NCBI RefSeq assembly: GCF_001547895.1
Contig: NZ_AP014627.1
Span: forward strand, 3,599,501 to 3,663,500
Direction: 5' to 3'
DNA length: 64,000 bases
Origin: Pseudomonas sp. Os17
GTDB taxonomy: Bacteria; Pseudomonadota; Gammaproteobacteria; Pseudomonadales; Pseudomonadaceae
A program made the translations under genes and the position numbers. This document shows positions 1-64,000 of the stretch, piece after piece. Position 1 is the stretch's first letter. Each line of letters starts with the position of its first letter. The notes below the pieces were generated by a model. The model did not search any database, was not told where the DNA came from, and was given only the letters and a program-made list of their open reading frames with translations.

Positions 1-448
1 CGAAGCGGCCCGGGCCGGAGAGCAGGGACGCGGCTTCGCGGTGGTCGCCGACGAAGTCCGGGCACTGGCGGCGCGGACCCAGGACAGCACCTCGCAGATC
101 AACGAAATGCTCAGCCGCCTGAGCCAGGGCGTCAGCTCCTCGGTGAGCGCCATGGAAAACACCCAGGCCAGTTGCCAGTCGGCGGCGGACGCCACCGCGC
201 GGGTCAACACCGGCCTTGACCAGATGGCCGATTCGGTGAGCCAGATCAACAGCCTCAGCACCCAGATCGCCACCGCCGCCGAACAGCAGAGCGCGGTGAC
301 CGAGGAGATCAACCGCAGCATGGTGAGCATCCGACACATGGTCGAGGAACTGGTGGAGAGCGCCCGGGCCGGCCAAAGCAATACCCAGAGCCTGCTGCAG
401 GCCAACGCCCAGGTCAGCCACCTGATGAGCCGCTTCAAAGTCCGCTGA
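1..448 (+). CDS. Methyl-accepting chemotaxis protein, C-terminal fragment
   Basis: This is the 3' end of a chemoreceptor that begins left of the window; the frame is open from base 2. The first visible residues match the hairpin tip of the cytoplasmic signalling domain, which contacts CheA and CheW ([19 protein letters not shown]). The rest is the descending coiled-coil helix, rich in Q, S, A and E, ending in a short basic tail without a CheR/CheB-binding pentapeptide. The ligand-binding part is outside the window, so its stimulus cannot be named. A GC-rich hairpin follows the stop. Confidence 0.95.
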
Positions 449-455
449 ACGGTCA

Positions 456-486
456 CCCGCCGCCGCTGGCAGCCCAGGGCGGCGGG
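456..486 (+). terminator. Hairpin after the chemoreceptor gene
   Basis: A 9-bp perfect stem (456-464 with 478-486), extended by an inner 4-bp stem (466-469 with 474-477), lies 8 nt after the stop codon. There is no clear T-run after it, so it may be a weak terminator or an mRNA-end stabiliser. Confidence 0.45.
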
Positions 487-527
487 ACTATATTGGAGGC
501 TCCGGTCACAAGGAAGTGGAGTGCGTC

Positions 528-983
528 ATGGGCCAGCGCCAATCACATCTGTTGCAGGAACAGATCCGCCACGAGCTGTACATCCATGCCGGTATCGACA
601 CCGTCTACTACTACGTGACCCAGCCGGACCGCTGGCCGGAATGGCACCCTTGCAGCCTGCGGGCCGACACCGGGCTCGGCGGCTCGCTGCCGGCCGGCCA
701 CCGCTTCAGCGAAACCATGGACCTGCTGGGGGTGCAGATCCCCATGAGCTACCGGGTGCTGGTCGCGCAGTTTCCCAAGGAGTTCAAGGCCGTGTTCAGC
801 TCCGCCGCGCTGGACGGCTCGATTCACTACCAGTTGAGCAAACAGGGTGACGGCACACTGCTGCGCCGGACCCTGGCGTTCTCCACCGACCTGCATCTGA
901 GCGGCCTGCGCCTGCGCATGGAGCAGCTGTCGGCCCAGGCCCTGGGCAATCTCAAGCAGCGCCTGGAAGCCGCGACCGGCTGA
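528..983 (+). CDS. SRPBCC-family (START/Bet v1-like) protein
   Basis: A 151-residue soluble protein with the features of the SRPBCC helix-grip fold: an N-terminal strand, the segment Y-Y-Y-V-T-Q-P-D-R-W-P-E-W-H-P typical of polyketide-cyclase/dehydrase-like members, a run of beta strands and a long C-terminal helix (LRLRMEQLSAQALGNLKQRL). Such proteins bind hydrophobic ligands; the substrate cannot be read from the sequence. The ATG at 528 is preferred over the GTG at 516 because the purine-rich AAGGAAGTGGA at 510-520 then sits at ribosome-binding distance. It converges directly on the next gene; the two stop codons are adjacent. Confidence 0.8.
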   Translation: MGQRQSHLLQEQIRHELYIHAGIDTVYYYVTQPDRWPEWHPCSLRADTGLGGSLPAGHRFSETMDLLGVQIPMSYRVLVAQFPKEFKAVFSSAALDGSIHYQLSKQGDGTLLRRTLAFSTDLHLSGLRLRMEQLSAQALGNLKQRLEAATG

Positions 984-1427
984 TCAGAAGGCGCCGTTGG
1001 CATTGGCGACCTGGTCCGGCAGCACCTGGCTGGTGTCCCAATGCTCGACGATCTTGCCCTGCTCCAGGCGATAGATATCGATGATCGACTTGACCACCCC
1101 CGGTTCGCGGCCGGTGTTGCGCACATGCACGATCACAAAGTCGCCATCGACGAACAGGCGTTTGATCTCGCTGCGCGATTGCGGGTAGTGCTGCTTGAGA
1201 AACTCGATAAAGGTCCTGAATCCCTCGATGCCGTCCGCCACGGCCGGATTGTGCTGAATGTAGTGCGCGCCTAGGTAGGGTCGGGCAGCGGCGAAGTCCT
1301 TGTCGTTCAGGGCCAGTTGATAGAACGCCAGCACATTGCGCCGGTTCTCCTGCTCCTGGGCGCTGTACCCGGCCAGCGCCGGAGTGGCCAACAACAGCAG
1401 GAACAACAACGTCAGGTAGGGTTTCAT
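984..1427 (-). CDS. Secreted SnoaL/NTF2-like protein
   Basis: A 147-residue protein with a Sec signal peptide (MKPYLTLLFLLLLATPALAG, cleavage probably after ALA) followed by a cone-shaped NTF2/SnoaL-like domain. Visible landmarks are the helix RNVLAFYQLALNDKDFAAARPYL, the Y-I-Q-H-N-P motif usual in this family, and strands ending in the IVEHWD motif typical of predicted ester cyclases. Function is unknown; exported members may bind or modify small molecules in the periplasm. The ATG at 1427 is chosen because it opens the signal peptide and follows a GCGAGGTTCC ribosome-binding-like stretch; the GTG at 1448 would add seven charged residues. Confidence 0.8.
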   Translation of the reverse strand: MKPYLTLLFLLLLATPALAGYSAQEQENRRNVLAFYQLALNDKDFAAARPYLGAHYIQHNPAVADGIEGFRTFIEFLKQHYPQSRSEIKRLFVDGDFVIVHVRNTGREPGVVKSIIDIYRLEQGKIVEHWDTSQVLPDQVANANGAF

Positions 1428-1628
1428 GGAACCTCGCTTGTGTGCCACGGGCCGTGCGCCCGGCCCTGTATAAGAATGTTCGCCCTGGCCGCCAGCCCAC
1501 CTGACAAATCTGTAACCCAGGCCTCAGGTTGCTGACAGCCAGCGCCGCTTAGGCTGTGCCAAACCCGCAGGACTCTATCGGCATGCAGGGCCCTGCAACA
1601 AGCCATCGGTGCATCAGGTCCGCAGCCG

Positions 1629-1680
1629 GTGGCGCCCGGGCAGCGGCTTTGTATCACCTTGATACATACACGGGCGCCAC
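1629..1680. promoter_or_regulatory. Nested inverted repeat upstream of the DUF411 gene
   Basis: Perfect 10-bp outer arms (1629-1638 and 1671-1680, GTGGCGCCCG / CGGGCGCCAC) enclose an inner 6-bp palindrome with a 3-nt centre (GTATCA-CCT-TGATAC, 1651-1665). It ends 67 nt before the DUF411 start. It could be an operator (the inner palindrome) or a 5'-leader RNA hairpin. The remainder of the 1428-1747 gap holds no gene I can support. Confidence 0.45.
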
Positions 1681-1747
1681 AAACCGGCAAAAACCGCAAA
1701 AATGCGCGGCACCCGGCAATGGCCCGCGTATCCACACGAGATATTCC

Positions 1748-2197
1748 ATGAAACACACACTGCGTCTGGCGGCCCTGTCCGCCCTGTTCCTCACCTCCCT
1801 GGCCCAGGCCGCCGGCAGCATCGACATCGATGTCCACCGGGACGCCAACTGTGGCTGCTGCAAGAAGTGGATCGAGCATTTGCAGGCCAACGGCTTCAAT
1901 GTCCGCGATCATGTCGAGGCCGACATGAGCCCGGTCAAGCAGCGCCTGGGCGTGGCACCGCGCCTGGGCTCCTGCCACACCGCGGTCATCGACGGCAAGT
2001 TCGTCGAGGGCCACGTACCGGCCGAGCAGGTGCTGGCCCTGCGCAAGCGCGACGACCTGCTGGGCATCGCGGCCCCCGGCATGCCCATGGGCTCCCCCGG
2101 CATGGAGATGGACGGCATGGGCGCCGAAGCCTTCCAGATCATCGGCCTGACCCGCGACGGCCGTGATGTGCTGGTGGCGGACTACCCGGCCCGTTGA
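1748..2197 (+). CDS. DUF411 metal-binding-type periplasmic protein
   Basis: A 149-residue protein with a signal peptide (MKHTLRLAALSALFLTSLAQA) and the DUF411 hallmarks: a thioredoxin-like start with the cysteine motif N-C-G-C-C-K-K-W at about residues 36-43 and a second conserved site G-S-C-H-T-A near residue 78. The C-terminal part has a Met- and Gly-rich stretch (PGMPMGSPGMEMDGMG), consistent with copper or another soft metal. DUF411 genes often sit near metal-resistance genes, but no other metal gene is visible here. The stop overlaps the start of the next gene by 4 nt, so the two are probably co-translated. The ATG at 1748 opens a clean signal peptide; upstream in-frame starts would add about 64 unrelated residues. 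Confidence 0.85.
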   Translation: MKHTLRLAALSALFLTSLAQAAGSIDIDVHRDANCGCCKKWIEHLQANGFNVRDHVEADMSPVKQRLGVAPRLGSCHTAVIDGKFVEGHVPAEQVLALRKRDDLLGIAAPGMPMGSPGMEMDGMGAEAFQIIGLTRDGRDVLVADYPAR

Positions 2198-2643
2198 TCC
2201 TCGGCGCCTACCTCGGGCTGTTCCTGGCGGCCTTCGCCGCCGCCACCCTGCTGCCCCTGCAATCGGAAGCCCTGCTGGTGGGCCTGCTGCACAACGACCA
2301 ACTGAGCGTGCTCGGGCTGTGGCTGGTGGCGACCCTGGGCAATGTCCTGGGCTCCCTGGTCAACTGGTGGCTGGGACGCCGCCTGGAGCAGTACAAGGAG
2401 CGCCGCTGGTTCCCGGTCGGCCCGCGGCATCTGGAGCGGGCCCGCCAGCACTACCAGCGCTACGGCCACTGGTCGCTGCTGCTGAGCTGGATGCCTCTGA
2501 TCGGCGACCCGCTGACCCTGGTGGCCGGCGTCATGGGCGAGCCCCTCAAGCGTTTCCTGCTGCTGGTCAGTCTGGCCAAGGGCGCGCGCTACGCCGTATT
2601 GGTGTGGCTGACCCTGGGCTGGCTGACCGGCCCGGGCGCCTGA
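2194..2643 (+). CDS. YqaA-family (DedA/SNARE-associated-like) membrane protein
   Basis: A 149-residue integral membrane protein resembling YqaA, a small branch of the DedA/VTT family. Hydrophobic segments lie at residues 3-30, 40-60, 92-112 and 118-140. Family-like features are the G-N-V-L-G-S-L-V-N-W-W-L-G motif after the second segment and a W-M-P-L-I-G-D-P-L-T-L-V-A-G motif in the third. DedA-family proteins are associated with lipid scrambling and membrane homeostasis; a role for this member is inference. It starts with TTG at 2194 inside the stop region of the DUF411 gene (TTGA overlap), implying translational coupling. Confidence 0.8.
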   Translation: MILGAYLGLFLAAFAAATLLPLQSEALLVGLLHNDQLSVLGLWLVATLGNVLGSLVNWWLGRRLEQYKERRWFPVGPRHLERARQHYQRYGHWSLLLSWMPLIGDPLTLVAGVMGEPLKRFLLLVSLAKGARYAVLVWLTLGWLTGPGA

Positions 2644-2829
2644 CTGACACCCGTAGTGGGCTGGCCAGCCAGGGTACCGCCAGGACCATGCGCCTCCTGG
2701 GACCTGCTCGCCGAGCAGCCGACGCCAGCGAAATCTGCGTGCGCGGGGCGGCGGATCTGCGCCATGATCGGCAGCCTCAGCAGGCCCCGCCGGGCCGCTT
2801 GATCCGCCCCCCGAATCAGGAGCCCGTAC

Positions 2830-3783
2830 ATGACGCTGCAGATTGCGGTAATCGACGATTGGCAAGACGTGGCCCGCGAGGTGGTCGACTGGTCGGTGCT
2901 GCAGTGCATCGGCCAGGTCAGCTTCCTGCATGACTACCCTGGCGAGCGCGAGCTTCTGGTGCAGCGCCTGCTGCCGTACCAGGTGATCTGCGTGATGCGC
3001 GAGCGCACCCTGTTCGACGCCGATCTGCTGCAACGCCTGCCCCAACTCAAGTTGCTGCTGACCGGCGGCATGCGCAACGCCGCCATCGACCTTGAAGCCG
3101 CCAAGGCCCTGGGGATCCAGGTCTGCGGCAGCGACAGCTACCGGCAGGCCGCCCCGGAACTGACCTGGGCCCTGCTCATGGCCCTGACCCGCAACCTGCT
3201 CAACGAGGCCAATGCCCTGCGTGCCGGCCACTGGCAACAGGGCCTGGGCGGCGATCTGTACGGCAAGACCCTGGGCCTGCTCGGCCTGGGCAACATCGGC
3301 CAGCGGGTGGCGCAGTTCGGTCAGGTGTTCGGCATGCGGGTGATTGCCTGGAGCGAGAACCTCAGCGCCGAGCGCGCGGCCGCCGCGGGGGTGATCTACG
3401 TCAGCAAGCAGGCCCTGTTCGAACAGGCCGATGTGCTCTCGGTGCACCTGGTGCTCAGTGAACGCAGCCGCCACCTGGTGGACGCCCAAGCCCTGGCCTG
3501 GATGAAGCCCGATGCCCTGCTGGTCAACACCGCCCGGGGGCCGATCGTCGACGAGGCGGCGTTGATCGCCGCCCTGGAACAGGGCCGGCTGGCCGGAGCC
3601 GCCCTCGACGTGTTCGCCGAAGAGCCCTTGCCCGCCGGGCATCCGTTCCGGCACCTGCCCAATGTCCTGGCCACGCCTCATATCGGGTATGTCACTGAGC
3701 AGAACTACCGACTGTTCTTCAGCCAGATGATCGAGGACCTGCAGGCCTGGCACGCCGGCCGGCCGATCCGTCTGCTCAACTGA
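2830..3783 (+). CDS. D-2-hydroxyacid dehydrogenase (NAD-dependent)
   Basis: A 317-residue enzyme of the D-isomer-specific 2-hydroxyacid dehydrogenase family, which reduces 2-keto acids or oxidises D-2-hydroxy acids with NAD(P)(H). The nucleotide-binding G-L-L-G-L-G-N-I-G-Q-R motif lies near residue 150. The catalytic region shows N-T-A-R-G-P-I-V-D-E (Arg), D-V-F-A-E-E-P-L-P (Glu) and A-T-P-H-I-G-Y (His). Substrate cannot be assigned; members of this subgroup are often annotated as phosphoglycerate- or glyoxylate-reductase-like. It stands alone, with AGGAG 6 nt before the ATG and a hairpin after the stop. Confidence 0.88.
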   Translation: MTLQIAVIDDWQDVAREVVDWSVLQCIGQVSFLHDYPGERELLVQRLLPYQVICVMRERTLFDADLLQRLPQLKLLLTGGMRNAAIDLEAAKALGIQVCGSDSYRQAAPELTWALLMALTRNLLNEANALRAGHWQQGLGGDLYGKTLGLLGLGNIGQRVAQFGQVFGMRVIAWSENLSAERAAAAGVIYVSKQALFEQADVLSVHLVLSERSRHLVDAQALAWMKPDALLVNTARGPIVDEAALIAALEQGRLAGAALDVFAEEPLPAGHPFRHLPNVLATPHIGYVTEQNYRLFFSQMIEDLQAWHAGRPIRLLN

Positions 3784-3822
3784 CCCGCCGCCTCCCCGGC
3801 CCATTTTCGGGCAGCGCGCCCC

Positions 3823-3858
3823 AGGCCCTGCACCAGCGGCTGGCAGGGCCTCACCGTT
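3823..3858 (+). terminator. Strong hairpin after the dehydrogenase gene
   Basis: An 8-bp stem (AGGCCCTG 3823-3830 with CAGGGCCT 3844-3851) plus an inner 4-bp stem (3833-3836 with 3840-3843) is followed within 6 nt by a short T-run (CCGTTTTCG). It is a plausible rho-independent terminator, weak in U content. Confidence 0.5.
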
Positions 3859-4007
3859 TTCGCGCCGAGGGCTGCACGGCCACGCTCGCCGACGGTGCAG
3901 CCACGACCTTTCGTCGGGAGATCTCCTGGCTCCCGCCAGCCCTCCGGGGGAAAAACCCGGGGCCCACGGCGACGCTCTAGGTTCTGTCCTAGACTGAATT
4001 TCGCCCC

Positions 4008-4050
4008 GTGACCGGTCGGTCACTTTGACACTGAAAAAGTCGAAACTTTT
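4008..4050. promoter_or_regulatory. Two inverted repeats in the glgA upstream region
   Basis: GTGACCG-GT-CGGTCAC at 4008-4023 is a perfect 7-bp palindrome with a 2-nt centre, and AAAAGT-CGAA-ACTTTT at 4035-4050 is a second one. Both lie in the 445-nt gap before glgA (3784-4228), which holds no gene I can support. They are candidate operator sites for the glucan/trehalose operon; which regulator might bind is unknown. Confidence 0.35.
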
Positions 4051-4228
4051 CGCTTCGGCCCAGGGTCAGGTTAAAGGTAGGGCCGCTGCCACTGGTGCAT
4101 TCCTTGCAGCGGCTGATCCACCCTTTCTGCTTCAGCGCTCGAGCAGCTCAGGCTGATCGATGTGTGGCGCGTTTGCGCCCGGCCACAGGAATTGGCCGAC
4201 AGCACTTCAATAAAAACGGGAGAGACCT

Positions 4229-5791
4229 ATGATCAGCGCCGTATTGAATACTCAGGGAGAGCATCCTCAACCGCAGGCCGGTGAACGCACCGCCCAGCCG
4301 ACTTCGGGGAGCAAGACGGTGCTGCCGCTGGCCCGGCACAATCCCAACCGCAAGCGGGTGCTGTTCGTCACTTCGGAAATCGCCGATCTGGTCAAGACCG
4401 GCGGCCTGGGCGATGTCTCCGCGGCCCTGCCCCGAGCCATGGCCCACCTGCACGATGTGCGGGTGCTGATCCCCGGCTACCCCCAGGTGCTGCACAGCGA
4501 GAACCCCATTCACATCATCGGCGAGCTGGGCGGCCACGCGGCGCTGCCGGCGTGCAAGATCGGGCGCATGGACATGCCCGACGGCCTGGTGATCTACGTG
4601 CTGATCTGCCCGGAGCTCTATGAGCGCGAAGGCACGCCCTACGGCGCCAACAATGGCCGCGACTGGCCCGACAACCATATTCGCTTCGCCCGCCTGGGAC
4701 TGGCCGCCGCCGATATCGCCGCCAACCTGGCGCAGATCCACTGGTGCCCCGATCTGGTGCACGCCCACGACTGGCCCGCCGGCCTGGCCCCGGCCTACAT
4801 GCACTGGCGCGGACAACGCACGCCGACCCTGTTCACCATCCACAACCTAGCCTACCAGGGCGTGGTCAGCCTGGCCTCCTGCCCGGAGCTGGGCATTCCC
4901 GAACACGCCCTGCAACAGGAAGGCATGGAGTTCTACGGCAAGCTGTCGTTCCTCAAGGCCGGCATGGCCTACGCCAGTCACATCACCACGGTCAGCGCCA
5001 CCTATGCCCAGGAAATCACCACCCCGGCCTTCGGTTGCGGGCTGGACGGCTTCCTTGCCAGCAAGACCCAGCAGGGCCTGCTCAGCGGCATTCCCAACGG
5101 CATCGACGAGAGCTGGGACGCCGCCACCGACAGCCATCTGTTCCGCCCCTTCAGCATCGGCGACTGGGAAGGCAAGGCGGCCAATGCCGCCTATGTGCGG
5201 CAGATGTTCGGCCTCGACCCCAGCAACGGCCCGTTGTTCGCGGTGGTCTCGCGGCTGGTCTACCAGAAGGGCCTGGACCTCACCGAGGCGGTGGCCGAGT
5301 TCATCGTGCAAGCAGGTGGCCAGATCGCCATCATCGGCCGCGGCGAACCGGAAGAGGAGCAATCCATGCGCGCCCTGGCCCGGCGCTTCCCCGGGCGCAT
5401 CGGGGTGCATATCGGCTTCAACGAAACCGACGCCCGGCGCATGTTCGCCGGCAGCGACTTCCTGCTCATGCCCTCGCGCTACGAGCCCTGCGGCCTGAGC
5501 CAGATGTACGCCCAGCGTTTCGGCTCGCTGCCGGTGGCGCGCAACACCGGCGGCCTGGCGGACACCATCGACAATGGCGTCACCGGGTTCCTCTTCGACG
5601 AATCCACGGTCCCCAGCTACCAGGAGGCCCTGACCCGGGCGTTCAAGGTGTTCGCCTACCCGGCGCTGCTCAACGCCATGCGCTGCCGGGCCATGGCGGC
5701 GCCGTTCAACTGGTGCAAGGCGGTGGAACCCTACGCCGAGCTCTATGAGCAGTTGGTGGCCAAGGCCCTGGGGCAGGCCGTGAGGCCGTAG
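4229..5791 (+). CDS. glgA: Glycogen synthase GlgA (GT5)
   Basis: A 520-residue glycosyltransferase family 5 glycogen synthase, which transfers glucose from ADP-glucose to growing alpha-1,4-glucan. The domain begins at about residue 42 (KRVLFVTSE) and carries the nucleotide-sugar motif K-T-G-G-L-G-D-V at residues 55-62. The C-terminal half has the S-R-Y-E-P-C-G-L-S-Q donor-site motif and T-G-G-L-A-D-T-I. About 40 residues precede the usual family start and look disordered. It is the first gene of a plus-strand operon, 12 nt ahead of treZ. No ADP-glucose pyrophosphorylase (glgC) lies in the window, so the source of its donor sugar is not shown. GGGAGAGA precedes the ATG. Confidence 0.95.
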   Translation: MISAVLNTQGEHPQPQAGERTAQPTSGSKTVLPLARHNPNRKRVLFVTSEIADLVKTGGLGDVSAALPRAMAHLHDVRVLIPGYPQVLHSENPIHIIGELGGHAALPACKIGRMDMPDGLVIYVLICPELYEREGTPYGANNGRDWPDNHIRFARLGLAAADIAANLAQIHWCPDLVHAHDWPAGLAPAYMHWRGQRTPTLFTIHNLAYQGVVSLASCPELGIPEHALQQEGMEFYGKLSFLKAGMAYASHITTVSATYAQEITTPAFGCGLDGFLASKTQQGLLSGIPNGIDESWDAATDSHLFRPFSIGDWEGKAANAAYVRQMFGLDPSNGPLFAVVSRLVYQKGLDLTEAVAEFIVQAGGQIAIIGRGEPEEEQSMRALARRFPGRIGVHIGFNETDARRMFAGSDFLLMPSRYEPCGLSQMYAQRFGSLPVARNTGGLADTIDNGVTGFLFDESTVPSYQEALTRAFKVFAYPALLNAMRCRAMAAPFNWCKAVEPYAELYEQLVAKALGQAVRP

Positions 5792-5803
5792 GGGCCGGGC
5801 ACC

Positions 5804-7594
5804 ATGTCACTCAGCCCCCCCGCGAGCCACGGCGCGGTTGTCCTGGACGCTGCGCGCACCCGCTTCGCCCTCTGGGCCCCGGACGCGCGCAGCGTCAGTC
5901 TCGAACTCGACCAGGGCCGGTCGCTGCCCATGCAGGCCGAGGCCGATGGCTGGTTCGTGCTCCAGGCGCCCTGTCCTCCGGGCAGCCGCTACCGCTTCAA
6001 GATCGACCAACAGCTGCTGGTGCCGGACCCGGCGTCCCGGGCCCAGGACGGCGACATCCACGGCCCGAGCCTGGTGGTCGCCGCCGACGCCTATCCATGG
6101 CAGCACCCGGCCTGGGCTGGTCGGCCCTGGCACGAGGCGGTGATCTACGAGCTGCATGTGGGCGTCATGGGCGGCTACCAGGCGGTGCAACAGGCCTTGC
6201 CGGGCCTGGTGGAACTGGGGGTGACCGCCATCGAGCTGATGCCCCTGGCGGAGTTCCCCGGCGCGCGCAACTGGGGTTACGACGGGGTTCTGCCCTATGC
6301 GCCGGAAGCCTCCTACGGCCCGCCCGAAGCGCTCAAGGCGCTGATCGACTGCGCCCACGGCCTGGGCCTGGCGGTCATTCTCGACGTGGTCTACAACCAC
6401 TTCGGCCCCGACGGCAACTACCTGCCGCACTACGCCAAGGGCTTCTTTCGCCAGGACCTGCACACGCCCTGGGGCGCGGCCATCGACTTTCGCCGCCGCC
6501 CGGTACGCGACTTCTTTATCGACAACGCGCTGATGTGGCTCCTGGAATACCGCTTCGACGGCCTGCGCCTGGATGCGGTGCACGCCATCGACGACCCGGA
6601 CTTTCTCCTCGAACTGGCCCGGCGGGTACGCCAGGCCGTGCCTCCCGAGCGCCATGTGTGGCTCAACCTGGAGAACGAACGCAATCAGGCCAGCCTGCTG
6701 CAACAGGGCTTCGATGCCCAGTGGAACGATGATGGCCACAACGCCCTGCACGTGCTGCTGACCGGCGAAACCGAGGCCTACTACGCCGACTTCGCCGACG
6801 ACCCGACCACGCAACTGGCCCGCTGCCTGAGCCAGGGCTTCGCCTTCCAGGGCCATGTCGACCGCCACGGCAAGGCCCGGGGCGAACCCAGCGGCCACCT
6901 GCCCCCCAGCGCTTTCGTGCTGTTCCTGCAGAACCACGACCAGATCGGCAACCGGGCCTTCGGCGAGCGCCTCAACCAGCTGGCACCGCCCCAGGCCCTG
7001 CACGCCGCAACCGCGCTGTTGCTGCTGTCCCCGATGATTCCGCTGCTGTTCATGGGCGACGAGGTCGCCGCCGAGGAACCCTTCCTGTTCTTCACCAGTC
7101 ATCAGGGACCACTGGCCGAGGCGGTGCGCGAGGGCCGGCGCAACGAGTTCGCCGCCTTCAGGGCCTTTGCCGATGCCCGGCAGCGCCAGCGCATCCCCGA
7201 CCCCAATGCCCTTTCGACCTTCCAGGCCTCGCGGCCGCAGCCGCGCTCCGACCAGGCCGCCGCGACCCGGGCGCTGTACCAGAGCCTGCTGCAGATCCGC
7301 CACCGCCAGTTGCTCCCGCGCCTGCCCGCCGCCCAGGCCCTGGGCACGCGGGTGCTGGCCGAGGGCGCCCTCAGCGCGCACTGGCGCCTGGGGGATGGCA
7401 GCCGCCTGCGCATCGACCTCAACCTGAGCCCGCACCGGGTCGAGCTGGCGCCCGAGCCTCCGGGGCAACTCTGGTTCGAACACCCGCCCCACAGCCTCGA
7501 CCACTGGCGCCAAGGCTGGCTGCCGGCCTTCAGCGTGGTGGTCCAGCTGGACGACATACATGCCCCGACAGCCCCTGATGGAGAACGCCTATGA
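5804..7594 (+). CDS. treZ: Malto-oligosyltrehalose trehalohydrolase TreZ
   Basis: A 596-residue GH13 enzyme that hydrolyses the alpha-1,4 bond next to the terminal trehalosyl unit of malto-oligosyltrehalose, releasing free trehalose. It has an N-terminal CBM48-like beta domain (about residues 10-90) and then the (beta/alpha)8 barrel. The catalytic triad is visible: nucleophile Asp247 in G-L-R-L-D-A-V-H, acid/base Glu280 in W-L-N-L-E-N-E, and the transition-state Asp369 in Q-N-H-D-Q-I-G-N. Length is normal for TreZ. Its last four bases overlap malQ (ATGA), so the pair is translationally coupled. It acts after TreY, encoded two genes downstream. Confidence 0.95.
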   Translation: MSLSPPASHGAVVLDAARTRFALWAPDARSVSLELDQGRSLPMQAEADGWFVLQAPCPPGSRYRFKIDQQLLVPDPASRAQDGDIHGPSLVVAADAYPWQHPAWAGRPWHEAVIYELHVGVMGGYQAVQQALPGLVELGVTAIELMPLAEFPGARNWGYDGVLPYAPEASYGPPEALKALIDCAHGLGLAVILDVVYNHFGPDGNYLPHYAKGFFRQDLHTPWGAAIDFRRRPVRDFFIDNALMWLLEYRFDGLRLDAVHAIDDPDFLLELARRVRQAVPPERHVWLNLENERNQASLLQQGFDAQWNDDGHNALHVLLTGETEAYYADFADDPTTQLARCLSQGFAFQGHVDRHGKARGEPSGHLPPSAFVLFLQNHDQIGNRAFGERLNQLAPPQALHAATALLLLSPMIPLLFMGDEVAAEEPFLFFTSHQGPLAEAVREGRRNEFAAFRAFADARQRQRIPDPNALSTFQASRPQPRSDQAAATRALYQSLLQIRHRQLLPRLPAAQALGTRVLAEGALSAHWRLGDGSRLRIDLNLSPHRVELAPEPPGQLWFEHPPHSLDHWRQGWLPAFSVVVQLDDIHAPTAPDGERL

Positions 7595-9672
7595 GCGATG
7601 CGCAACTGGAACTGCTGGCCAGCCGCGCCGGCCTGGCCGTGGATTGGATCGATGCCAACGGCCGTGGGCAGAAGGTCGAGCCCCGGGTCCTGCGGGCAGT
7701 GCTGGCGGGCCTGGGCCACCCTGCCGACAACGACCAGGAAATCCGGCACAGCCTGCAGCAACTGGAGGAACTGCAACACAGTCGCCACCTGCCGCCGCTG
7801 CTCACTGTCGACGTCGGCCAGGGGCTGGATCTGGCCCGCTACTTTCCGGCGCACACGGTCTGCGCCATCCAGCTGGAAGACGGCAACCCGCTGTCCCTGT
7901 CCCTGGATCAGGCCAGCGTGCTGCCCGGCGTGCTGCCCGTGGGCTACCACGGGATACAGGTGAACGACGAACACTTCGTCCTCGCCGTGGCCCCCGAACG
8001 CTGCTACAGCGTGGCCGACGCCGTGGACCAGGCCACGCCCCGCGCCTGGGGCCTGACGGTGCAGCTGTATGCCCTGCGGCGTCCCGGGGATGGCGGCTTT
8101 GGCGATACCCAGGCCCTGGAGGATCTGGCCCGCCAGGCCGCCGAGCGCGGTGCCGACGCCCTGGCCATCAGCCCGCTGCACGCCATGTTCGCCGCCGATC
8201 CTCAGCGCTACAGCCCCTACTCGCCTTCCAGCCGGCTGTTTCTCAACAGTCTGTACGCCGCGCCGGCGGCCATTCTCGGGGACCGGGCCTGGCGCACCGC
8301 CATCCAGTCCTGCGGGGTCGGCGAACAGTTGCAGGCCCTGGAGCATGAGCCGCTGATCGACTGGCCCCAGGCCGCCAAGGCCAAGCAGTTGGCATTGCGG
8401 GCCCTGTATGCGGGCTTCTGTCACGGCCAGCACCCACTGCACGAGGACTTCGCCAGCTATCGCCGGGCCGCCGGCGAAGCCCTGGAAAACCACTGCCGCT
8501 TCGAAGCCATCCAGGCCCAGCGGGCGGCCCGTGGCGAAGACCTGGACTGGCGCCACTGGCCAGAACAATGGCGCAACCCGGCCAGCCCGGCCCTGGCCCG
8601 CTTTGCCCAGGAGCAGGCCGAGGAAATCGGCTTTCATGCCTTCTGCCAGTGGCTGATTGCCCGCGGCCTGGAACGGGCCCAGAGCGCGGCCCGCAGCGGC
8701 GGCATGGGCATCGGCCTGATCGCCGACCTGGCGGTGGGCGCCGACGGCGGCGGCAGCCAGGCCTGGAGCCGCCAGGAGCAACTGCTGGCATCCCTGACCG
8801 TGGGCGCGCCACCGGACGTGCTCAATCGCCAGGGCCAGGGCTGGGGCATCTGCGCCTTCTCCCCCGAAGGCCTGCAGCGCCATGGCTTTCGTGCCTTTAT
8901 CGAAATGCTGCGGGCCAACTTCGCCCACGCCGGCGGCCTGCGCATCGACCATGTCATGGGCCTGCAACGCCTGTGGGTGATTCCCCTGGGCGCGCCGCCC
9001 AGCGACGGCGCCTACCTCAATTACCCGGTGGACGACCTGCTGCGCCTGCTGACCCTGGAGTCCCACCGCCATCAGGCCATCGTTCTCGGCGAAGACCTGG
9101 GCACGGTGCCCGACGGCCTGCGGGACAAGCTCGCCGCCCGGGCCATGCTCGGCATGCGCGTGCTGCTGTTCGAACAGGACCACGGCTGCCACTTCAGGCC
9201 GATCCTCGACTGGCCGGACAACGCCCTGGCCACCACCAGCACCCACGACCTGCCGACCCTCAATGGCTGGTGGCAGGGCCGCGACATCGACTGGAACCTG
9301 CGCCTGGGCATGGTGGACGAACACGGCGCCCGGCAATGGGCCGAACACCGCCAGCGCGAGCGTGACGGCCTGCGCCAGGCCCTGGCCCGGGACCCGCAGA
9401 ACTTTCGCCAGGACTGCCAGGAAACCGAGCAGGTGATCGACGCTGCCGTGCGCTTTCTCGGCCATACCCGGGCGCCACTGGTGCTGCTGCCCCTGGAAGA
9501 CGCCCTGGGCATCGATGAACAGGCCAACCTGCCCGGCACCCTCGACAGCCACCCCAACTGGCGCCGGCGCCTGGCCAGCGCGAGCCGCCGCCTGCTGGAG
9601 GACAGCGACGCCGCCCGGCGCCTGGAACTGCTGGCCTGCGCCCGCCAGCAAGCCCTAGAGCGTGACCGATGA
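7591..9672 (+). CDS. malQ: 4-alpha-glucanotransferase MalQ (amylomaltase, GH77)
   Basis: A 693-residue GH77 disproportionating enzyme that moves alpha-1,4-glucan segments between chains, releasing glucose and supplying longer malto-oligosaccharides for TreY or glucan synthesis. An N-terminal region of about 150 residues precedes the barrel, as in long bacterial MalQ. Catalytic motifs are in order: Asp453 in R-I-D-H-V-M-G, Glu501 in L-G-E-D-L-G-T-V-P, and Asp553 in S-T-H-D-L-P-T. Both ends overlap neighbours by 4 nt (treZ upstream, treY downstream), so the three genes form one translational chain. Confidence 0.95.
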   Translation: MSDAQLELLASRAGLAVDWIDANGRGQKVEPRVLRAVLAGLGHPADNDQEIRHSLQQLEELQHSRHLPPLLTVDVGQGLDLARYFPAHTVCAIQLEDGNPLSLSLDQASVLPGVLPVGYHGIQVNDEHFVLAVAPERCYSVADAVDQATPRAWGLTVQLYALRRPGDGGFGDTQALEDLARQAAERGADALAISPLHAMFAADPQRYSPYSPSSRLFLNSLYAAPAAILGDRAWRTAIQSCGVGEQLQALEHEPLIDWPQAAKAKQLALRALYAGFCHGQHPLHEDFASYRRAAGEALENHCRFEAIQAQRAARGEDLDWRHWPEQWRNPASPALARFAQEQAEEIGFHAFCQWLIARGLERAQSAARSGGMGIGLIADLAVGADGGGSQAWSRQEQLLASLTVGAPPDVLNRQGQGWGICAFSPEGLQRHGFRAFIEMLRANFAHAGGLRIDHVMGLQRLWVIPLGAPPSDGAYLNYPVDDLLRLLTLESHRHQAIVLGEDLGTVPDGLRDKLAARAMLGMRVLLFEQDHGCHFRPILDWPDNALATTSTHDLPTLNGWWQGRDIDWNLRLGMVDEHGARQWAEHRQRERDGLRQALARDPQNFRQDCQETEQVIDAAVRFLGHTRAPLVLLPLEDALGIDEQANLPGTLDSHPNWRRRLASASRRLLEDSDAARRLELLACARQQALERDR

Positions 9673-12467
9673 ACTCCAGCACCCTGCCCCAGCCCTTGCC
9701 CCTGTTGCGGGCCAGCCTGCGCCTGCAGTTCCACCGGGGGTTCAGCCTCGACGACGCCGTGCCTCTGGTGCCCTACTTCGCCCGCCTGGGCATCAGCCAC
9801 CTCTATGCCTCGCCGCTGCTGTGCGCCCGGGCCGGATCGATGCACGGCTACGACGTGGTGGACCCGACCCGGGTCAACCCGGAACTGGGCGGCGAAGCGG
9901 CCCTCAGACGCCTGGTGAGCGCCTTGCGCGCCCAGGGCATGGGCCTGATCCTGGACATCGTCTCCAACCACATGGCGGTGGGCGGCAGTGACAACCCCTG
10001 GTGGCTGGACCTGTTGCAGTGGGGGCGCCTGAGCCCCTATGGCGAATTCTTCGATATCCAGTGGCACTCCCCCGACCCGCTGATGCAAGGCCAGCTGTTG
10101 GTGCCCTTTCTGGCCAGTGACTACGGCGTGGCGCTGCAGCAAGGCAGCCTGCCCTTGCAGCTGGACGAGGATCTGGCGGGCTTTCATGTGCAGCACCACG
10201 AGCATCGTTTTCCCATCTGCCCTGCCGACTACGGGGAGCTGTTGCGGATCGAATCGCCCCTGGCGCCGGCGGCCGCGGCCGAACTCAAGGCCCTGGCCGA
10301 CGCCTTCGACGCCCTGCGCTTGCACGGCGATGCCCAGGCCCAGGCCCGGCCCCTGCAGCAGGCCTTGGCGCGCCTGCTGCAACAGCCGGCGCTGCGCCAA
10401 GCGGTCGCCGAGCACTTGCAAGGCTACGACGGACGTCAGCCCGAAGGCCTGAGCCGTCTGCATCAATTGCTGGAGCGCCAGAGCTACCGACTGGCCAGCT
10501 GGCGCACCGCCGCCGATGACATCAACTGGCGGCGCTTCTTCGACGTCAACGAACTGGGCGGCCTGCGGGTCGAGCGCCCGGCGGTGTTCGAGGCCACTCA
10601 CGCCAAGATCTTCCAGCTGATCGAAGAAGGCCTGGTGGACGGCCTGCGCATCGACCATATCGACGGCCTGGCCGATCCCCGGGCCTACTGCCGCAAGCTG
10701 CGGCGCCGGGTCGAGCGCCTGCGCCCCGGCCAGCACCTGCCGATCTACGTCGAAAAGATCCTCGGCGCCGAAGAAACCCTGGCCCGCGACTGGCAGGTGG
10801 ACGGCAGCACCGGCTACGAATTCATGAACCAGCTGTCGCTGCTGCAACAGGCCGCCACGGGCCGGCCACTGCTGGCCGAACTCTGGAGCCGGTACAGTCG
10901 GCGGCCGGCGCAGTTTGCCCGGGAGGCGCTGCTGGCCCGTCAGCAGATCCTCAACGGTTCTCTGGCCGGCGACTTTGAAAGCGTGGCCCAGGCCCTGCTG
11001 CAAGTGGCGCGCCTGGACCTGATGAGCCGCGACCTGACCCTGGGCGCCATTCGCCGGGCGCTGCAGGAACTGATCGTGCACTTCCCGGTGTATCGCACCT
11101 ACATCAGCGCCCGCGGCCGCGGCCCCCAGGACCAGCGGTTCTTCCAGCAGGCCATGCAGGGGGCCCGGGCCAGCCTGGGCGAAGCCGACTGGCCGGTGCT
11201 CGATTACCTGGAGCGCTGGCTCGGCGGCCAGGGCTGGCGGCAACAGCCGGCGGGTCGCCCACGCAAACTGCTGCGCCACGCCTGCGTGCGCTTCCAGCAA
11301 CTGACCTCGCCGGCGGCGGCCAAGGCGGTGGAGGACACCGCGTTCTATCGCTCGGCGGTGCTCCTGGCGCGCAATGACGTGGGCTTCGACACCGAGCAGT
11401 TCAGCGCGCCGCCCGCGGCCTTCCACAGCGCCTGCGAACAGCGCCTGGAGCGGTTCCCCGACAACCTGCTGACCAGCGCCACCCACGACCACAAGCGCGG
11501 CGAGGACAGTCGCGCGCGCCTGGCGGTGCTCAGCGAGCGCGCCGCCTGGTACGTGCGCCAGGTGCAGGCATGGCGGCCGCTGGCCGAGCCGTTGCGCCAA
11601 GGCCGCGACGGGCCATCGGCGGCGGATGAGCTGATCCTCTACCAGACCCTACTGGGCAGTTGGCCCCTGGACCTGCAGGCAGATGATCAACCGGCCCTGG
11701 CCGACTACGCCCGGCGGATCGGGCAGTGGCAACTCAAGGCCCTGCGCGAGGCCAAGCTGCACAGCAGTTGGGCCGCGCCGAACCCGGAGTACGAAGAGGC
11801 CGCGCAAGGGTTTATCGAGCGCCTGCTGTGCGCGCCCGAGGGCCTGCCCTTGCGTCGCTCGATCGCCGATGCGGTGAATGCCATCGCCCCCGCCGGCGCC
11901 CTCAACAGCCTGGCGCAAACTTTGCTGCGCATGACAGTGCCGGGGGTGCCGGATCTGTATCAGGGCAACGAGTTCTGGGACTTCAGCCTGGTGGATCCGG
12001 ACAACCGCCGGCCGGTGGACTACGGGGCCCGGCAACAGGCGCTGAACCGCCTGCGCGATCCCCGCGAGTGGCTCACAGGTTGGCGCGACGGGCGCATCAA
12101 GCAAGGCCTGATCGCCCGGACCCTGGGCCTGCGCAGCCAGTACCCGGAGCTGTTCCGGCGCGGCCACTACCGGCCCTTGCCGGTGCTCGGCCAGGAGGCG
12201 GGACGGGTTCTGGCCTTCATGCGTGAATACCGGGAACAACGGTTGGTGGTGGTAGTGCCGTTCCGGGTCGCCGCGCTGCTGGAGGACAGCGCAGTGCCCA
12301 AGGTCGATGCACAACGATGGGGCGATACCCGGGTGCAACTACCGTTCACCGCCTCGCGCCGCAACCTGAATGGACTTTTTTCAACCGGAGCAGTCACACC
12401 CCATAAGGAGTTGCTGATCAGTGCCGTATTGCAAGACTTTCCGCTCAATCTTTTGATTCAACATTGA
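9669..12467 (+). CDS. treY: Maltooligosyltrehalose synthase TreY
   Basis: A 932-residue GH13 enzyme that converts the reducing-end alpha-1,4 bond of a malto-oligosaccharide to an alpha,alpha-1,1 bond, making the substrate of TreZ. TreY features are the opening L-Q-F-H-R-G-F-S-L-D-D, the substrate motif S-M-H-G-Y-D-V-V-D-P, the nucleophile Asp near residue 329 in G-L-R-I-D-H-I-D-G-L, the acid/base Glu in Y-V-E-K-I-L, and the late T-S-A-T-H-D-H-K-R-G-E-D-S-R motif. The length matches the family, which has a long insertion in the barrel. The start overlaps malQ by 4 nt, and the next gene begins 21 nt after the stop. Confidence 0.95.
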   Translation: MNSSTLPQPLPLLRASLRLQFHRGFSLDDAVPLVPYFARLGISHLYASPLLCARAGSMHGYDVVDPTRVNPELGGEAALRRLVSALRAQGMGLILDIVSNHMAVGGSDNPWWLDLLQWGRLSPYGEFFDIQWHSPDPLMQGQLLVPFLASDYGVALQQGSLPLQLDEDLAGFHVQHHEHRFPICPADYGELLRIESPLAPAAAAELKALADAFDALRLHGDAQAQARPLQQALARLLQQPALRQAVAEHLQGYDGRQPEGLSRLHQLLERQSYRLASWRTAADDINWRRFFDVNELGGLRVERPAVFEATHAKIFQLIEEGLVDGLRIDHIDGLADPRAYCRKLRRRVERLRPGQHLPIYVEKILGAEETLARDWQVDGSTGYEFMNQLSLLQQAATGRPLLAELWSRYSRRPAQFAREALLARQQILNGSLAGDFESVAQALLQVARLDLMSRDLTLGAIRRALQELIVHFPVYRTYISARGRGPQDQRFFQQAMQGARASLGEADWPVLDYLERWLGGQGWRQQPAGRPRKLLRHACVRFQQLTSPAAAKAVEDTAFYRSAVLLARNDVGFDTEQFSAPPAAFHSACEQRLERFPDNLLTSATHDHKRGEDSRARLAVLSERAAWYVRQVQAWRPLAEPLRQGRDGPSAADELILYQTLLGSWPLDLQADDQPALADYARRIGQWQLKALREAKLHSSWAAPNPEYEEAAQGFIERLLCAPEGLPLRRSIADAVNAIAPAGALNSLAQTLLRMTVPGVPDLYQGNEFWDFSLVDPDNRRPVDYGARQQALNRLRDPREWLTGWRDGRIKQGLIARTLGLRSQYPELFRRGHYRPLPVLGQEAGRVLAFMREYREQRLVVVVPFRVAALLEDSAVPKVDAQRWGDTRVQLPFTASRRNLNGLFSTGAVTPHKELLISAVLQDFPLNLLIQH

Positions 12468-12488
12468 ATCCAGTCCAGGAGCATTGCG

Positions 12489-12767
12489 ATGAGTACCGAC
12501 GACAAACGCATTCGTGAATTCGCCTATCAGATCTGGGAATCGGAAGGCAAACCCCAGGGCCAGGAAGCCCGGCACTGGGACATGGCGCGCAAGCTGGCCG
12601 AAGCCGAAGCCCTGGCGCCGCCGCCCCCGGCCAAGGTCGCCAAGCCCAGGACCCGCACCGCCGCCGCCAAGCCCAAGGGCAAGCCGGCCGCCGCCGTGGT
12701 CCTGCCTCCGGGCGAGAAGCCGGCGCCGAAGAAACCCCGGGGCCCGCGCAAGCCGCCCGCCCACTGA
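12489..12767 (+). CDS. DUF2934 protein with a histone-like basic tail
   Basis: A 92-residue protein. Residues 1-42 fit DUF2934 (R-I-R-E-F-A-Y-Q-I-W-E-S-E-G, then A-R-H-W-D-M-A), a short helical domain of unknown function. Residues 43-92 are almost entirely Pro, Ala and Lys with PK/KP repeats, like histone-H1-type tails, so the tail is likely disordered and strongly positive. It sits inside the glucan/trehalose operon, 21 nt after treY, with CCAGGAGC before the ATG. A DUF2934 gene in this position appears to be a usual part of pseudomonad glg/tre loci (from memory). Nucleic-acid or glucan binding is possible, but neither is shown. Confidence 0.85.
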   Translation: MSTDDKRIREFAYQIWESEGKPQGQEARHWDMARKLAEAEALAPPPPAKVAKPRTRTAAAKPKGKPAAAVVLPPGEKPAPKKPRGPRKPPAH

Positions 12768-12800
12768 CGCCCTTCCCCACCCGTTGATCACCGCCGACCC

Positions 12801-12830
12801 GTGGCGCGTCATGGCGCCACAAGGGTTTGT
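12801..12830 (+). promoter_or_regulatory. Hairpin in the DUF2934-glgX gap
   Basis: GTGGCGC (12801-12807) and GCGCCAC (12814-12820) form a perfect 7-bp stem with a 6-nt loop, followed by AAGGGTTTG. It lies in the 128-nt gap that breaks the otherwise tight operon. It could be a partial terminator, a processing site or an mRNA stabiliser setting different glgX levels. Confidence 0.4.
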
Positions 12831-12895
12831 CTCGCCCGGAAAAAACCGGAGCAACACGGGTATCAGCACTTGTCATCAGACCTGCAGGAGCAACC

Positions 12896-15046
12896 ATGAG
12901 CCGATCCAAGCAGACTCCCGAGCACGAACCCTCGCGCATCCGTGAAGGCCTGCCCTTCCCGCTGGGCGCCACCTGGGATGGACTGGGCGTCAACTTCGCG
13001 CTGTTCTCGGCCAACGCCACCCGGGTCGAGCTGTGCCTGTTCGACGCCACCGGCGAAGTGGAACTGGAGCGCATCGAACTGCCGGAATACACCGACGAGA
13101 TCTTCCACGGCTACCTGCCCGATGCCCACCCCGGGCTGATCTACGGCTACCGGGTGTACGGCCCCTACGACCCGGCCAACGGCCACCGCTTCAACCCCAA
13201 CAAACTGCTGATCGACCCCTATGCCAAGCAACTGGTGGGGGAACTGAAATGGTCCGAGGCGCTGTTCGGCTACACCATCGGCCACCCGGATGCCGACCTG
13301 AGCTTCGATGAGCGTGACAGCGCGCCCTTCGTGCCCAAGTGCAAGGTCATCGATCCGGCCCACACCTGGGGCCACGACCAGCAGATCAACGTGCCCTGGG
13401 ACAAGACGGTCATCTACGAGACCCACGTGCGCGGCTTCACCATGCGCCATCCCGCGGTGCCGGAAAACCTGCGGGGCAGCTTTGCCGGGCTGATGGTCGA
13501 CGACGTGCTGGAGCACATTCGCAAGCTGGGGGTGTCGTCGGTGGAGCTGTTGCCGATCCACGCCTTCGTCAACGATCAGCACCTGCTGCACAAGGGCATG
13601 ACCAATTACTGGGGCTACAACAGCATCGCCTTCTTCGCCCCGGACCCACGCTACCTGGCCAGCGGCAAGATCGCCGAATTCAAGGAAATGGTCGCGCACC
13701 TGCACGAAGCCGGGCTGGAGGTGCTGCTGGACGTGGTCTACAACCACACCGCCGAAGGCAACGAACAAGGCCCGACCCTGTCCATGCGCGGCATCGACAA
13801 CGCCTCCTACTACCGCCTGATGCCCGACGACAAGCGCTTCTACATCAACGATTCCGGCACCGGCAACACCCTGGACCTGAGTCATCCCTGCGTGCTGCAG
13901 ATGGTCACCGACTCCCTGCGCTACTGGGCCACGGAAATGCACGTGGACGGTTTCCGCTTCGACCTGGCGACCATCCTCGGCCGCTACCACGATGGTTTCG
14001 ACGAGCGCCACAGCTTCCTCGTGGCCTGCCGCCAGGACCCGGTGCTGCGCCAGGTGAAGCTGATCGCCGAACCCTGGGACTGCGGCCCCGGCGGCTACCA
14101 GGTGGGGCGCTTTCCGCCGGGCTGGGTGGAATGGAACGACCGTTTCCGCGATACCGTGCGCGCCTTCTGGAAAGGCGACGACGGCCAGTTGGCGGACTTC
14201 GCCGGGCGCATGACCGCCTCCGGCGAGATGTTCAACCAGCGCGGCCGGCGGCCCTATGCGTCGGTCAACTTCGTCACCGCCCACGACGGCTTCACCCTGC
14301 GCGACCTGGTGTCCTACAACGACAAGCACAACCAGGCCAACGACGAGAACAACCAGGACGGCAGCGACAACAACCTGTCCTGGAACCATGGCGTCGAAGG
14401 CCCCACCGACGACCCCGAGATCAACGCCCTGCGCCTGCGCCAGATGCGCAACTTCTTCGCCACCCTGCTGCTGGCCCAGGGCACGCCGATGCTGGTGGCC
14501 GGCGACGAATTCGCCCGCACCCAGCACGGCAACAACAACGCCTACTGCCAGGACAGCGAGATCGGCTGGGTCAACTGGGAGCTGGACGCCGACGGCAAGG
14601 CGCTGCTCAAGTTCGTCAAGCGCCTGATCAAGCTGCGCCTGAACTACCCGATCCTGCGGCGCGGGCGCTTCCTGGTCGGCAGCTACAACGAGGACCTCGG
14701 GGTCAAGGACGTCACCTGGCTGGCCCCGGACGGCAACGAGATGAGCACCGAACAATGGCAAGACCCCCACGGCCGTTGCCTGGGCATGCTGCTGGACGGC
14801 CGCGCCCAGGAAACCGGGATCCTGCGCCCCGGGGCCGACGCCACGGTGCTGCTGGTGGTCAATGCCCATCACGACATCGTCAATTTCCGCCTGCCCGAGG
14901 TGCCGGCCGGCGAGTTCTGGAGCTGCATGCTCGACACCAACCAGCCGGCGGTGCGCGGCCAGGAGCGCTTCGCCTTCGGCCACAGCTACTCGGTGACCGG
15001 GCGTTCGCTGCTGCTGTTCGAGTTGCAGCATGAGGAAGAAGACTGA
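12896..15046 (+). CDS. glgX: Glycogen debranching enzyme GlgX
   Basis: A 716-residue GH13_11 isoamylase-type enzyme that hydrolyses alpha-1,6 branch points, mainly of short side chains, giving linear malto-oligosaccharides for MalQ and TreY. A CBM48 domain (P-L-G-A-T-W-D-G-L-G-V-N-F-A) opens the protein. Catalytic residues are visible: Asp356 in G-F-R-F-D-L-A-T-I-L-G, Glu392 in L-I-A-E-P-W-D-C-G-P-G-G-Y, and the third Asp in T-A-H-D-G-F-T-L-R-D-L-V-S-Y. The ATG at 12896 is chosen because GCAGGAGCAACC precedes it and it opens the family-like N-terminus. The next gene begins 1 nt after the stop. Confidence 0.95.
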   Translation: MSRSKQTPEHEPSRIREGLPFPLGATWDGLGVNFALFSANATRVELCLFDATGEVELERIELPEYTDEIFHGYLPDAHPGLIYGYRVYGPYDPANGHRFNPNKLLIDPYAKQLVGELKWSEALFGYTIGHPDADLSFDERDSAPFVPKCKVIDPAHTWGHDQQINVPWDKTVIYETHVRGFTMRHPAVPENLRGSFAGLMVDDVLEHIRKLGVSSVELLPIHAFVNDQHLLHKGMTNYWGYNSIAFFAPDPRYLASGKIAEFKEMVAHLHEAGLEVLLDVVYNHTAEGNEQGPTLSMRGIDNASYYRLMPDDKRFYINDSGTGNTLDLSHPCVLQMVTDSLRYWATEMHVDGFRFDLATILGRYHDGFDERHSFLVACRQDPVLRQVKLIAEPWDCGPGGYQVGRFPPGWVEWNDRFRDTVRAFWKGDDGQLADFAGRMTASGEMFNQRGRRPYASVNFVTAHDGFTLRDLVSYNDKHNQANDENNQDGSDNNLSWNHGVEGPTDDPEINALRLRQMRNFFATLLLAQGTPMLVAGDEFARTQHGNNNAYCQDSEIGWVNWELDADGKALLKFVKRLIKLRLNYPILRRGRFLVGSYNEDLGVKDVTWLAPDGNEMSTEQWQDPHGRCLGMLLDGRAQETGILRPGADATVLLVVNAHHDIVNFRLPEVPAGEFWSCMLDTNQPAVRGQERFAFGHSYSVTGRSLLLFELQHEEED

Positions 15047-15047
15047 A

Positions 15048-16061
15048 ATGGACCTGCAAGCCTTCCTGCGCCATTACCCCGACCTGGGGCACGCCGATGC
15101 CCCGGCGCTGGGCCTGTGCCTGGAGGCTCTGGTGGCCGCCGGCCTGGATCGCCTGCCGCGGCCGGCGAGCGGTGCCACCCTGCAGCGTTGGCAGGCCCTG
15201 GCCCGGGTCGCCGGACATGACCTGGGCCTGTGCAAGCTCTACGAGGGACACACCGATGCCCTGGCGATCATGCAAGAGCTGGACTGCACCGTCGCCCCCG
15301 GCACCACCTGGGGCACCTGGGCCGCCGAACCGCCCCGGGCCCGGGTTCAGGCCGACGCCGACGGCCCGCACTGCCGCTTGCGCGGGACCAAGGCCTGGTG
15401 CTCGGGAGCCGCGGTGCTCAGCCATGCCCTGCTCACCGCCTGGGACAGCGCGGGGCGCCAGCGCCTGGTGGCGGTGGCCCTGGACCAGCCCGGGGTGCAG
15501 GTCGAGCGCGGCGGCTGGCAGGCGGTGGGCATGGCCAATACCGACAGCCGGCAGGTGCAGTTCGACCAGGCACGGGGCCATTGGGTCGGCGGGCCGGACG
15601 ACTACCTGCAGCGCCCGGGTTTCTGGCAGGGCGCCATGGGCATCGCCGCCTGCTGGCTGGGCGCGGCCCAGGCCATCGCCCTGCCGCTGCGCGAACACTG
15701 CGCCAAGCACGACGAGCCCCACGCCCAGGCGCATCTGGGGGCGGTGGACAGCGCCCTGCATCAGGCCGCCTGCGTCCTGCGCCACAGTGCCCGGCAGCTG
15801 GACCAGGCCCCCGACGCCGATTGCCAACTGCTGGCCCGGCGCACCCGGGCCGTGACCGAAGCCAGCGTCGACAGCCTGCTGCGGCATGTCGGTCGGGCCC
15901 TGGGCGCGGGCCCCTATTGCCTGGACCGGCACTTCGCCCGGCTGCTGGCCGACCTGCCGGTGTTTATCCGCCAGAGCCATGCCGAACGCGACCTGGCCCA
16001 GCTCGGCCAACAGTTGGCCGGCGAAGCCGCTGCGGCGGACCGGGGAGGATGGTGCCTGTGA
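15048..16061 (+). CDS. Acyl-CoA dehydrogenase-like flavoprotein
   Basis: A 337-residue protein resembling the acyl-CoA dehydrogenase superfamily. The middle domain is recognisable from L-R-G-T-K-A-W-C-S-G-A and G-M-A-N-T-D-S-R-Q-V-Q-F-D, the positions where FAD-linked members have K-x-F-x-S-G-A and G-x-x-x-T-x-S. A helical C-terminal domain follows. It is shorter than typical members (about 380-400 residues), with a reduced N-terminal helical domain, and no catalytic Glu can be assigned with confidence. Substrate is unknown. It begins 1 nt after glgX and overlaps the PIG-L gene by 4 nt (GTGA), making it the first gene of a tightly coupled four-gene module. The GAGGAAGAA stretch at the end of glgX serves as ribosome-binding site. 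Confidence 0.8.
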   Translation: MDLQAFLRHYPDLGHADAPALGLCLEALVAAGLDRLPRPASGATLQRWQALARVAGHDLGLCKLYEGHTDALAIMQELDCTVAPGTTWGTWAAEPPRARVQADADGPHCRLRGTKAWCSGAAVLSHALLTAWDSAGRQRLVAVALDQPGVQVERGGWQAVGMANTDSRQVQFDQARGHWVGGPDDYLQRPGFWQGAMGIAACWLGAAQAIALPLREHCAKHDEPHAQAHLGAVDSALHQAACVLRHSARQLDQAPDADCQLLARRTRAVTEASVDSLLRHVGRALGAGPYCLDRHFARLLADLPVFIRQSHAERDLAQLGQQLAGEAAAADRGGWCL

Positions 16062-16816
16062 AAGCCAATCCGATTGTCGGCCGTGGCACTTCACTGAAGG
16101 CCTGGCAGGCCTCCTCGCACCTGCGGGCGATGGCCTGCGTGGATATCCAGACCCTGGTTGCGCCCGGTTCGCGGGCGGTGATCGTGGCCCCGCACCCGGA
16201 CGACGAAATCCTCGGGTGCGGCGGCCTCCTGCAATTGCTGGCGGCCGCGGGACGGGAACTGTTGCTGATTTCGGTCACCGATGGCAGCGCCAGCCATCCC
16301 GGCTCACCGCGCTGGCCCATCGAGCGCCTGAGCCTGGTGCGGCCCCAGGAGTCCGCCGAAGGCCTGCGCCGCCTGGACCTGCCACTGGCGCGGATCACAT
16401 GGCTGCGCGGCGGCTTCCAGGACAGCCGCGTAGCCCGGGACGAAGCGGCCCTGGCGCGCTACATCCAGGCGTGCCTGCGGCCGGACGATGTGCTGTTCAG
16501 CACCTGGTGCGAGGACGGCCACTGCGACCACGAGGCCGTGGGCCGGGCCAGCGCCCTGGCCGCCCGGGCCGCGGGTGCGCGCCTCAGGGAGCTACCCATC
16601 TGGGGCTGGCACTGGGCCGACCCCGAGGGCCGCCAGTTGCCCTGGGAGCGCGCCCGCAAGGTGCTGCTCAGCCCCGCCCAGGTGGCACGCAAGCGTCACG
16701 CCATCCAGGCCTTCGCCAGCCAGCTGGAGGGCGACCCGGACATTGGCCTGGCACCGGTACTGGCGCCACACATCATCGAGCGTCTGCTGCAACCCTTCGA
16801 GGTGGTATTCCTATGA
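16058..16816 (+). CDS. PIG-L family deacetylase (intact motif)
   Basis: A 252-residue protein of the PIG-L/LmbE family, zinc-dependent enzymes that remove the acetyl group from N-acetylglucosamine-type conjugates (MshB, BshB and PIG-L are characterised members). The zinc/base motif V-A-P-H-P-D-D-E is intact at about residues 46-53, and the third metal His appears in H-C-D-H-E-A-V-G. The GTG at 16058 is chosen because it overlaps the upstream stop as GTGA and lies about 10 nt after GGGGAGG; the ATG at 16049 would sit directly on that site. It overlaps the methyltransferase gene by 4 nt. A paralogue with a changed motif lies at 18354-19112. Confidence 0.88.
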   Translation: MKANPIVGRGTSLKAWQASSHLRAMACVDIQTLVAPGSRAVIVAPHPDDEILGCGGLLQLLAAAGRELLLISVTDGSASHPGSPRWPIERLSLVRPQESAEGLRRLDLPLARITWLRGGFQDSRVARDEAALARYIQACLRPDDVLFSTWCEDGHCDHEAVGRASALAARAAGARLRELPIWGWHWADPEGRQLPWERARKVLLSPAQVARKRHAIQAFASQLEGDPDIGLAPVLAPHIIERLLQPFEVVFL

Positions 16817-17412
16817 GCGTCGACAGTCACTATTTCGAAGGGCTGTTCGCCCGGGACCAGGACCCCTGGGCCTTTCGCCGACGCTGGTACGAACAGCGCA
16901 AGCGCGCCATCACCCTGGCCAGCCTGCCGCGGCGCCATTACCGGAGCATTTTCGAACCCGGATGCGCCAACGGCGAACTCAGCGCCGAACTGGCGACCCG
17001 CTGCGACAGCCTGCTGTGCTGCGACACCGCACAGACTGCGGTCAGCCTGGCCCGGCAACGCCTGCGTTCGATGCCCCAGGCCCGGGTGGAATGCGCGCGC
17101 CTGCCCGAGGACTGGCCCGACGGTCCCTTCGAGCTGATTGTCATCAGCGAGCTTGGCTACTACCTGGACCCTGGGGATCTGGCGCGCCTGGTGACGCGGG
17201 CCCTGGGCTCCCTGGCCGCCGACGGTCAGTTGCTGGCCTGTCATTGGCGTCCGCCCATCGCCGGCTGTCCCCTGGAGGGCGGGCAAGTGCATGCAATGCT
17301 CCACCGGCAGTTGCAGCTGCCACGCCTGCTGGAACATCAGGATGCGGATTTTCTCCTCGACCTCTGGGGCCGCGACGCGGATTCGGTCGCGACCCTGGAG
17401 GGCCTGCGATGA
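16813..17412 (+). CDS. NodS-like SAM-dependent methyltransferase
   Basis: A 199-residue class I methyltransferase. The opening Y-F-E-G-L-F-A-R-D-Q-D-P-W-A-F resembles the N-terminus of NodS-type proteins, and the SAM-binding motif I is F-E-P-G-C-A-N-G-E-L-S at about residues 43-53. Post-motifs I-V-I-S-E-L-G-Y-Y and L-L-A-C-H-W-R-P-P follow. NodS of rhizobia N-methylates the free amine of a deacetylated glucosamine end. A similar reaction on the product of the neighbouring deacetylase would fit, but is inference. It overlaps both neighbours by 4 nt. Confidence 0.85.
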   Translation: MSVDSHYFEGLFARDQDPWAFRRRWYEQRKRAITLASLPRRHYRSIFEPGCANGELSAELATRCDSLLCCDTAQTAVSLARQRLRSMPQARVECARLPEDWPDGPFELIVISELGYYLDPGDLARLVTRALGSLAADGQLLACHWRPPIAGCPLEGGQVHAMLHRQLQLPRLLEHQDADFLLDLWGRDADSVATLEGLR

Positions 17413-18062
17413 TCGGAGTGGTGATTCCCGCCCATAACGAAGAGCAACTGCTGGCCGACTGCCTGCAATGCGCCCTGACAGCCGCCAGCCACCCCGACCT
17501 GAAGGAGGACGTGCTGATCCTGGTGGTGCTCGACAGCTGTTCCGACCGCTCCCTGAGCATCGCCCGCCAGTACGCCGTCCAGCACCTGCAATTGCAGGTG
17601 CGCAATGTCGGACGGGCGCGCGCCGCCGGCGCGCAATGGCTGCTGCAGGCCGGGGCACGCTGGCTGTCGTGCACCGACGCCGACAGCCGGGTGCCCGCGG
17701 ACTGGCTGGTGGCCCAGCTGGCCCAGGGCACCGACGCCGTCTGCGGCACGGTCACCGTCGACAGCTGGAGCGAAGGCTTCGCGCCCCAGGCCCAGGCCCG
17801 CTACCACGATGCCTACCAGAGCGCCGATGAGCATCGGCATGTCCATGGCGCCAACCTGGGCATCAGCGCCGCGGCCTATGTTCGCGCCGGCGGTTTCGAA
17901 GCCCTGGCGTGTCACGAGGACGTGCAACTGGTGCGACAGCTGCAGCGCAGCGGCGCCAGCATCGCCTGGAGCCGACACCCGCAGGTGATTACCAGCGGGC
18001 GCCTGGACAGCCGGGCCCGGGGCGGCTTTGGCGATTACCTGCAAAGCCTGGTCGAACCTTGA
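17409..18062 (+). CDS. Glycosyltransferase family 2 protein
   Basis: A 217-residue GT-A-fold glycosyltransferase. The N-terminal V-V-I-P-A-H-N-E-E and the metal-binding D-A-D motif in C-T-D-A-D-S-R-V-P (about residue 93) are typical of GT2. The C-terminal part has G-A-N-L-G-I-S and G-G-F-E-A-L-A-C-H-E-D-V-Q-L, the usual acceptor-site region. No membrane segment is seen, so it is cytosolic. Donor and acceptor are unknown. It is the last gene of the four-gene chain that starts at 15048, overlapping the methyltransferase by 4 nt. The 291-nt gap that follows has a small palindrome (18125-18139) and no gene I can support. Confidence 0.85.
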   Translation: MIGVVIPAHNEEQLLADCLQCALTAASHPDLKEDVLILVVLDSCSDRSLSIARQYAVQHLQLQVRNVGRARAAGAQWLLQAGARWLSCTDADSRVPADWLVAQLAQGTDAVCGTVTVDSWSEGFAPQAQARYHDAYQSADEHRHVHGANLGISAAAYVRAGGFEALACHEDVQLVRQLQRSGASIAWSRHPQVITSGRLDSRARGGFGDYLQSLVEP

Positions 18063-18353
18063 AGGGCGAGGAAGTAGCGCACGACTTTCGTCTTGTGGCC
18101 TCCCCCGGGGAGCAATTGCCGTCTACCCTGTGACAGGGTTCGTAATGCTCGAACAAAGCTTGGCCCGCCCCTGCGTGGACGGTTCCAGGCTGTGTATGAT
18201 GAGCCCCGCATCGCGGCGCCCCAAAGGGATGGAGCGCCGGTACTTCACGCTGAGGCGGATGCCGGAATCAGCGTGCGGACAAACCCAGGGGCGCGGCTCG
18301 ACGGTGGTTCCACCGCCCAGGCCGCGACCCGACAAACAGGGACGTGACACCTC

Positions 18354-19112
18354 ATGAAAGCCATACCCGCAGTAGACAGCAGCTGGTCCAGCCAGATATG
18401 GAACTCCGCCCGCCGACTGGCCGAGGTCCCGGCCATCAACCTGGCCAGCCTGGTTCCGCCAGGTTCACGGGCGGTGATCGTCGCCCCCCACCCCGGTGAC
18501 GAGGTGGTCGCCAGCGGCGGACTGCTGCAAGTGCTGGCCCACCACGGCCACCCTTTGCAGTTGATCTCCATCAGCGACGGCAGCGCCAGCCACCCGGGCT
18601 CGGAACGCTGGCCCAAGCGCCGCCTCAGCGTGTTCCGCCCCCAGGAAAGCGCCGAGGCCCTGCGTCGCCTGGGCTTGCCGCTGCACAGCCTGAAGTGGAT
18701 TCGCGGCGGCTTTGCCGACAACGCCCTGAGCGAGCGCGAGCAGCAACTGGTGCCCTTCATCAGCCGCTACCTGCGCGACAGCGACGTGGTGTTCAGCACC
18801 TGGCGCGCCGACGGCAACCTCGATCACGAAGCGGTGGGCCGGGCGACGGCCAAGGCGACGGCCCTGGTGGGCGCACGCTTCTACGAAATTCCGCTGTGGG
18901 CCTGGCACTGGCCGTCGCGGGAGGAGCATCAGATCCCCTGGCAGCGGGCCCGCAAGCTGCGCCTGGACACCTGGACCGTGGCCCGCAAGCGGCATGCTGC
19001 CCACGCCTATGCCAGCCAGCTGCAGGGCGAGCCGGAGATCGGCCTGGAGCCGGCGCTGTCTCCGGTGCTGCTGGAGCGCTTGCGCCTGCCCTACGAGATC
19101 ATCCTGATGTAG
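18354..19112 (+). CDS. PIG-L family protein with altered catalytic motif
   Basis: A 252-residue paralogue of the deacetylase at 16058, with the same length and parallel motifs throughout (S-R-A-V-I-V-A-P-H-P, I-S-D-G-S-A-S-H-P-G-S, F-S-T-W, D-H-E-A-V-G-R-A). The family motif H-P-D-D-E reads H-P-G-D-E here. In MshB the lost Asp is the general base, while the retained His, Asp and distal His bind the metal. The protein may be inactive, use another base, or bind substrate without catalysis. It stands alone between the GT2 gene and the YbhP-like gene. The ATG at 18354 follows GGGACGTGACACCTC. Confidence 0.85.
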   Translation: MKAIPAVDSSWSSQIWNSARRLAEVPAINLASLVPPGSRAVIVAPHPGDEVVASGGLLQVLAHHGHPLQLISISDGSASHPGSERWPKRRLSVFRPQESAEALRRLGLPLHSLKWIRGGFADNALSEREQQLVPFISRYLRDSDVVFSTWRADGNLDHEAVGRATAKATALVGARFYEIPLWAWHWPSREEHQIPWQRARKLRLDTWTVARKRHAAHAYASQLQGEPEIGLEPALSPVLLERLRLPYEIILM

Positions 19113-19195
19113 ACCGGGGCCGATGCACATTCAGCTGAACGCGAGCGCCTGCCGTCAGTCCCATCAGTAACCGCCACGGAAACACAGGAGCCCGC

Positions 19196-19975
19196 GTGAG
19201 CATCGATTGCCCCCCTCAGCCCGACCCACCAGGCATCAGCCGCCTGCGGGTGCTGACCGTCAATACTCACAAGGGCTTCACCGCCCTCAACCGGCGCTTC
19301 ATTCTTCCGGAGCTGCGCGAGGCGGTACGCAGCACCCGGGCCGATCTGGTGTTTCTCCAGGAAGTGCTGGGGGAGCATGAGCGCCACGCCTCACGCCTGA
19401 ACAACTGGCCCGAGCAGTCGCAATACGAATTTCTCGCCGACAGCATGTGGAGCGATTACGCCTACGGGCGCAATGCGGTGTACCCCGACGGCCATCACGG
19501 CAACGCCCTGCTGTCGAAGTTTCCCATCCGCCAGTACCGCAACCTTGATGTCTCCATCACCGGTCCCGAACGCCGGGGCCTGCTGCACTGCGTACTGGAT
19601 GTGCCGGGCCACGCCGAAGTGCACGCCATCTGCGTGCACCTGAGCCTGCTGGAGAGCCATCGGCAACAGCAACTGGCCCTGCTGTGCCAGTTGCTCGAAT
19701 CCCTGCCCGCCGAGGCGCCGGTGATCATCGCCGGCGACTTCAACGACTGGCAGATGCACGGCAATGTCACCCTGGGGCGACGGGACGACCTGCACGAAGC
19801 CTTCGAGCGCCATCACGGCCGCCCGGCCAAGACTTACCCGGCCCGCTGGCCGTTGCTGCGCCTGGACCGCATCTACCTGCGCAACGCCAGCAGCCATCGA
19901 CCGCAGATTCTCGGCAACAAACCCTGGACCCACCTCTCCGACCACCTGCCCCTGGCGGTGGAAGTGCACCTCTAG
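19196..19975 (+). CDS. YbhP-like endonuclease/exonuclease/phosphatase-fold protein
   Basis: A 259-residue protein close to E. coli YbhP along its whole length: L-T-V-N-T-H-K-G-F-T near the start, F-L-Q-E-V-L-G (metal-binding Glu), Y-G-R-N-A-V-Y-P-D-G-H-H-G-N-A, A-G-D-F-N-D-W, and the C-terminal L-S-D-H-L-P-L-A. These are the catalytic motifs of the Mg-dependent EEP superfamily (DNase I/sphingomyelinase fold). In E. coli ybhP precedes clsB (cardiolipin synthase) and ybhN. Here it ends 122 nt before the oppositely oriented glgB and neither partner is present. The start is GTG at 19196 after CACAGGAGC. The natural substrate is unsettled. Confidence 0.88.
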   Translation: MSIDCPPQPDPPGISRLRVLTVNTHKGFTALNRRFILPELREAVRSTRADLVFLQEVLGEHERHASRLNNWPEQSQYEFLADSMWSDYAYGRNAVYPDGHHGNALLSKFPIRQYRNLDVSITGPERRGLLHCVLDVPGHAEVHAICVHLSLLESHRQQQLALLCQLLESLPAEAPVIIAGDFNDWQMHGNVTLGRRDDLHEAFERHHGRPAKTYPARWPLLRLDRIYLRNASSHRPQILGNKPWTHLSDHLPLAVEVHL

Positions 19976-20097
19976 CCGAGGCTCGCTGCCCGGCCCGCCA
20001 GGGGTGCGCGGGCAACCGCCGCAGGTGCGGGCCGGCCAGCGACGGCGTGCACCGTGGCCGCACCGGGCGCCGCGCACGGTTCGCCGGCAGCTGGCTT

Positions 20098-22341
20098 CTA
20101 CGGGGCATCGCCACGGTCGGGGCGCAGCACCAGGACCGCCAGGGGCGGCAGGTTGAGCACCAGGGACAGGGCCTGGCCATGACTGCCCTGCTCTTGGCTG
20201 AACGCCTCGCCGCCGTTGCCGTAGTTGGAGCCGGCATACACCTGCGAATCACTGTTGAGCAGTTCGCTCCAGCGCCCGGCCAGGGGCACCCCAACCCGAT
20301 AGGCCTGGCGCGGCACCGGGGTGAAGTTGGCCACCACCAGCAACGGCTCGCCGCTGCGGCTCCAGCGCAACCAGGCGTACACGCTGTTGATCGCGTCATC
20401 GCCGATCAGCCATTGGAAGCCCTGGGGCACGTCGTCCTGGTCATGCAGTGCCGGGTACTGGCGATACAGCTGGTTGAGGTCCGTCACCAGCTTTTGCACC
20501 CCGCGGTGCTCGGGGTATTGCAGCAGGTACCAGTCCAGTTGCTGATCGTGGTTCCACTCGCGCCACTGGCCGAACTCGCAGCCCATGAACAGCAGCTTCT
20601 TGCCCGGATGGGTCCACATGAAGCTCAGGTAGGCCCGCAGGTTGGCGAACTTCTGCCAGCGATCGCCGGGCATCTTGTCGATCAGCGAATGCTTGCCGTG
20701 CACCACCTCGTCGTGGGAGATCGGCAGGATGAAGCGTTCTGACCAGGCATACACCAGGCCGAAACTCAGCTCGTTGTGGTGATGGGCGCGGTACACCGGG
20801 TCCTGCTGGATGTAATGCAGCGAGTCGTGCATCCAGCCCATGTTCCATTTGTAGGCAAAGCCCAGGCCGCCCTGGTCGGTGGGCCGGCTGACCCCGGGCC
20901 AGGCCGTGGACTCTTCGGCGATCACCAGGGCCCCTGGCGCTTCCAGGGCCACCACGTCGTTGAGGTGGCGCAGAAAGTCGATGGCCTCCAGGTTCTCGCG
21001 ACCGCCATGGCGGTTGGGCACCCACTCCCCGGCCTTGCGCGAATAGTCGCGGTAGAGCATCGAGGCCACGGCGTCCACCCGCAGGCCGTCGACGTGGAAA
21101 TGCTTGAGCCAGTGCAGCGCCGAAGCCAGCATGAAACCGTGCACTTCGGTGCGCCCGAGGTTGTAGATCAGGGTGTCCCAGTCCTGATGGAAGCCTTCCA
21201 GGGGATTGCCGTATTCATACAGCGCAGTGCCGTCAAATTGCGCCAGGCCGTGGGCATCGGTGGGAAAATGCGCCGGCACCCAATCGAGGATCACCCCGAG
21301 CTGCGCCCGGTGGCAGGCATCGACAAAGGCGGCGAAATCCCGCGGGCTGCCATAGCGGGCGCTGGGGGCGAACTGCGACAACGGCTGGTAGCCCCAGGAG
21401 CCGCCAAAGGGATGCTCCATGATCGGCATCAGTTCGATATGGGTGAACCCCAGGTCCTTGACGTAGGGAATCAGGCGCTCGGCCAGCTCGGCCCAGCTGT
21501 ACTGGCGGGCCACCTCCCCCAGGTCGTCCACCTCGCACTGCCAGGAGCCGGCGTGCAGCTCGTAGATCGACAGTGCCGCGTCGGGCCGCTGCAGCTGGCT
21601 GCGTTGCGCCATCCACGACTGGTCCTGCCAGTCGAAATCCAGCGGTTCGGCGACCCGCGAGGCGGTCTCCGGCGGCAGTTGCGTGGCCAGGGCCATGGGA
21701 TCGGCCTTGAGCGGCAGGATGCCCTGGGCCCCGAGAATCTCGTACTTGTAGGCCTCGCCGGCCTGCAGCCGCGGGATGAACAGCTCCCAGACCCCGGAAG
21801 GATGGCGCAGGCGCATCGGATGGCGGCGCCCGTCCCAGATATTGAAGTCCCCCACCACCGAGACGCGCCGGGCATTGGGCGCCCAGACCGCGAAGCGCAC
21901 CCCGGCGACGCCGTCCACGCACATCACCTGGGCGCCCAGGCATGCACTCAGATCGCGGTGATTGCCTTCGGCGAACAGGTACAGGTCCATCTCCCCCAGC
22001 AACGGGCCGAAGCTGTAGGGGTCTTCGCTGACCTGCTCGCCTCCGGCCCACTGCACCCGCAGCAGATAGGCCCGGCACTCGTCGAAATGCCCGACAAACA
22101 GCCCCGGCGCCTCGGCGGCCTGCAGGCTGCCCAGCACCTGCTGCTGGTCCCGGTCCAGCACTTGCACGCTCAGTGCCCCGGGCACAAAGGCGCGGATGAA
22201 CTGACCGCCCGCGCCGTCGCCGTGGGGGCCGAGAATGGCGAACGGGTCCTGATGTTCTGCCCGTACCAGGGCTTCGATGGCCTTGGCCGAGGGCAGCAAT
22301 GCCGCTGTGGGCTTTCCCTGTTCCTTGTTCGAGACACTCAT
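20098..22341 (-). CDS. glgB: 1,4-alpha-glucan branching enzyme GlgB
   Basis: A 747-residue GH13_9 branching enzyme that cuts an alpha-1,4 chain and reattaches it as an alpha-1,6 branch. It has the long N-terminus with two beta-sandwich domains; the CBM48 part is marked by [18 protein letters not shown]. Catalytic motifs are [12 protein letters not shown] (Asp), V-I-A-E-E-S-T (Glu) and [10 protein letters not shown] (Asp). It is the last gene of the minus-strand operon glgE-treS-glgB and overlaps treS by 4 nt. It branches the linear glucan made by GlgE and GlgA. Confidence 0.96.
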
Positions 22342-25300
22342 GACTGCTCTCCACCACGCTCAAGTTCGGAAAAAGCTTGCAGCTCACTCAACAGCCCGAC
22401 CAGGCCGTGCAAGGGCACGTGGAGCCAGGTGGGCCGGTTTTGCGCTTCATAGGCCAACTCATAGGCGGCCTTCTCCAGGCTGAACAGGGCCAGGGCGGCA
22501 TCCGCGGCGCCGGGCTCCTGCCAGCCATGGGCAAGCGTAGCCGTCGCCAGCCGATACGCCTGGACAAAGGCCTGCCGCGCCTGGTCGAGGTAACGCCGCA
22601 GCACCCGCTCCCGCGCCGCCGCGGCCGCCGGCGAGCCATCGACCACCGGCGCCTCGCGGGCCATGGCCGCGGCATAGTCGAAGGAGCGCAACACCCCGCT
22701 GACGTCCTTGTACGGGCTGTGCTTGCCCCGGCGCTCGGCCAGGGACCGCGCCGGCTCGCCCTCGAAGTCGATCAGGTAGGCGTCACCCTTGACCACCAGC
22801 ACCTGGCCCAGGTGCAGATCGCCGTGGACCCGGATACGCAGGCCGCCCACCAGCTGTTTGGCCAGCTGCTGGATATGACCGAGGATCTGCGCCTTGTGCT
22901 GCAACAATCGACTCACCCACTGCCGGTCCCGGGTGCTCAGTGCACCTTGATGCTGCTTGAGCACCTGCAACCCTCGTTCCACTTGCCCGGCCACCTGCCG
23001 ATTCCAGGCCTGGGTGTCCTTGAGCGTGCTCACTTGTGGTGCAAAGTCCGGGCCGCTGCCCGGGGCCGCCAGCAACAGGTGCATTTCCCCCAGGCGCCGG
23101 CCCAGCAGCCCGGCAAACTCCCGCAGTTCGCCAAGGGCGTTGTAATGCTGCTCCTGCTCGGACATGGCATCCGCCAGCTCATCGTGGATGGCCCGCTGCA
23201 GGGTGTTCTGCGTCCACTCCCAGGCGTCGCCCTGATTGCTCAGGTAGCCCTGGGCGATCATCAGCAGGTGGTCCTCGCCCTGGGCATCGCAACGCAGCAC
23301 CGCACCCAGCAGGGGCGAGATATGGGCAAAGCCCGCGGCCGTGAGGAAGGCGCCCATTTCCAGCTCCGGATGCACGCCGGCGGACACCCGGCGCAGCAGC
23401 TTGAGCACCAGGCTGCCGCCCACCACCACCGAACTGTTGGACTGCTCCGCCGACAGGTAGCGCACCTCGGACTCGGCCCCCAGGCCCAGCCCATCCAGGG
23501 CCGGGCTGCCCTCGAAACGGATCGACCCGGCTTCGCTCTGCAGCCGGGTGCGGGCCTGCAGGGCCTGGAGCACGTCGCGCACGAAACTGTCGAGGGCGAA
23601 GGCATCGGTGATCAGGCCCACCTGGCGCCCACGGCGCACCCGGGCCATGGCCAGTTGCTGGGGCAAGGCACTGCCGAACTGCTCTTCACCGAGCAGGCCG
23701 AAGGGCAACTGATAGCGCTCGGACTGGCCGTCGCCGCTGACCTCGATCTCGCTGAGCAGCACCGGATGCCGAGGGTCGCCAAAGCGCACGGCGTAGGCGA
23801 TGCGCAGTGCTTGCGGGGCGCTGTCCTTGCCGGCGAACCAGCGGCGCTTGGGCAGCCAGAGGGGCAGCACTTCGTGCTCCAGGGTGGTGCGCGCCGGGGC
23901 TTCGAGCAATTCTTCGAGGCGCTTTTTCAGGACCAGGGTGCAGAAGTCCGGCAGGCTCTGGGCCGGTTCCACGTGCCAGCTGGGCATCTGCTGCTCGGCG
24001 GCCAGGACGAACCAGTAAAAGCCGTAGGGCGCCAGGGTCAGCAGAAAGTGCAATTGGCCGATGGGCGGAAAGGCATTACCGCCGAGCATTTCCACCGGGA
24101 CCCTGCCGGCGAACGCCGACAGGTCCAGCTCCGCGGCCTGGGCACTGCGCGAGACGTTGGCCACGCACAGGATGATTTCCTGATGGCCGTCGGCGTCGGT
24201 GTATTCCCGGGTGTAGGCCAGGATCCGCCGGTTGCTCGGCGACAGCATCTTCAGGCTGCCACGGCCAAAGGCCTTGGACTGCTTGCGCACCGCCAGCATG
24301 CGCCGGGTCCAGTTGAGCAGGGAGTGAGGATCGCCGGACTGAGTCTCGACATTGACCGACTGATAGCCATACAGCGGGTCCATGATCGGCGGCAGCACCA
24401 GGCTGGCCGGGTCGGCCCGGGAGAAGCCGCCATTGCGGTCGATGGACCACTGCATCGGCGTGCGCACGCCGTCGCGGTCCCCCAGGTAGATGTTGTCGCC
24501 CATGCCGATCTCGTCGCCGTAATACAGGGTCGGGGTGCCGGGCATCGACAGCAGCAGGCTGTTGAGCAGCTCGATGCGCCGCCGGTCGCGCTCCATCAGC
24601 GGCGCCAGGCGCCGGCGGATGCCCAGGTTGATCCGCGCCCGGCGGTCGGCGGCGTAGTAGTTCCACAGGTAGTCGCGCTCCTTGTCGGTGACCATCTCCA
24701 GGGTCAGCTCATCGTGGTTGCGCAGGAAGATCGCCCATTGGCAGTGGGCCGGGATCTCCGGGGTCTGGCGCAGGATATCGGTGATCGGGAAGCGGTCTTC
24801 CTGGGCCAGGGCCATGTACATGCGTGGCATCAGCGGGAAGTGAAAAGCCATGTGGCACTCGTCACCGTCGGCGCCGTTGACGGCCTGCCCGAAGTACAGC
24901 TGGGTGTCTTCCGGCCATTGGTTGGCCTCGGCCAGGAGCATGCGGTCCGGGTAGTGGGCATCGATCTCGGCGCGAATGCGCTTGAGCACGTCGTGGGTTT
25001 CGGGAAGGTTTTCGTTGTGAGTGCCATCGCGCTCGATCAGGTAGGGAATGGCGTCCAGGCGCAGGCCGTCGATGCCCATGTCCAGCCAGTAGCGCATGAC
25101 CGAGAGCACCGCCTTCATCACCTGGGGGTTGTCGAAGTTGAGGTCCGGCTGGTGGGAATAGAAGCGGTGCCAGAAGTACTGGCCGGCCACCGGGTCCCAG
25201 GTCCAGTTGGACTTCTCGGTGTCGAGAAAGATGATCCGGGTGCCGGCGTACTTCTGGTCGTCGTCGGACCACACGTAGAAATTGCGCGCCGCCGAACCGG

Positions 25301-25688
25301 GCCTGGCCTTGCGCGCCCGTTGGAACCAGGGGTGCTGGTCCGAGGTGTGGTTGATCACCAGTTCGGTGATCACCCGCAGCTCGCGCTTGTGGGCCTCGGC
25401 GATAAAGCGCCGCACGTCGGCCAGGGTGCCGTAGTCGGGGCTGACCCCGCGGTATTCAGCGATGTCGTAGCCGTCGTCGCGCCGTGGCGAGGGGTAGAAC
25501 GGCAACAGCCAGAGGGTGTTGACCCCCAGGTCCTTGATGTAGTCGAGCTTGGCGATCAGCCCGGGAAAGTCGCCGATTCCATCGTTGTTGGAATCGAAAA
25601 AGGACTTCACATGCACCTGGTAGATCACCGCGTCCTTGTACCAGAGCGGGTCCTTGATAAAGGTCGCGGTGCGGGGTTTCTTGGCCAT
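22338..25688 (-). CDS. treS: Trehalose synthase-maltokinase fusion (TreS/Pep2)
   Basis: A 1116-residue two-enzyme fusion. The N-terminal half is GH13 TreS, which interconverts trehalose and maltose ([13 protein letters not shown], nucleophile Asp near residue 212 in G-L-R-L-D-A-I-P-Y, Glu in L-L-A-E-A-N-Q-W, Asp in R-N-H-D-E-L-T). The C-terminal half is maltokinase, which uses ATP to make maltose-1-phosphate, shown by [11 protein letters not shown] and Y-L-I-D-F-E-G-E-P. This supplies the donor for GlgE, encoded just upstream. The ATG at 25688 is chosen because CAAGGAGTCCGAC precedes it and it begins the TreS domain. A palindromic repeat pair separates it from glgE. Confidence 0.95.
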
Positions 25689-25748
25689 GTCGGACTCCTT
25701 GAAAAAATGAATGAGCGCCGACGCACCTGCCGATGCGCCACGACAGCG

Positions 25749-25830
25749 GTAGGCGCTGGCTTGCCAGCGCAGGCGTCGGCCAGGCCGACGCAAGGCTCAT
25801 GGGGCTCTTCGCCGGCAAGCCGGCTCCTAC
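25749..25830. repeat. Palindromic repeat pair (REP/BIME-like) between glgE and treS
   Basis: Two opposed copies of the GTAGGAGC-CGGCTTGCCGGCGA type repeat (left: GTAGGCGCTGGCTTGCCAGC at 25749; right: TTCGCCGGCAAGCCGGCTCC, ending with TAC at 25830) flank a short spacer. The right arm reads into the end of glgE and supplies its TAG stop codon (25827-25829). Repeats inside an operon can pause decay or reduce read-through and so set different levels of glgE and treS; this is inference. Confidence 0.8.
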
Positions 25831-27824
25831 AGGGGACTGATGCGCCAGATGCCGAAGGGCTGCGCCGGTTCCAGGCGCATGAATTGGGTCTTGCCGTACC
25901 AGGTCCAGCGGTGGCCGTTCATCAAGTCTTCGCCCTGGGTCGAGGCGTCGTCAGGCAGCCCCATTTCCCACAGCGGCAGCTCGAAATGGGCCTCCTGCGG
26001 GTTGAACGGATCGAGGCTGACCGCCACCAGCACGAAGTTGTCGCCCTCGGCGCTGCGCTTGCCGAAATACAGGATCTGGTCGTTCCAGGCGTTGTACAGC
26101 TTGAGCCCCAGGTGGCTGTGCAGCGCCGGGTTCTGCCGGCGGATGCGGTTGAGCTGGGCGATCTCGGCAATGATGTTGCCGGCGGCGTTGAAATCCCGGG
26201 GGCGGATCTCGTACTTCTCCGAATCCAGGTATTCCTCCTTGCCCGGCAGCGCCGCCGACTCGCAGAGTTCGAACCCGGAGTACATGCCCCACAGCCCCGA
26301 GCCCATGCTGGCCAGCACCGCGCGGATCAGAAACCCCGGGCGCCCCGACTCATGCAGAAACGCCGGATTGATGTCCGGGGTGTTGACGAAGAAGTTCGGC
26401 CGGAAGCACTCGCGCCATGGCGACTGGTTGAGTTCGCTGAAGTAGCTGGCCAGTTCGCTCTTGGTGTTGCGCCAGGTGAAGTAGGTGTAGCTCTGGGAGT
26501 AACCGACCTTGCCCAGGCGCGCCATCATCGCCGGGGTGGTGAAGGCTTCGGCCAGGAAGATCACCTCCGGGTGCCGGCCGCGCACGTCGGCGATCAGCCA
26601 CTGCCAGAACGGCAGCGGCTTGGTGTGGGGGTTGTCCACGCGAAACAGCTTGACCCCCTCCTCGACCCAGCCGAGGACGATGTCCCGCAGTTCCAGCCAC
26701 AGACCGGGGATGGCCTCGGCGGCATAGAAGTCGACATTGACGATGTCCTGGTACTTCTTCGGCGGGTTCTCGGCGTATTTGATGGTGCCGTCCGGTCGCC
26801 AGTTGAACCAGCCCGGATGCTGCTTGAGCCAGGGGTGGTCCTGGGAGCACTGGATGGCGAAGTCCAGGGCGATTTCCAGGCCGTGGTCGGCGGCGGCGGC
26901 CACCAGCCGGCGAAAGTCCTCCAGGCTGCCCAGTTGCGGATGGATGGCCTCGTGGCCGCCCTCCTCGCTGCCAATCGCGTAAGGGCTGCCGGGGTCGTCC
27001 GGCGCGGCGCTGAGGGCATTGTTGCGGCCCTTGCGATGGCGGCGGCCAATGGGATGGATCGGCGGGAAGTACAGCACGTCGAAGCCCATGTCATGGATCA
27101 TCGACAGCCGCCCATGGACATCGTCGAAGGTGCCGTGGCGCCGGGGATCATCGGTGATCGAACGGGGAAACAGCTCGTACCAGCTGGCGAACTGCGCGCG
27201 CTTGCGCTCCACATCCACCGGGTACTCGGGGCTCAGGCTCAGGTAGGGACGGTGATCGGCCTCGGCCATCAGCCGGGCGCTGCGCTCCGCGAGAAACAAC
27301 GCCACCTGCTCGGTCTCCAGCAATCCGGCCAGTTGCTCGCGCAACGCAAGCAATTGCTCGCGCAACGGCCCCTCGCTGCGTTCGGCGGCCTGCTGCACCT
27401 GATTGCGCCCCTCCTGCAGCTCCAGGCTCACCGGCACCCCGGCCTGGTGCTTTTTCTCCAGCTCGTGGCAGAAGCTGGCGAACTGGTCGATCCAGGCTTG
27501 GATGCAGAAGCGGTAGCGCCCCACCACCGGCACCGGGAAGCGCCCCAGCCAGCCATCGTTGCCCTGATCCTCCAGAGCCTGGCTGTACCAGCTGTCCTGG
27601 CCCTCGTTGCGCCAGCGCACGCGCACCGCCAGCCGGTCGTGACCGTCGGCGAACACCTTGCACGTCACCTCGACCTCCTGGCCCTCCACCGCCTTGACCG
27701 CAAACTGCCCGCCATCGAGCACCGGACGGGTGTTCTCGATGGCGATGCGCGGCAGCAGCAAGGCCTGGGACAAGGGCAGCTGCGACGGGTGGTCGTGCTG
27801 TTGTGTCGGTTTCTCTGCAGTCAT
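25827..27824 (-). CDS. glgE: Alpha-1,4-glucan:maltose-1-phosphate maltosyltransferase GlgE
   Basis: A 665-residue GH13_3 enzyme that adds maltosyl units from maltose-1-phosphate to the non-reducing end of alpha-1,4-glucan. The order of domains fits GlgE: an N-terminal beta-sandwich (R-I-A-I-E-N-T-R-P-V-L-D-G-G-Q-F), a helical insertion, then the barrel with D-V-L-Y-F-P-P-I-H-P-I-G, nucleophile Asp in L-F-R-V-D-N-P-H-T-K, acid/base Glu in F-L-A-E-A-F-T, and Asp in N-T-P-D-I-N-P. It is first in the minus-strand operon. Its stop codon TAG lies in a palindromic repeat, so the extreme C-terminus may have been trimmed when the repeat arrived. GGGGTGATGCTCG precedes the ATG. Confidence 0.96.
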   Translation of the reverse strand: MTAEKPTQQHDHPSQLPLSQALLLPRIAIENTRPVLDGGQFAVKAVEGQEVEVTCKVFADGHDRLAVRVRWRNEGQDSWYSQALEDQGNDGWLGRFPVPVVGRYRFCIQAWIDQFASFCHELEKKHQAGVPVSLELQEGRNQVQQAAERSEGPLREQLLALREQLAGLLETEQVALFLAERSARLMAEADHRPYLSLSPEYPVDVERKRAQFASWYELFPRSITDDPRRHGTFDDVHGRLSMIHDMGFDVLYFPPIHPIGRRHRKGRNNALSAAPDDPGSPYAIGSEEGGHEAIHPQLGSLEDFRRLVAAAADHGLEIALDFAIQCSQDHPWLKQHPGWFNWRPDGTIKYAENPPKKYQDIVNVDFYAAEAIPGLWLELRDIVLGWVEEGVKLFRVDNPHTKPLPFWQWLIADVRGRHPEVIFLAEAFTTPAMMARLGKVGYSQSYTYFTWRNTKSELASYFSELNQSPWRECFRPNFFVNTPDINPAFLHESGRPGFLIRAVLASMGSGLWGMYSGFELCESAALPGKEEYLDSEKYEIRPRDFNAAGNIIAEIAQLNRIRRQNPALHSHLGLKLYNAWNDQILYFGKRSAEGDNFVLVAVSLDPFNPQEAHFELPLWEMGLPDDASTQGEDLMNGHRWTWYGKTQFMRLEPAQPFGIWRISPL

Positions 27825-28028
27825 CGAGCATCACCCCTCTAACACGTCCAAGACGCTCTGGTTGTGGAGCCGGCGGCACCCCGGTGAATCCATGCACCTA
27901 GTGTCCGAGCCACAGGCCGCGGCGAAAGTTCAGCGCAATTGCTCGGCCAGGCGACGGGAATCAAATCCGCGTACACAGGGTCCACCGCAAGAGCCTGTGC
28001 ATCGACAAGCACAAAGGAGGCCATAGCG

Positions 28029-28193
28029 ATGAATATCCCGATCCCGGCAGAAACCCCCGACCCGAACCTCGACCAACCGCCCTTGCCCCCCAGCGAACCG
28101 CCACCGGTGCCCGAGCAGGATCCGCCCGGCACCACCGCACCGCCCAAGGGCGATCCACCCACTACCCAGCCACCGGTGGAGCTCCAAGCATAG
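28029..28193 (+). CDS. Small proline-rich hypothetical protein
   Basis: A 54-residue open frame beginning MNIPIPAETPDP with about a third Pro, many acidic residues and no hydrophobic segment. It is probably disordered. Support for expression is an excellent ribosome-binding site (AAAGGAGG, 9 nt before the ATG). I do not recognise a family. It is divergent from glgE, 204 nt away, and upstream of the DUF3203 gene on the same strand. Confidence 0.6.
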   Translation: MNIPIPAETPDPNLDQPPLPPSEPPPVPEQDPPGTTAPPKGDPPTTQPPVELQA

Positions 28194-28312
28194 CCAGCGG
28201 TCCCGGCAGGTCGGCGGCGGCAACCGCCGCCAGGCACCGTTGATCGCCGCCGTCGAACCCGGGCTACACCCCGGCCCCTAACCTGTATGCCCACCGCCAA
28301 GAGGAACGCACC

Positions 28313-28546
28313 ATGAGCCTGCGCATAGAAAACCAGACCTGCTATTTCGACACCGACACCCTTCACCTGCGCCTGCCCGCCAGCGCCGTGACCGTCATCA
28401 CCGACAGCGCCAAATCCATGTCGGCGGTGGATCTGACAGGCGAACGGGTCTACATCACCGAGGCCCAAGCCGACGCCTTGACCGTGGCGGGCGCTACCGA
28501 CGGCCGGCGCCATCTGAAGGCCACCGAGGGTGATTCGGTGATTTGA
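28313..28546 (+). CDS. DUF3203 family protein
   Basis: A 77-residue soluble protein matching the small pseudomonad family DUF3203 (opening M-S-L-R-I-E-N-Q-T-C-Y, middle L-R-L-P-A-S-A-V-T-V-I-T-D, end G-R-R-H-L-K-A). Function is unknown. A strong AAGAGGA ribosome-binding site precedes the ATG. It stands alone, 207 nt before ccoG. Confidence 0.8.
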   Translation: MSLRIENQTCYFDTDTLHLRLPASAVTVITDSAKSMSAVDLTGERVYITEAQADALTVAGATDGRRHLKATEGDSVI

Positions 28547-28753
28547 CTGACCTGGATCAGGGCTGTCCGCACAGGCCTGTGCCAGAGGCCCATGCGGCCA
28601 TCCCTGGGGGTGCTGGAGGGGGTGCAGCAAGTTGTCGCAGGGCCCCGGAAAAGCTCATCTGATACGGTTTTTTATCAAATACCTGAGTCTGTTATGCAAA
28701 CAGATCCGTGGTCATAGTTGCGCGGCCTGATGGAGGCTGATGAGCGAACGACC

Positions 28754-30169
28754 ATGAGCGAAAGAATCCCCGTCCGATTAGTAGAGACCTTCGAACCTTC
28801 ACAACCCAAACAGATGAAGTCGAAGACCACCGACAAACACGTTTACACCCGCAGCTTCACCGGTTTGTTCCGTACCCTGCGCATGACCGGCGCGGGTTTT
28901 CTGTTCCTGCTGTTCTTCGGCACGGTCTGGTTGAACTGGGGCGGCCGCCAGGCGGTGCTCTGGGACCTGGCCGAAAGCAAGTTCCACATCTTCGGCGCGA
29001 CCTTCTGGCCCCAGGACTTCATTCTCCTCTCGGCGCTGCTGATCATCTGCGCCTTCGGCCTGTTCGCCATCACGGTGTTCGCCGGCCGGGTCTGGTGCGG
29101 CTACACCTGCCCGCAAAGCTCGTGGACCTGGCTGTTCATGTGGTGCGAAAAGGTCACCGAAGGCGAGCGTAACCAGCGCATCAAGCTGCAAGCCGCGCCC
29201 TGGGGCCTGAACAAGCTGGCCCGCCGCGCCATGAAGCACGCCCTATGGCTGGGCATCAGCCTGCTCACCGGGCTGACCTTCGTCGGCTACTTCACCCCGA
29301 TCCGCCCCCTGGCCCACGAGCTGCTGACCCTGCAGATCGGCGGCCTGAGCCTGTTCTGGGTGCTGTTTTTCGCCGCGGCCACCTACATCAACGCCGGCTG
29401 GCTGCGCGAAGCGGTGTGCATGCACATGTGCCCCTATGCCCGCTTCCAGAGCGTGATGTTCGACAAGGACACCCTGACCATCTCCTACAACCCGGTGCGC
29501 GGTGAAAGCCGTGGCCCGCGCAAACGCGATGTGAAGCCTGCCGACGTCGGCCTGGGGGATTGCATCGACTGCCAGCTGTGCGTGCAGGTCTGCCCCACCG
29601 GCATCGACATCCGCGACGGCCTGCAGATGGAGTGCATCGGCTGCGCCGCCTGTATCGACGCCTGCGACTCGATCATGGACAAGATGGGCTATGCCCGGGG
29701 CCTGATCGCCTACACCTCCGAACACGAGCTGCAAGGGGGCAAGACCCACCTGCTGCGGCCGCGCCTGGTGGGCTACAGCGCGGTGCTGCTGGTGATGATC
29801 GGCGCCCTGGTCCTGGCCCTGGTGCAACGGCCGATGGTGTCCCTGGACGTGAGCAAGGACCGCGGCCTGTTCCGCGAGAACGCCATGGGGCAGATCGAGA
29901 ACATCTACAGCCTGAAGATCATCAACAAGACCCAGGAACGCCAGAACTACCGCCTGGCCCTGGTGGACGGCGATGGCTTCGAACTGCAAGGCAAGACCGA
30001 GCTGAGCCTGGCCCCGGGGGAAATCACCGACCTGCCGGTGTCGGTGGCAATGACCCAGGACCGTGCGCAAAGCAGTTCCCAGGCCATCAGCTTCAAGGTC
30101 GCCGACAGCGATGACCCTGGCGTCTACGCCGTGGCCAAGAGCCGTTTTGTCGCGCCGATGAACCGCTAA
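28754..30169 (+). CDS. ccoG: Cytochrome c oxidase accessory protein CcoG (RdxA/FixG)
   Basis: A 471-residue membrane iron-sulfur protein needed for copper handling during cbb3 oxidase assembly; it reduces copper for insertion into the catalytic subunit. The N-terminal half has membrane segments at about residues 37-57, 85-105 and 155-200, with a G-R-V-W-C-G-Y-T-C-P-Q motif between. Two 4Fe-4S sites follow (C-I-D-C-Q-L-C-V-Q-V-C-P and C-I-G-C-A-A-C-I-D-A-C), and an Ig-like C-terminal domain ends the protein. The ATG at 28754 matches the family start; an in-frame ATG at 28730 is possible. It is a stand-alone copy, followed 131 nt later by the MocR-type regulator, as PA4131-PA4132 in P. aeruginosa. 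Confidence 0.92.
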   Translation: MSERIPVRLVETFEPSQPKQMKSKTTDKHVYTRSFTGLFRTLRMTGAGFLFLLFFGTVWLNWGGRQAVLWDLAESKFHIFGATFWPQDFILLSALLIICAFGLFAITVFAGRVWCGYTCPQSSWTWLFMWCEKVTEGERNQRIKLQAAPWGLNKLARRAMKHALWLGISLLTGLTFVGYFTPIRPLAHELLTLQIGGLSLFWVLFFAAATYINAGWLREAVCMHMCPYARFQSVMFDKDTLTISYNPVRGESRGPRKRDVKPADVGLGDCIDCQLCVQVCPTGIDIRDGLQMECIGCAACIDACDSIMDKMGYARGLIAYTSEHELQGGKTHLLRPRLVGYSAVLLVMIGALVLALVQRPMVSLDVSKDRGLFRENAMGQIENIYSLKIINKTQERQNYRLALVDGDGFELQGKTELSLAPGEITDLPVSVAMTQDRAQSSSQAISFKVADSDDPGVYAVAKSRFVAPMNR

Positions 30170-30300
30170 GCCTCTAGAATGCCGTGGCCGGGGAGCCTGC
30201 TGACTCCCCCGGACCACGGGAACGCTGTACTCGACGCCGCCATGGGCCCGCCCTGGCCGTCGAGTCCCCCGACTCCCTCGCCACCGAACACCTTGACCCG

Positions 30301-31737
30301 ATGACCAGACTGGATCTTGCCCCGCAGATGAAACGCTACGAAAAATTCGCCGACGACATCGCCGAACTGATCCGTTCCGGGGTCCTGGGTCCGGGCCAGC
30401 GCGTGCCTTCGGTGCGCTACGCCAGCCAGACCTACGGGGTCAGCCCGTCGACGGTGTTCCAGGCCTACTACCTGCTGGAGCGCCGCGGCCTGATCCGCGC
30501 CCGCCCGCGCTCCGGCTACTTCGTCAACGCCCACGCGCCGAGCCCGTTCTCCGAGCCGGTGATCAGCAGCGAAGTCAACGAATCCACCGAAGTCGATGTC
30601 AGCGAACTGGTGTTCTCGGTGCTCGACTCGATCAAGGACCCGAGCACCGTGCCCTTCGGCTCGGCGTTCCCCAGCCCGACCCTGTTCCCCCTGCAGCGCC
30701 TGTCCCGCTCCCTGGCCAGCGCCAGCCGCGAGATGGACCCGCGGGTGGTGGTCACTGACATGTCCCCGGGCAACCCGCAACTGCGCCGGCAGATCGCCCT
30801 GCGCTACATGGTGGCCGGGCTGATGCTGCCCATGGAGGAGCTGCTGATCACCAATGGCGCCCTGGAAGCCCTGAACCTGTGCCTGCAGGCGGTGACCGAG
30901 CCCGGCGACCTGGTGGCCATCGAGGCCCCGGCCTTCTACGCCAGCCTGCAAGTGCTGGAACGGCTCAAGCTCAAGGCGGTGGAGATTCCCGTGCACCCGC
31001 GGGACGGCATCGACCTTGGAGTCCTGGCCCAGACCCTGGAGCGGCACCCGATCAAGGCCTGCTGGTGCATGACCAGCTTCCAGAACCCCATGGGCGCGAG
31101 CATGCCCGAGGCCAAGAAGCAGGAACTGGTGGAGCTGCTGCGCCAGCACCAGGTGCCGCTGATCGAAGACGACGTCTATGCCGAGCTGTACTACGGCCAG
31201 CAGGCGCCGAAACCGGCCAAGGCCTTCGACACCGAGGGCCTGGTGATGCACTGCGGCTCCTTCGCCAAGAGCCTGGCCCCGGGCTACCGCATCGGCTGGG
31301 TGGCCGCCGGGCGTTACGCACAGAAAATCGAACGGCTGAAACTCATGACCTCGCTGTGTGCCTCGATGCCGGCCCAGGCGGCGATTGCCGACTACCTGCA
31401 GCACGGCGGCTACGACCGCCACCTGCGCAAACTGCGCTACGCCCTGGAAGAACAGCAGAGCGCCATGCTGGCGGCGATTGCCCGCTACTTCCCGGCGCAG
31501 ACCCGGGTCAGCCAGCCGGCGGGCGGTTACTTCCTGTGGCTGGAACTGCCACCGCAGATGGACTCGCTGAAACTGTTCCAGATGGCCCTGGCCCAAGGCA
31601 TCAGCATCGCCCCCGGACCGATCTTTTCCCCGACCCAGCGCTTTCGCAACTGCATCCGCCTGAACTACGGCAGCCCCTGGAACGACGCCGCGGAACAGGC
31701 CATGGAAACCCTGGGGCGGATCATCCGCTCCTTTTGA
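30301..31737 (+). CDS. MocR-type GntR/aminotransferase-like regulator (MpaR-like)
   Basis: A 478-residue fusion of an N-terminal winged-helix GntR domain (residues about 10-80: E-K-F-A-D-D-I-A-E-L-I-R-S-G-V-L, P-S-V-R-Y-A-S-Q-T-Y-G-V-S-P-S-T-V) to a fold-type I aminotransferase domain. The PLP lysine is in C-G-S-F-A-K-S-L-A-P-G-Y-R-I-G. Such proteins are PLP-binding transcription regulators. Position right after ccoG matches P. aeruginosa PA4132 (MpaR), so a role near respiratory or cyanide-related genes is inferred. The ATG at 30301 is chosen because upstream frames look non-coding; starting at residue 10 (MKRYEKF) is also possible. Confidence 0.85.
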   Translation: MTRLDLAPQMKRYEKFADDIAELIRSGVLGPGQRVPSVRYASQTYGVSPSTVFQAYYLLERRGLIRARPRSGYFVNAHAPSPFSEPVISSEVNESTEVDVSELVFSVLDSIKDPSTVPFGSAFPSPTLFPLQRLSRSLASASREMDPRVVVTDMSPGNPQLRRQIALRYMVAGLMLPMEELLITNGALEALNLCLQAVTEPGDLVAIEAPAFYASLQVLERLKLKAVEIPVHPRDGIDLGVLAQTLERHPIKACWCMTSFQNPMGASMPEAKKQELVELLRQHQVPLIEDDVYAELYYGQQAPKPAKAFDTEGLVMHCGSFAKSLAPGYRIGWVAAGRYAQKIERLKLMTSLCASMPAQAAIADYLQHGGYDRHLRKLRYALEEQQSAMLAAIARYFPAQTRVSQPAGGYFLWLELPPQMDSLKLFQMALAQGISIAPGPIFSPTQRFRNCIRLNYGSPWNDAAEQAMETLGRIIRSF

Positions 31738-31817
31738 GTGCTGTAGGCGCACGGGGAGTCGGGCGATGGGGTGTATCAGGTGCATCGAGGTGGCAGGTTT
31801 AGCGCCTGCTGCGTCGG

Positions 31818-31920
31818 CCGTTCGCAGCCTGCGGCAGCGGCTACAGGGCCCTATATTGTTCTGTAGCCGCTGCTGAGCCACGGCGAAGCTGCGCAAAGGT
31901 CCGTAGGACCTTCGGCCCTG
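31818..31920. repeat. Second-family palindromic repeat pair
   Basis: Two opposed copies of a GTTCGCAGCCTGCGGCAGCG-type sequence (continuing GCTACA) flank CTATATTGTTCTG; the return arm is CTGTAGCCGCTGCTGAGCC. The same family occurs at 60271-60470. It lies in the 393-nt gap before the islet at 32131; the rest of that gap holds no gene I can support. Confidence 0.7.
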
Positions 31921-32130
31921 CCAAGAGCAACGTCGCCCTGTAAAGGTCAAATGAAACCAGGCCGGTAGGCCGCCGTCTTGCTTTGGCTTTTGATCTGCCT
32001 GCCCCTTTAGACACGATGGTCGTTTGTCTGGGTCGGCATTCCAGCCCCTGAAAGAACCCAAACTCCCTTGCCCCACCCCCTCGTTTCCTTCAGCATCCGC
32101 ACTCCAATTTTCCAGGGAAAGGAACACGTC

Positions 32131-33186
32131 ATGGTCGAAGACCTGTATTACGACGACTACCCAGAGGCCAAGGCCGAACTGCTCAAGGCCATCGAACGCG
32201 GCCGCCTGCCCCTGCTGACCCAGGAACTCAACGCCTACGACTGCATCCAGGCGATCTTCGAACTGGACGCCATCAACAACCCCAAGGACGAGGAAGACGC
32301 CTTCTTCGACCTGGCCCTGGCCCTGATCGGCTGGATCCCCGGCCCGGGACAAGGCCTGAAGATCCTCCTGCGCCTGATCAACCGCGCCCCCCAGCGCCAC
32401 GCCGAAAAGCTCTTCGACATGATCCGCTACGCCCTGATGGCCTGCCGCCTGAAAACCAGCCCCGAACAGCTGCTGGAAAAGTGCCTGGACCCAATGCGCC
32501 TGGCCGAAGAACTGCCCGAGATCATCCGCGGCGTGAGCGCCTCTAGCACCTTCAACGGCCTGGCGCCCCAGCAGCAGCGCCTGGTGCTGCACAACCTCAA
32601 CGAAGCCTGCGAACACACCGAATTCCTCATGGCCTCGGTGCAAGAGCGCATCGCCCCGTGGATCGCCGAGCAGCGCAACAACTCGGCCGCCGCCCACAGC
32701 CGCGGCCCGGCCCTGGTGCCCAAGCCGCAGTCTTCCCTGGAGCCGCGCGCAACCACCCTCACCCCCGCGCCGCAGCCGGCAAGCCAGGACGCCGCGAGCC
32801 TTGCCCAGGACATCAACCAGGGCCTGGAACACCTCACCGGCGAAGGTCACTGGCTGGAGCTGAACCTGCACTACCCCAACCTGGAACCGGTGTCCGGCGC
32901 CGCCTACCGAGCGGTGTTCAGTGACGGCTCGCAAGCCGAGGGCAGCCTCGATGAAGAGGGTTTTGCCCGCCTGGAAGGCATCCCTGAGGGCCCGGTGAAG
33001 ATCTACTACGGCGAAGACCCGCGTCCCTACCTGCGCCAGCCGATCAAGGCCCTGGCGGCCGATGCGCAGCAACTGGAAGAAGAGCTGGAAGCGCTCGACC
33101 TGGAGCCCGCCGAAGTCGACCTGGCGACCCTGCTGCTGGAAACCTCGCAGCGCAAGGCGCCCTTCACCCTGATTCCCGTCTACTGA
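32131..33186 (+). CDS. T6SS effector-like scaffold protein without a recognised toxin domain
   Basis: A 351-residue protein. Residues about 60-150 contain L-A-L-I-G-W-I-P-G-P-G-Q-G-L-K and a helical region like those in N-terminal parts of pseudomonad polymorphic (T6SS-type) effectors. After a disordered Pro/Ser linker, residues about 245-305 show a small beta domain (Y-R-A-V-F-S-D-G-S-Q-A-E-G-S-L-D-E-E-G then P-V-K-I-Y-Y-G-E-D) of the sort seen in VgrG and effector proteins. These resemblances are from memory. The protein then stops after about 45 acidic residues, where a full effector would carry a toxin domain. The next gene, 14 nt downstream, is an immunity-type gene. The ATG at 32131 follows GGGAAAGGA. 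It may be a truncated effector, an adaptor, or an effector with an unknown toxin. Confidence 0.6.
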   Translation: MVEDLYYDDYPEAKAELLKAIERGRLPLLTQELNAYDCIQAIFELDAINNPKDEEDAFFDLALALIGWIPGPGQGLKILLRLINRAPQRHAEKLFDMIRYALMACRLKTSPEQLLEKCLDPMRLAEELPEIIRGVSASSTFNGLAPQQQRLVLHNLNEACEHTEFLMASVQERIAPWIAEQRNNSAAAHSRGPALVPKPQSSLEPRATTLTPAPQPASQDAASLAQDINQGLEHLTGEGHWLELNLHYPNLEPVSGAAYRAVFSDGSQAEGSLDEEGFARLEGIPEGPVKIYYGEDPRPYLRQPIKALAADAQQLEEELEALDLEPAEVDLATLLLETSQRKAPFTLIPVY

Positions 33187-33200
33187 AGCCAGGCACCGAC

Positions 33201-33995
33201 ATGAACCGCAGACAAGTGTTTCTCAGCCACAAGCAGTACCACGACTTCCTCGAAAGCCTGGCCGGCGAAGAGGCCCATTGGCAGACCCATTCGATGATGG
33301 CCGACAGCCCCGAGCAGGAAGCCTCCCTTAAGGCCTCCACGGTGCGAAGCGCGCGCCTGCACCATTTGATCCTGGGCTACACCGGCGGTGCCCCCATGGA
33401 GCAACTGGCCCGGGAGCTGGACGGGGTGATCGAAGGCTACGAGGACTACCAGCGCAAGCTGGAGGTTTATGAAGAACGGCCGGATATCGCGCCACTGAAC
33501 ATCGAAGACTACCCCGACGAGTACGAGGAATATGTCCAGGTGATCAGCCTGTGCATCCTCCTGCAACGCAGCGACCTGCTACCGCGTCTGGTGCTGCTGC
33601 AGGACCGCGCCGGCTTTGGCGGCCAGGACACCCTGATCGAGGACCTGCTCAAGCCCTACCTGCCGGATCGCGCCGAGCTCGATGAGTGGTACCACAGCCT
33701 CTACTCGCCCCTGATCTGGGCGATCTACAGCGAAGACCCGGACGAGCCTCGGGAACTGCTGGTGGAGTACTGCAACCAGTGGTACGAGGCGTTCGAACAG
33801 GCTCCCTGGCACGACTCCCACCTGCAAGGCGACGAGGGTTCCTACTTCGGCTACTGGGCCTTTGAAGCCGCTGCCGTGGCCTACCTGTTCGGCCTGGACG
33901 ACAGCGCGGTCAAGCACATGATCTTCCCCCGGGAGATGCTCGAATACGCCCGGCGCTTTACCCCGCCAATTTCCCAAGGGGCGATACCGGACTGA
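33201..33995 (+). CDS. PoNi/DUF1911-type immunity protein
   Basis: A 264-residue acidic soluble protein. The C-terminal domain fits DUF1911 (PoNi), the immunity fold paired with PoNe DNase toxins: Y-C-N-Q-W-Y-E-A-F, Y-F-G-Y-W-A-F-E-A-A-A-V-A-Y-L-F-G-L-D-D-S and E-M-L-E-Y-A-R-R-F. The N-terminal half is helical, as in DUF1910. Known members neutralise a cognate polymorphic nuclease delivered by type VI or other systems. It starts 14 nt after the scaffold gene and no nuclease motif is visible between them. It may guard against toxins of other strains or be a relic. Confidence 0.75.
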   Translation: MNRRQVFLSHKQYHDFLESLAGEEAHWQTHSMMADSPEQEASLKASTVRSARLHHLILGYTGGAPMEQLARELDGVIEGYEDYQRKLEVYEERPDIAPLNIEDYPDEYEEYVQVISLCILLQRSDLLPRLVLLQDRAGFGGQDTLIEDLLKPYLPDRAELDEWYHSLYSPLIWAIYSEDPDEPRELLVEYCNQWYEAFEQAPWHDSHLQGDEGSYFGYWAFEAAAVAYLFGLDDSAVKHMIFPREMLEYARRFTPPISQGAIPD

Positions 33996-34041
33996 TACGC
34001 CCCGTTTACCTCCCCTGCTTAAAAAAGGTGATGCACTGCCC

Positions 34042-34596
34042 ATGAAATCCTGGATCAAGACCCTGCTGATCACTCTGCTTGCCGCGGCCTTGTGCCTGCT
34101 GTTTGCCCGCGTTGTCCTGCCACTGCTGCTGTCGTTCCTGGTACCGCCAAGCTTGGAAGGCGCCCCCTGGTACTGGATCAATCTGCTGCTGGCCGGTTTC
34201 TTCGCCGGGCTGCTGGTGGCGCCCCTGCTGCGCACCCGGCGCTACTACCCGGTGCCTCTGCTGCTGTTGTTGTCGACCCTGGTGGTGGTGGGCAGCTGGG
34301 CGCAGAGCCGCTGCAACGACGCCCAGTTGCAGGCCATCGAACAGTTGGAAAGGCGCAGCGCGAGCCATTCGAACCTGGGGTTCTCCGAGGAGCAGCCCGA
34401 GCCTTCGGCACCCGTGGACCTGGGCGCCACACCAGACGTCTGGGCCCATGAACAAGGCTACGGATATGGCTACAGTTGCACCCGTCCGGGGGAAACCCTG
34501 GGGTACCTGGCGCCGTTGTTGATGGGTTTTGTCATCAACGTGCTGGGGCTGTTGCTGGCGTTGCTGATCGGCCCCGGTCGCCGCCGCGCCAACTGA
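34042..34596 (+). CDS. Hypothetical four-helix membrane protein
   Basis: A 184-residue integral membrane protein. Hydrophobic segments lie at residues about 7-33, 45-65, 72-92 and 155-180, and a loop of about 60 residues rich in Glu, Ser and Pro lies between the third and fourth. No family is recognised. It begins 46 nt after the immunity gene on the same strand and may belong to the same unit, perhaps as membrane-based protection; that is a guess. It ends 9 nt before the palindromic repeat array. Confidence 0.6.
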   Translation: MKSWIKTLLITLLAAALCLLFARVVLPLLLSFLVPPSLEGAPWYWINLLLAGFFAGLLVAPLLRTRRYYPVPLLLLLSTLVVVGSWAQSRCNDAQLQAIEQLERRSASHSNLGFSEEQPEPSAPVDLGATPDVWAHEQGYGYGYSCTRPGETLGYLAPLLMGFVINVLGLLLALLIGPGRRRAN

Positions 34597-34605
34597 AGGA
34601 AACCG

Positions 34606-35176
34606 CAGGAACTGGCTTGCCAGCGAAAGCGTCAGCGAGGTCAGCACAAGGCTTGAGGGCCTCTTCGCCGGCAAGCCGGCTCCTACATGGCAGACCACAA
34701 GCTCAGGGGGGCTGGTAGGAGCTGGCTTGCCAGCGAAGGCGTCTGCGAGGTCGGCGCAAGGCTTGAGGGCCTCTTCGCCGGCAAGCCGGCTCCTACATGG
34801 CAGACCACAAGCTCAGGGGGGGCTGTAGGAGCTGGCTTGCCAGCGAAGGCGTCTGCGAGGTCAGCACAAGGCTTGAGGGCCTCTTCGCCGGCAAGCAGGG
34901 GGCTGTAGGAGCTGGCTTGCCAGCGAAGGCGTCTGCGAAGTCGGCCCGGCTCCTACATGGCAGACCACAAGCTCAGAGGGGGCTGTAGGAGCTGGCTTGC
35001 CAGCGAAGGCGCCTGCGAAGTCGGCACAACGCTTGAGGGCCTCTTCGCCGGCAAGCCGGCTCCTACATGGCAGACCACAAGCTCAGAGGGGGCTGTAGGA
35101 GCTGGCTTGCCAGCGAAGGCGTCGGCGAGGTCGGCGCAAGGCTTGAGGGCCCCTTCGCCGGCAAGCCGGCTCCTGC
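34606..35176. repeat. Tandem array of six palindromic repeat units
   Basis: Six units begin at about 34606, 34715, 34825, 34905, 34985 and 35095. A full unit is about 110 bp: an inward repeat (GTAGGAGCTGGCTTGCC), a short loop, the opposed arm (TTCGCCGGCAAGCCGGCTCC) and a constant spacer with ACATGGCAGACCACAAGCTC. Unit 3 lacks the last arm bases and spacer, and unit 4 lacks the central part of its hairpin; each is about 80 bp. It fills the 605-nt gap between the membrane protein gene and the SDR gene. The open frames running through it are by-products of the repeats. Confidence 0.92.
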
Positions 35177-35201
35177 GGATAGGCCGCAGACTTGCGGGGG
35201 C

Positions 35202-35948
35202 TCAGCGGCCGCCGCCCAGGTCAATGAAGCTGCCGGTGGTGTAGGAGGCCTTGTCCGACAGCAGCCAGAGAATGGCTTCGGCCACTTCGTCGGGACGTCC
35301 GCCACGGCCCATGGGAATCGCCGATTCCAGTTTGCTGACCCGGTCGGCGTCGCCGCTCAGGGCATGGAAGTCGGTGTAGATGTAGCCCGGACGCACCGCA
35401 TTGACGCGGATGCCCTCGCCCGCCACTTCCTTGGACAGGCCGATGGTAAAGGTGTCCAGGGCACCCTTGGACGCGGCGTAGTCGACGTATTCGCCCGGAG
35501 AACCCAGGCGCGCCGCCACCGACGAGACGTTGACGATGCTGCCGCCCTGCCCGCCATGGCGCGGCGACATGCGCAGCACCGCGTGCTTGGCGCAGAGGAT
35601 CGGCCCCATGACATTGGTCTTCATGATCTTCTGGATGCGGAATTCGGACATTTCATCGAGACGGGACTTGTGCCCCACGGTCCCGGCGTTGTTGACCAGG
35701 GCGGTGACCCGGCCCAGCTCGCTGTCGACCCGCTGGAACAAACCGATGACTTCGTCTTCGATACTGACGTCGGCCCGCACCGTGATGGCCTGCACGCCCA
35801 GGGCGCGAACCTGCTCCAGCACCTGATGAGCCGCCTGCTCGTCGGCCTGGTAATTGATGCACACCTTGAAACCCTGCTGCGCGGCCAGCAATGCCGTGGC
35901 CGCACCGATTCCCCGCCCGCCACCGGTGATGACGATGACTTTGTCCAT
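35202..35948 (-). CDS. SDR-family NAD(P)-dependent oxidoreductase
   Basis: A 248-residue classical short-chain dehydrogenase. The cofactor motif T-G-G-G-R-G-I-G is at residues 8-15, N-N-A-G near residue 88, and the catalytic Ser and Y-x-x-x-K are in V-N-V-S-S-V and Y-V-D-Y-A-A-S-K. The C-terminal P-G-Y-I-Y-T-D and T-G-S-F-I-D-L-G-G-G-R are typical. It probably works on a small carbonyl or alcohol; it resembles glucose dehydrogenase/FabG-like members but substrate cannot be assigned. The ATG at 35948 begins the Rossmann fold; upstream frame adds 27 unrelated residues. It stands alone. Confidence 0.9.
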   Translation of the reverse strand: MDKVIVITGGGRGIGAATALLAAQQGFKVCINYQADEQAAHQVLEQVRALGVQAITVRADVSIEDEVIGLFQRVDSELGRVTALVNNAGTVGHKSRLDEMSEFRIQKIMKTNVMGPILCAKHAVLRMSPRHGGQGGSIVNVSSVAARLGSPGEYVDYAASKGALDTFTIGLSKEVAGEGIRVNAVRPGYIYTDFHALSGDADRVSKLESAIPMGRGGRPDEVAEAILWLLSDKASYTTGSFIDLGGGR

Positions 35949-36089
35949 ACTGCCGACTCCCTGACTGATCATTTCAACGCCCGCCATTAAACACCCCGCA
36001 GGCAGCGATGAAAACCGCAGTGACATCAAACAGCCTCTATTCCGGGCTCACAGGACCGTGCCCCTGGCGATGGCCGGCCGAGGCCAGCC

Positions 36090-38177
36090 TCAGGTGTCGT
36101 GCCGGGCCTGTTGTTCAGCCTGGTGGATACCCTGCATGAAGCTCTCGGGCGGTAGCGGGTGACCCAGGTAATAGCCTTGCAGCGAGTCGCAGCCCAGCTG
36201 GGTGAGGAAACTCTGCTGCACCCCGCTCTCCACCCCCTCGGCGACGATGCGCAGGCCCAGGGCCTGGCCCAGGGCGACAATCGCCGAGACGATGGCGGCG
36301 TCGTCGCTGTCGTGCTCCAGGTCACGGACGAAACCACGGTCGATCTTCAACTCGTTGGCCGGCAGGCGCTTGAGGTACATCAGGCTCGAATAGCCGGTGC
36401 CGAAATCGTCGATGGACAGGTCCACCCCCATGTCCGACAGCTGCTGCAGCACGATCATGCTGACATCGGCGTCGTTCATCGCCGTCGTCTCGGTGATTTC
36501 CAGGGTCAGGTTGTTGGCCGGCAACTGATTGCGCTCCAGGGCCTGGGCCACACTCTTGACCAGCCCCACATGGCAGAACTGCAAGGCCGAGAGGTTCACC
36601 GCGATGCGCCAGTCGGTGTAGCCCTGGACATACCACTGGCGCATCTGCCGGCAGGCCTCGTGCAGCACCCAGTCGCCGATGGCGATGATCAGCCCGCTCT
36701 TCTCCGCCAGTTCGATGAACTTGTCCGGCAGCAGCAGGCCGTGTTGCGGATGCTCCCAGCGCAACAGCGCCTCGGCCCCCACCGGACGCCCGTCGCCGGC
36801 ATCGAACTTGGGCTGGTAGTAGAGGCGGAACTGATTGTGCTCCAGGGCATTGCGCAGGTCCTGGAGCAACTGCAGCTGGCGCCGGGCGTTGCTGTTCATC
36901 GACGCATCGAAAAAGCTGTAGCCGTTCTTGCCGGTGGCCTTGGCGTGATACATGGCCGCGTCGGCATTCATCAGCAGTTCCTGGGCGGTCAGGCCATTGC
37001 CGGGATACACCGCGATGCCGATGCTGGCGGAAATCTGCAGCTCGTGTTCGGCCACGCGGAACGAGCGGGACACCAGGCCCACCTGCCGCGCCGCCAGGCG
37101 CAAGGCATCATCCGGCTCGCCGAGCTGCACCAGCAGCACGAACTCGTCGCCGCCGATCCGTGCCAGGGTGTCTTCGCTGCGCAGGTCCTCGCGCAGGCGC
37201 AGGGCCACCTCCCGCAGCAACTGGTCGCCCATGTGATGGCCAAACGCGTCGTTGACCGGCTTGAAGCCGTCCAGATCGATGAACATCAGCGCAAAGCAGC
37301 CGCCATGGGCGGTCACCCGGTGCATCGCCTGATCGATGCGGTCCGCCAGCAGAATGCGGTTCGGCAGACCGGTCAGGGTGTCGTGCAGAGCCAGTTGGGT
37401 CAGCTCCTTGTTGGCCTCGGTCAAGGACTGCGCCAGCACCGCGGTGCGGGCTTCCAGGCGCGCGTCCAGCACCGAGGTCAGCAAAGCGATGATCAGCACC
37501 GCCAAGGTGGTGATCAGCACCAGATTGTCCAGGCCCTTGCCACTCAGGCCATTGCCCAGGGCCCCGCAGAAACTGCCGTCACTGAAACGCGCAGCGGCCA
37601 TGCCGGTGAAATGCATGCCGACGATGGCAAACCCCATGACCACCGCCGCGCCGGTGCGGGCCAGACGCACATGGGGCGTGTTCTGGCGCAGGCGGAAGGC
37701 GATCCACAACGCCGCCAGCGAAGCACCGAAGGCAATCAGCAACGAGGCGCTGAACAGGCTCGGGTCGTAGTCGATACCCGGCTGCATGCGCATCGCCGCC
37801 ATGCCGGTGTAGTGCATGCCACTGATGCCGGCGCCCATGATCAAGGCGCCGAACAGCAGTTGCCACAGCGGCAGGCGCGGCTGGCTCACCAGCCACAGGG
37901 CAAAGCCGCAGGAGAGGATCGAGATCAGCAGCGACAAGGCGGTCAGCGCGATGTCGTAGCCCAGCTCGATGGGCAGCTCGAAGGCGAGCATGCCGATAAA
38001 GTGCATGGACCACACACCGATGCCCATGGCCAAGGCTCCGCCGCACATCCACAGGTAGGCCGCACGGCCTTTGGTGGTGGCGATGCGTCCGGTGAGATCG
38101 AGGGCGGTGTAGGAAGCGAGGATCGCCACGAAAATGGAGATCACGACCAACGCGGGGGAGTAACTACCGATGAGCAT
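36090..38177 (-). CDS. mucR: MHYT-GGDEF-EAL c-di-GMP enzyme (MucR-like)
   Basis: A 695-residue membrane protein. Residues about 1-240 form a seven-helix MHYT sensor with the repeated motifs W-S-M-H-F-I-G-M, S-G-M-H-Y-T-G-M and V-G-M-H-F-T-G-M, which may bind copper and sense O2 or NO. A GGDEF domain follows with an intact G-G-D-E-F near residue 340 and an R-S-E-D inhibitory site five residues ahead of it. The EAL domain has G-A-E-A-L-L-R-W near residue 468 and D-D-F-G-T-G-Y-S-S-L. Both catalytic motifs are intact, so both synthesis and breakdown of c-di-GMP are possible. In P. aeruginosa MucR supports alginate production and biofilm switching. Confidence 0.92.
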   Translation of the reverse strand: MLIGSYSPALVVISIFVAILASYTALDLTGRIATTKGRAAYLWMCGGALAMGIGVWSMHFIGMLAFELPIELGYDIALTALSLLISILSCGFALWLVSQPRLPLWQLLFGALIMGAGISGMHYTGMAAMRMQPGIDYDPSLFSASLLIAFGASLAALWIAFRLRQNTPHVRLARTGAAVVMGFAIVGMHFTGMAAARFSDGSFCGALGNGLSGKGLDNLVLITTLAVLIIALLTSVLDARLEARTAVLAQSLTEANKELTQLALHDTLTGLPNRILLADRIDQAMHRVTAHGGCFALMFIDLDGFKPVNDAFGHHMGDQLLREVALRLREDLRSEDTLARIGGDEFVLLVQLGEPDDALRLAARQVGLVSRSFRVAEHELQISASIGIAVYPGNGLTAQELLMNADAAMYHAKATGKNGYSFFDASMNSNARRQLQLLQDLRNALEHNQFRLYYQPKFDAGDGRPVGAEALLRWEHPQHGLLLPDKFIELAEKSGLIIAIGDWVLHEACRQMRQWYVQGYTDWRIAVNLSALQFCHVGLVKSVAQALERNQLPANNLTLEITETTAMNDADVSMIVLQQLSDMGVDLSIDDFGTGYSSLMYLKRLPANELKIDRGFVRDLEHDSDDAAIVSAIVALGQALGLRIVAEGVESGVQQSFLTQLGCDSLQGYYLGHPLPPESFMQGIHQAEQQARHDT

Positions 38178-38397
38178 GGGGCATCTCTTGGCCGTTGTGC
38201 CGATGTTTGCCCGGCGGGCAAAAGCGCAGATTGTACTGATTGCGCAGAAGAACGCATCTACAAAGTGAGCAAACCGCCAGTAGCCGGACAGAACGTCTGC
38301 CCCGGGCCTTTGATGCCCCTACAAGGCTTGTGGGCAAGGCCGTTGCGCGGCCATGTCCGCGGCCCTCGCGCCCCCTGCGCGAGGCCCTGATGGCGGC

Positions 38398-39891
38398 CTA
38401 TTTCTGCTCGCCGACCTGCAGCTGGCCGTCCCAGCCGCCACCCAGCGCGGCGATCAATTGCACGCTGGCAATCAGCCGGCTCTGCAGCAGGCTGAGGACG
38501 CTGCGTTCGTTGCTCAGGGCGGTGGTCTGGCTGGTGACCACGTCCAGATAACCGATGAGTCCGGCCTTGTACTGGTTCTCGGTCAGGCGCAGGGCCTCGC
38601 GGGCCGAATCCAGGGCCTGCTGACGCACCCCCGCCTCGTCCTCCAGGACCTTGAGCTGGATCATGTAGTTTTCCACCTCGCGGAAACCGTCGAGCACGGT
38701 CTGCCGGTACTTGGCCACGGTCTGGTCATAGGCCGCCTGGGTGCGATCCACTTCCGCCGAGCGCTGGCCACCGTCGAACAGGGTCATGGCCAGCTTGGGG
38801 CCCACCGACCAGAAGCGGTTCGGCAGGCTGATCCAGTCGGCGTAGGTACTGCTGCTGTAGCCGCCGGCCAGGCTCAGGGTCAGGTCCGGGTAATAGGCCG
38901 CCTTGGCCACGCCGATATTGGCATTGGCGGCCATCACCGAACGCTCCGCCGAGGCGATGTCCGGACGCCGCTCCAGCAACTGCGAGGGCACCGCCAGGGG
39001 GACCTGGGGCAGCAACGGAATCCGCGAGGTTTCTGCCAGGTTGAACTCGGCCGGCGGTACGCCCATCAGCACCGCGATGGCGTTTTCGAACTGCGCCCGC
39101 TGCCAGATCAGGTCGATCAGGTCGGCCTGGGCGCTTTTGAGCTGGGTCTGGGCCTGGGCCACGGCGTCCTTGCCGGACACCCCGGCCTGATACTGGTTCT
39201 GGGTCATGGTCAGGGAGCGCTGATAGGCCGCCACCGTGGCTTCCAGCAGGCGCTTCTGTTCGTCGATTACCCGCAGTTGCAGGTAGTTCTGCACCAGTTC
39301 CGACTGCTGGCTCAGGCGCATCGCCGCCAGATCGGCGAAGCTCGCCTCGGCGCTGGCTTGATTGGCTTCCAGGCCACGGCGCAGCTTGCCCCAGACATCC
39401 GCCTCCCAGCTCACGCCCAACTGAGTGTTGTAGGTGTCGCGAATGCCGCTGCTGGAGCTGCTCAGCCCCGAACTGCTGCTGCCGGTGCCCTGGCTGGCCC
39501 GGGTCTTGCCGGCGCTGAGGTCGACACTGGGAAAGAACGCCCCACGGGAGCTGCGCACCAGGGCCTGGGCCTGACGGTACTGGGCCTCGGACTGGGCCAC
39601 GCTCTGGTTGGAACGGTTGAGCCGCTCGATCAGGCCGTTGAGCTGGGCGTCACCGTACAGCTCCCACCAGGCGCCCCGGGCCAGGGCATCGCTGGGATTG
39701 GCCTGGCGCCAGCCCTGGGCCTCCTTGTACTGCACAGGCTCGGCCACCTGGGGCCGCTGGTAGTCGGGTCCGATGGCGCAGGCACTGAGCAGCGCCACGC
39801 ACAGGCCCAGGCTCAAGGCCCGCGAGCCCCGGGCCATGGCCAGGCGCTGGGCGGACAGCAGAGTAACGGGACGGGACGATTGGTCGGTCAT
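38398..39891 (-). CDS. opmB: Outer-membrane efflux lipoprotein (OpmB/NodT family)
   Basis: A 497-residue TolC-like outer-membrane factor. A signal peptide ending in the lipobox L-L-S-A-C (Cys at about residue 38) marks it as a lipoprotein, followed by A-I-G-P-D-Y-Q-R-P, the standard NodT-family start. The long helices with repeated Q/A/S-rich segments and the G-G-Y-S-S-S-T-Y-A-D strand region fit. It is the last gene of a minus-strand operon with one membrane-fusion and two RND pump genes, and overlaps the upstream pump gene by 4 nt. The order matches P. aeruginosa muxABC-opmB. Confidence 0.92.
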   Translation of the reverse strand: MTDQSSRPVTLLSAQRLAMARGSRALSLGLCVALLSACAIGPDYQRPQVAEPVQYKEAQGWRQANPSDALARGAWWELYGDAQLNGLIERLNRSNQSVAQSEAQYRQAQALVRSSRGAFFPSVDLSAGKTRASQGTGSSSSGLSSSSSGIRDTYNTQLGVSWEADVWGKLRRGLEANQASAEASFADLAAMRLSQQSELVQNYLQLRVIDEQKRLLEATVAAYQRSLTMTQNQYQAGVSGKDAVAQAQTQLKSAQADLIDLIWQRAQFENAIAVLMGVPPAEFNLAETSRIPLLPQVPLAVPSQLLERRPDIASAERSVMAANANIGVAKAAYYPDLTLSLAGGYSSSTYADWISLPNRFWSVGPKLAMTLFDGGQRSAEVDRTQAAYDQTVAKYRQTVLDGFREVENYMIQLKVLEDEAGVRQQALDSAREALRLTENQYKAGLIGYLDVVTSQTTALSNERSVLSLLQSRLIASVQLIAALGGGWDGQLQVGEQK

Positions 39892-42800
39892 AGCGGCGTT
39901 TCCAGAGCGGCATCGGTACGGACCCCACGCCAGTGGTTGAACTTGTGGCGCAGGCGATCGAGATAGAGGTAGACCACCGGGGTGGTGTAGAGGGTCAGGA
40001 CCTGGCTGAAGACCAGGCCGCCAATGATGGTCAGGCCCAGGGGCTGGCGCATTTCCGAGCCCTCGGCGCCCCCCAGCAGCAACGGCAAGGCGCCGAGGAT
40101 CGCCGCCAGGGTGGTCATCAGGATCGGCCGCAGGCGCTGCAGGCAGGCACTGCGGATCGATTGCAGCGGGTCCAGGCCCTGGTGGCGCTCCAGTTGCAGC
40201 GCCAGGTCGATCATCAGGATCGCGTTCTTCTTCACCACGCCGATCAGCAGGAACAGCCCCAGCAGCGAGATCAGGCTGAACTCGCCGCCCAGCACGTAGA
40301 TCGAGAGCAAGGCGCCGACCCCGGCCGACGGCAGTGTGGAGAGAATGGTCAGCGGGTGAATGTAGCTTTCATAGAGCACCCCGAGCACCAGGTACACCGC
40401 CAGCAGCGCACCGAGAATCATGAACGGCTGGCTCTTCTGGGTGGCGGCGAAGGCGTCGGCGGTGCCGGCCATCTTGACGATCACGTCCTCGGGCATGCCC
40501 AGTTTGGCAATCGCCCGTTCGATGGCGGCGGTGCCCTGCTCCACGGTCACGCCTTCGGCCATGTCGAAGGAAATGCTCTCCGAAGCGAACTGCCCTTCGT
40601 GGCTGACCCGGTCGTCTTCCAGGCTGTTTTCATAGTGGGCGATGGCCGACAGCGGGATCCGCGCCCCGGCACTGGTGATCACCTGCACCTGATTCAGGGT
40701 GATCGGGTCCTGGGCGTATTTCGGGTTGACCTCCATCACCACCTGGTACTGGTTGAGGCTGTCGTAGATGGTGGAGATCTGCCGCTGGCTGTAGGCGTTG
40801 TTGAGCACCGCGGTGACCATGTCCATGTCCACCCCCAGGCGCTTGGCCTGGTCGCGGTCGACCACCAGGGTCACCTGCTGGGCGCCGCGGCCCTCGCGGG
40901 CGTCGATGGCGGTCAGCTCGGGCAAGGCGCGCAGCGCGGTGACCACTTTCGGGTACCACTGGCGCAATTCGCCCAGATCGCCGCTTTGCAGGATGTAGGA
41001 ATACTGCGAGGTGGTCTGCTCGCGGCCGCCGCCGAACTGCAGGTCCTGGTCGGCCATCAGCATCAGTTGCGCGCCGGGCACCTTGGGCATTTCCTTGCGC
41101 AGGCGCTCGATGACCTTCTGCGCCGAAATATTGCGCTCCTTGATCGGTTTGAGGCGCACCAGCATGAAGGCGTTGTTGGTGCCGTTGTTGCCGCCGATGA
41201 AGCCGGCCACGCTTTCCACCGCGCTGTCCTTGAGCACCGCGCGGCGGAAGATCTCCATCTTCGGCTGCATCACGCTGAAGGACAGGCCGTCGTCGCCACG
41301 CACGAAGCCGATCAACTGGCCGGTGTCCTGCTGCGGCATGAAGGTCTTGGGCACCACCACGTACAGGGCCACGTTGACGCCGATGGTGACCAGCAGGCTG
41401 AACAGGGTCAGGCGCTTGTGCCGCAGCACCCAGTCCAGGCTGGTGGCGTACTTGCCCACCATCCACTCGTTGCTGCGCCGGCTCCAGCGCTGCAGGCGGT
41501 TTTCCTGGCCCGGGGTATGCGGCTTGAGCCAGCGCGCGCAAAGCATCGGGGTCAGGGTCAGGGACACCACCAGGGACACCACGATGGCCGCCGCCAGGGT
41601 GATGGAGAACTCGCGGAACAGGCTCTCGATGATCCCGCCCATGAACAGGATCGACAGGAACACCGCCACCAGCGACACGTTCATCGACAGCAGGGTGAAA
41701 CCCACCTCCTTGGCCCCCAGGTACGCCGCCTTCATCGGCGCGATGCCTTCGTCGATATGCCGGGAAATGTTCTCCAGGACCACGATGGCGTCGTCCACCA
41801 CCAGACCGGTGGCGAGGATCAGCGCCATCAGCGACAGGTTGTTCAGGGAGAAGCCATACAGGTACATCACGGCGAAGGTGCCCACCAGCGACACCGGCAC
41901 CGCCAGGGTCGGAATCACCGACGCGCGAAAATTGCCGAGGAACAGGAACACCACCAGGATCACCAGGGCCACGGCGATCAGCAGGGTCATCTCGGCCTCG
42001 TGCAAGGTGGCCTTGATCACCGGCGAGCGGTCCATGGCCAGGTTGAGCTTGACGCTGGCCGGCAGCACCGCCTGCAACGCCGGCAACTGGGCCTTGATCT
42101 CGTTCACCGTCTCGATGATGTTGGCCCCGGCCTGACGGTTGATCACCAGCAGCACCGCCGCATCGTCGTTGAAGAAGCCGCTGTTGTAGCGGTCCTCCAC
42201 GCCGTCGCTGACCTTGGCCACGTCTTTCAGGCGCAGGGGCGCACCGTTGTTGTAATGGATGATCAGCGGTTCGTAATCACGGGCTTTTTCCAGCTGATCG
42301 TTGGCCTGGATCTGCCACAGCCGCTGGTCATCCTCCACCGAGCCCTTGGGCCGGCGCTGGTTGGCATTGGCAATGGCGTTGCGCACGTCGTCCAGGGCCA
42401 CGCCGTACTGGTTGAGCAGCTGCGGCTCCAGCTCGATGCGCACCGCCGGCAAGGAGCTGCCGCCAATCTGCACCTCGCCCACGCCCTGCACCTGGGACAG
42501 GCTCTGGGACAGGATGGTCGAGGCCAGGTCGTAGAGCTGGCCCTTTTCCAGCACATCGGAGGTCAGCGACAGCACCATGATCGGCGCCTGGGACGGGTTG
42601 ACCTTCTTGTAGGTGGGCATGCTGCGCATGCCGCTGGGCAGCAGGTTGCGCGAGGCGTTGATGGCCGCCTGCACTTCCCGGGCCGCGCCATTGATGTCGC
42701 GGTCTAGGTCGAACTGCAGGATCACCCGGGTCGAACCCTGGCTGGAGCGGCTGCTCATGGTGTTGACCCCGGCAATCGCGCCGAAGGAGCGCTCCAGCGG

Positions 42801-42995
42801 CGTGGCCACGGTGGAGGCCATGACCTCGGGGCTGGCCCCCGGCAGGCTGGCCTGGACCACGATCACCGGAAAATCCATCTGCGGCAGCGGCGCCACCGGC
42901 AACAGGCCGAAGCTGACCCCGCCCAGCAGCATGATCGCCAACGACAGCAGCATGGTCGCCACCGGGCGTTTGATGAAAGGACCGGACAGGTTCAT
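39888..42995 (-). CDS. muxC: RND efflux pump inner-membrane subunit (MuxC/MdtC-like)
   Basis: A 1035-residue RND transporter with twelve membrane helices and two large periplasmic loops, using the proton gradient for export. It begins with M-N-L-S-G-P-F-I-K-R-P-V-A-T and has the helix-4 motif G-L-V-V-D-D-A-I-V-V-L-E-N, with the paired Asp of the proton relay, and G-V-V-K-K-N-A-I-L-M in the second half. It resembles the MdtC/MuxC side of two-pump systems, which assemble with MuxB/MdtB into heterotrimers. The ATG at 42995 follows TTGGAGCGG; the TTG at 43010 is less likely. The 121-nt gap from muxB holds a stem-loop. Confidence 0.93.
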   Translation of the reverse strand: MNLSGPFIKRPVATMLLSLAIMLLGGVSFGLLPVAPLPQMDFPVIVVQASLPGASPEVMASTVATPLERSFGAIAGVNTMSSRSSQGSTRVILQFDLDRDINGAAREVQAAINASRNLLPSGMRSMPTYKKVNPSQAPIMVLSLTSDVLEKGQLYDLASTILSQSLSQVQGVGEVQIGGSSLPAVRIELEPQLLNQYGVALDDVRNAIANANQRRPKGSVEDDQRLWQIQANDQLEKARDYEPLIIHYNNGAPLRLKDVAKVSDGVEDRYNSGFFNDDAAVLLVINRQAGANIIETVNEIKAQLPALQAVLPASVKLNLAMDRSPVIKATLHEAEMTLLIAVALVILVVFLFLGNFRASVIPTLAVPVSLVGTFAVMYLYGFSLNNLSLMALILATGLVVDDAIVVLENISRHIDEGIAPMKAAYLGAKEVGFTLLSMNVSLVAVFLSILFMGGIIESLFREFSITLAAAIVVSLVVSLTLTPMLCARWLKPHTPGQENRLQRWSRRSNEWMVGKYATSLDWVLRHKRLTLFSLLVTIGVNVALYVVVPKTFMPQQDTGQLIGFVRGDDGLSFSVMQPKMEIFRRAVLKDSAVESVAGFIGGNNGTNNAFMLVRLKPIKERNISAQKVIERLRKEMPKVPGAQLMLMADQDLQFGGGREQTTSQYSYILQSGDLGELRQWYPKVVTALRALPELTAIDAREGRGAQQVTLVVDRDQAKRLGVDMDMVTAVLNNAYSQRQISTIYDSLNQYQVVMEVNPKYAQDPITLNQVQVITSAGARIPLSAIAHYENSLEDDRVSHEGQFASESISFDMAEGVTVEQGTAAIERAIAKLGMPEDVIVKMAGTADAFAATQKSQPFMILGALLAVYLVLGVLYESYIHPLTILSTLPSAGVGALLSIYVLGGEFSLISLLGLFLLIGVVKKNAILMIDLALQLERHQGLDPLQSIRSACLQRLRPILMTTLAAILGALPLLLGGAEGSEMRQPLGLTIIGGLVFSQVLTLYTTPVVYLYLDRLRHKFNHWRGVRTDAALETPL

Positions 42996-43011
42996 GGGCG
43001 ACCGCTCCAAG

Positions 43012-43110
43012 CTTCAAGCCTCAAGCGGCAAGAGAAAAGCGGGATCGGTGCACGCTCTTGCTTCTGCTTTTGATCGAGCTTGCAGCTTGCGGCGTGCAGC
43101 TTGCCGCTGA
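43012..43110. repeat. Stem-loop with GCTTGCAG-type repeats between muxB and muxC
   Basis: AGCGGCAAG (about 43024-43032) pairs with CTTGCCGCT (43100-43108) across some 67 nt that contain direct repeats AGCTTGCAGCTTGCGGCGTG. On the left CTTCAAGCCTCAAG adds further short repeats. It is the only sizeable break in an otherwise overlapping operon and may alter mRNA stability of the muxC-opmB part. Confidence 0.5.
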
Positions 43111-43116
43111 CGCCCC

Positions 43117-46100
43117 TCACACCACTTCTCCTACGGCGGGCTTGGCAAACCGGCGGCCCAAGCGGTCGAAGTACAAGTAGATAACGGGCGTCGTGAACAG
43201 GGTGAGGATCTGGCTCACCAGCAGGCCGCCGACCATCACCAGGCCCAGGGGCTGGCGCAACTCGGCGCCGGAACCGGTGGCCAGCATCAGCGGCACGGCG
43301 CCGAACAGCGCCGCCAGGGTGGTCATCAGGATCGGCCGGAAGCGCAGCAGCGCCGCCTGGTAGATCGCCTGTTCCGGGGCCATGCCCTGGTGGCGTTCGG
43401 CGTCGAGGGCGAAGTCGATCATCATGATCGCGTTCTTCTTGACGATGCCGATCAGCAGGATGATGCCGATGATGGCGATCATGCCCAGGTCGTTGCCGCT
43501 GAGGATCAGCGCCAGCAAGGCGCCCACCGCCGCCGAGGGCAAGGTGGACAGGATGGTGATCGGGTGGATGTAGCTCTCGTAGAGCACGCCGAGCACGATG
43601 TACATGGTCACCACCGCCGCCAGGATCAGCAGCAAGGTGCTCGACAGCGACGCCTGGAAGGCCTCGGCGGCGCCCTGGAAGCGGGTCTGCACCCCCACCG
43701 GCATGCCGATCTCCTGCTGCACCTGCTCGATGACGTTCACCGCCTTGCCCAGGGCCACGCCCGGGGCCAGGTTGAAGGACATCATCACCGCCGGGAACTG
43801 GCCGATATGGGCGATGGCCAGCTGCGCCTGACGCTCCTCGACATGGGCCAGGCTCGACAGCCGCACCTGCCCGCCGTCGGTGGTCTTGACGTGGATCTGC
43901 TCCAGCGCCTGAGGCCCGATGCGCTCGCCGGCCTGGGCCTGGAGCACCACCCGGTACTGACTGGCCTGGGTATAGATGGTGGAGATTTGCCGCTGACCGA
44001 AGGCGTCATACAGGGCGTCGGTGATGTTGGACACCGAAACCCCGACCCGGGACGCCGCATCGCGGTCGATCACCAGGTACACCTGCAAGCCCTTGTCCTG
44101 CAGGTCGCTGGTCACGTCGGTGAGTTCCGCACGCTGGGCCAGGGCTTCCACCAGGCGATTGCTCCACAGGCTCAGCAGCTCGGCATCCGGCGACGACAGG
44201 CTGAACTGGTACTGGGTGCGGCTGACCCGGTCTTCGATGGTCAGGTCCTGCACCGGTTGCATGAACAGGCGGATGCCCAGCAGCTTGTCGACCTCGGGCT
44301 GGATCCGCGCGATCACCTGGGCCGCGCTCAGGTCACGCTCGCCGTGGGGCTTGAGGTTGATCAGCAGGCGGCCGCTGTTGAGGGTGGCGTTGTCGCCGTC
44401 GACGCCGATGTAGGACGACAGGCTTTCCACGGCCGGGTCCTGCAGGATGATCCTGGCCAGATCCTGCTGGCGCTGGCTCATGGCGGCGAAGGACACCGAC
44501 TGCGGCGCCTCGGAAATGCCCTGGATGACCCCGGTGTCCTGCACCGGGAAGAAGCCCTTGGGCACCACCAGATACAGCAGCACGGTCAGGCCCAGGGTGC
44601 CGACGGCCACCATCAGGGTCAGGAACTGGTGCTTGAGCACCCACTGCAACTTGCGCCCGTAGCTTTCGATCAACCAGTCGATCCAGGCGCCGCTGGCGCG
44701 GTAGAAGCGCCCCTGCTCTTCAGGCTTGGGCTCACGCTTGAGCAACCGCGCGCACATCATCGGGGTCAGGGTCAGGGACACCACCAGGGAAATCAGGATC
44801 GCCACCGCCAGGGTGATGGCGAACTCGCGAAACAGCCGCCCGACCACGTCGGCCATGAACAGCAGCGGGATCAGCACCGCGATCAGCGACAGGGTCAGGG
44901 AGATCAGGGTGAAGCCGATCTGCTTGGCGCCCTTGAGCGCCGCCTGCAGCGGACTGTCGCCCTCCTCGATGAAGCGCGAGATGTTCTCCAGCATGACGAT
45001 GGCGTCGTCCACCACGAACCCGGTGGCGATGGTCAGGGCCATCAGGGTCAGGTTGTTCACTGAAAAACCGGCCAGGTACATCACCCCGAAGGTGCCGATC
45101 AGCGACAGCGGCACGGCAATCGAGGGAATGATGGTGGCGCTGGCCCGGCGCAGAAAGAGGAAGGTCACCATCACCACCAGGGCGATGGCGATCAGCAGTT
45201 CGTGCTGCACATCCTTGACCGAGGCGCGGATGGTCTGGGTGCGGTCGGTGAGCACCGTGACGTCCAGGCCCGCCGGCAGGTTGTCGGTGATGCTCGGCAG
45301 CAGCGCCTTGATCCGGTCCACCACCTCGATCACGTTGGCCCCGGGCTGGCGCTGGATATTGAGCAGCACCGCCTGGTTCTCGTTGGCCCAGGCCGCCAGG
45401 CGCTCGTTCTCGGCGCCGTCGACGATCTCGGCGACATCCTTCAAGCGCAGTGGCGCGCCATTCTTGTAGGCCAGGATCAGCTCGGCGTAGTCCTTGGGCG
45501 AAGTCAGCTGGTCGTTGGCATCGAGCATCGAGACCCGGGTCGGGCCATCGAAGTTGCCCTTGGGCTGGTTGACGTTGGATGCACCGATCAGGGTGCGCAC
45601 GTCCGCCAGGTTCAGACCGTTGGCCGCCAGGGCCTCGGGGTTGACCTTGATCCGCACCGCCTGGCGCTGGCCGCCGGCAATGCTGACCATGCCGACGCCG
45701 CTGATCTGGGCGATCTTCTGCGCCATGCGCGTGTCCACCAGGTCATTGAGCTTGGGCAGCAGCATGGTCTTGGAGGTGATGGCCAGGGTCAGCACCGGGG
45801 TGTCCGCCGGGTTGACCTTGTTGTACACCGGCGGCGCCGGCAGGTCCTTGGGCAGCAGGTTGGTGGCGGCGTTGATCGCCGCCTGCACCTGCTGCTCGGC
45901 CACGTCCATATTGATGTCGAGGCTGAAGCGCAGGGTCAGCACCGAGGCGCCGCCGGAGCTGGTGGAGGCCATCTGGGTCAGGCCGGGCATCTGCCCGAAC
46001 TGACGCTCCAGGGGCGCGGTGACCGCGCTGGTCATCACGTCCGGGCTGGCCCCGGGGTACAGGGTCATGACCCGGATGGTCGGGTAGTCCACCTGGGGCA

Positions 46101-46209
46101 AGGCCGACACCGGCAACAGGCGATAGGCGATCAGGCCGGCCAGGACAATGGCCAGCATGCTCAGGGTGGTGGCTACCGGACGGAGGATGAACAGTCGCGA
46201 GAAATTCAT
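43117..46209 (-). CDS. muxB: RND efflux pump inner-membrane subunit (MuxB/MdtB-like)
   Basis: A 1030-residue RND transporter, homologous to but distinct from the downstream muxC product. It begins [14 protein letters not shown], has the proton-relay motif [13 protein letters not shown] in helix 4 and [10 protein letters not shown] in the second half. In the MdtBC system two B subunits and one C subunit form the pump and drugs are bound mainly by C; a similar division is expected here but not shown. It overlaps muxA by 4 nt. Substrates in P. aeruginosa include aztreonam, novobiocin and macrolides. Confidence 0.93.
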
Positions 46210-47528
46210 GCGCCGACCTTTTGCGCCTTGCCATCAGCCGACTTGCCATCCGCGGCCGGCGCACCGGCGGGCTTGCCCTGCAGGTGTTCGGTGGGGGTGG
46301 TGGGCACGGCCGAGCTGTCGTTGACCACTTCCACCTCGCTGCCGTCCTTGAGGCGGTCGGTGCCTTCCATCACCACGCGATCGCCGGCCTTGAGGCCGTC
46401 CTTGATCACCGTCGACTCGCCGTTGCTGTCGCCTACCTGCAACTGACGGATCTTCACCTTGTTGTCGCCATCCAGGGCGTAGACGAAGGTCCCGTTGGTG
46501 CCGAACTGGATCGCCGCCGAAGGCGCCAGCACCACGTTCTTCAGGGTGTCGGCCAGCAGCCGCACATTGACGAACTGGTTGGGGAACAGGCCCTGGTCGC
46601 GGTTATCGAAGCGAGCCTTGAACTTCAGGGTGCCGGTGGTGGTGTCGATCTGGTTGTCCAGGCTTTGCAGCACGCCGCTGGCCTGCAGCTTCACATCGCC
46701 CCGGTCCCAGGCTTCCACCGGCAGCTTGGCGCCGCTGTGGTAGCGCTTGAGCACGGTGTCCAGGCTGTTCTCCGGCAGGGTGAAGGCCACGCTGATCGGC
46801 TGGGTCTGGGTGATGATCACCAGCGCCGTGGTGTCGTTGGCCGACACCAGGTTGCCCACGTCCAGCTGGCGCAGGCCCACGCGTCCGGCGATCGGTGCGC
46901 GGATATTGGTGAATTCGAGGTTGAGCTTGGCGTCGTTGACCGCCGCCTGATTGGTCTTGACCGTGCCCTGGTACTGGCCCACCAGCGCCGCGGCGGTGTC
47001 CAGGGTCTGCTTGGCGATGCTGTCCTGGGCATACAGGCCGCGGTAGCGCTCAAGGTCGACCTGGGCGTTCTTCAGCTGGGCCTGGTTCTGCAGCAAGGTG
47101 CCTTCGGCCTGGAGCAAGGCGTTCTGGTAGGGACGCGGATCGATCTGCGCCAGCAGGTCGCCGGCCTTGACCATCTGCCCTTCCTCGAAGTTGACCTTGA
47201 CCAGTTCCCCCGCCACCCGGCTGCGCACATTGATGGTGTTCAACGCGGTCACCGTGCCCAGGGCCTTGAAGTACACCGCGAAATCACCCTGGGTCACCGG
47301 CGCCACGCGCACCGGGATCGGCCCGCTGGCACCGCCGAAACCGGGGCGCAGGCTGCCGCTGCGTCCGGTATGCCCGGCCGCGGCCTTCGCCTGTGCACCC
47401 TCTTTGGGGGCGCTGCCGGCGGGCCAGAATTTCCAGCACAGGCCGGCCACCAGCAGCAGGACAAACAGGCCGAACAGCCAGCGACGAGAGTTGCGGGGAG
47501 CAGAGGATTGCATGGAGTGATCAACCAT
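46206..47528 (-). CDS. muxA: RND efflux membrane-fusion protein (MuxA/MdtA-like)
   Basis: A 440-residue periplasmic adaptor. An N-terminal membrane anchor ([14 protein letters not shown]) is followed by the lipoyl/hairpin/beta-barrel order of HlyD-type adaptors: [26 protein letters not shown], a coiled-coil hairpin with Q/A-rich helices, and [13 protein letters not shown]. The last about 50 residues are Pro/Ala-rich and disordered. It joins the pump to OpmB. It is the first gene of the operon. The ATG at 47528 follows AAAGAAGA; the ATG at 47513 is an alternative. Confidence 0.92.
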
Positions 47529-47655
47529 TGGGCGCGTGGGAGTCTTCTTTGAGGAAGGCTGAACGATAAGCACTAGAGCGGGTTTAGCAAAGCGCCTTTA
47601 CCGGCAATTTACCTTTGACTGACGTTTTAAGGTGCGGCGCTAAGCCACTGAAGCA

Positions 47656-47688
47656 CAAATAAAAACGGCCTGGACAGAGCCAGGCCGT
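47656..47688 (-). terminator. Rho-independent terminator of tpx
   Basis: On the minus strand a perfect 9-bp stem (ACGGCCTGG / CCAGGCCGT, 47665-47673 with 47680-47688, 6-nt loop) is followed by TTTTTATTTG. It lies 18 nt after the tpx stop codon and ahead of the muxA promoter region. Confidence 0.88.
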
Positions 47689-47706
47689 GAATAATTGTAA
47701 AAGCGC

Positions 47707-48207
47707 TTACTTGAGCACAGCCAGGGCCGCGTCGTAGTTCGGCTCTTCGGCGATTTCCTTGACCAGCTCGCTGTGCAGCACGGTGTCGTTTTCATCCAGC
47801 ACCACCACGGCGCGGGCGGTCAGGCCAGCCAGCGGGCCGTCGGCGATGGCCACGCCGTAGTTCTCGATGAACTCGCGGCCGCGCAGGGTCGACAGGTTCT
47901 GCACGTTTTCCAGGCCTTCGGCACCGCAGAAGCGCGCCTGGGCGAATGGCAGGTCGGCGGAGATGCACAGCACCACGGTGTTGGCCAGATCGTTGGCCTG
48001 GGCGTTGAACTTGCGCACCGACGTGGCGCAGGTCGGGGTGTCGACGCTTGGGAAGATGTTCAGCACCTTGCGCTTGCCGGCAAGGCTGCTCAGGGAAACG
48101 TCGGCCAGGCCGGCGCCCACCAGGGTGAAGGCAGGCGCTTTGGAACCGACTTGCGGCAGTTGGCCATTAACCTGCACCGGATTGCCTTTGAGAGTGACTT
48201 GAGCCAT
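47707..48207 (-). CDS. tpx: Thiol peroxidase Tpx
   Basis: A 166-residue atypical 2-Cys peroxiredoxin that reduces hydrogen peroxide and organic hydroperoxides with thioredoxin. It opens with [12 protein letters not shown]. The peroxidatic Cys is in [12 protein letters not shown] (about residue 60) and the resolving Cys in [11 protein letters not shown] (about residue 94), at the usual Tpx spacing. It is cytosolic or periplasmic depending on species; no signal peptide is seen here. AAGGACTCC precedes the ATG at 48207. A good terminator follows the gene. Confidence 0.96.
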
Positions 48208-48334
48208 GAACGGAGTCCTTATTGAACAGTGATGATGGAACAGCAATGAGCATTCTTGAGAGGCCGAAGTTAAGCATGAAACGGCGCGAGCACCTATTGC
48301 CAGGCGGATAAATCGTCCAACAACCTGGCAGATT

Positions 48335-48630
48335 GCAGGGACTGGCTTGCCAGCCAAGGCGGTTTCGAAGCTGGCATCCGGCTCAGGGTCGTCTTCGCCG
48401 GCAAGCCGGCTCCTACAACAACCCGCGCACCACCTGCTGGCGTAGGAGCTGGCTTGCCAGCGAAGGCGTCCGCCATAGCACCGCAAGACTCAAGGTCCCC
48501 TTCGCCGGCAAGCCGGCTCCTACAACAACCCGCGCACCACCTGCTTGCGTAGGAGCTGGCTTGCCAGCGAAGGCGTCCGCCAGAGCACCGCAAGACTCAA
48601 GGCCCCCTTCGCCGGCAAGCCGGCTCCTAC
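48335..48630. repeat. Three palindromic repeat pairs between tpx and the DJ-1/PfpI gene
   Basis: Three units of about 107 bp start at 48335, 48442 and 48549. Each has GTAGGAGCTGGCTTGCCAGC (first unit degenerate) and the opposed TTCGCCGGCAAGCCGGCTCC ending in TAC, linked by an AACAACCCGCGCACCACCTG spacer. The spacer differs from that of the 34606 array. The last arm runs into the next gene and supplies its TAG stop (48627-48629). It fills most of the 419-nt gap; nothing else is seen there. Confidence 0.9.
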
Positions 48631-49304
48631 AGGTGCGCCAGCAGCAGGTCCGCCACGGGGCCACCGGAGGCCGGGTTCTGTCCGCTGATCACCCGCTGGT
48701 CTTGCACGGCAAACGGCGCCCAGGGCTCGGCGGCCTTCTGGTACAGGGCGCCGCGCTTGAGCAGTTCGGTTTCGGTCAGGTACGGCACATAGGCGTCCAG
48801 CTCGGCGAGCTTCTCCTCTTCATTGGAGAACCCGGTGACCTGCTTGCCGGCGATCAACAGCGAACCATCGCTGAGCCTGATGTTCAGCAAGCCCACCGCG
48901 CCATGACAGACCGAACTGACGTAACCGCCCTGCTCATAGATATCGCGACTCAGGGCCTGCAACTCGGGGTTGTCGGGGAAATCCCAGAGCACGCCATGAC
49001 CACCGGCGTAATAGATGGCCACATAGTCCCGGGCCTGGACCTGCGACGGTTGCAAGGTCGCGCCCAGGCGGCTCATGAAGGCGCTGTCCTGGTACCACTG
49101 CCAGTCGGTGTCGTCGGCCATGGCCAGGCTGTGGGGATCGATCGGCACGTAGCCGCCCTTGGGACTGACGTAATCCACCTCGAACCCGGCTGCTTGCACC
49201 TTCTTCACAAAATGCACCGCCTCCCCCAGCCACAGACCGGTGGCACGGTTCAGGTTGGGGTATTTGGCCACGCTGGTCAGGACCACCAGTATCTTCTTGC
49301 TCAT
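48627..49304 (-). CDS. DJ-1/PfpI-family class I glutamine amidotransferase-like protein
   Basis: A 225-residue protein of the DJ-1/PfpI superfamily, closest in pattern to Hsp31-like members (deglycase, glyoxalase or chaperone activities are reported). The nucleophile elbow is V-S-S-V-C-H-G-A-V-G-L-L near residue 132 with Cys and His, and the Glu-bearing strand is L-W-L-G-E-A-V-H-F. Y-Y-A-G-G-H-G-V-L-W-D-F is also typical. MSKKILVVL at 49304 is preferred because AAGGAG is then 7 nt away; the ATG at 49310 is too close. Its TAG stop is provided by the neighbouring palindromic repeat. Confidence 0.88.
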   Translation of the reverse strand: MSKKILVVLTSVAKYPNLNRATGLWLGEAVHFVKKVQAAGFEVDYVSPKGGYVPIDPHSLAMADDTDWQWYQDSAFMSRLGATLQPSQVQARDYVAIYYAGGHGVLWDFPDNPELQALSRDIYEQGGYVSSVCHGAVGLLNIRLSDGSLLIAGKQVTGFSNEEEKLAELDAYVPYLTETELLKRGALYQKAAEPWAPFAVQDQRVISGQNPASGGPVADLLLAHL

Positions 49305-49314
49305 GGGCATGCTC

Positions 49315-49337
49315 CTTGAACTTGAACTTGAACTTGG
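49315..49337. repeat. CTTGAA hexamer repeat (3.8 copies)
   Basis: Three perfect CTTGAA units plus CTTGG lie just upstream of the DJ-1/PfpI gene. On the gene's own strand they read TTCAAG repeats that merge into the AAGGAG ribosome-binding site, so they are in the 5' leader. Confidence 0.75.
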
Positions 49338-49371
49338 AATAGGAATGGGCAAACACGGCATCGCGGCGCCG

Positions 49372-49815
49372 TCACCCCAGCAAGCGCAACATGTTGCGGT
49401 GCCGGGCATCGAAAATCCGCGCCATGTAGGCGTTGACCACCAAGCGTTCCAAAGGTGCGCCACCGATGGCCCGATAAGTCACGCGGTCGGTGTACAGGGT
49501 GCCCCCTTCGGCGGCCTCGACCCGATGTTCGTGACGAAAGGCACGCAGCGGCCCCTTGAGCATCTCGTCGACAAAATGCCGATCGCTGACCTCACGTATA
49601 ACCACCGTCCATTTCGCCGGTATGACACCGAACATCCAGTGCAGGAAGCTGAACTGGCGTCCGACACTGATGCGCAGGTCATTGATGTCGATGCCCCCCA
49701 AGGGGGTCACGCGCTCGGGAAAGATCTTGGGAAAGTTGGCCCCTTCGAGGCAGAAATCCAAGACCTGGGCCGGGCTGCGGCCCGGCAGAAAAGTCGTGCG
49801 CTCCACTACAGGCAT
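49372..49815 (-). CDS. SRPBCC-family protein, possibly cyclase-like
   Basis: A 147-residue soluble protein with the helix-grip pattern of SRPBCC ligand-binding proteins: P-G-R-S-P-A-Q-V-L-D-F-C-L-E-G-A-N-F-P-K-I-F-P-E near the start, a set of strands with F-V-D-E-M-L-K-G-P-L-R-A-F-R-H-E-H, and a C-terminal helix (L-V-V-N-A-Y-M-A-R-I-F-D-A-R). The M-L-K-G-P-F/L motif recurs in the coenzyme-Q-binding/cell-division-inhibitor-like subgroup. Ligand is unknown. GAGCTATC precedes the ATG at 49815. It lies 67 nt upstream of the DJ-1 gene, on the same strand, and could be co-transcribed with it. Confidence 0.75.
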   Translation of the reverse strand: MPVVERTTFLPGRSPAQVLDFCLEGANFPKIFPERVTPLGGIDINDLRISVGRQFSFLHWMFGVIPAKWTVVIREVSDRHFVDEMLKGPLRAFRHEHRVEAAEGGTLYTDRVTYRAIGGAPLERLVVNAYMARIFDARHRNMLRLLG

Positions 49816-50187
49816 AGTTGATAGCTCCTTGCTCAGCCAACAAAATAATTACAATCAACATCACATAAACATGATAACCAATTGTTTTTATTCGCTTTTT
49901 TATAATCTAGAAACAACATTAACTAAACCACTCATAAAGCATGGAAATAATCACAAATCGCTTTAACAGCCCTTTCCCACTGACGGCCATCCGCTCGGAC
50001 CTGCCCCGCGCCCGCCCGGCGCAACTGAGCGCGGCACAGCAGAACCCGCGCGCCCCTGCCACCTCGGCTGAATCGCCAGACGCCTGCCGCTGTTGATTAG
50101 ACGGATTCGAGTCGAGGGACTTTTACCCGGGAAACCGGTAGGGTGCGCCATTTCCTCCAGTCATGTCTGGATGTTGCCAAGGGTTGC
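49816..50187. promoter_or_regulatory. AT-rich divergent intergenic region
   Basis: About 130 nt (49835-49965) are strikingly AT-rich against the GC-rich surroundings, with runs such as TTGTTTTTATTCGCTTTTTT and TATAATCTAG. Genes point away on both sides, so it probably holds both promoters. TATAAT at 49901-49906 is a possible -10 box for the plus-strand J-domain gene, but I could not place a convincing -35. Confidence 0.35.
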
Positions 50188-51831
50188 ATGGAGTTCTATC
50201 GCCCAATGAGTTGCTGGACCCTACTCGGCCTGCCGGTCACCGCGGATACCCGCACCATCAAGCGCCACTACGCCAAGCTGCTGAAACAGACCCGCCCGGA
50301 TGAAGATCCGCAAGGTTTCCAGCGCTTGCGCGAGGCCTATGAACAAGCCCTGGCCCACAAGGACTGGGAGCAGAACCAGCCCCTGGAAAGCGACACCGAC
50401 CACAGCCCGGCCGCCAGCGAGCCGGTGCTGTCGGCGCTGTCGCCGGTGCAGCGGGTGGCCGTCCTGCTCAAGGAACTGCACGTCGAGCAGCTCGATCAGC
50501 GCTATCGGCAGGCCCAGGAACAGGACTGCGCCCATGAGTTCGAACTGGCCCTGCTGCGCCATTGCGTCGAACACCCGGCCCAGGCCGAGGCGGTCCTGCA
50601 CTGGGGCTTCGAGCATCTGCGCTGGATGAGCGCCTGGCAGCGCCTGGACCTGCCGGAATACCTGGTGCTGGAGCTGCAGCAACAGCTGTATCAACAGGTT
50701 CAGGCGCCGCTGGCCGCGGCACTGCAGGCCAGGGATGAAACGGCGTTCCTGCAGGCCTACGCCCAGCGCTCGGCGCACCCCTGGCTGCTGCACCTGCAAC
50801 ATCGCCAATGGTTCAACCACTGGCTGGCGCAATTGCTGGCGGACAGTCCCTATTGGTCGGTGGCGATCTTCCAGGCGCTGTGCGCCGGCCAGGGTTGGCG
50901 ATCCGCCGCCGACAACAACTGCCCGGAGGTGTTCTGGCCGCGCCTGCTCAAACGCCATCAGGCCCCGCTGTTCCTGGCCTGCCAGCAACAACTGGCCAGC
51001 GAACCGCCCATGACCCCGCAACACCGCGCCGCACGCCTGTTGCTGGCGCCCCTGGGCTTCAGCCAGCGCCGTTCCTGGGCCCGGCACCTGGGCAGCCAGG
51101 ACTGGCAGGCCTGCCACAAGCTGGCGGCAAGTCTGGCCGCCGACTACCCGGACATCGCCGCCGGCATGCCGGCCGGCAATCCCTACTTCTGGCGTGACTG
51201 GGAGCACGCCATCGACAGCTGGCCGATGCTGCTGGGCGTGGTCCTGGCTTGCCTGGCCGGCGCCGTGGCCCAGTACAGCGGACAAGACGCCAGCCCCTGG
51301 GAGATCGTCGGGGTGACGCTGGTCTGGTCCTTGTGCTTCTGCGCCGCGGGCGAAGGGCTGCAGCGGCTCTGGCAGCCCCTGAGCCAGCGCCTGCTGCAGT
51401 GGGACGAACGCCTCAGCCGGTGCCTGCCGTGGCGCCATGCGCCCTATCACTCCATGCAACTGATCCGCGACCTGTTGCCCGTCGCGCTGCTCGGCGGCCT
51501 GCTGGGCGCGGTGATCCACCCGCTGGCCACCCCGGCCTATCTCGGGGTCCAGTTGCTGGTCGCCCTGGCCCGCCAACGCCGGATCGACCCGCTGAGCGCC
51601 TGGCAACGCATCAACCCCTGGCCACGCCGCCTGCTGCTGGGCACGGCGCTGATCCTGCTGGTGGCCGCCATCGCCACCCTCAAATGGTTCGACGAGCGCC
51701 ACACCGCCGGGCGCTATCAGGGCCTGCAGCCATGGACCGAACGCCTGTGCGCGCGCATGCCGGCCCAGGTCGCCGAGTGCGCGGCGCCCGCCACCGAAGC
51801 CCAGTGGTATCCCAAGGAGGCCCGGCCATGA
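50188..51831 (+). CDS. Membrane-anchored J-domain-like protein
   Basis: A 547-residue protein with a J-domain-like N-terminus (C-W-T-L-L-G-L-P-V-T-A-D-T, then I-K-R-H-Y-A-K-L-L-K, F-Q-R-L-R-E-A-Y-E-Q-A-L). The HPD signature that contacts DnaK reads R-P-D (Q-T-R-P-D-E-D-P), as in a pseudomonad subgroup of such proteins. Residues about 100-330 are helical. Four hydrophobic segments follow at about residues 343-362, 371-390, 428-450 and 482-502. Function is unknown; a role at the inner membrane with or without DnaK is inference. The ATG at 50188 follows CCAAGGG; the ATG at 50206 is possible. It overlaps the DUF3829 gene by 4 nt. Confidence 0.75.
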   Translation: MEFYRPMSCWTLLGLPVTADTRTIKRHYAKLLKQTRPDEDPQGFQRLREAYEQALAHKDWEQNQPLESDTDHSPAASEPVLSALSPVQRVAVLLKELHVEQLDQRYRQAQEQDCAHEFELALLRHCVEHPAQAEAVLHWGFEHLRWMSAWQRLDLPEYLVLELQQQLYQQVQAPLAAALQARDETAFLQAYAQRSAHPWLLHLQHRQWFNHWLAQLLADSPYWSVAIFQALCAGQGWRSAADNNCPEVFWPRLLKRHQAPLFLACQQQLASEPPMTPQHRAARLLLAPLGFSQRRSWARHLGSQDWQACHKLAASLAADYPDIAAGMPAGNPYFWRDWEHAIDSWPMLLGVVLACLAGAVAQYSGQDASPWEIVGVTLVWSLCFCAAGEGLQRLWQPLSQRLLQWDERLSRCLPWRHAPYHSMQLIRDLLPVALLGGLLGAVIHPLATPAYLGVQLLVALARQRRIDPLSAWQRINPWPRRLLLGTALILLVAAIATLKWFDERHTAGRYQGLQPWTERLCARMPAQVAECAAPATEAQWYPKEARP

Positions 51832-52808
51832 GCCAACGCCCGTTGCTGATCTTCGGTTGTGCGCTGATCTTCGGCTTGTTTGCCCTCCTGGGAGCCGGCT
51901 CGCCAATCGCCCGCTTCGAACTCTGGCTGGCGGGCCTGGACAGCCGCGCCAGCGCCGAGGCCGCAGCCCGGGCGCCACTGATCGACTGCGTCAACCAGTA
52001 CGACATGCCGTGGCGCCTGGGCTACTACACCTACGGCGCTCAATCGGCCTGGCGCATGGCGTTCGACGACCTGCTGAACAATGCCCGGGACTTTGCCGAC
52101 AGCGCGAAAACCAACATGGACACCCTGCCCGCGCGCGAATGCGAGCCGCGCATGCTCTATCGCCTGCGCCTCCTGCAGCCCGATGCGCCGCTGATCGACC
52201 TGGCCGAGCGCTACATCGATGCGCTGCACCAGGCCAACCTGGCCCGTCGCGCCCATTCCAGCGCGATGCCCGGCGCCTACATGCCGGCCGAGGAAGATCC
52301 GGCCACCGTGGCCCGACTCCAGCCCGGGTTCGACCGCTACCTGCAAGCCTCCGCCGAACTGCGCGCCGCCCTGGCCAGCGCAGACATCGGCGCCCGACGC
52401 GAACAACAGCGGCTGCTTGAACAGCGCCTGGGGCGGGACATCCATTGGTACCTCCTGGACTACATGATCCAGGCGCGGCTCACGGTGGAGCAGCTCAGTC
52501 AGGGCGTGCGCGAGAAAACCCTGACCCCGGTGCAGTTGGCCAAGGCCAGCCAGGATCTGCAGCAGGCCTGGGATGCCGGGCAACCCCTGCGCAACCGACC
52601 GCAGAACGGCCGCAGCCAGCCAGCCTATTACCTGTGGAGCCAGATCACCCGGCCGGCCCTGCACTACCAGCAGGCCTTGCGCACTTTGCACGAAGACTGG
52701 CAGGAGCGGGTCGCGCCCGAGCGCCTGAGCGAGGACTATCACGCCGTGGTGCGGGCCTACGACTCGCTGCTCAGCTACTACAACAAGCAGGCCCAGGTGG
52801 ATTACTGA
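51828..52808 (+). CDS. DUF3829-type hypothetical protein with N-terminal membrane anchor
   Basis: A 326-residue protein with one N-terminal hydrophobic segment (L-L-I-F-G-C-A-L-I-F-G-L-F-A-L-L) that may be an uncleaved anchor or signal. The rest is helical and resembles DUF3829 (conserved C-V-N-Q-Y-D near residue 50 and L-S-Y-Y-N-K near the end). Function is unknown. It overlaps the J-domain gene by ATGA, with a perfect AAGGAGG ribosome-binding site, so the two are made together and probably act at the membrane. A long upstream frame through the J-domain gene is a shadow. Confidence 0.75.
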   Translation: MSQRPLLIFGCALIFGLFALLGAGSPIARFELWLAGLDSRASAEAAARAPLIDCVNQYDMPWRLGYYTYGAQSAWRMAFDDLLNNARDFADSAKTNMDTLPARECEPRMLYRLRLLQPDAPLIDLAERYIDALHQANLARRAHSSAMPGAYMPAEEDPATVARLQPGFDRYLQASAELRAALASADIGARREQQRLLEQRLGRDIHWYLLDYMIQARLTVEQLSQGVREKTLTPVQLAKASQDLQQAWDAGQPLRNRPQNGRSQPAYYLWSQITRPALHYQQALRTLHEDWQERVAPERLSEDYHAVVRAYDSLLSYYNKQAQVDY

Positions 52809-52813
52809 AAAGG

Positions 52814-52838
52814 GGCGGCGGTTCGCTGGACCGCCGCC
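52814..52838. terminator. Symmetrical hairpin between convergent genes
   Basis: GGCGGCGGT (52814-52822) and ACCGCCGCC (52830-52838) form a perfect 9-bp stem with a 7-nt loop in the 43-nt gap between the converging DUF3829 and DUF3313 genes. There is no long T-run, but the AAAA at 52808-52811 gives four U's after the stem on the minus strand. It could serve both genes. Confidence 0.6.
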
Positions 52839-52851
52839 GGATGGACGGCGA

Positions 52852-53523
52852 CTAGCGCGCCTTGAGCTTGGCGAACGACTGATGGAAGTCCGCGGCCCAG
52901 CCGTCGATGACGTTTTTCACGTCATCGGCCTTCATCACCTGGCTGTCATTCGCCAGGGGCTTGCCGGTGCCCTTGCGCACCACCTGGGCGATCACCTTGC
53001 CGCTGCTGCCATCGAGAAACACCGCCTCGGTGCCGAGGGTGGTCTGCTGGTCGCGAATCCCGGTGGCGGTGCTCACCGCCGCCGCCACCAGCGCCACGGG
53101 AATCACTTCATAAGGCTTCAGGCCTTCGGTCTTGCTGCTGACCGCGGTGATGGCCGCGCGTACCACCACCACACCCGGACCGGGGCCCTGAGCCAGAGGC
53201 AGGCTGCGTGCCGCCTCGCGCCTGAGGGCCTGGTCGTAGTACTGATTGATCGCATTGAGGGTGCCCTGGGGAATCTTCGCCGTGGCTTGGGGCTGAGGGT
53301 AGAACTGGGTGGGTTCGATATAGATCGCCCGGTACCGGCTGACATCCAGCTTGGGATCGATCCAGCGCATCACCTCCACCCCGGAGGGCGACTTGGCCTC
53401 CTTGAGGCGGCTGTAATCCTGGAGAAACCCGGAATACTCGTCGGGCTGAGTCAGGTTGCTGGAGCAGCCGGCCAGAGCCAGGGAGGCCAGGCACGCCGTG
53501 CCAATCATCAGTGCAAGCTTCAT
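52852..53523 (-). CDS. DUF3313 lipoprotein
   Basis: A 223-residue predicted lipoprotein: signal peptide with lipobox L-A-L-A-G-C (Cys at residue 20), then the DUF3313 domain (E-Y-S-G-F-L-Q-D-Y-S-R-L, A-I-Y-I-E-P-T-Q-F, V-V-R-A-A-I-T-A-V). The absence of Asp right after Cys (C-S-S) predicts outer-membrane sorting. Function is unknown. It stands alone; AGGAGTGCCCC precedes the ATG. The A-A-A-V-S-T-A-T-G region in the middle is a short hydrophobic patch that is usual in the family. Confidence 0.85.
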   Translation of the reverse strand: MKLALMIGTACLASLALAGCSSNLTQPDEYSGFLQDYSRLKEAKSPSGVEVMRWIDPKLDVSRYRAIYIEPTQFYPQPQATAKIPQGTLNAINQYYDQALRREAARSLPLAQGPGPGVVVVRAAITAVSSKTEGLKPYEVIPVALVAAAVSTATGIRDQQTTLGTEAVFLDGSSGKVIAQVVRKGTGKPLANDSQVMKADDVKNVIDGWAADFHQSFAKLKAR

Positions 53524-53678
53524 GGGGCACTCCTGTAGGTGAAGCAGCCAGGAACTGGCGAGGGAGAGTTACAGGTATAGCCAAGGCCAATCGGGCCAGG
53601 AGTGTTTTTTATCGCCCACTCCCCGGGCGACCTGGAGCCCCCTCGCGTCTTCAAGGCCATCAGCCAGGCGCATGACTC

Positions 53679-53710
53679 GCCGGTCCTTTCACCGGCAAGT
53701 CGGCTCCTAC
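53679..53710. repeat. Single palindromic repeat arm
   Basis: GCCGGTCCTTTCACCGGCAA and the following GTCGGCTCCTAC form one degenerate copy of the REP-type repeat, 10 nt downstream of the end of the DUF934 gene. Confidence 0.65.
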
Positions 53711-53720
53711 ATCAGGGAGG

Positions 53721-54215
53721 TCAGCGGCGGCGGAACAATGGGCGCGGTTCGATCACCGAGCGACCGTAGAGCACGCTCATGCCCGCCAGGCCCTTGAGGG
53801 CGTCCTGGGCGCATTTGTCTTCGCGCACGGCAAAGCTGTCGAAGCCGCATTGGCGCATGTGGCTGAGCTGGTCGCGCAGCACGTCACCGACAGCACGCAA
53901 TTCGCCCATCCAGCCCAGGCGGGTGCGCAGCAGGTAAGCCTGGCTGTAGCCCCGGCCATCACGAAAGCTGGGGAAGTCCACGGCGATCAGCGGAATCAGC
54001 TTGAGCCAGGGCTTGAGGCTCTCCACCTCGTCGTCCGGACCGATCCACACCCCGTCCCGGGCCGGGTGATGCTCGATGCGGCGGATCAGCCACAGCGCCA
54101 GGGGCAGGATCAGCGGCCCCTCGGGCAGCGCCCCGTCGACTTCGCGCACCAGGCTCCAGGCATCGTCCTCCACCAACTGGGCTTCACCTTCATGCAGACG
54201 CAGCAGGTTGTTCAT
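53721..54215 (-). CDS. DUF934 protein, partner of sulfite/nitrite reductase
   Basis: A 164-residue protein matching DUF934, which is regularly encoded next to sulfite reductases. Visible landmarks are L-I-A-V-D-F-P-S-F-R-D-G-R-G-Y-S, L-R-T-R-L-G-W-M-G-E-L-R-A-V-G-D-V and M-R-Q-C-G-F-D-S-F, all typical. Its biochemical role is unknown; context suggests an accessory of the reductase. It overlaps the reductase gene by 4 nt and matches the P. aeruginosa PA4129 position. A long upstream frame is a shadow of the reductase gene. Confidence 0.88.
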   Translation of the reverse strand: MNNLLRLHEGEAQLVEDDAWSLVREVDGALPEGPLILPLALWLIRRIEHHPARDGVWIGPDDEVESLKPWLKLIPLIAVDFPSFRDGRGYSQAYLLRTRLGWMGELRAVGDVLRDQLSHMRQCGFDSFAVREDKCAQDALKGLAGMSVLYGRSVIEPRPLFRRR

Positions 54216-55885
54216 GCCAGTGCCTCCGCAGCCTTGGGATAGACCCGCTCCTTGAACGGCTCCAGGCCGATGCGCTGCAGGGTATCGACGAAGGGCTCGT
54301 CGCTTTCGCGGTAACGCACGAAGGTGGCGATGATGCGCTCGATCACCTCGGGAATTTCCTCGGCGCTGAAGGACGGGCCGATCACCTTGCCCAGGGCGCT
54401 GTCCGTGCCCTTGGCCCCGCCCAGGGTGACCTGGAACCACTCGCTGCCGTTCTTGTCGACCCCGAGGATGCCGATGTTGCCGATGTGGTGGTGACCGCAG
54501 GCGTTCATGCAGCCGGAGATGTTCAGGCTGATGTCCCCCAGGTCGTGGAGGTAGTCCAGGTCGTCGAAACGCTGCTGGATGGCCAGGGTAATCGGCAGCG
54601 ACCGGGCGTTGGCCAGGGCGCAGAAGTCGCCGCCCGGGCAGGCGATGATATCGGTCAGCAGGCCGACGTTGGCGGTGCCCAGGCCGTGCTCGCAGGCCCG
54701 CTGCCAGAGCTCGTACAGCCGCGACTTGGGCACATCCGGCAGGACGATGTTCTGTTCGTGGGCAATGCGGATCTCACCGAAACCGTAGTCCTCGGACCAA
54801 TCGGCCACCGCCTCCATCTGCTGGGCGGTGACATCCCCGGGCGGCGACGCCGGGCCCGGCTTGGTCGACAGCACCACGCAGGTGTAGCCCGGCACCTTGT
54901 GCGGGTGCACATTGCGCGCCACCCAGCGGGCGAAGGCCGGGGACTCGGCCAGGTGACTGCCGTAGTCCAGGTCGGTGTCCGCCAGGTGCTCGTAGATCGG
55001 CGGCACAAAGGCGCTGGCCACCCGCTGGTACTCCTCGTCGGTGAGCTGCGCCGGACCGTCCTTGAGGTGCTGCCACTCCTCTTCCACTTCCTTGGCGAAG
55101 GCCTCGATGCCCAGGGCCTTGACCAGGATCTTGATCCGCGCCTTGTACTTGTTGTCGCGCCGGCCGTGGCGGTTGTAGACCCGCAGCACCGCCTCGACAT
55201 AGGACAGCAGGTGCTGCCAGGGCAAGCCGTCGCGGATCTGCAGGCCCAGGATCGGGGTGCGCCCCAGGCCGCCACCGACGATCACCCGCAGCAGCATCTG
55301 GCCACTGCGGTCGCGGTACAGGTACAGACCGATGTCGTGCATCATGATCGCCGCCCGGTCCTGCTTGGCCGAGCAGATGGCGATCTTGAACTTGCGCGGC
55401 AGGAACAGGAATTCCGGGTTGATGGTGGACCACTGCCGAAGGATCTCCGCCAGCGGGCGCGGGTCGAGGTATTCATCGGCGGCGACCCCGGCGAAAGCCT
55501 CGGTGGTGATGTTGCGCACGCAGTTGCCGGAGGTCTGGATGGCGTGCATCTCCACCTCGGCCAGACGCTGCAGGATGTCCGGCACCTGGGCCAGCTCGAT
55601 CCAGTTGAACTGCAGGTTCTGCCGGGTGGTGAAGTGGCCGTAGCCGCGGTCGAAGTCCCGGGCGATGCTGGCCAGGGTGCGCATCTGCCGGGCGCTCAGG
55701 GTGCCGTAGGGAATCGCCACCCGCAGCATGAACGCATGCTTCTGCATATAGAGACCGTTCTGCAGGCGCAGAGGTAGGAACTCCTCTTCACTGAGCTGGC
55801 CACCCATGAAGCGCTCGACCTGATCACGAAACTGTGCCACCCGCTCAAAGACCAGGGCCCGGTCATATTCGTCGTACTGATACAT
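54212..55885 (-). CDS. Nitrite/sulfite reductase (siroheme, 4Fe-4S)
   Basis: A 557-residue reductase with the two-repeat fold of ferredoxin-type sulfite/nitrite reductases. Substrate-binding residues fall in H-F-T-T-R-Q-N-L-Q-F-N-W. The cluster/siroheme cysteines are in A-C-P-G-G-D-F-C-A-L-A and G-C-M-N-A-C-G-H-H. It could make sulfide for cysteine or act on nitrite; sequence alone does not decide. The gene is divergent from the orphan ccoN 266 nt away, exactly as PA4130 and its neighbours in P. aeruginosa, where the cluster is linked to low-oxygen and cyanide conditions. AGGTAGGGATATGT precedes the ATG. Confidence 0.92.
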   Translation of the reverse strand: MYQYDEYDRALVFERVAQFRDQVERFMGGQLSEEEFLPLRLQNGLYMQKHAFMLRVAIPYGTLSARQMRTLASIARDFDRGYGHFTTRQNLQFNWIELAQVPDILQRLAEVEMHAIQTSGNCVRNITTEAFAGVAADEYLDPRPLAEILRQWSTINPEFLFLPRKFKIAICSAKQDRAAIMMHDIGLYLYRDRSGQMLLRVIVGGGLGRTPILGLQIRDGLPWQHLLSYVEAVLRVYNRHGRRDNKYKARIKILVKALGIEAFAKEVEEEWQHLKDGPAQLTDEEYQRVASAFVPPIYEHLADTDLDYGSHLAESPAFARWVARNVHPHKVPGYTCVVLSTKPGPASPPGDVTAQQMEAVADWSEDYGFGEIRIAHEQNIVLPDVPKSRLYELWQRACEHGLGTANVGLLTDIIACPGGDFCALANARSLPITLAIQQRFDDLDYLHDLGDISLNISGCMNACGHHHIGNIGILGVDKNGSEWFQVTLGGAKGTDSALGKVIGPSFSAEEIPEVIERIIATFVRYRESDEPFVDTLQRIGLEPFKERVYPKAAEALA

Positions 55886-56033
55886 ATCCCTACCTCATCG
55901 AAACTGGTCGTGCTCTAACGGCGCGTGCTGTGAGGGGGCGACTATGCGCGTGCGGCGCAGAACGTTACAGATTCAGGTAAAAACTAAAAAACCATATCAG
56001 CCGTGACGGCGGCACCGTGGACACGAGATAAAT

Positions 56034-56047
56034 CTGATCCGTATTAA
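56034..56047 (+). promoter_or_regulatory. Possible ANR/FNR-like box upstream of ccoN
   Basis: CTGATCCGTATTAA matches the ANR/FNR consensus TTGAT-N4-ATCAA at 8 of 10 fixed positions and lies 105 nt before the ccoN start. The divergent 266-nt region between the reductase gene and ccoN is AT-richer than its surroundings. Two mismatches make it tentative. Confidence 0.3.
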
Positions 56048-56151
56048 TGCAGTTTTTCTGAGCCTGTTTTGTTTCCTCGCTGATTCCTACAGTGCACCCC
56101 GTGCCAGACCGGGTGGCCTGGCAAGACTTTGCAACCGTGGAAGCATTGACC

Positions 56152-57579
56152 ATGAACTCAGCAACAATCGGACAGGCCTACAACTACAAGGTGGTTCGCC
56201 AATTCGTCGTCGCAACCGTGGTATGGGGCGTGATCGGCATGGCCATGGGGGTGTGGATCGCCTCGCAACTGGTATGGCCGGAGATGAACCTCGATCTGCC
56301 CTGGAGCACCTTCGGCCGCCTGCGGCCGCTGCACACCAGCCTGGTGATCTTCGGTTTCGCCGGCAGCGCCCAGTTCGCCGCCAGCTACTACGCGGTACAG
56401 CGCACCTGCCAGGTACGGCTGTACTCCGACACCCTGGCCGCCTTCACCTTCTGGGGCTGGCAGTCGGTGATCGTGATCATGCTGATCACCCTGCCCCTGG
56501 GCTACACCACCACCAAGGAATACGCCGAGATCGAATTCGCCGGCGCGGTGTGGATGGCGGTGGTCTGGGTGGCCTACGCGATCGTCTTCTTCACCACCGT
56601 GGTGCGGCGCAAGAGCCAGCACATCTATGTCGGCAACTGGTTCTTCGGTGCCTTCATCCTGGTGATCGCCATGCTCCACGTGGTCAACCACCTGTCGATC
56701 CCGGTGGACTGGTTCAAGTCCTACCCGGTGTATTCCGGGGCCACCGACGCCATGGTGCAGTGGTGGTACGGCCACAACGCCGTGGGCTTCTTCCTGACCA
56801 CCGGCTTTCTCGGGATGATGTACTACTTCGTGCCCAAGCAAGTCGGACGCCCGGTGTACTCCTATCGCCTGTCCATCGTGCACTTCTGGGCGCTGATCAC
56901 CCTGTACATCTGGGCCGGCCCGCACCACCTGCACTACACCGCCCTGCCGGACTGGGCCCAGTCCCTGGGCATGGCCATGTCGCTGATCCTCCTGGCCCCG
57001 AGCTGGGGCGGCATGATCAACGGCATGATGACCCTGTCGGGCGCCTGGCATAAGTTGCGCACCGACCCGATCCTGCGCTTTCTGGTGCTGTCCCTGGCGT
57101 TCTACGGCATGTCGACCTTCGAAGGCCCGATGATGGCGATCAAGACCGTCAACGCCCTCTCGCACTACACCGACTGGACCATCGGCCACGTGCACGCCGG
57201 GGCCCTGGGCTGGGTGGCCATGATCACCTTCGGCGCGATCTACCACATGGTGCCCAAGGTCTTCGGCCGCGAGCAGATGTACAGCGTGCCGCTGATCAAC
57301 CTGCACTTCTGGCTCGCCACCATCGGCACCGTGCTGTACATCGCCTCGATGTGGGTCAACGGCATTACCCAGGGCCTGATGTGGCGCGCGGTGAACGAAG
57401 ACGGCACTCTCACCTACTCCTTCGTCGAGGCCCTGGTGGCCAGCCATCCGGGGTTCGTGGTGCGTTTCGCCGGTGGCGTGTTCTTCCTCAGCGGCATGTT
57501 GCTGATGGCCTACAACACCTGGCGCACCGTGCGCGTCTCCGATGAAAAGCTGGCCCTGAGCGACGCGCAGATCGCCTGA
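56152..57579 (+). CDS. ccoN: Orphan cbb3-type cytochrome c oxidase subunit I (CcoN4-like)
   Basis: A 475-residue, 12-helix heme-copper oxidase subunit that reduces oxygen to water in the inner membrane. Ligand motifs are all present: R-P-L-H-T-S-L for heme b, W-W-Y-G-H-N-A-V-G for CuB, G-P-H-H-L-H-Y for the two other CuB His, and [10 protein letters not shown] for the hemes. No ccoO, ccoQ or ccoP is adjacent, so it must use partner subunits from another locus. This fits P. aeruginosa CcoN4 (PA4133), which helps growth with cyanide and in biofilms. The ATG at 56152 begins the known N-terminus. A terminator follows. Confidence 0.93.
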
Positions 57580-57592
57580 GCCGAACCTTGCC

Positions 57593-57621
57593 CGCCGGCC
57601 CCAGTGGCCGGCGTTTTTTTT
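57593..57621 (+). terminator. Rho-independent terminator after ccoN
   Basis: A perfect 8-bp stem (CGCCGGCC 57593-57600 with GGCCGGCG 57606-57613, 5-nt loop) is followed by eight T's. It lies 13 nt after the ccoN stop and 17 nt before the next start codon. Confidence 0.9.
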
Positions 57622-57638
57622 CAGGGAGCCTTGGGCCG

Positions 57639-57857
57639 ATGGATATTCTGTTCAACCTGCTGGGGGTGGCGTTTCTCTACCTCTGCATCGAGTACTGCCT
57701 GCGCCACCAGAGCGCCAAGAGCCTGGACGACGCCAGCCTGATTCCCTTCGCCGATGATCCCGACGTCGCGCGCCGGGTCGAGCTGGCCACAGGCAAGAAG
57801 GTCAACGCCGTGGCGCCGGAAGAGCCCAAGCCGGGCTGGATCAATCTGGACATGTAA
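57639..57857 (+). CDS. Small single-helix membrane protein downstream of ccoN
   Basis: A 72-residue protein with one N-terminal hydrophobic helix (I-L-F-N-L-L-G-V-A-F-L-Y-L-C-I-E-Y) and an acidic, soluble tail ending in P-G-W-I-N-L-D-M. It corresponds in position to P. aeruginosa PA4134. Its size recalls CcoQ, a small accessory of cbb3 oxidases, but I see no sequence likeness that proves this. It lies just after a terminator, so its expression depends on read-through or its own promoter. CAGGGAGCC precedes the ATG. Confidence 0.75.
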   Translation: MDILFNLLGVAFLYLCIEYCLRHQSAKSLDDASLIPFADDPDVARRVELATGKKVNAVAPEEPKPGWINLDM

Positions 57858-57865
57858 CGCACTCC

Positions 57866-58023
57866 GTAGGAGCCGGCTTGCCGGCGAAGAGGCCCGCAAG
57901 ACGTGCACATGGCCGGCGTCCGCTTTCGCTGGCAAACCAGCTCCTACAGTTGCCGGCGCTGCGTGTTGCCCCGTAGGAGCCGGCTTGCCGGCGATCGCTT
58001 TCGCCGGCGAGCCGGCGCCTACA
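57866..58023. repeat. Two palindromic repeat pairs
   Basis: GTAGGAGCCGGCTTGCCGGC begins at 57866 and again near 57974; opposed arms end at about 57948 (CAAACCAGCTCCTAC) and 58023 (CGAGCCGGCGCCTAC). They occupy the gap between the small membrane-protein gene and the convergent gene at 58024. Confidence 0.85.
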
Positions 58024-58515
58024 TCAGGCACGCTCGCGGGGGATCAGGCTCTGCAATTGGGCGGCCAGGAAGTTGCCGTCGAAAACGAAGGTGTCAGGGT
58101 CCTTGAGGCCATTGGTCTTGCGCCATTGCCAACTGCCGGAGGCCTCGCCCACCAGGGAAACACTGCCCAGGCGTGCCGCCGTCAGGCCGATCACCGCCAG
58201 GGATATCTGTCCATTGGCCCCCATCACATCCGGGACGAACTCCACCGGCTTGCCCGCAATGCTGATGGTCAGTTTCTCGCTGTTGAAGGTGGAGCTTTGC
58301 ACTGGCAATGCCGCGCTGAAGGCCACATAAGGCTCGCGATGCAGCTCCAGCAGATCCGGCTGCCGCACCGGTGCCAGCCACTCTTCAATCTGCCCGAACA
58401 GCTCATGAATACGCCGGGCCCAGACCAATGACTGGCTGTCGAACAGCTGCTTCTTGTGGGCTTCGCTGGCAGCATAGTGCCGGAGCATCTCGCCCAGTTG
58501 CTGGATATCGTCCAT
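58024..58515 (-). CDS. Hypothetical protein
   Basis: A 163-residue soluble protein I do not recognise. The first half is helical (I-Q-Q-L-G-E-M-L-R-H-Y-A-A-S and R-R-I-H-E-L-F-G-Q-I-E-E-W-L); the second half is strand-rich with F-V-P-D-V-M-G-A-N-G-Q-I-S-L and ends in a helix. There is no signal peptide or membrane segment. It stops 1 nt after a palindromic repeat block. Normal codon use supports a real gene. Confidence 0.7.
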   Translation of the reverse strand: MDDIQQLGEMLRHYAASEAHKKQLFDSQSLVWARRIHELFGQIEEWLAPVRQPDLLELHREPYVAFSAALPVQSSTFNSEKLTISIAGKPVEFVPDVMGANGQISLAVIGLTAARLGSVSLVGEASGSWQWRKTNGLKDPDTFVFDGNFLAAQLQSLIPRERA

Positions 58516-58687
58516 TGCGGTGTGTCCCTGGCATCGACCTTTGGGAACTGCAGGTCGCCGGTCTTGATCATGGCAGATGCCGGTCCCGGGCGTTGGGGTG
58601 TTTACCCCAGGGCCAGCCCATTCCTCCAGCCGCTGGCGTCGGCGGGCATGGCACCGGCCTTGCCCCCGCCATATTGCTGCGGGCCGT

Positions 58688-59494
58688 TTACTGCCCGCGG
58701 CTGGGATACCGGACAGGTGCAGGGAGACACGAGTGAAAACGCAGCCGGTACTGGCGCGGGGTCAGGCCGAGGCTTTTGCGCAAGGCGCTGCCCAGGTGCG
58801 ATTGGTGGGCAAAGCCGCTGTCGTGGGCAATGGCCGCCAGCGGCAGGTCCGTGCGCTCCAGCAAGCGCCGGGCTGCCTGCAGCCGCACCTCGGTGATCCA
58901 GGCATGGGGCGTCATGCCGACGGCGCGGCGAAAGTCCCGCAGCAGTCGCAGTTCGTTGTGACCGTAAGTGAGTGCCAATTGCGCCAGGGACAAGGGCTGG
59001 GCGTACTGATCGGCCATCTGCTCCAGCACCTGCCCCAGCCGTGGTAACGGCGCCGTGGCAATGTGGCGGGACTGGGACAGACCGACAAAGGCCAGGGCAC
59101 AGTGCTCCAGGGCCAACTCATCGATGACAGGCGCCAACAGCAGGCGCCGGGCTTCACGCCCCAGGGCCAGAGCCTGGGCATGCCCCGAACTCTGCAGACG
59201 GCGCTCGCCGGGGATCAGCGGCGTCTGCTCCTGCCAGCGCGCCAGCAGGTATTCACCGCCACAGGCAGATTCGGAGAACACTTCCACGCCCTTGGGCGTC
59301 AAGGCCAGGGTGCCGGGCCAGGTGTCGAAATCCTCGCGCCGGTCGGAGTCGATGGCATGCACCCCGCGCTGGCGCTCCAGGGTCACCCCCAGAGTCTGCC
59401 ACTGCACCGGATCACGAGCGCTGTAGGCCGCGGCCGGCAGCAGTTGCAGCAGCAAGCGACCGTCCAGCAGGCGATGTTCGAGCACCTCGGGCAT
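58688..59494 (-). CDS. AraC-family transcriptional regulator
   Basis: A 268-residue regulator with an N-terminal effector part (about residues 1-160) and a C-terminal pair of helix-turn-helix motifs: L-S-L-A-Q-L-A-L-T-Y-G-H-N-E, and L-A-A-I-A-H-D-S-G-F-A-H-Q-S-H-L-G-S-A-L-R-K-S-L-G-L-T-P-R-Q-Y-R. It is divergent from the aspartate/glutamate racemase gene, 78 nt away, and may control it. The ATG at 59494 follows CAGGAAATTTCAC. The effector is unknown. Confidence 0.88.
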   Translation of the reverse strand: MPEVLEHRLLDGRLLLQLLPAAAYSARDPVQWQTLGVTLERQRGVHAIDSDRREDFDTWPGTLALTPKGVEVFSESACGGEYLLARWQEQTPLIPGERRLQSSGHAQALALGREARRLLLAPVIDELALEHCALAFVGLSQSRHIATAPLPRLGQVLEQMADQYAQPLSLAQLALTYGHNELRLLRDFRRAVGMTPHAWITEVRLQAARRLLERTDLPLAAIAHDSGFAHQSHLGSALRKSLGLTPRQYRLRFHSCLPAPVRYPSRGQ

Positions 59495-59572
59495 GTGAAA
59501 TTTCCTGATAGATCGCAAGCGTTAGCGGGACCAGACTGCGGCTCACTCACCCACACCACAGAGGAGTTGCCC

Positions 59573-60265
59573 ATGCGCACCATCGGCCTGATTGGCGGCA
59601 TGAGCTGGGAGTCCAGCGCCGAATACTACCGCCTGATCAATCAGCAGGTTCGCGATCAATTGGGGCCGCTGCGTTCCGCGCGGCTGCTAATGTACAGCGT
59701 CGACTTCGGGCCTGTCGAACAGGCCCAGCATGCCGGACGCTGGGATGACGCGGCGCGGATCCTGATAGACGCCGCCCAGCGCCTGCAGGACGGCGGCGCC
59801 GAGTGCCTGGTGCTCTGTACCAACACCATGCACAAGGTGGCCGAGCAGATTCAGGCGGCCACTGCCGTGCCCTTCCTGCATATCGCCGACCCCACGGCCC
59901 AGGCCGCGCTGGCGGCCGGCACCCTGAACGTCGGGCTGCTGGGCACCGCCTTCACCATGGAACAGGAGTTCCTCAAGAGCCGCCTGAGCCAACAAGGACT
60001 GAATGTGCTGGTGCCCGATGCGCAGGAGCGCCAGGCGGTGCACCGGATCATCTATGAAGAGTTGTGCGTGGGGATCATCAGCGACGCGTCGCGCCGGGTG
60101 TACCAGCAAGTGATCGAATCACTCAGGGCCCGCGGCGCCCAGGCGATCATCCTCGGCTGCACGGAAATCGGCCTGCTGCTCAAGCCCGAGCACAGCCCCC
60201 TGCCCCTGCTCGACACCACCGAACTGCATGCCCGGGCGGCGGTGGATTTTGCTTTGCTGGAGTGA
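59573..60265 (+). CDS. Aspartate/glutamate racemase family protein
   Basis: A 230-residue PLP-independent racemase. It opens with R-T-I-G-L-I-G-G-M-S-W-E-S-S, the family N-terminus, and carries the two catalytic cysteines in L-V-L-C-T-N-T-M-H-K (about residue 83) and L-G-C-T-E-I-G-L-L (about residue 195). The pattern resembles aspartate racemase/YgeA-like members, which act on D/L-Asp, Glu or other amino acids. It probably makes or removes a D-amino acid in the cytosol. GAGGAG precedes the ATG. It is followed by repeats and a convergent gene. Confidence 0.9.
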   Translation: MRTIGLIGGMSWESSAEYYRLINQQVRDQLGPLRSARLLMYSVDFGPVEQAQHAGRWDDAARILIDAAQRLQDGGAECLVLCTNTMHKVAEQIQAATAVPFLHIADPTAQAALAAGTLNVGLLGTAFTMEQEFLKSRLSQQGLNVLVPDAQERQAVHRIIYEELCVGIISDASRRVYQQVIESLRARGAQAIILGCTEIGLLLKPEHSPLPLLDTTELHARAAVDFALLE

Positions 60266-60270
60266 ACCTC

Positions 60271-60470
60271 AAGGCCCGCAGGGCGCAGCCTGCGGCAGCG
60301 GCTACAAAAGCCTGGTTCGGCACTGACCTGTAGCCGCTGCCGAGCCCTGGCGAGGCTGCGAAAAGGCCCGCAGGGCCTTGCTTGGCGATCGCCTGTCAAT
60401 CTTGGGCGGCCTCAAGATCCCTGCGTCTCCTGCGGAGCCGTTCGCAGCCTACGGCAGCGGCTACACAAGC
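60271..60470. repeat. Second-family palindromic repeats, one and a half pairs
   Basis: The GCAGCCTGCGGCAGCGGCTA sequence near 60285 is opposed by TGTAGCCGCTGCCGAGC from about 60330, followed by the short palindrome AAGGCCCGCAGGGCCTT; a further copy (GTTCGCAGCCTACGGCAGCG) is near 60440. The family is shared with 31818-31920. Confidence 0.75.
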
Positions 60471-60476
60471 CCGGCC

Positions 60477-60989
60477 TCAACCACGCAGCCGCGCCATGCT
60501 CAGCACGTCAACGAATTGCCCGCCACGGACGGCGTAGTCCCGCAGCCGGCCTTCGGTTTCGAAGCCGAATTTCTGGTACAGCGCAATGGCCGGCTGGTTA
60601 TCGGCATACACCGTGAGTTCGACCCGGCGCAGGTTCATCCAGTTATCCGCCACCTCCAGCACCGCCGCCAGCAGACGGCTGCCGACGCCCTGACGCTGCC
60701 AGGCCGGGGACACCCCCATGGCCACGTCCGCGCAATGGGCGCGGCGCACCCGCGCCACCTGGTTCAGGCTGCAACTGCCGATCACCGCGCCCTGGTGCAG
60801 GGCCACCAGGGCCACCAGCCCTTCATTTTCCTGCCCCAGCCCGACGCGCTTGCGCCACAACTCGCGGGACTGATAAGGCAGTTGCAGGGTCTGGGCCGCC
60901 ACGCTGGGTTCGCTGTACAGCGCCGTCAGACCCTCGATATGGGCTTCGGTGCAACGCTCGATAACGATAGTGGGATTGGCGTTAGGCAT
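60477..60989 (-). CDS. GNAT-family N-acetyltransferase
   Basis: A 170-residue GNAT protein that would transfer an acetyl group from acetyl-CoA. Motif A with the pyrophosphate loop is V-S-P-A-W-Q-R-Q-G-V-G-S-R-L-L (about residue 95), followed by L-T-V-Y-A-D-N-Q-P-A-I-A-L-Y-Q-K-F-G-F, as in RimI/PhnO-like members. No substrate can be given. It stands alone. CTTCAAGGAAGACCGGCC precedes the ATG. Confidence 0.88.
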   Translation of the reverse strand: MPNANPTIVIERCTEAHIEGLTALYSEPSVAAQTLQLPYQSRELWRKRVGLGQENEGLVALVALHQGAVIGSCSLNQVARVRRAHCADVAMGVSPAWQRQGVGSRLLAAVLEVADNWMNLRRVELTVYADNQPAIALYQKFGFETEGRLRDYAVRGGQFVDVLSMARLRG

Positions 60990-61095
60990 GGCCGGTCTTC
61001 CTTGAAGGGGAAATGGCCAAAGAGTGTAAGGGCATGAGTGCGACTCTGGCGAGGCACTCAAGCGCAGAGCGGCACAGGCCTCAGAAACCATTTCC

Positions 61096-62331
61096 CTACA
61101 GCTCGGGCGACTGACTTTGCTGGCGCAGCAGATCCTTGGCATAGCGTACAGGTGACAGCCATTGCAAAACCAAGCGTTGCAAGGCATCTGGCAATGCCAG
61201 GTAGCGAAACAACCCCGGGTTCAAGGTTTCTAGCGGGGCCAGGTGCAATGCCGACAGATAGAAGCGCACATCACGCAGGCACTCGTAAGGACGCAGGCCG
61301 CCAATGCGCATGACCGACTTATCCTTGCCCGTTCCGAACGCTGCATTGATGCAGCGCTTGAGGATCGCCGCCTCGATCTCCCCCTCGGCACTGGCGGCGC
61401 TCAAGGCAGCTTGCAGAAGCTCGCTCAGGCGTTGCAACGGATTGCACAGGTACTCAAGCGGGTGTTCACAGTGAGCGAGGATGTAGCGGTTGTATTGGTG
61501 GATCATGATGAGCGCCACATCCGTGCCCATCGGGCTCAGGGTGCGCGTACAACGGCCGAATTGGGTTTCATAGGCAATCCGGTGACGGATGTCCCGTTGA
61601 TCGACACAATCATCGAGAATCGCCTCCAGCTTGTCCGTGGCATGGGGCTGGAACCCTGGGTCGTACTTGTATTTGAAGGCATAGACGAAGGCAAGGAGCT
61701 CCATCGCCAGCCACCCCAGGTGATGCTGGGCGTGATAGGTATCCAACAGCATCTTGAGCGCCTTGATCTGCTGTTGAGCCGCCACTGCAAGCAGTTGCTC
61801 ACGCTGCGGCCCTTCGGTTTGTGCAGCCTCGACCAGGGGCCTGAGGGCCAACGCGGCCTTTGCGAGCGCCTCCTCACCCAGAAGCCGCTGAATCAGGGTC
61901 AAGGAAGAAGAAAAGATTGCGTTGAGCAGGAACAGCGACAACGGCATGTCCTGGAACAGTGCCAGCCAGTGCTCCCGGTCTGCCCCGTATCTCCTAACCA
62001 ACACCTGAACACTGTTTTCGACCCGTTGCAGCCGGCGCCCGACATCAAGGTCACTCTTGATCTGCTCCAGCAAGACATAGGCATGGAACTGCCCGGCATT
62101 GTGCTCGATCAGGCTGCGAGTCGCCTTTGAGCGCCCTACTTGCCTGGCGTGTTGCGACAGAAAGTCACCGGGTTCCACATGCCTGATCCGGGCTTTGAAA
62201 AGGCTCACCAGGGTGCCGAACTGCAAGCTCGGCGAGCGTCCGCCAACCCTGGCATCACGCCTGGCCTGCCGATAAAGGTTGCGGTGTACTTCGTGCAACT
62301 CATCCGGCAGCACCGGCCTGGGCTCCGGCAA
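61096..62331 (-). CDS. Unrecognised protein, downstream (C-terminal) part of a frame-split gene
   Basis: Open for 411 codons, but with no credible start: 62331 is only a TTG, no ribosome-binding site is near, and the first in-frame ATG is over 100 codons later. The frame is also open upstream through the 7-bp repeat. The protein is helical, with features such as L-D-T-Y-H-A-Q-H-H-L-G-W-L-A-M-E and Y-N-R-Y-I-L-A-H-C-E-H-P-L-E-Y. I do not recognise it. It most likely continues the 62205-63101 frame, giving one protein of roughly 650-680 residues, split by a frame change at the repeat. Confidence 0.65.
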   Translation of the reverse strand: MPEPRPVLPDELHEVHRNLYRQARRDARVGGRSPSLQFGTLVSLFKARIRHVEPGDFLSQHARQVGRSKATRSLIEHNAGQFHAYVLLEQIKSDLDVGRRLQRVENSVQVLVRRYGADREHWLALFQDMPLSLFLLNAIFSSSLTLIQRLLGEEALAKAALALRPLVEAAQTEGPQREQLLAVAAQQQIKALKMLLDTYHAQHHLGWLAMELLAFVYAFKYKYDPGFQPHATDKLEAILDDCVDQRDIRHRIAYETQFGRCTRTLSPMGTDVALIMIHQYNRYILAHCEHPLEYLCNPLQRLSELLQAALSAASAEGEIEAAILKRCINAAFGTGKDKSVMRIGGLRPYECLRDVRFYLSALHLAPLETLNPGLFRYLALPDALQRLVLQWLSPVRYAKDLLRQQSQSPEL

Positions 62332-63101
62332 CGACCAGCGACCAGCGACCAGCGACCAGCGGCATGCAGCACCTTGGCACCTTCGAGCAACTGCTCCAGT
62401 TGCTGGATGACGGCCTGGGCTTTCTTCAGCGGTCGCCCCAATGCCAACTCCAACGCCTTCAAGAGCGCGTCGACCGAAGTTCTAGCAGGAAACGAATCAT
62501 GACGAATCAGGCGCCCCAAGCATCGCAGGAACTGCAAGACAGCCACCTGCGCCCTTTGCTGGGGAATCTTCAAGCCCTGCGTGACCTGTAGCAGGGACGC
62601 TTCCAGGCTCGCCAGAATGGCCTCCCGGGTCGCCACCGGGTCGCCGAACAGCCGGTCCCCATAGCACTCATGGCAACGTGCCAGATAGCGCAATGGGATC
62701 GAAGCCTGCTCGTTCTCCAGCGCGTCCTCAAACATCTGCTCAAGCTGTGGCCACACGATCAGCCAGAAATACAAGTGCGCCGCACCTACGTCCTTGTCGG
62801 GAAACAGGGCCACAAACCCCAGGTGCTTGTGAATCTCCCGCACATTGCCCAACACTGGGGTCAGCAGCGGATCATCGGCCCCGCCCGTCATTCGCCGTGT
62901 CACTACGTCAAGCATTGCCGCCTCGCGCTTCTGGCGCTGCTCCAGGCTCTGGCCCTGCCGTGGCAAGGGCTCCTTCGACCTTTTGAACACTGCACGCTCG
63001 TAAAACAGCTCGATGACTTTATGAAACTTGGGAACCCTGTTAATCAAACCGCGCCCACCCTCCGTTGTTCTGCGCCCATCCTGAGAGGTTCGTCGTGGCA
63101 C
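62205..63101 (-). CDS. Unrecognised protein, upstream (N-terminal) part of a frame-split gene
   Basis: About 245 codons of convincing protein (helical; W-P-Q-L-E-Q-M-F-E-D-A, R-Y-L-A-R-C-H-E-C-Y-G-D-R-L-F) run into a four-copy CGACCAG repeat. After that the frame turns into low-quality residues (C-R-S-P-G-R-C-C) and stops at 62205. The likely start is TTG at 63047, 10 nt after GGAGGG; GTG at 63101 is an alternative. The real protein probably continues in the other frame (61096-62331). No family recognised. The divergent small gene at 63245 may be related. Confidence 0.6.
   Translation of the reverse strand: MPRRTSQDGRRTTEGGRGLINRVPKFHKVIELFYERAVFKRSKEPLPRQGQSLEQRQKREAAMLDVVTRRMTGGADDPLLTPVLGNVREIHKHLGFVALFPDKDVGAAHLYFWLIVWPQLEQMFEDALENEQASIPLRYLARCHECYGDRLFGDPVATREAILASLEASLLQVTQGLKIPQQRAQVAVLQFLRCLGRLIRHDSFPARTSVDALLKALELALGRPLKKAQAVIQQLEQLLEGAKVLHAAGRWSLVAGRCRSPGRCCRMSCTKYTATFIGRPGVMPGLADARRACSSAPW
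62332..62361. repeat. CGACCAG 7-bp tandem repeat, four copies, inside coding sequence
   Basis: Four perfect CGACCAG units (62332-62359) plus CG lie where two long minus-strand frames meet. Seven is not a multiple of three, so each gain or loss of a unit changes the reading frame. By arithmetic, one added unit or two lost units would join the two frames. Confidence 0.9.
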
Positions 63102-63244
63102 TACAACATTTTCCCGTCATCCCCTCGTTGAATTGCACAAACCGGGGCGCGGCCACCGATTAACATGTCGGGCCTCCGAGGTCAGTCACAAACCGCCTCG
63201 CAGGACCCCATCCACTGAACAAGCAATGCACAAGGAACCACCCG

Positions 63245-63640
63245 ATGTCCTACAAAGATGACAACGATGCATTTGAGCTCAAACAACGGCAAATCGACGC
63301 CATGGAACAAGCACTGCTTGTGGCCCGTGGCATTCCCCGGGCTGAAGCAGCCGAGATCGTGGCAGAGCGCAAGCGCCTGCAAGACGCCTACGCCGGGGAC
63401 CCTGGCGTTAACCCGGCGCCAGGTGTATGGATCAACCCAGAGGGCGAGGACCTAGAGGGTGACGTGCCGGTAAACCGGCAGGAGGCCATCAAAGCCAACG
63501 CTATCGCCAAAGACCTGCTCGGCGACGAATTCAGTACCGACACCCAGTGGAACATCGCCCACCTCCCCGACAGGAAGACCAGCACCGCCGAAATACAAGA
63601 CGACTGGGAGGATCTCATGATCCCTGAAACCAAGGCATGA
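63245..63640 (+). CDS. Hypothetical acidic protein
   Basis: A 131-residue acidic protein without signal or membrane segment. The first half is helical (E-L-K-Q-R-Q-I-D-A-M-E-Q-A-L-L-V-A-R-G-I). The middle has V-W-I-N-P-E-G-E-D-L-E-G-D-V-P. The end is rich in Asp and Trp. No family recognised. A CAAGGAACC site precedes the ATG. It is divergent from the frame-split gene, 143-197 nt away depending on that gene's start, and convergent with the regulator at the right edge. Confidence 0.65.
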   Translation: MSYKDDNDAFELKQRQIDAMEQALLVARGIPRAEAAEIVAERKRLQDAYAGDPGVNPAPGVWINPEGEDLEGDVPVNRQEAIKANAIAKDLLGDEFSTDTQWNIAHLPDRKTSTAEIQDDWEDLMIPETKA

Positions 63641-63706
63641 GCCTGAGTGCCCGGTCCGGACAGCACCAGGCGTTCGGGCCTGGCCACTCCCACGAGGCGG
63701 CTCACC

Positions 63707-64000
63707 TCAAACAAACCAATCCTCACGCTCGCTGAAGGTATTGAGGATCAGCTCCACCAGTTGCTGCACCTGTTCCTCATGCTCCACCCGGGCATTCACC
63801 GCCAGCCAGGCGCGGCGCTGCATGCTGTCCTTGAACAGGCCCGGCAAGGCGGTCAGGCCGCGGTCGAAGTGGCTCATGTACTGCGGCAGCAGGCCGATGC
63901 AGGCGCTGCAGCGGATCATTTCCAGCATCAGTTCATAGGAGTGCACCTGCACCACGCCGGCCAGGCGCTGTTCCACCAGGCTGTTCCAGGGCCGGAACGG
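63707..64000 (-). CDS. LysR-type transcriptional regulator, C-terminal fragment
   Basis: The frame runs off the right edge. The visible 97 residues are the end of the LysR substrate-binding domain (V-H-S-Y-E-L-M-L-E-M-I-R-C-S-A-C-I-G-L-L-P-Q-Y-M). The DNA-binding domain lies outside the window, and its target is unknown. Confidence 0.85.
   Translation of the reverse strand, partial: PFRPWNSLVEQRLAGVVQVHSYELMLEMIRCSACIGLLPQYMSHFDRGLTALPGLFKDSMQRRAWLAVNARVEHEEQVQQLVELILNTFSEREDWFV

Follow-up and report, generated by a model that had tools for sequence, protein, structure and literature searches.

Four overlapping genes lie directly behind the trehalose and alpha-glucan genes of Pseudomonas sp. 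Os17, which raises the question of what they make and whether their product belongs to the operon that they follow. The window analyzed here is a 64,000-nt stretch of this genome. A preliminary description had compared the genes to the rhizobial nod genes. Its core stands, as the genes form one set and the logic of deacetylation and N-methylation is supported by kinship to NodS and by a NodB-type CE4 deacetylase at some loci; the desaturase, the NodC counterpart and an obligate link to glgX are not supported. The best explanation of the whole, to which we give about an even chance of being right, is a cytosolic pathway to an N-methylated, flavin-oxidized amino-sugar glycoside.

Anatomy and distribution of the module

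The first gene starts after a 1-nt gap behind the end of glgX (15046), and the four genes follow each other with three successive overlaps of 4 nt each, so that ORF coordinates and Pfam matches confirm the arrangement first proposed. The genes of the region are:

12896..15046, forward strand, glgX (from the ORF list, start codon predicted), last gene of the upstream glgA-treZ-malQ-treY-glgX
15048..16061, forward strand, flavoprotein of acyl-CoA dehydrogenase fold, 337 aa (Pfam PF02770, AF2)
16058..16816, forward strand, PIG-L (LmbE-like) de-N-acetylase, GTG start, 252 aa (Pfam PF02585)
16813..17412, forward strand, NodS-like SAM-dependent methyltransferase, 199 aa (Pfam PF05401 and PF13649)
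17409..18062, forward strand, small soluble GT2 glycosyltransferase, 217 aa (Pfam PF00535, GT-A fold by AF2)
18354..19112, forward strand, second PIG-L, a paralogue with 55% identity to the first and a probable pseudo-deacetylase
19196..19975, forward strand, neighboring endonuclease/exonuclease/phosphatase (EEP)-family protein (Pfam PF03372)

The Pfam matches of all four module proteins exceed their own gathering scores (PF02770 36.4 bits, middle domain only; PF02585 81.3 vs 28.2; PF05401 37.6 vs 24; PF00535 51.8). Hydropathy averaged over 19 residues peaks at 1.61 in the four proteins, so that no segment is strongly hydrophobic, and all module enzymes look cytosolic. The preliminary description ended one gene early, as the second PIG-L and the EEP-family protein follow on the same strand. 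After the latter come glgB, treS/pep2 and glgE on the opposite strand.

The same set was sought elsewhere at 80 loci selected by the methyltransferase alone and then scored for partner genes, and the genes are often together. The flavoprotein is present at 77 of these loci, a deacetylase at 72 (68 PIG-L and 4 CE4) and some GT2 at 73, of the close kind at 36. The one-strand order flavoprotein, PIG-L, methyltransferase is kept at 66/80, PIG-L and methyltransferase are fused in a single ORF at 35/80, and in Methylobacterium a single ORF joins GT2 and flavoprotein. Module cores span five phyla, and the preservation of order and composition over this range argues for an association beyond chance. 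In a survey of 35 further genomes of the genus, methyltransferase and flavoprotein occur together in 21 and are both absent from 14, and neither is ever found alone (Fisher p = 4e-10, in a test that ignores kinship). The GT2 was found in all six genomes searched for it, including that of Os17; it is located elsewhere in the genome, away from the module, in G023, G031, G290 and G302, and 4 kb upstream of the module in G020. At six loci a pyridine-nucleotide reductase gene lies between methyltransferase and GT2. The four genes are thus one real, widespread set.

Probable deacetylation and N-methylation

The PIG-L has the intact H-P-D-D-E motif claimed for it and, further along, D-G-H-C-D-H. The full catalytic set of H46, D48, D49, E50, D153, H155, D157 and H158 is kept in 127/127 module PIG-Ls. 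Together with the PF02585 match, these metal ligands and catalytic Asp and His residues place the protein in the PIG-L/LmbE family, with roles that we take to be those of the equivalent residues in MshB. The nearest solved structures are TT1542, diacetylchitobiose deacetylases and BshB.

In bacillithiol and mycothiol synthesis (BshA/BshB, MshA/MshB), a glycosyltransferase makes an N-acetylglucosaminide which a PIG-L enzyme deacetylates. By this logic, with methylation and oxidation replacing cysteine ligation, the module could yield a cofactor or redox buffer of low molecular weight, which would suit the cytosolic look of the enzymes and the presence of BshB1, BshB2 and MshB among the NCBIfam and PDB relatives of the PIG-L. 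Catalase genes also lie within about 10 kb at 8/29 proteobacterial loci of other genera, compared to 0/40 random stretches. However, they are near only 6/80 loci of the other set (p = 0.18 vs random stretches), i.e., the link to stress recurs but varies with the locus set. The PIG-L is also below the NCBIfam cut-offs for the bacillithiol deacetylases BshB1 (37.2 vs 182.5 bits) and BshB2 (23 vs 195.25). In passing, no enzyme that adds cysteine came to notice. Unlike these systems, the module has a methyltransferase and a flavoprotein instead of a cysteine ligase and a GT2 instead of a GT4. We regard a cofactor of this type as unlikely.

The second PIG-L has HPGDE, in which Gly replaces Asp48, and lacks His at 155 in 17/17 sequences, while the zinc ligands H46, D49 and H158 are retained in all 17. 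This pattern points to a probable conserved pseudo-deacetylase.

At Rubrobacter-type loci, a CE4 deacetylase takes the place of PIG-L, with the motifs TFDDG and HxxxH in 5/5 loci. For the one of these five that was scanned (L033), the best-scoring NCBIfam family is NodB (TIGR04243), although its 113.4 bits against a cut-off of 240 do not make it NodB proper. Such a swap would be predicted for a step that takes the N-acetyl group off a GlcNAc-type sugar ahead of N-methylation, and the replacement of PIG-L by a NodB-type enzyme therefore gives strong support to that logic.

The methyltransferase matches PDB entry 4isc with 240 bits, and its best characterized PDB relative is NodS (3ofj, 98.9 bits), followed by phosphoethanolamine N-methyltransferases at 59 bits. 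The methyltransferase is thereby related to an amino-sugar enzyme, as the preliminary reading required of both it and the GT2. It falls short of the nodulation enzyme itself, with 47.8 bits against the equivalog cut-off of 300 in NCBIfam NF041650.

The rhizobial NodB-NodS-NodC pathway carries out de-N-acetylation and N-methylation of chitooligosaccharides. As in that pathway, a deacetylase, a NodS-related methyltransferase and a GT2 are clustered in the module, a likeness that extends at Rubrobacter-type loci to a deacetylase of NodB type. In contrast to the nod genes, most module loci have PIG-L rather than CE4, the methyltransferase is far below the NodS cut-off, the GT2 is small and soluble, and the flavoprotein is an additional component.

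Glycosyltransferase and flavoprotein

The GT2 carries the motifs DxD (90-92) and ED (170-171) in the alignment, and its AF2 model (pLDDT 93.0) has a GT-A fold. By both sequence and fold comparison it is only distantly related to any characterized enzyme. NodC is a processive GT2 embedded in the membrane through its membrane segments; the suggested likeness of the module GT2 to NodC is not supported, as the 217-aa protein has no hydrophobic segment (maximum hydropathy 1.21 over 19 residues) and NodC is absent from its NCBIfam matches.

The AF2 model of the flavoprotein (pLDDT 93.2) shows the acyl-CoA dehydrogenase fold, and the enzyme had been thought to desaturate an acyl group. In a profile comparison with PDB sequences, the best matches are DszC (105 bits) and MsuC (96), and the top five are all DszC, MsuC or TdsC. 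The first entry named only as a dehydrogenase reaches 88 bits, KijD3 81, the nitrososynthase 66 and DnmZ 64. With Foldseek, the first match is 5gj7, titled putative acyl-CoA dehydrogenase, and matches two to five are monooxygenases; the VIA-align comparison did not discriminate. Position 310 is H, P, S, A or Q and never Glu in 56/56 module flavoproteins, and Q309 is found in all 56, whereas the canonical dehydrogenases L210-L212 carry Glu at the equivalent of position 310, which we take to be the catalytic base of MCAD (Glu376). Residue 195, which judged by eye in the comparison with canonical dehydrogenases and MsuC-like proteins is the likely equivalent of the alternative, isovaleryl-CoA-dehydrogenase-type Glu, is Gly in 52/56 and Asp in 4/56. 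By the MCAD-type Glu, the function of an acyl-CoA dehydrogenase, as opposed to the fold, is thus not supported, nor is the desaturase role.

The nearest relatives and the missing Glu instead place the flavoprotein with the flavin monooxygenases of group D and the N-oxygenases of amino sugars (DszC, MsuC, KijD3, DnmZ, ORF36 nitrososynthase), whose fold it shares, and it is probably a monooxygenase-type enzyme. It has the C-S-G-A segment of DszC and shares Trp157 with the MsuC-like proteins compared. Unlike group D enzymes it is shorter (337 aa), and invariant Gln309 stands where the MsuC-like proteins have His. A parallel is ChmG, described as a KijD3-like ACAD without that Glu which is an N-oxygenase (PMC10849742).

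These results also bear on the surface glycolipid that had been proposed as product, in which the acyl-CoA dehydrogenase would desaturate a fatty acid and the amino sugar would be deacetylated and methylated. The fold and the Pfam middle domain of the flavoprotein would fit this, as would the several glycosyltransferases in extended clusters of other phyla, as for surface glycans, and an SDR that recurs as neighbor at 13 loci, with its best Pfam match to a family that, though broad, takes its name from enoyl-ACP reductase. Nevertheless, the dehydrogenase Glu occurs in 0/56 flavoproteins, no acyltransferase or acyl carrier is seen among the ten recurrent neighbor families annotated (one member each), and the four proteins lack strongly hydrophobic segments. 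The glycolipid is left without support, and we consider it quite improbable.

Proposed pathway and link to trehalose and glucan

In the amino-sugar glycoside pathway that we favor, the GT2 would move a sugar with an N-acetyl group, for which GlcNAc donated by UDP-GlcNAc is the likeliest candidate, onto an acceptor, PIG-L would remove the N-acetyl group, and the NodS-like enzyme would methylate the freed amine. The flavoprotein, acting as a flavin monooxygenase-type enzyme and not as an acyl desaturase, would then oxidize the product, quite possibly at the amine itself by N-hydroxylation as in the amino-sugar N-oxygenases KijD3 and DnmZ.

At 22/31 sampled loci of the genus, the module is directly downstream of glgX. 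It follows glgA in L081, closing a differently ordered tre/glg set, and is near glgE and glgX in L066. The trehalose genes otsA and otsB are near it on an Acinetobacter plasmid, and otsA/otsB are within about 10 kb in L069, L074 and L078. However, glgX is not an obligate neighbor: at 9/31 sampled loci of the genus, tre/glg genes are absent from the surrounding 10 kb or so, tre/glg/ots genes are near the module at 5/29 and 4/80 loci elsewhere vs 3/40 random stretches (p = 0.27 and 0.68, not significant), and a linked trehalose operon is lacking in most of the carriers seen. The positions beside tre, glg and ots genes would favor modification of alpha-glucan or trehalose itself, with the GT2 adding an amino sugar which the other three enzymes trim and methylate; given the lack of a general link, we hold it to be improbable.

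Where the module does sit behind glgX, as in many Pseudomonas, synthesis of the proposed glycoside under stress is expected to go along with that of trehalose and alpha-glucan, and the product may have a protective role. Available portions of reports on P. aeruginosa and P. syringae describe the same glgA-treZ-malQ-treY-glgX and glgB-treS-glgE sets; the operons described there end with glgX, and the four genes are unmentioned (PMC8084333, PMC8982409). No description of the pathway or its product was found in the literature searched. In its most far-reaching form, which we put forward only tentatively and hold to be rather unlikely, the module would be an undescribed pathway of at least five phyla for an N-methylated, N-oxygenated glycoside (a hydroxylamine, nitrone or N-oxide sugar) serving as a cytosolic stress metabolite, with interchangeable PIG-L and NodB-type deacetylases and the Pseudomonas pseudo-deacetylase as a binding partner.

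In many Pseudomonas, the module adjoins one of the most thoroughly studied operons for stress sugars, and deletions aimed at trehalose or glucan synthesis could hit the module genes behind glgX as well. The exchange of PIG-L and NodB-type enzymes inside one module links an orphan pathway to known chemistry and opens its substrate class to testing. The module recurs in five phyla as a compact gene set with high conservation and repeated fusions, which makes it a good place to look for new metabolites.

A conserved four-gene set

In Pseudomonas sp. Os17, the flavoprotein, PIG-L deacetylase, methyltransferase and GT2 genes overlap by 4 nt at each junction and start 1 nt after the end of glgX, in agreement with the preliminary description. 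Two genes downstream on the same strand, encoding a second PIG-L and an EEP-family protein, had been overlooked there. Beyond them, glgB, treS/pep2 and glgE lie on the opposite strand.

Genes of the module and its downstream neighbours in the window
15048-16061, + strand, flavoprotein (Pfam PF02770)
16058-16816, + strand, PIG-L deacetylase, GTG start (Pfam PF02585)
16813-17412, + strand, methyltransferase (Pfam PF05401/PF13649)
17409-18062, + strand, GT2 (Pfam PF00535)
18354-19112, same strand as the four-gene set, second PIG-L
19196-19975, same strand as the four-gene set, EEP-family protein

The four genes are a real set. Among 35 other Pseudomonas genomes, 21 carry both methyltransferase and flavoprotein, 14 carry neither and none carries one alone. 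With the Os17 genome counted, the flavoprotein is present in 124/199 Pseudomonas genomes (E up to 1e-30) and in 34/398 genomes of the Pseudomonadota, the latter count being cut at a clear gap in E values (2.7e-32 vs 8e-25). The flavoprotein match is split in two pieces in the Pseudomonas genomes G467 and G494, perhaps decayed copies. Among 31 Pseudomonas loci, the methyltransferase was found in 31, PIG-L in 30, GT2 in 29 and all in 28; for 29 loci from other proteobacterial genera, selected through the flavoprotein, the corresponding numbers are 28, 24, 23 and 21.

Species genomes were also scanned with an alignment of methyltransferases headed by one from Rubrobacter, and the gene content of the best 80 of 578 loci was scored by profile searches, counting a GT2 if within 6 kb. 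These 80 loci contain the flavoprotein in 77 cases, PIG-L in 68 and a CE4 polysaccharide deacetylase in 4 more, and GT2 in 73; the flavoprotein is absent from 3, a deacetylase from 8 and GT2 from 7, and some contigs end nearby. The order flavoprotein, PIG-L, methyltransferase on a single strand is kept in 66/80, and PIG-L and methyltransferase form a single ORF in 35/80. GT2 is the least uniform member of this best-80 set: 36/73 are of the close kind (at least 148 bits, all on the same strand), while 37/73 score at most 120 bits, and 26 of these 37 are encoded on the opposite strand. A GT2 was found in all six genomes searched for one; it lies apart from the module in genomes G023, G031, G290 and G302, and about 4 kb upstream in G020.

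Complete cores occur in Pseudomonadota, Actinomycetota, Bacteroidota, Cyanobacteriota (Aphanocapsa, L151) and Deinococcota (Deinococcus gobiensis, L032). The D. gobiensis flavoprotein (L032:4899-6200) has a 430-residue N-terminal extension with faint similarity only, to glycoside hydrolases. GT2 and flavoprotein are a single ORF in Methylobacterium aquaticum (L035:4872-7235, Pfam), and on a Kitasatospora plasmid (L030:8612-10036) a single open frame spans GT2 and a ferritin-like domain, though only the ferritin-like protein is annotated in the record. Genes flanking the core in Pedobacter-type Bacteroidota and some Proteobacteria encode a GT4, a further GT2 and a member of the recurrent family X5, a GT28/MurG-like protein borderline at the Pfam threshold (L132:8566-9648). 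X5 was not detectable in the Os17 genome in a search run without positive control. The four-gene Pseudomonas form may be a reduced version of these larger clusters. At the level of search listings, no account of the four-gene set was found in the literature searched.

Trehalose and stress gene context

The module lies directly 3' of glgX in 22/31 sampled Pseudomonas loci and elsewhere in 9/31. In L081, where the trehalose/glucan genes are in a different order, it comes after glgA, and in L066 it is close to glgE and glgX. The EEP-family protein belongs to the trehalose/glucan region in the window; its gene is still 4-8 kb from the module in L111, L112, L117 and L121, Pseudomonas loci with no such genes nearby. 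Both trehalose/glucan operons of P. fluorescens are reported to be RpoS-dependent (PMC6372562).

On an Acinetobacter ursingii plasmid (L031:1-13142), the module is accompanied by catalase, otsB/otsA and the gene of an iron-containing redox enzyme; on a Cupriavidus plasmid, by glgE, catalase and another PIG-L. The Acinetobacter plasmid is typed as mobilizable, perhaps a portable stress island, and the methyltransferase has matches in 19 Acinetobacter records of the plasmid collection. As context only, catalase KatE and the diiron-oxidase-like DtpC are described as protecting dried A. baumannii cells (PMC13232832).

Stress genes were counted against 40 random stretches. In the 29 proteobacterial loci of other genera, any chosen stress gene occurs in 14 vs 3/40 (Fisher p = 1.5e-4) and catalase in 8 vs 0/40 (p = 5e-4); trehalose/glucan genes are not enriched there (5/29 vs 3/40, p = 0.27), nor are stress genes in the best 80 of 578 loci (10/80, p = 0.54). 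The stress link thus depends on the set of loci: it comes back repeatedly without holding everywhere, and trehalose is no general partner of the module.

Probable deacetylation and methylation steps

H46, D48, D49, E50, D153, H155, D157 and H158 are conserved in every one of the 127 module PIG-Ls examined. In Rubrobacter and relatives (L033, L126, L127, L129 and L136), a CE4 deacetylase takes the place of PIG-L, with the TFDDG and HxxxH motifs in 5/5; these loci and L128 also have a PF07992-related reductase between methyltransferase and GT2. Scanned as the single representative, the L033 enzyme of the CE4 type has NodB as its top-scoring family at 113.4 bits, under the equivalog cut-off of 240. 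That two unrelated deacetylase folds occupy the same place argues strongly for de-N-acetylation as the step, and the NodB kind of the substitute argues for a GlcNAc-type sugar.

The second PIG-L is confined to modules following glgX (16/22 vs 0/9 others among the 31 Pseudomonas loci, p = 2.5e-4). In all 17 copies (16 Pseudomonas loci and the window, where the motif reads HPGDE), D48 is replaced by Gly and the His at 155 is gone, while H46, D49 and H158 are retained. By MshB chemistry, we take the lost residues to be the general base and the transition-state His, and the retained ones to be zinc ligands. Judged from these residues, the protein looks like a conserved zinc-binding pseudo-deacetylase.

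For the methyltransferase, the PDB profile search ranked 4isc first, an entry with no name beyond 'methyltransferase'; NodS came next at 98.9 bits, followed by phosphoethanolamine N-methyltransferases. By the NCBIfam cut-off of 300 bits the protein, at 47.8, does not count as NodS, but an N-methyltransferase is the natural reading.

The flavoprotein and the proposed modification

Public records label the flavoprotein an acyl-CoA dehydrogenase, and its confident AlphaFold2 model (pLDDT 93.2, pTM 0.92) has that fold. The PDB profile ranking begins with DszC (105 bits), MsuC (96), TdsC (91) and 5gj7/5z8t (90), named acyl-CoA dehydrogenase in one entry and flavin-containing monooxygenase in the other; dehydrogenases follow from 88 down, with KijD3 (81), nitrososynthase (66) and DnmZ (64) further in the list. 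Foldseek places 5gj7 and 5z8t before MsuC and TdsC, and in VIA-align the monooxygenase and dehydrogenase groups tie. Residues decide more than fold comparison. Seven stretches served for comparison, of which L207-L209 gave MsuC-like and L210-L212 canonical enzymes, and L206 no such protein. The Glu of the canonical enzymes is His, Pro, Ser, Ala or Gln in 56/56 module flavoproteins, the adjoining Gln309 is invariant in 56/56, and Trp157, common to the MsuC-like group, is present in 51/56. ChmG offers a precedent with the same missing Glu: annotated as an acyl-CoA dehydrogenase and KijD3-like, it is reported to have proved an N-oxygenase (PMC10849742). We lean slightly towards an oxygenase-type enzyme.

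In the proposed pathway, the flavoprotein would contribute an oxygenase-type step, with nitrogen a possible but rather unlikely target. PIG-L and the methyltransferase are likely to act in succession on an amino sugar, the first removing the N-acetyl group and the second methylating the nitrogen.
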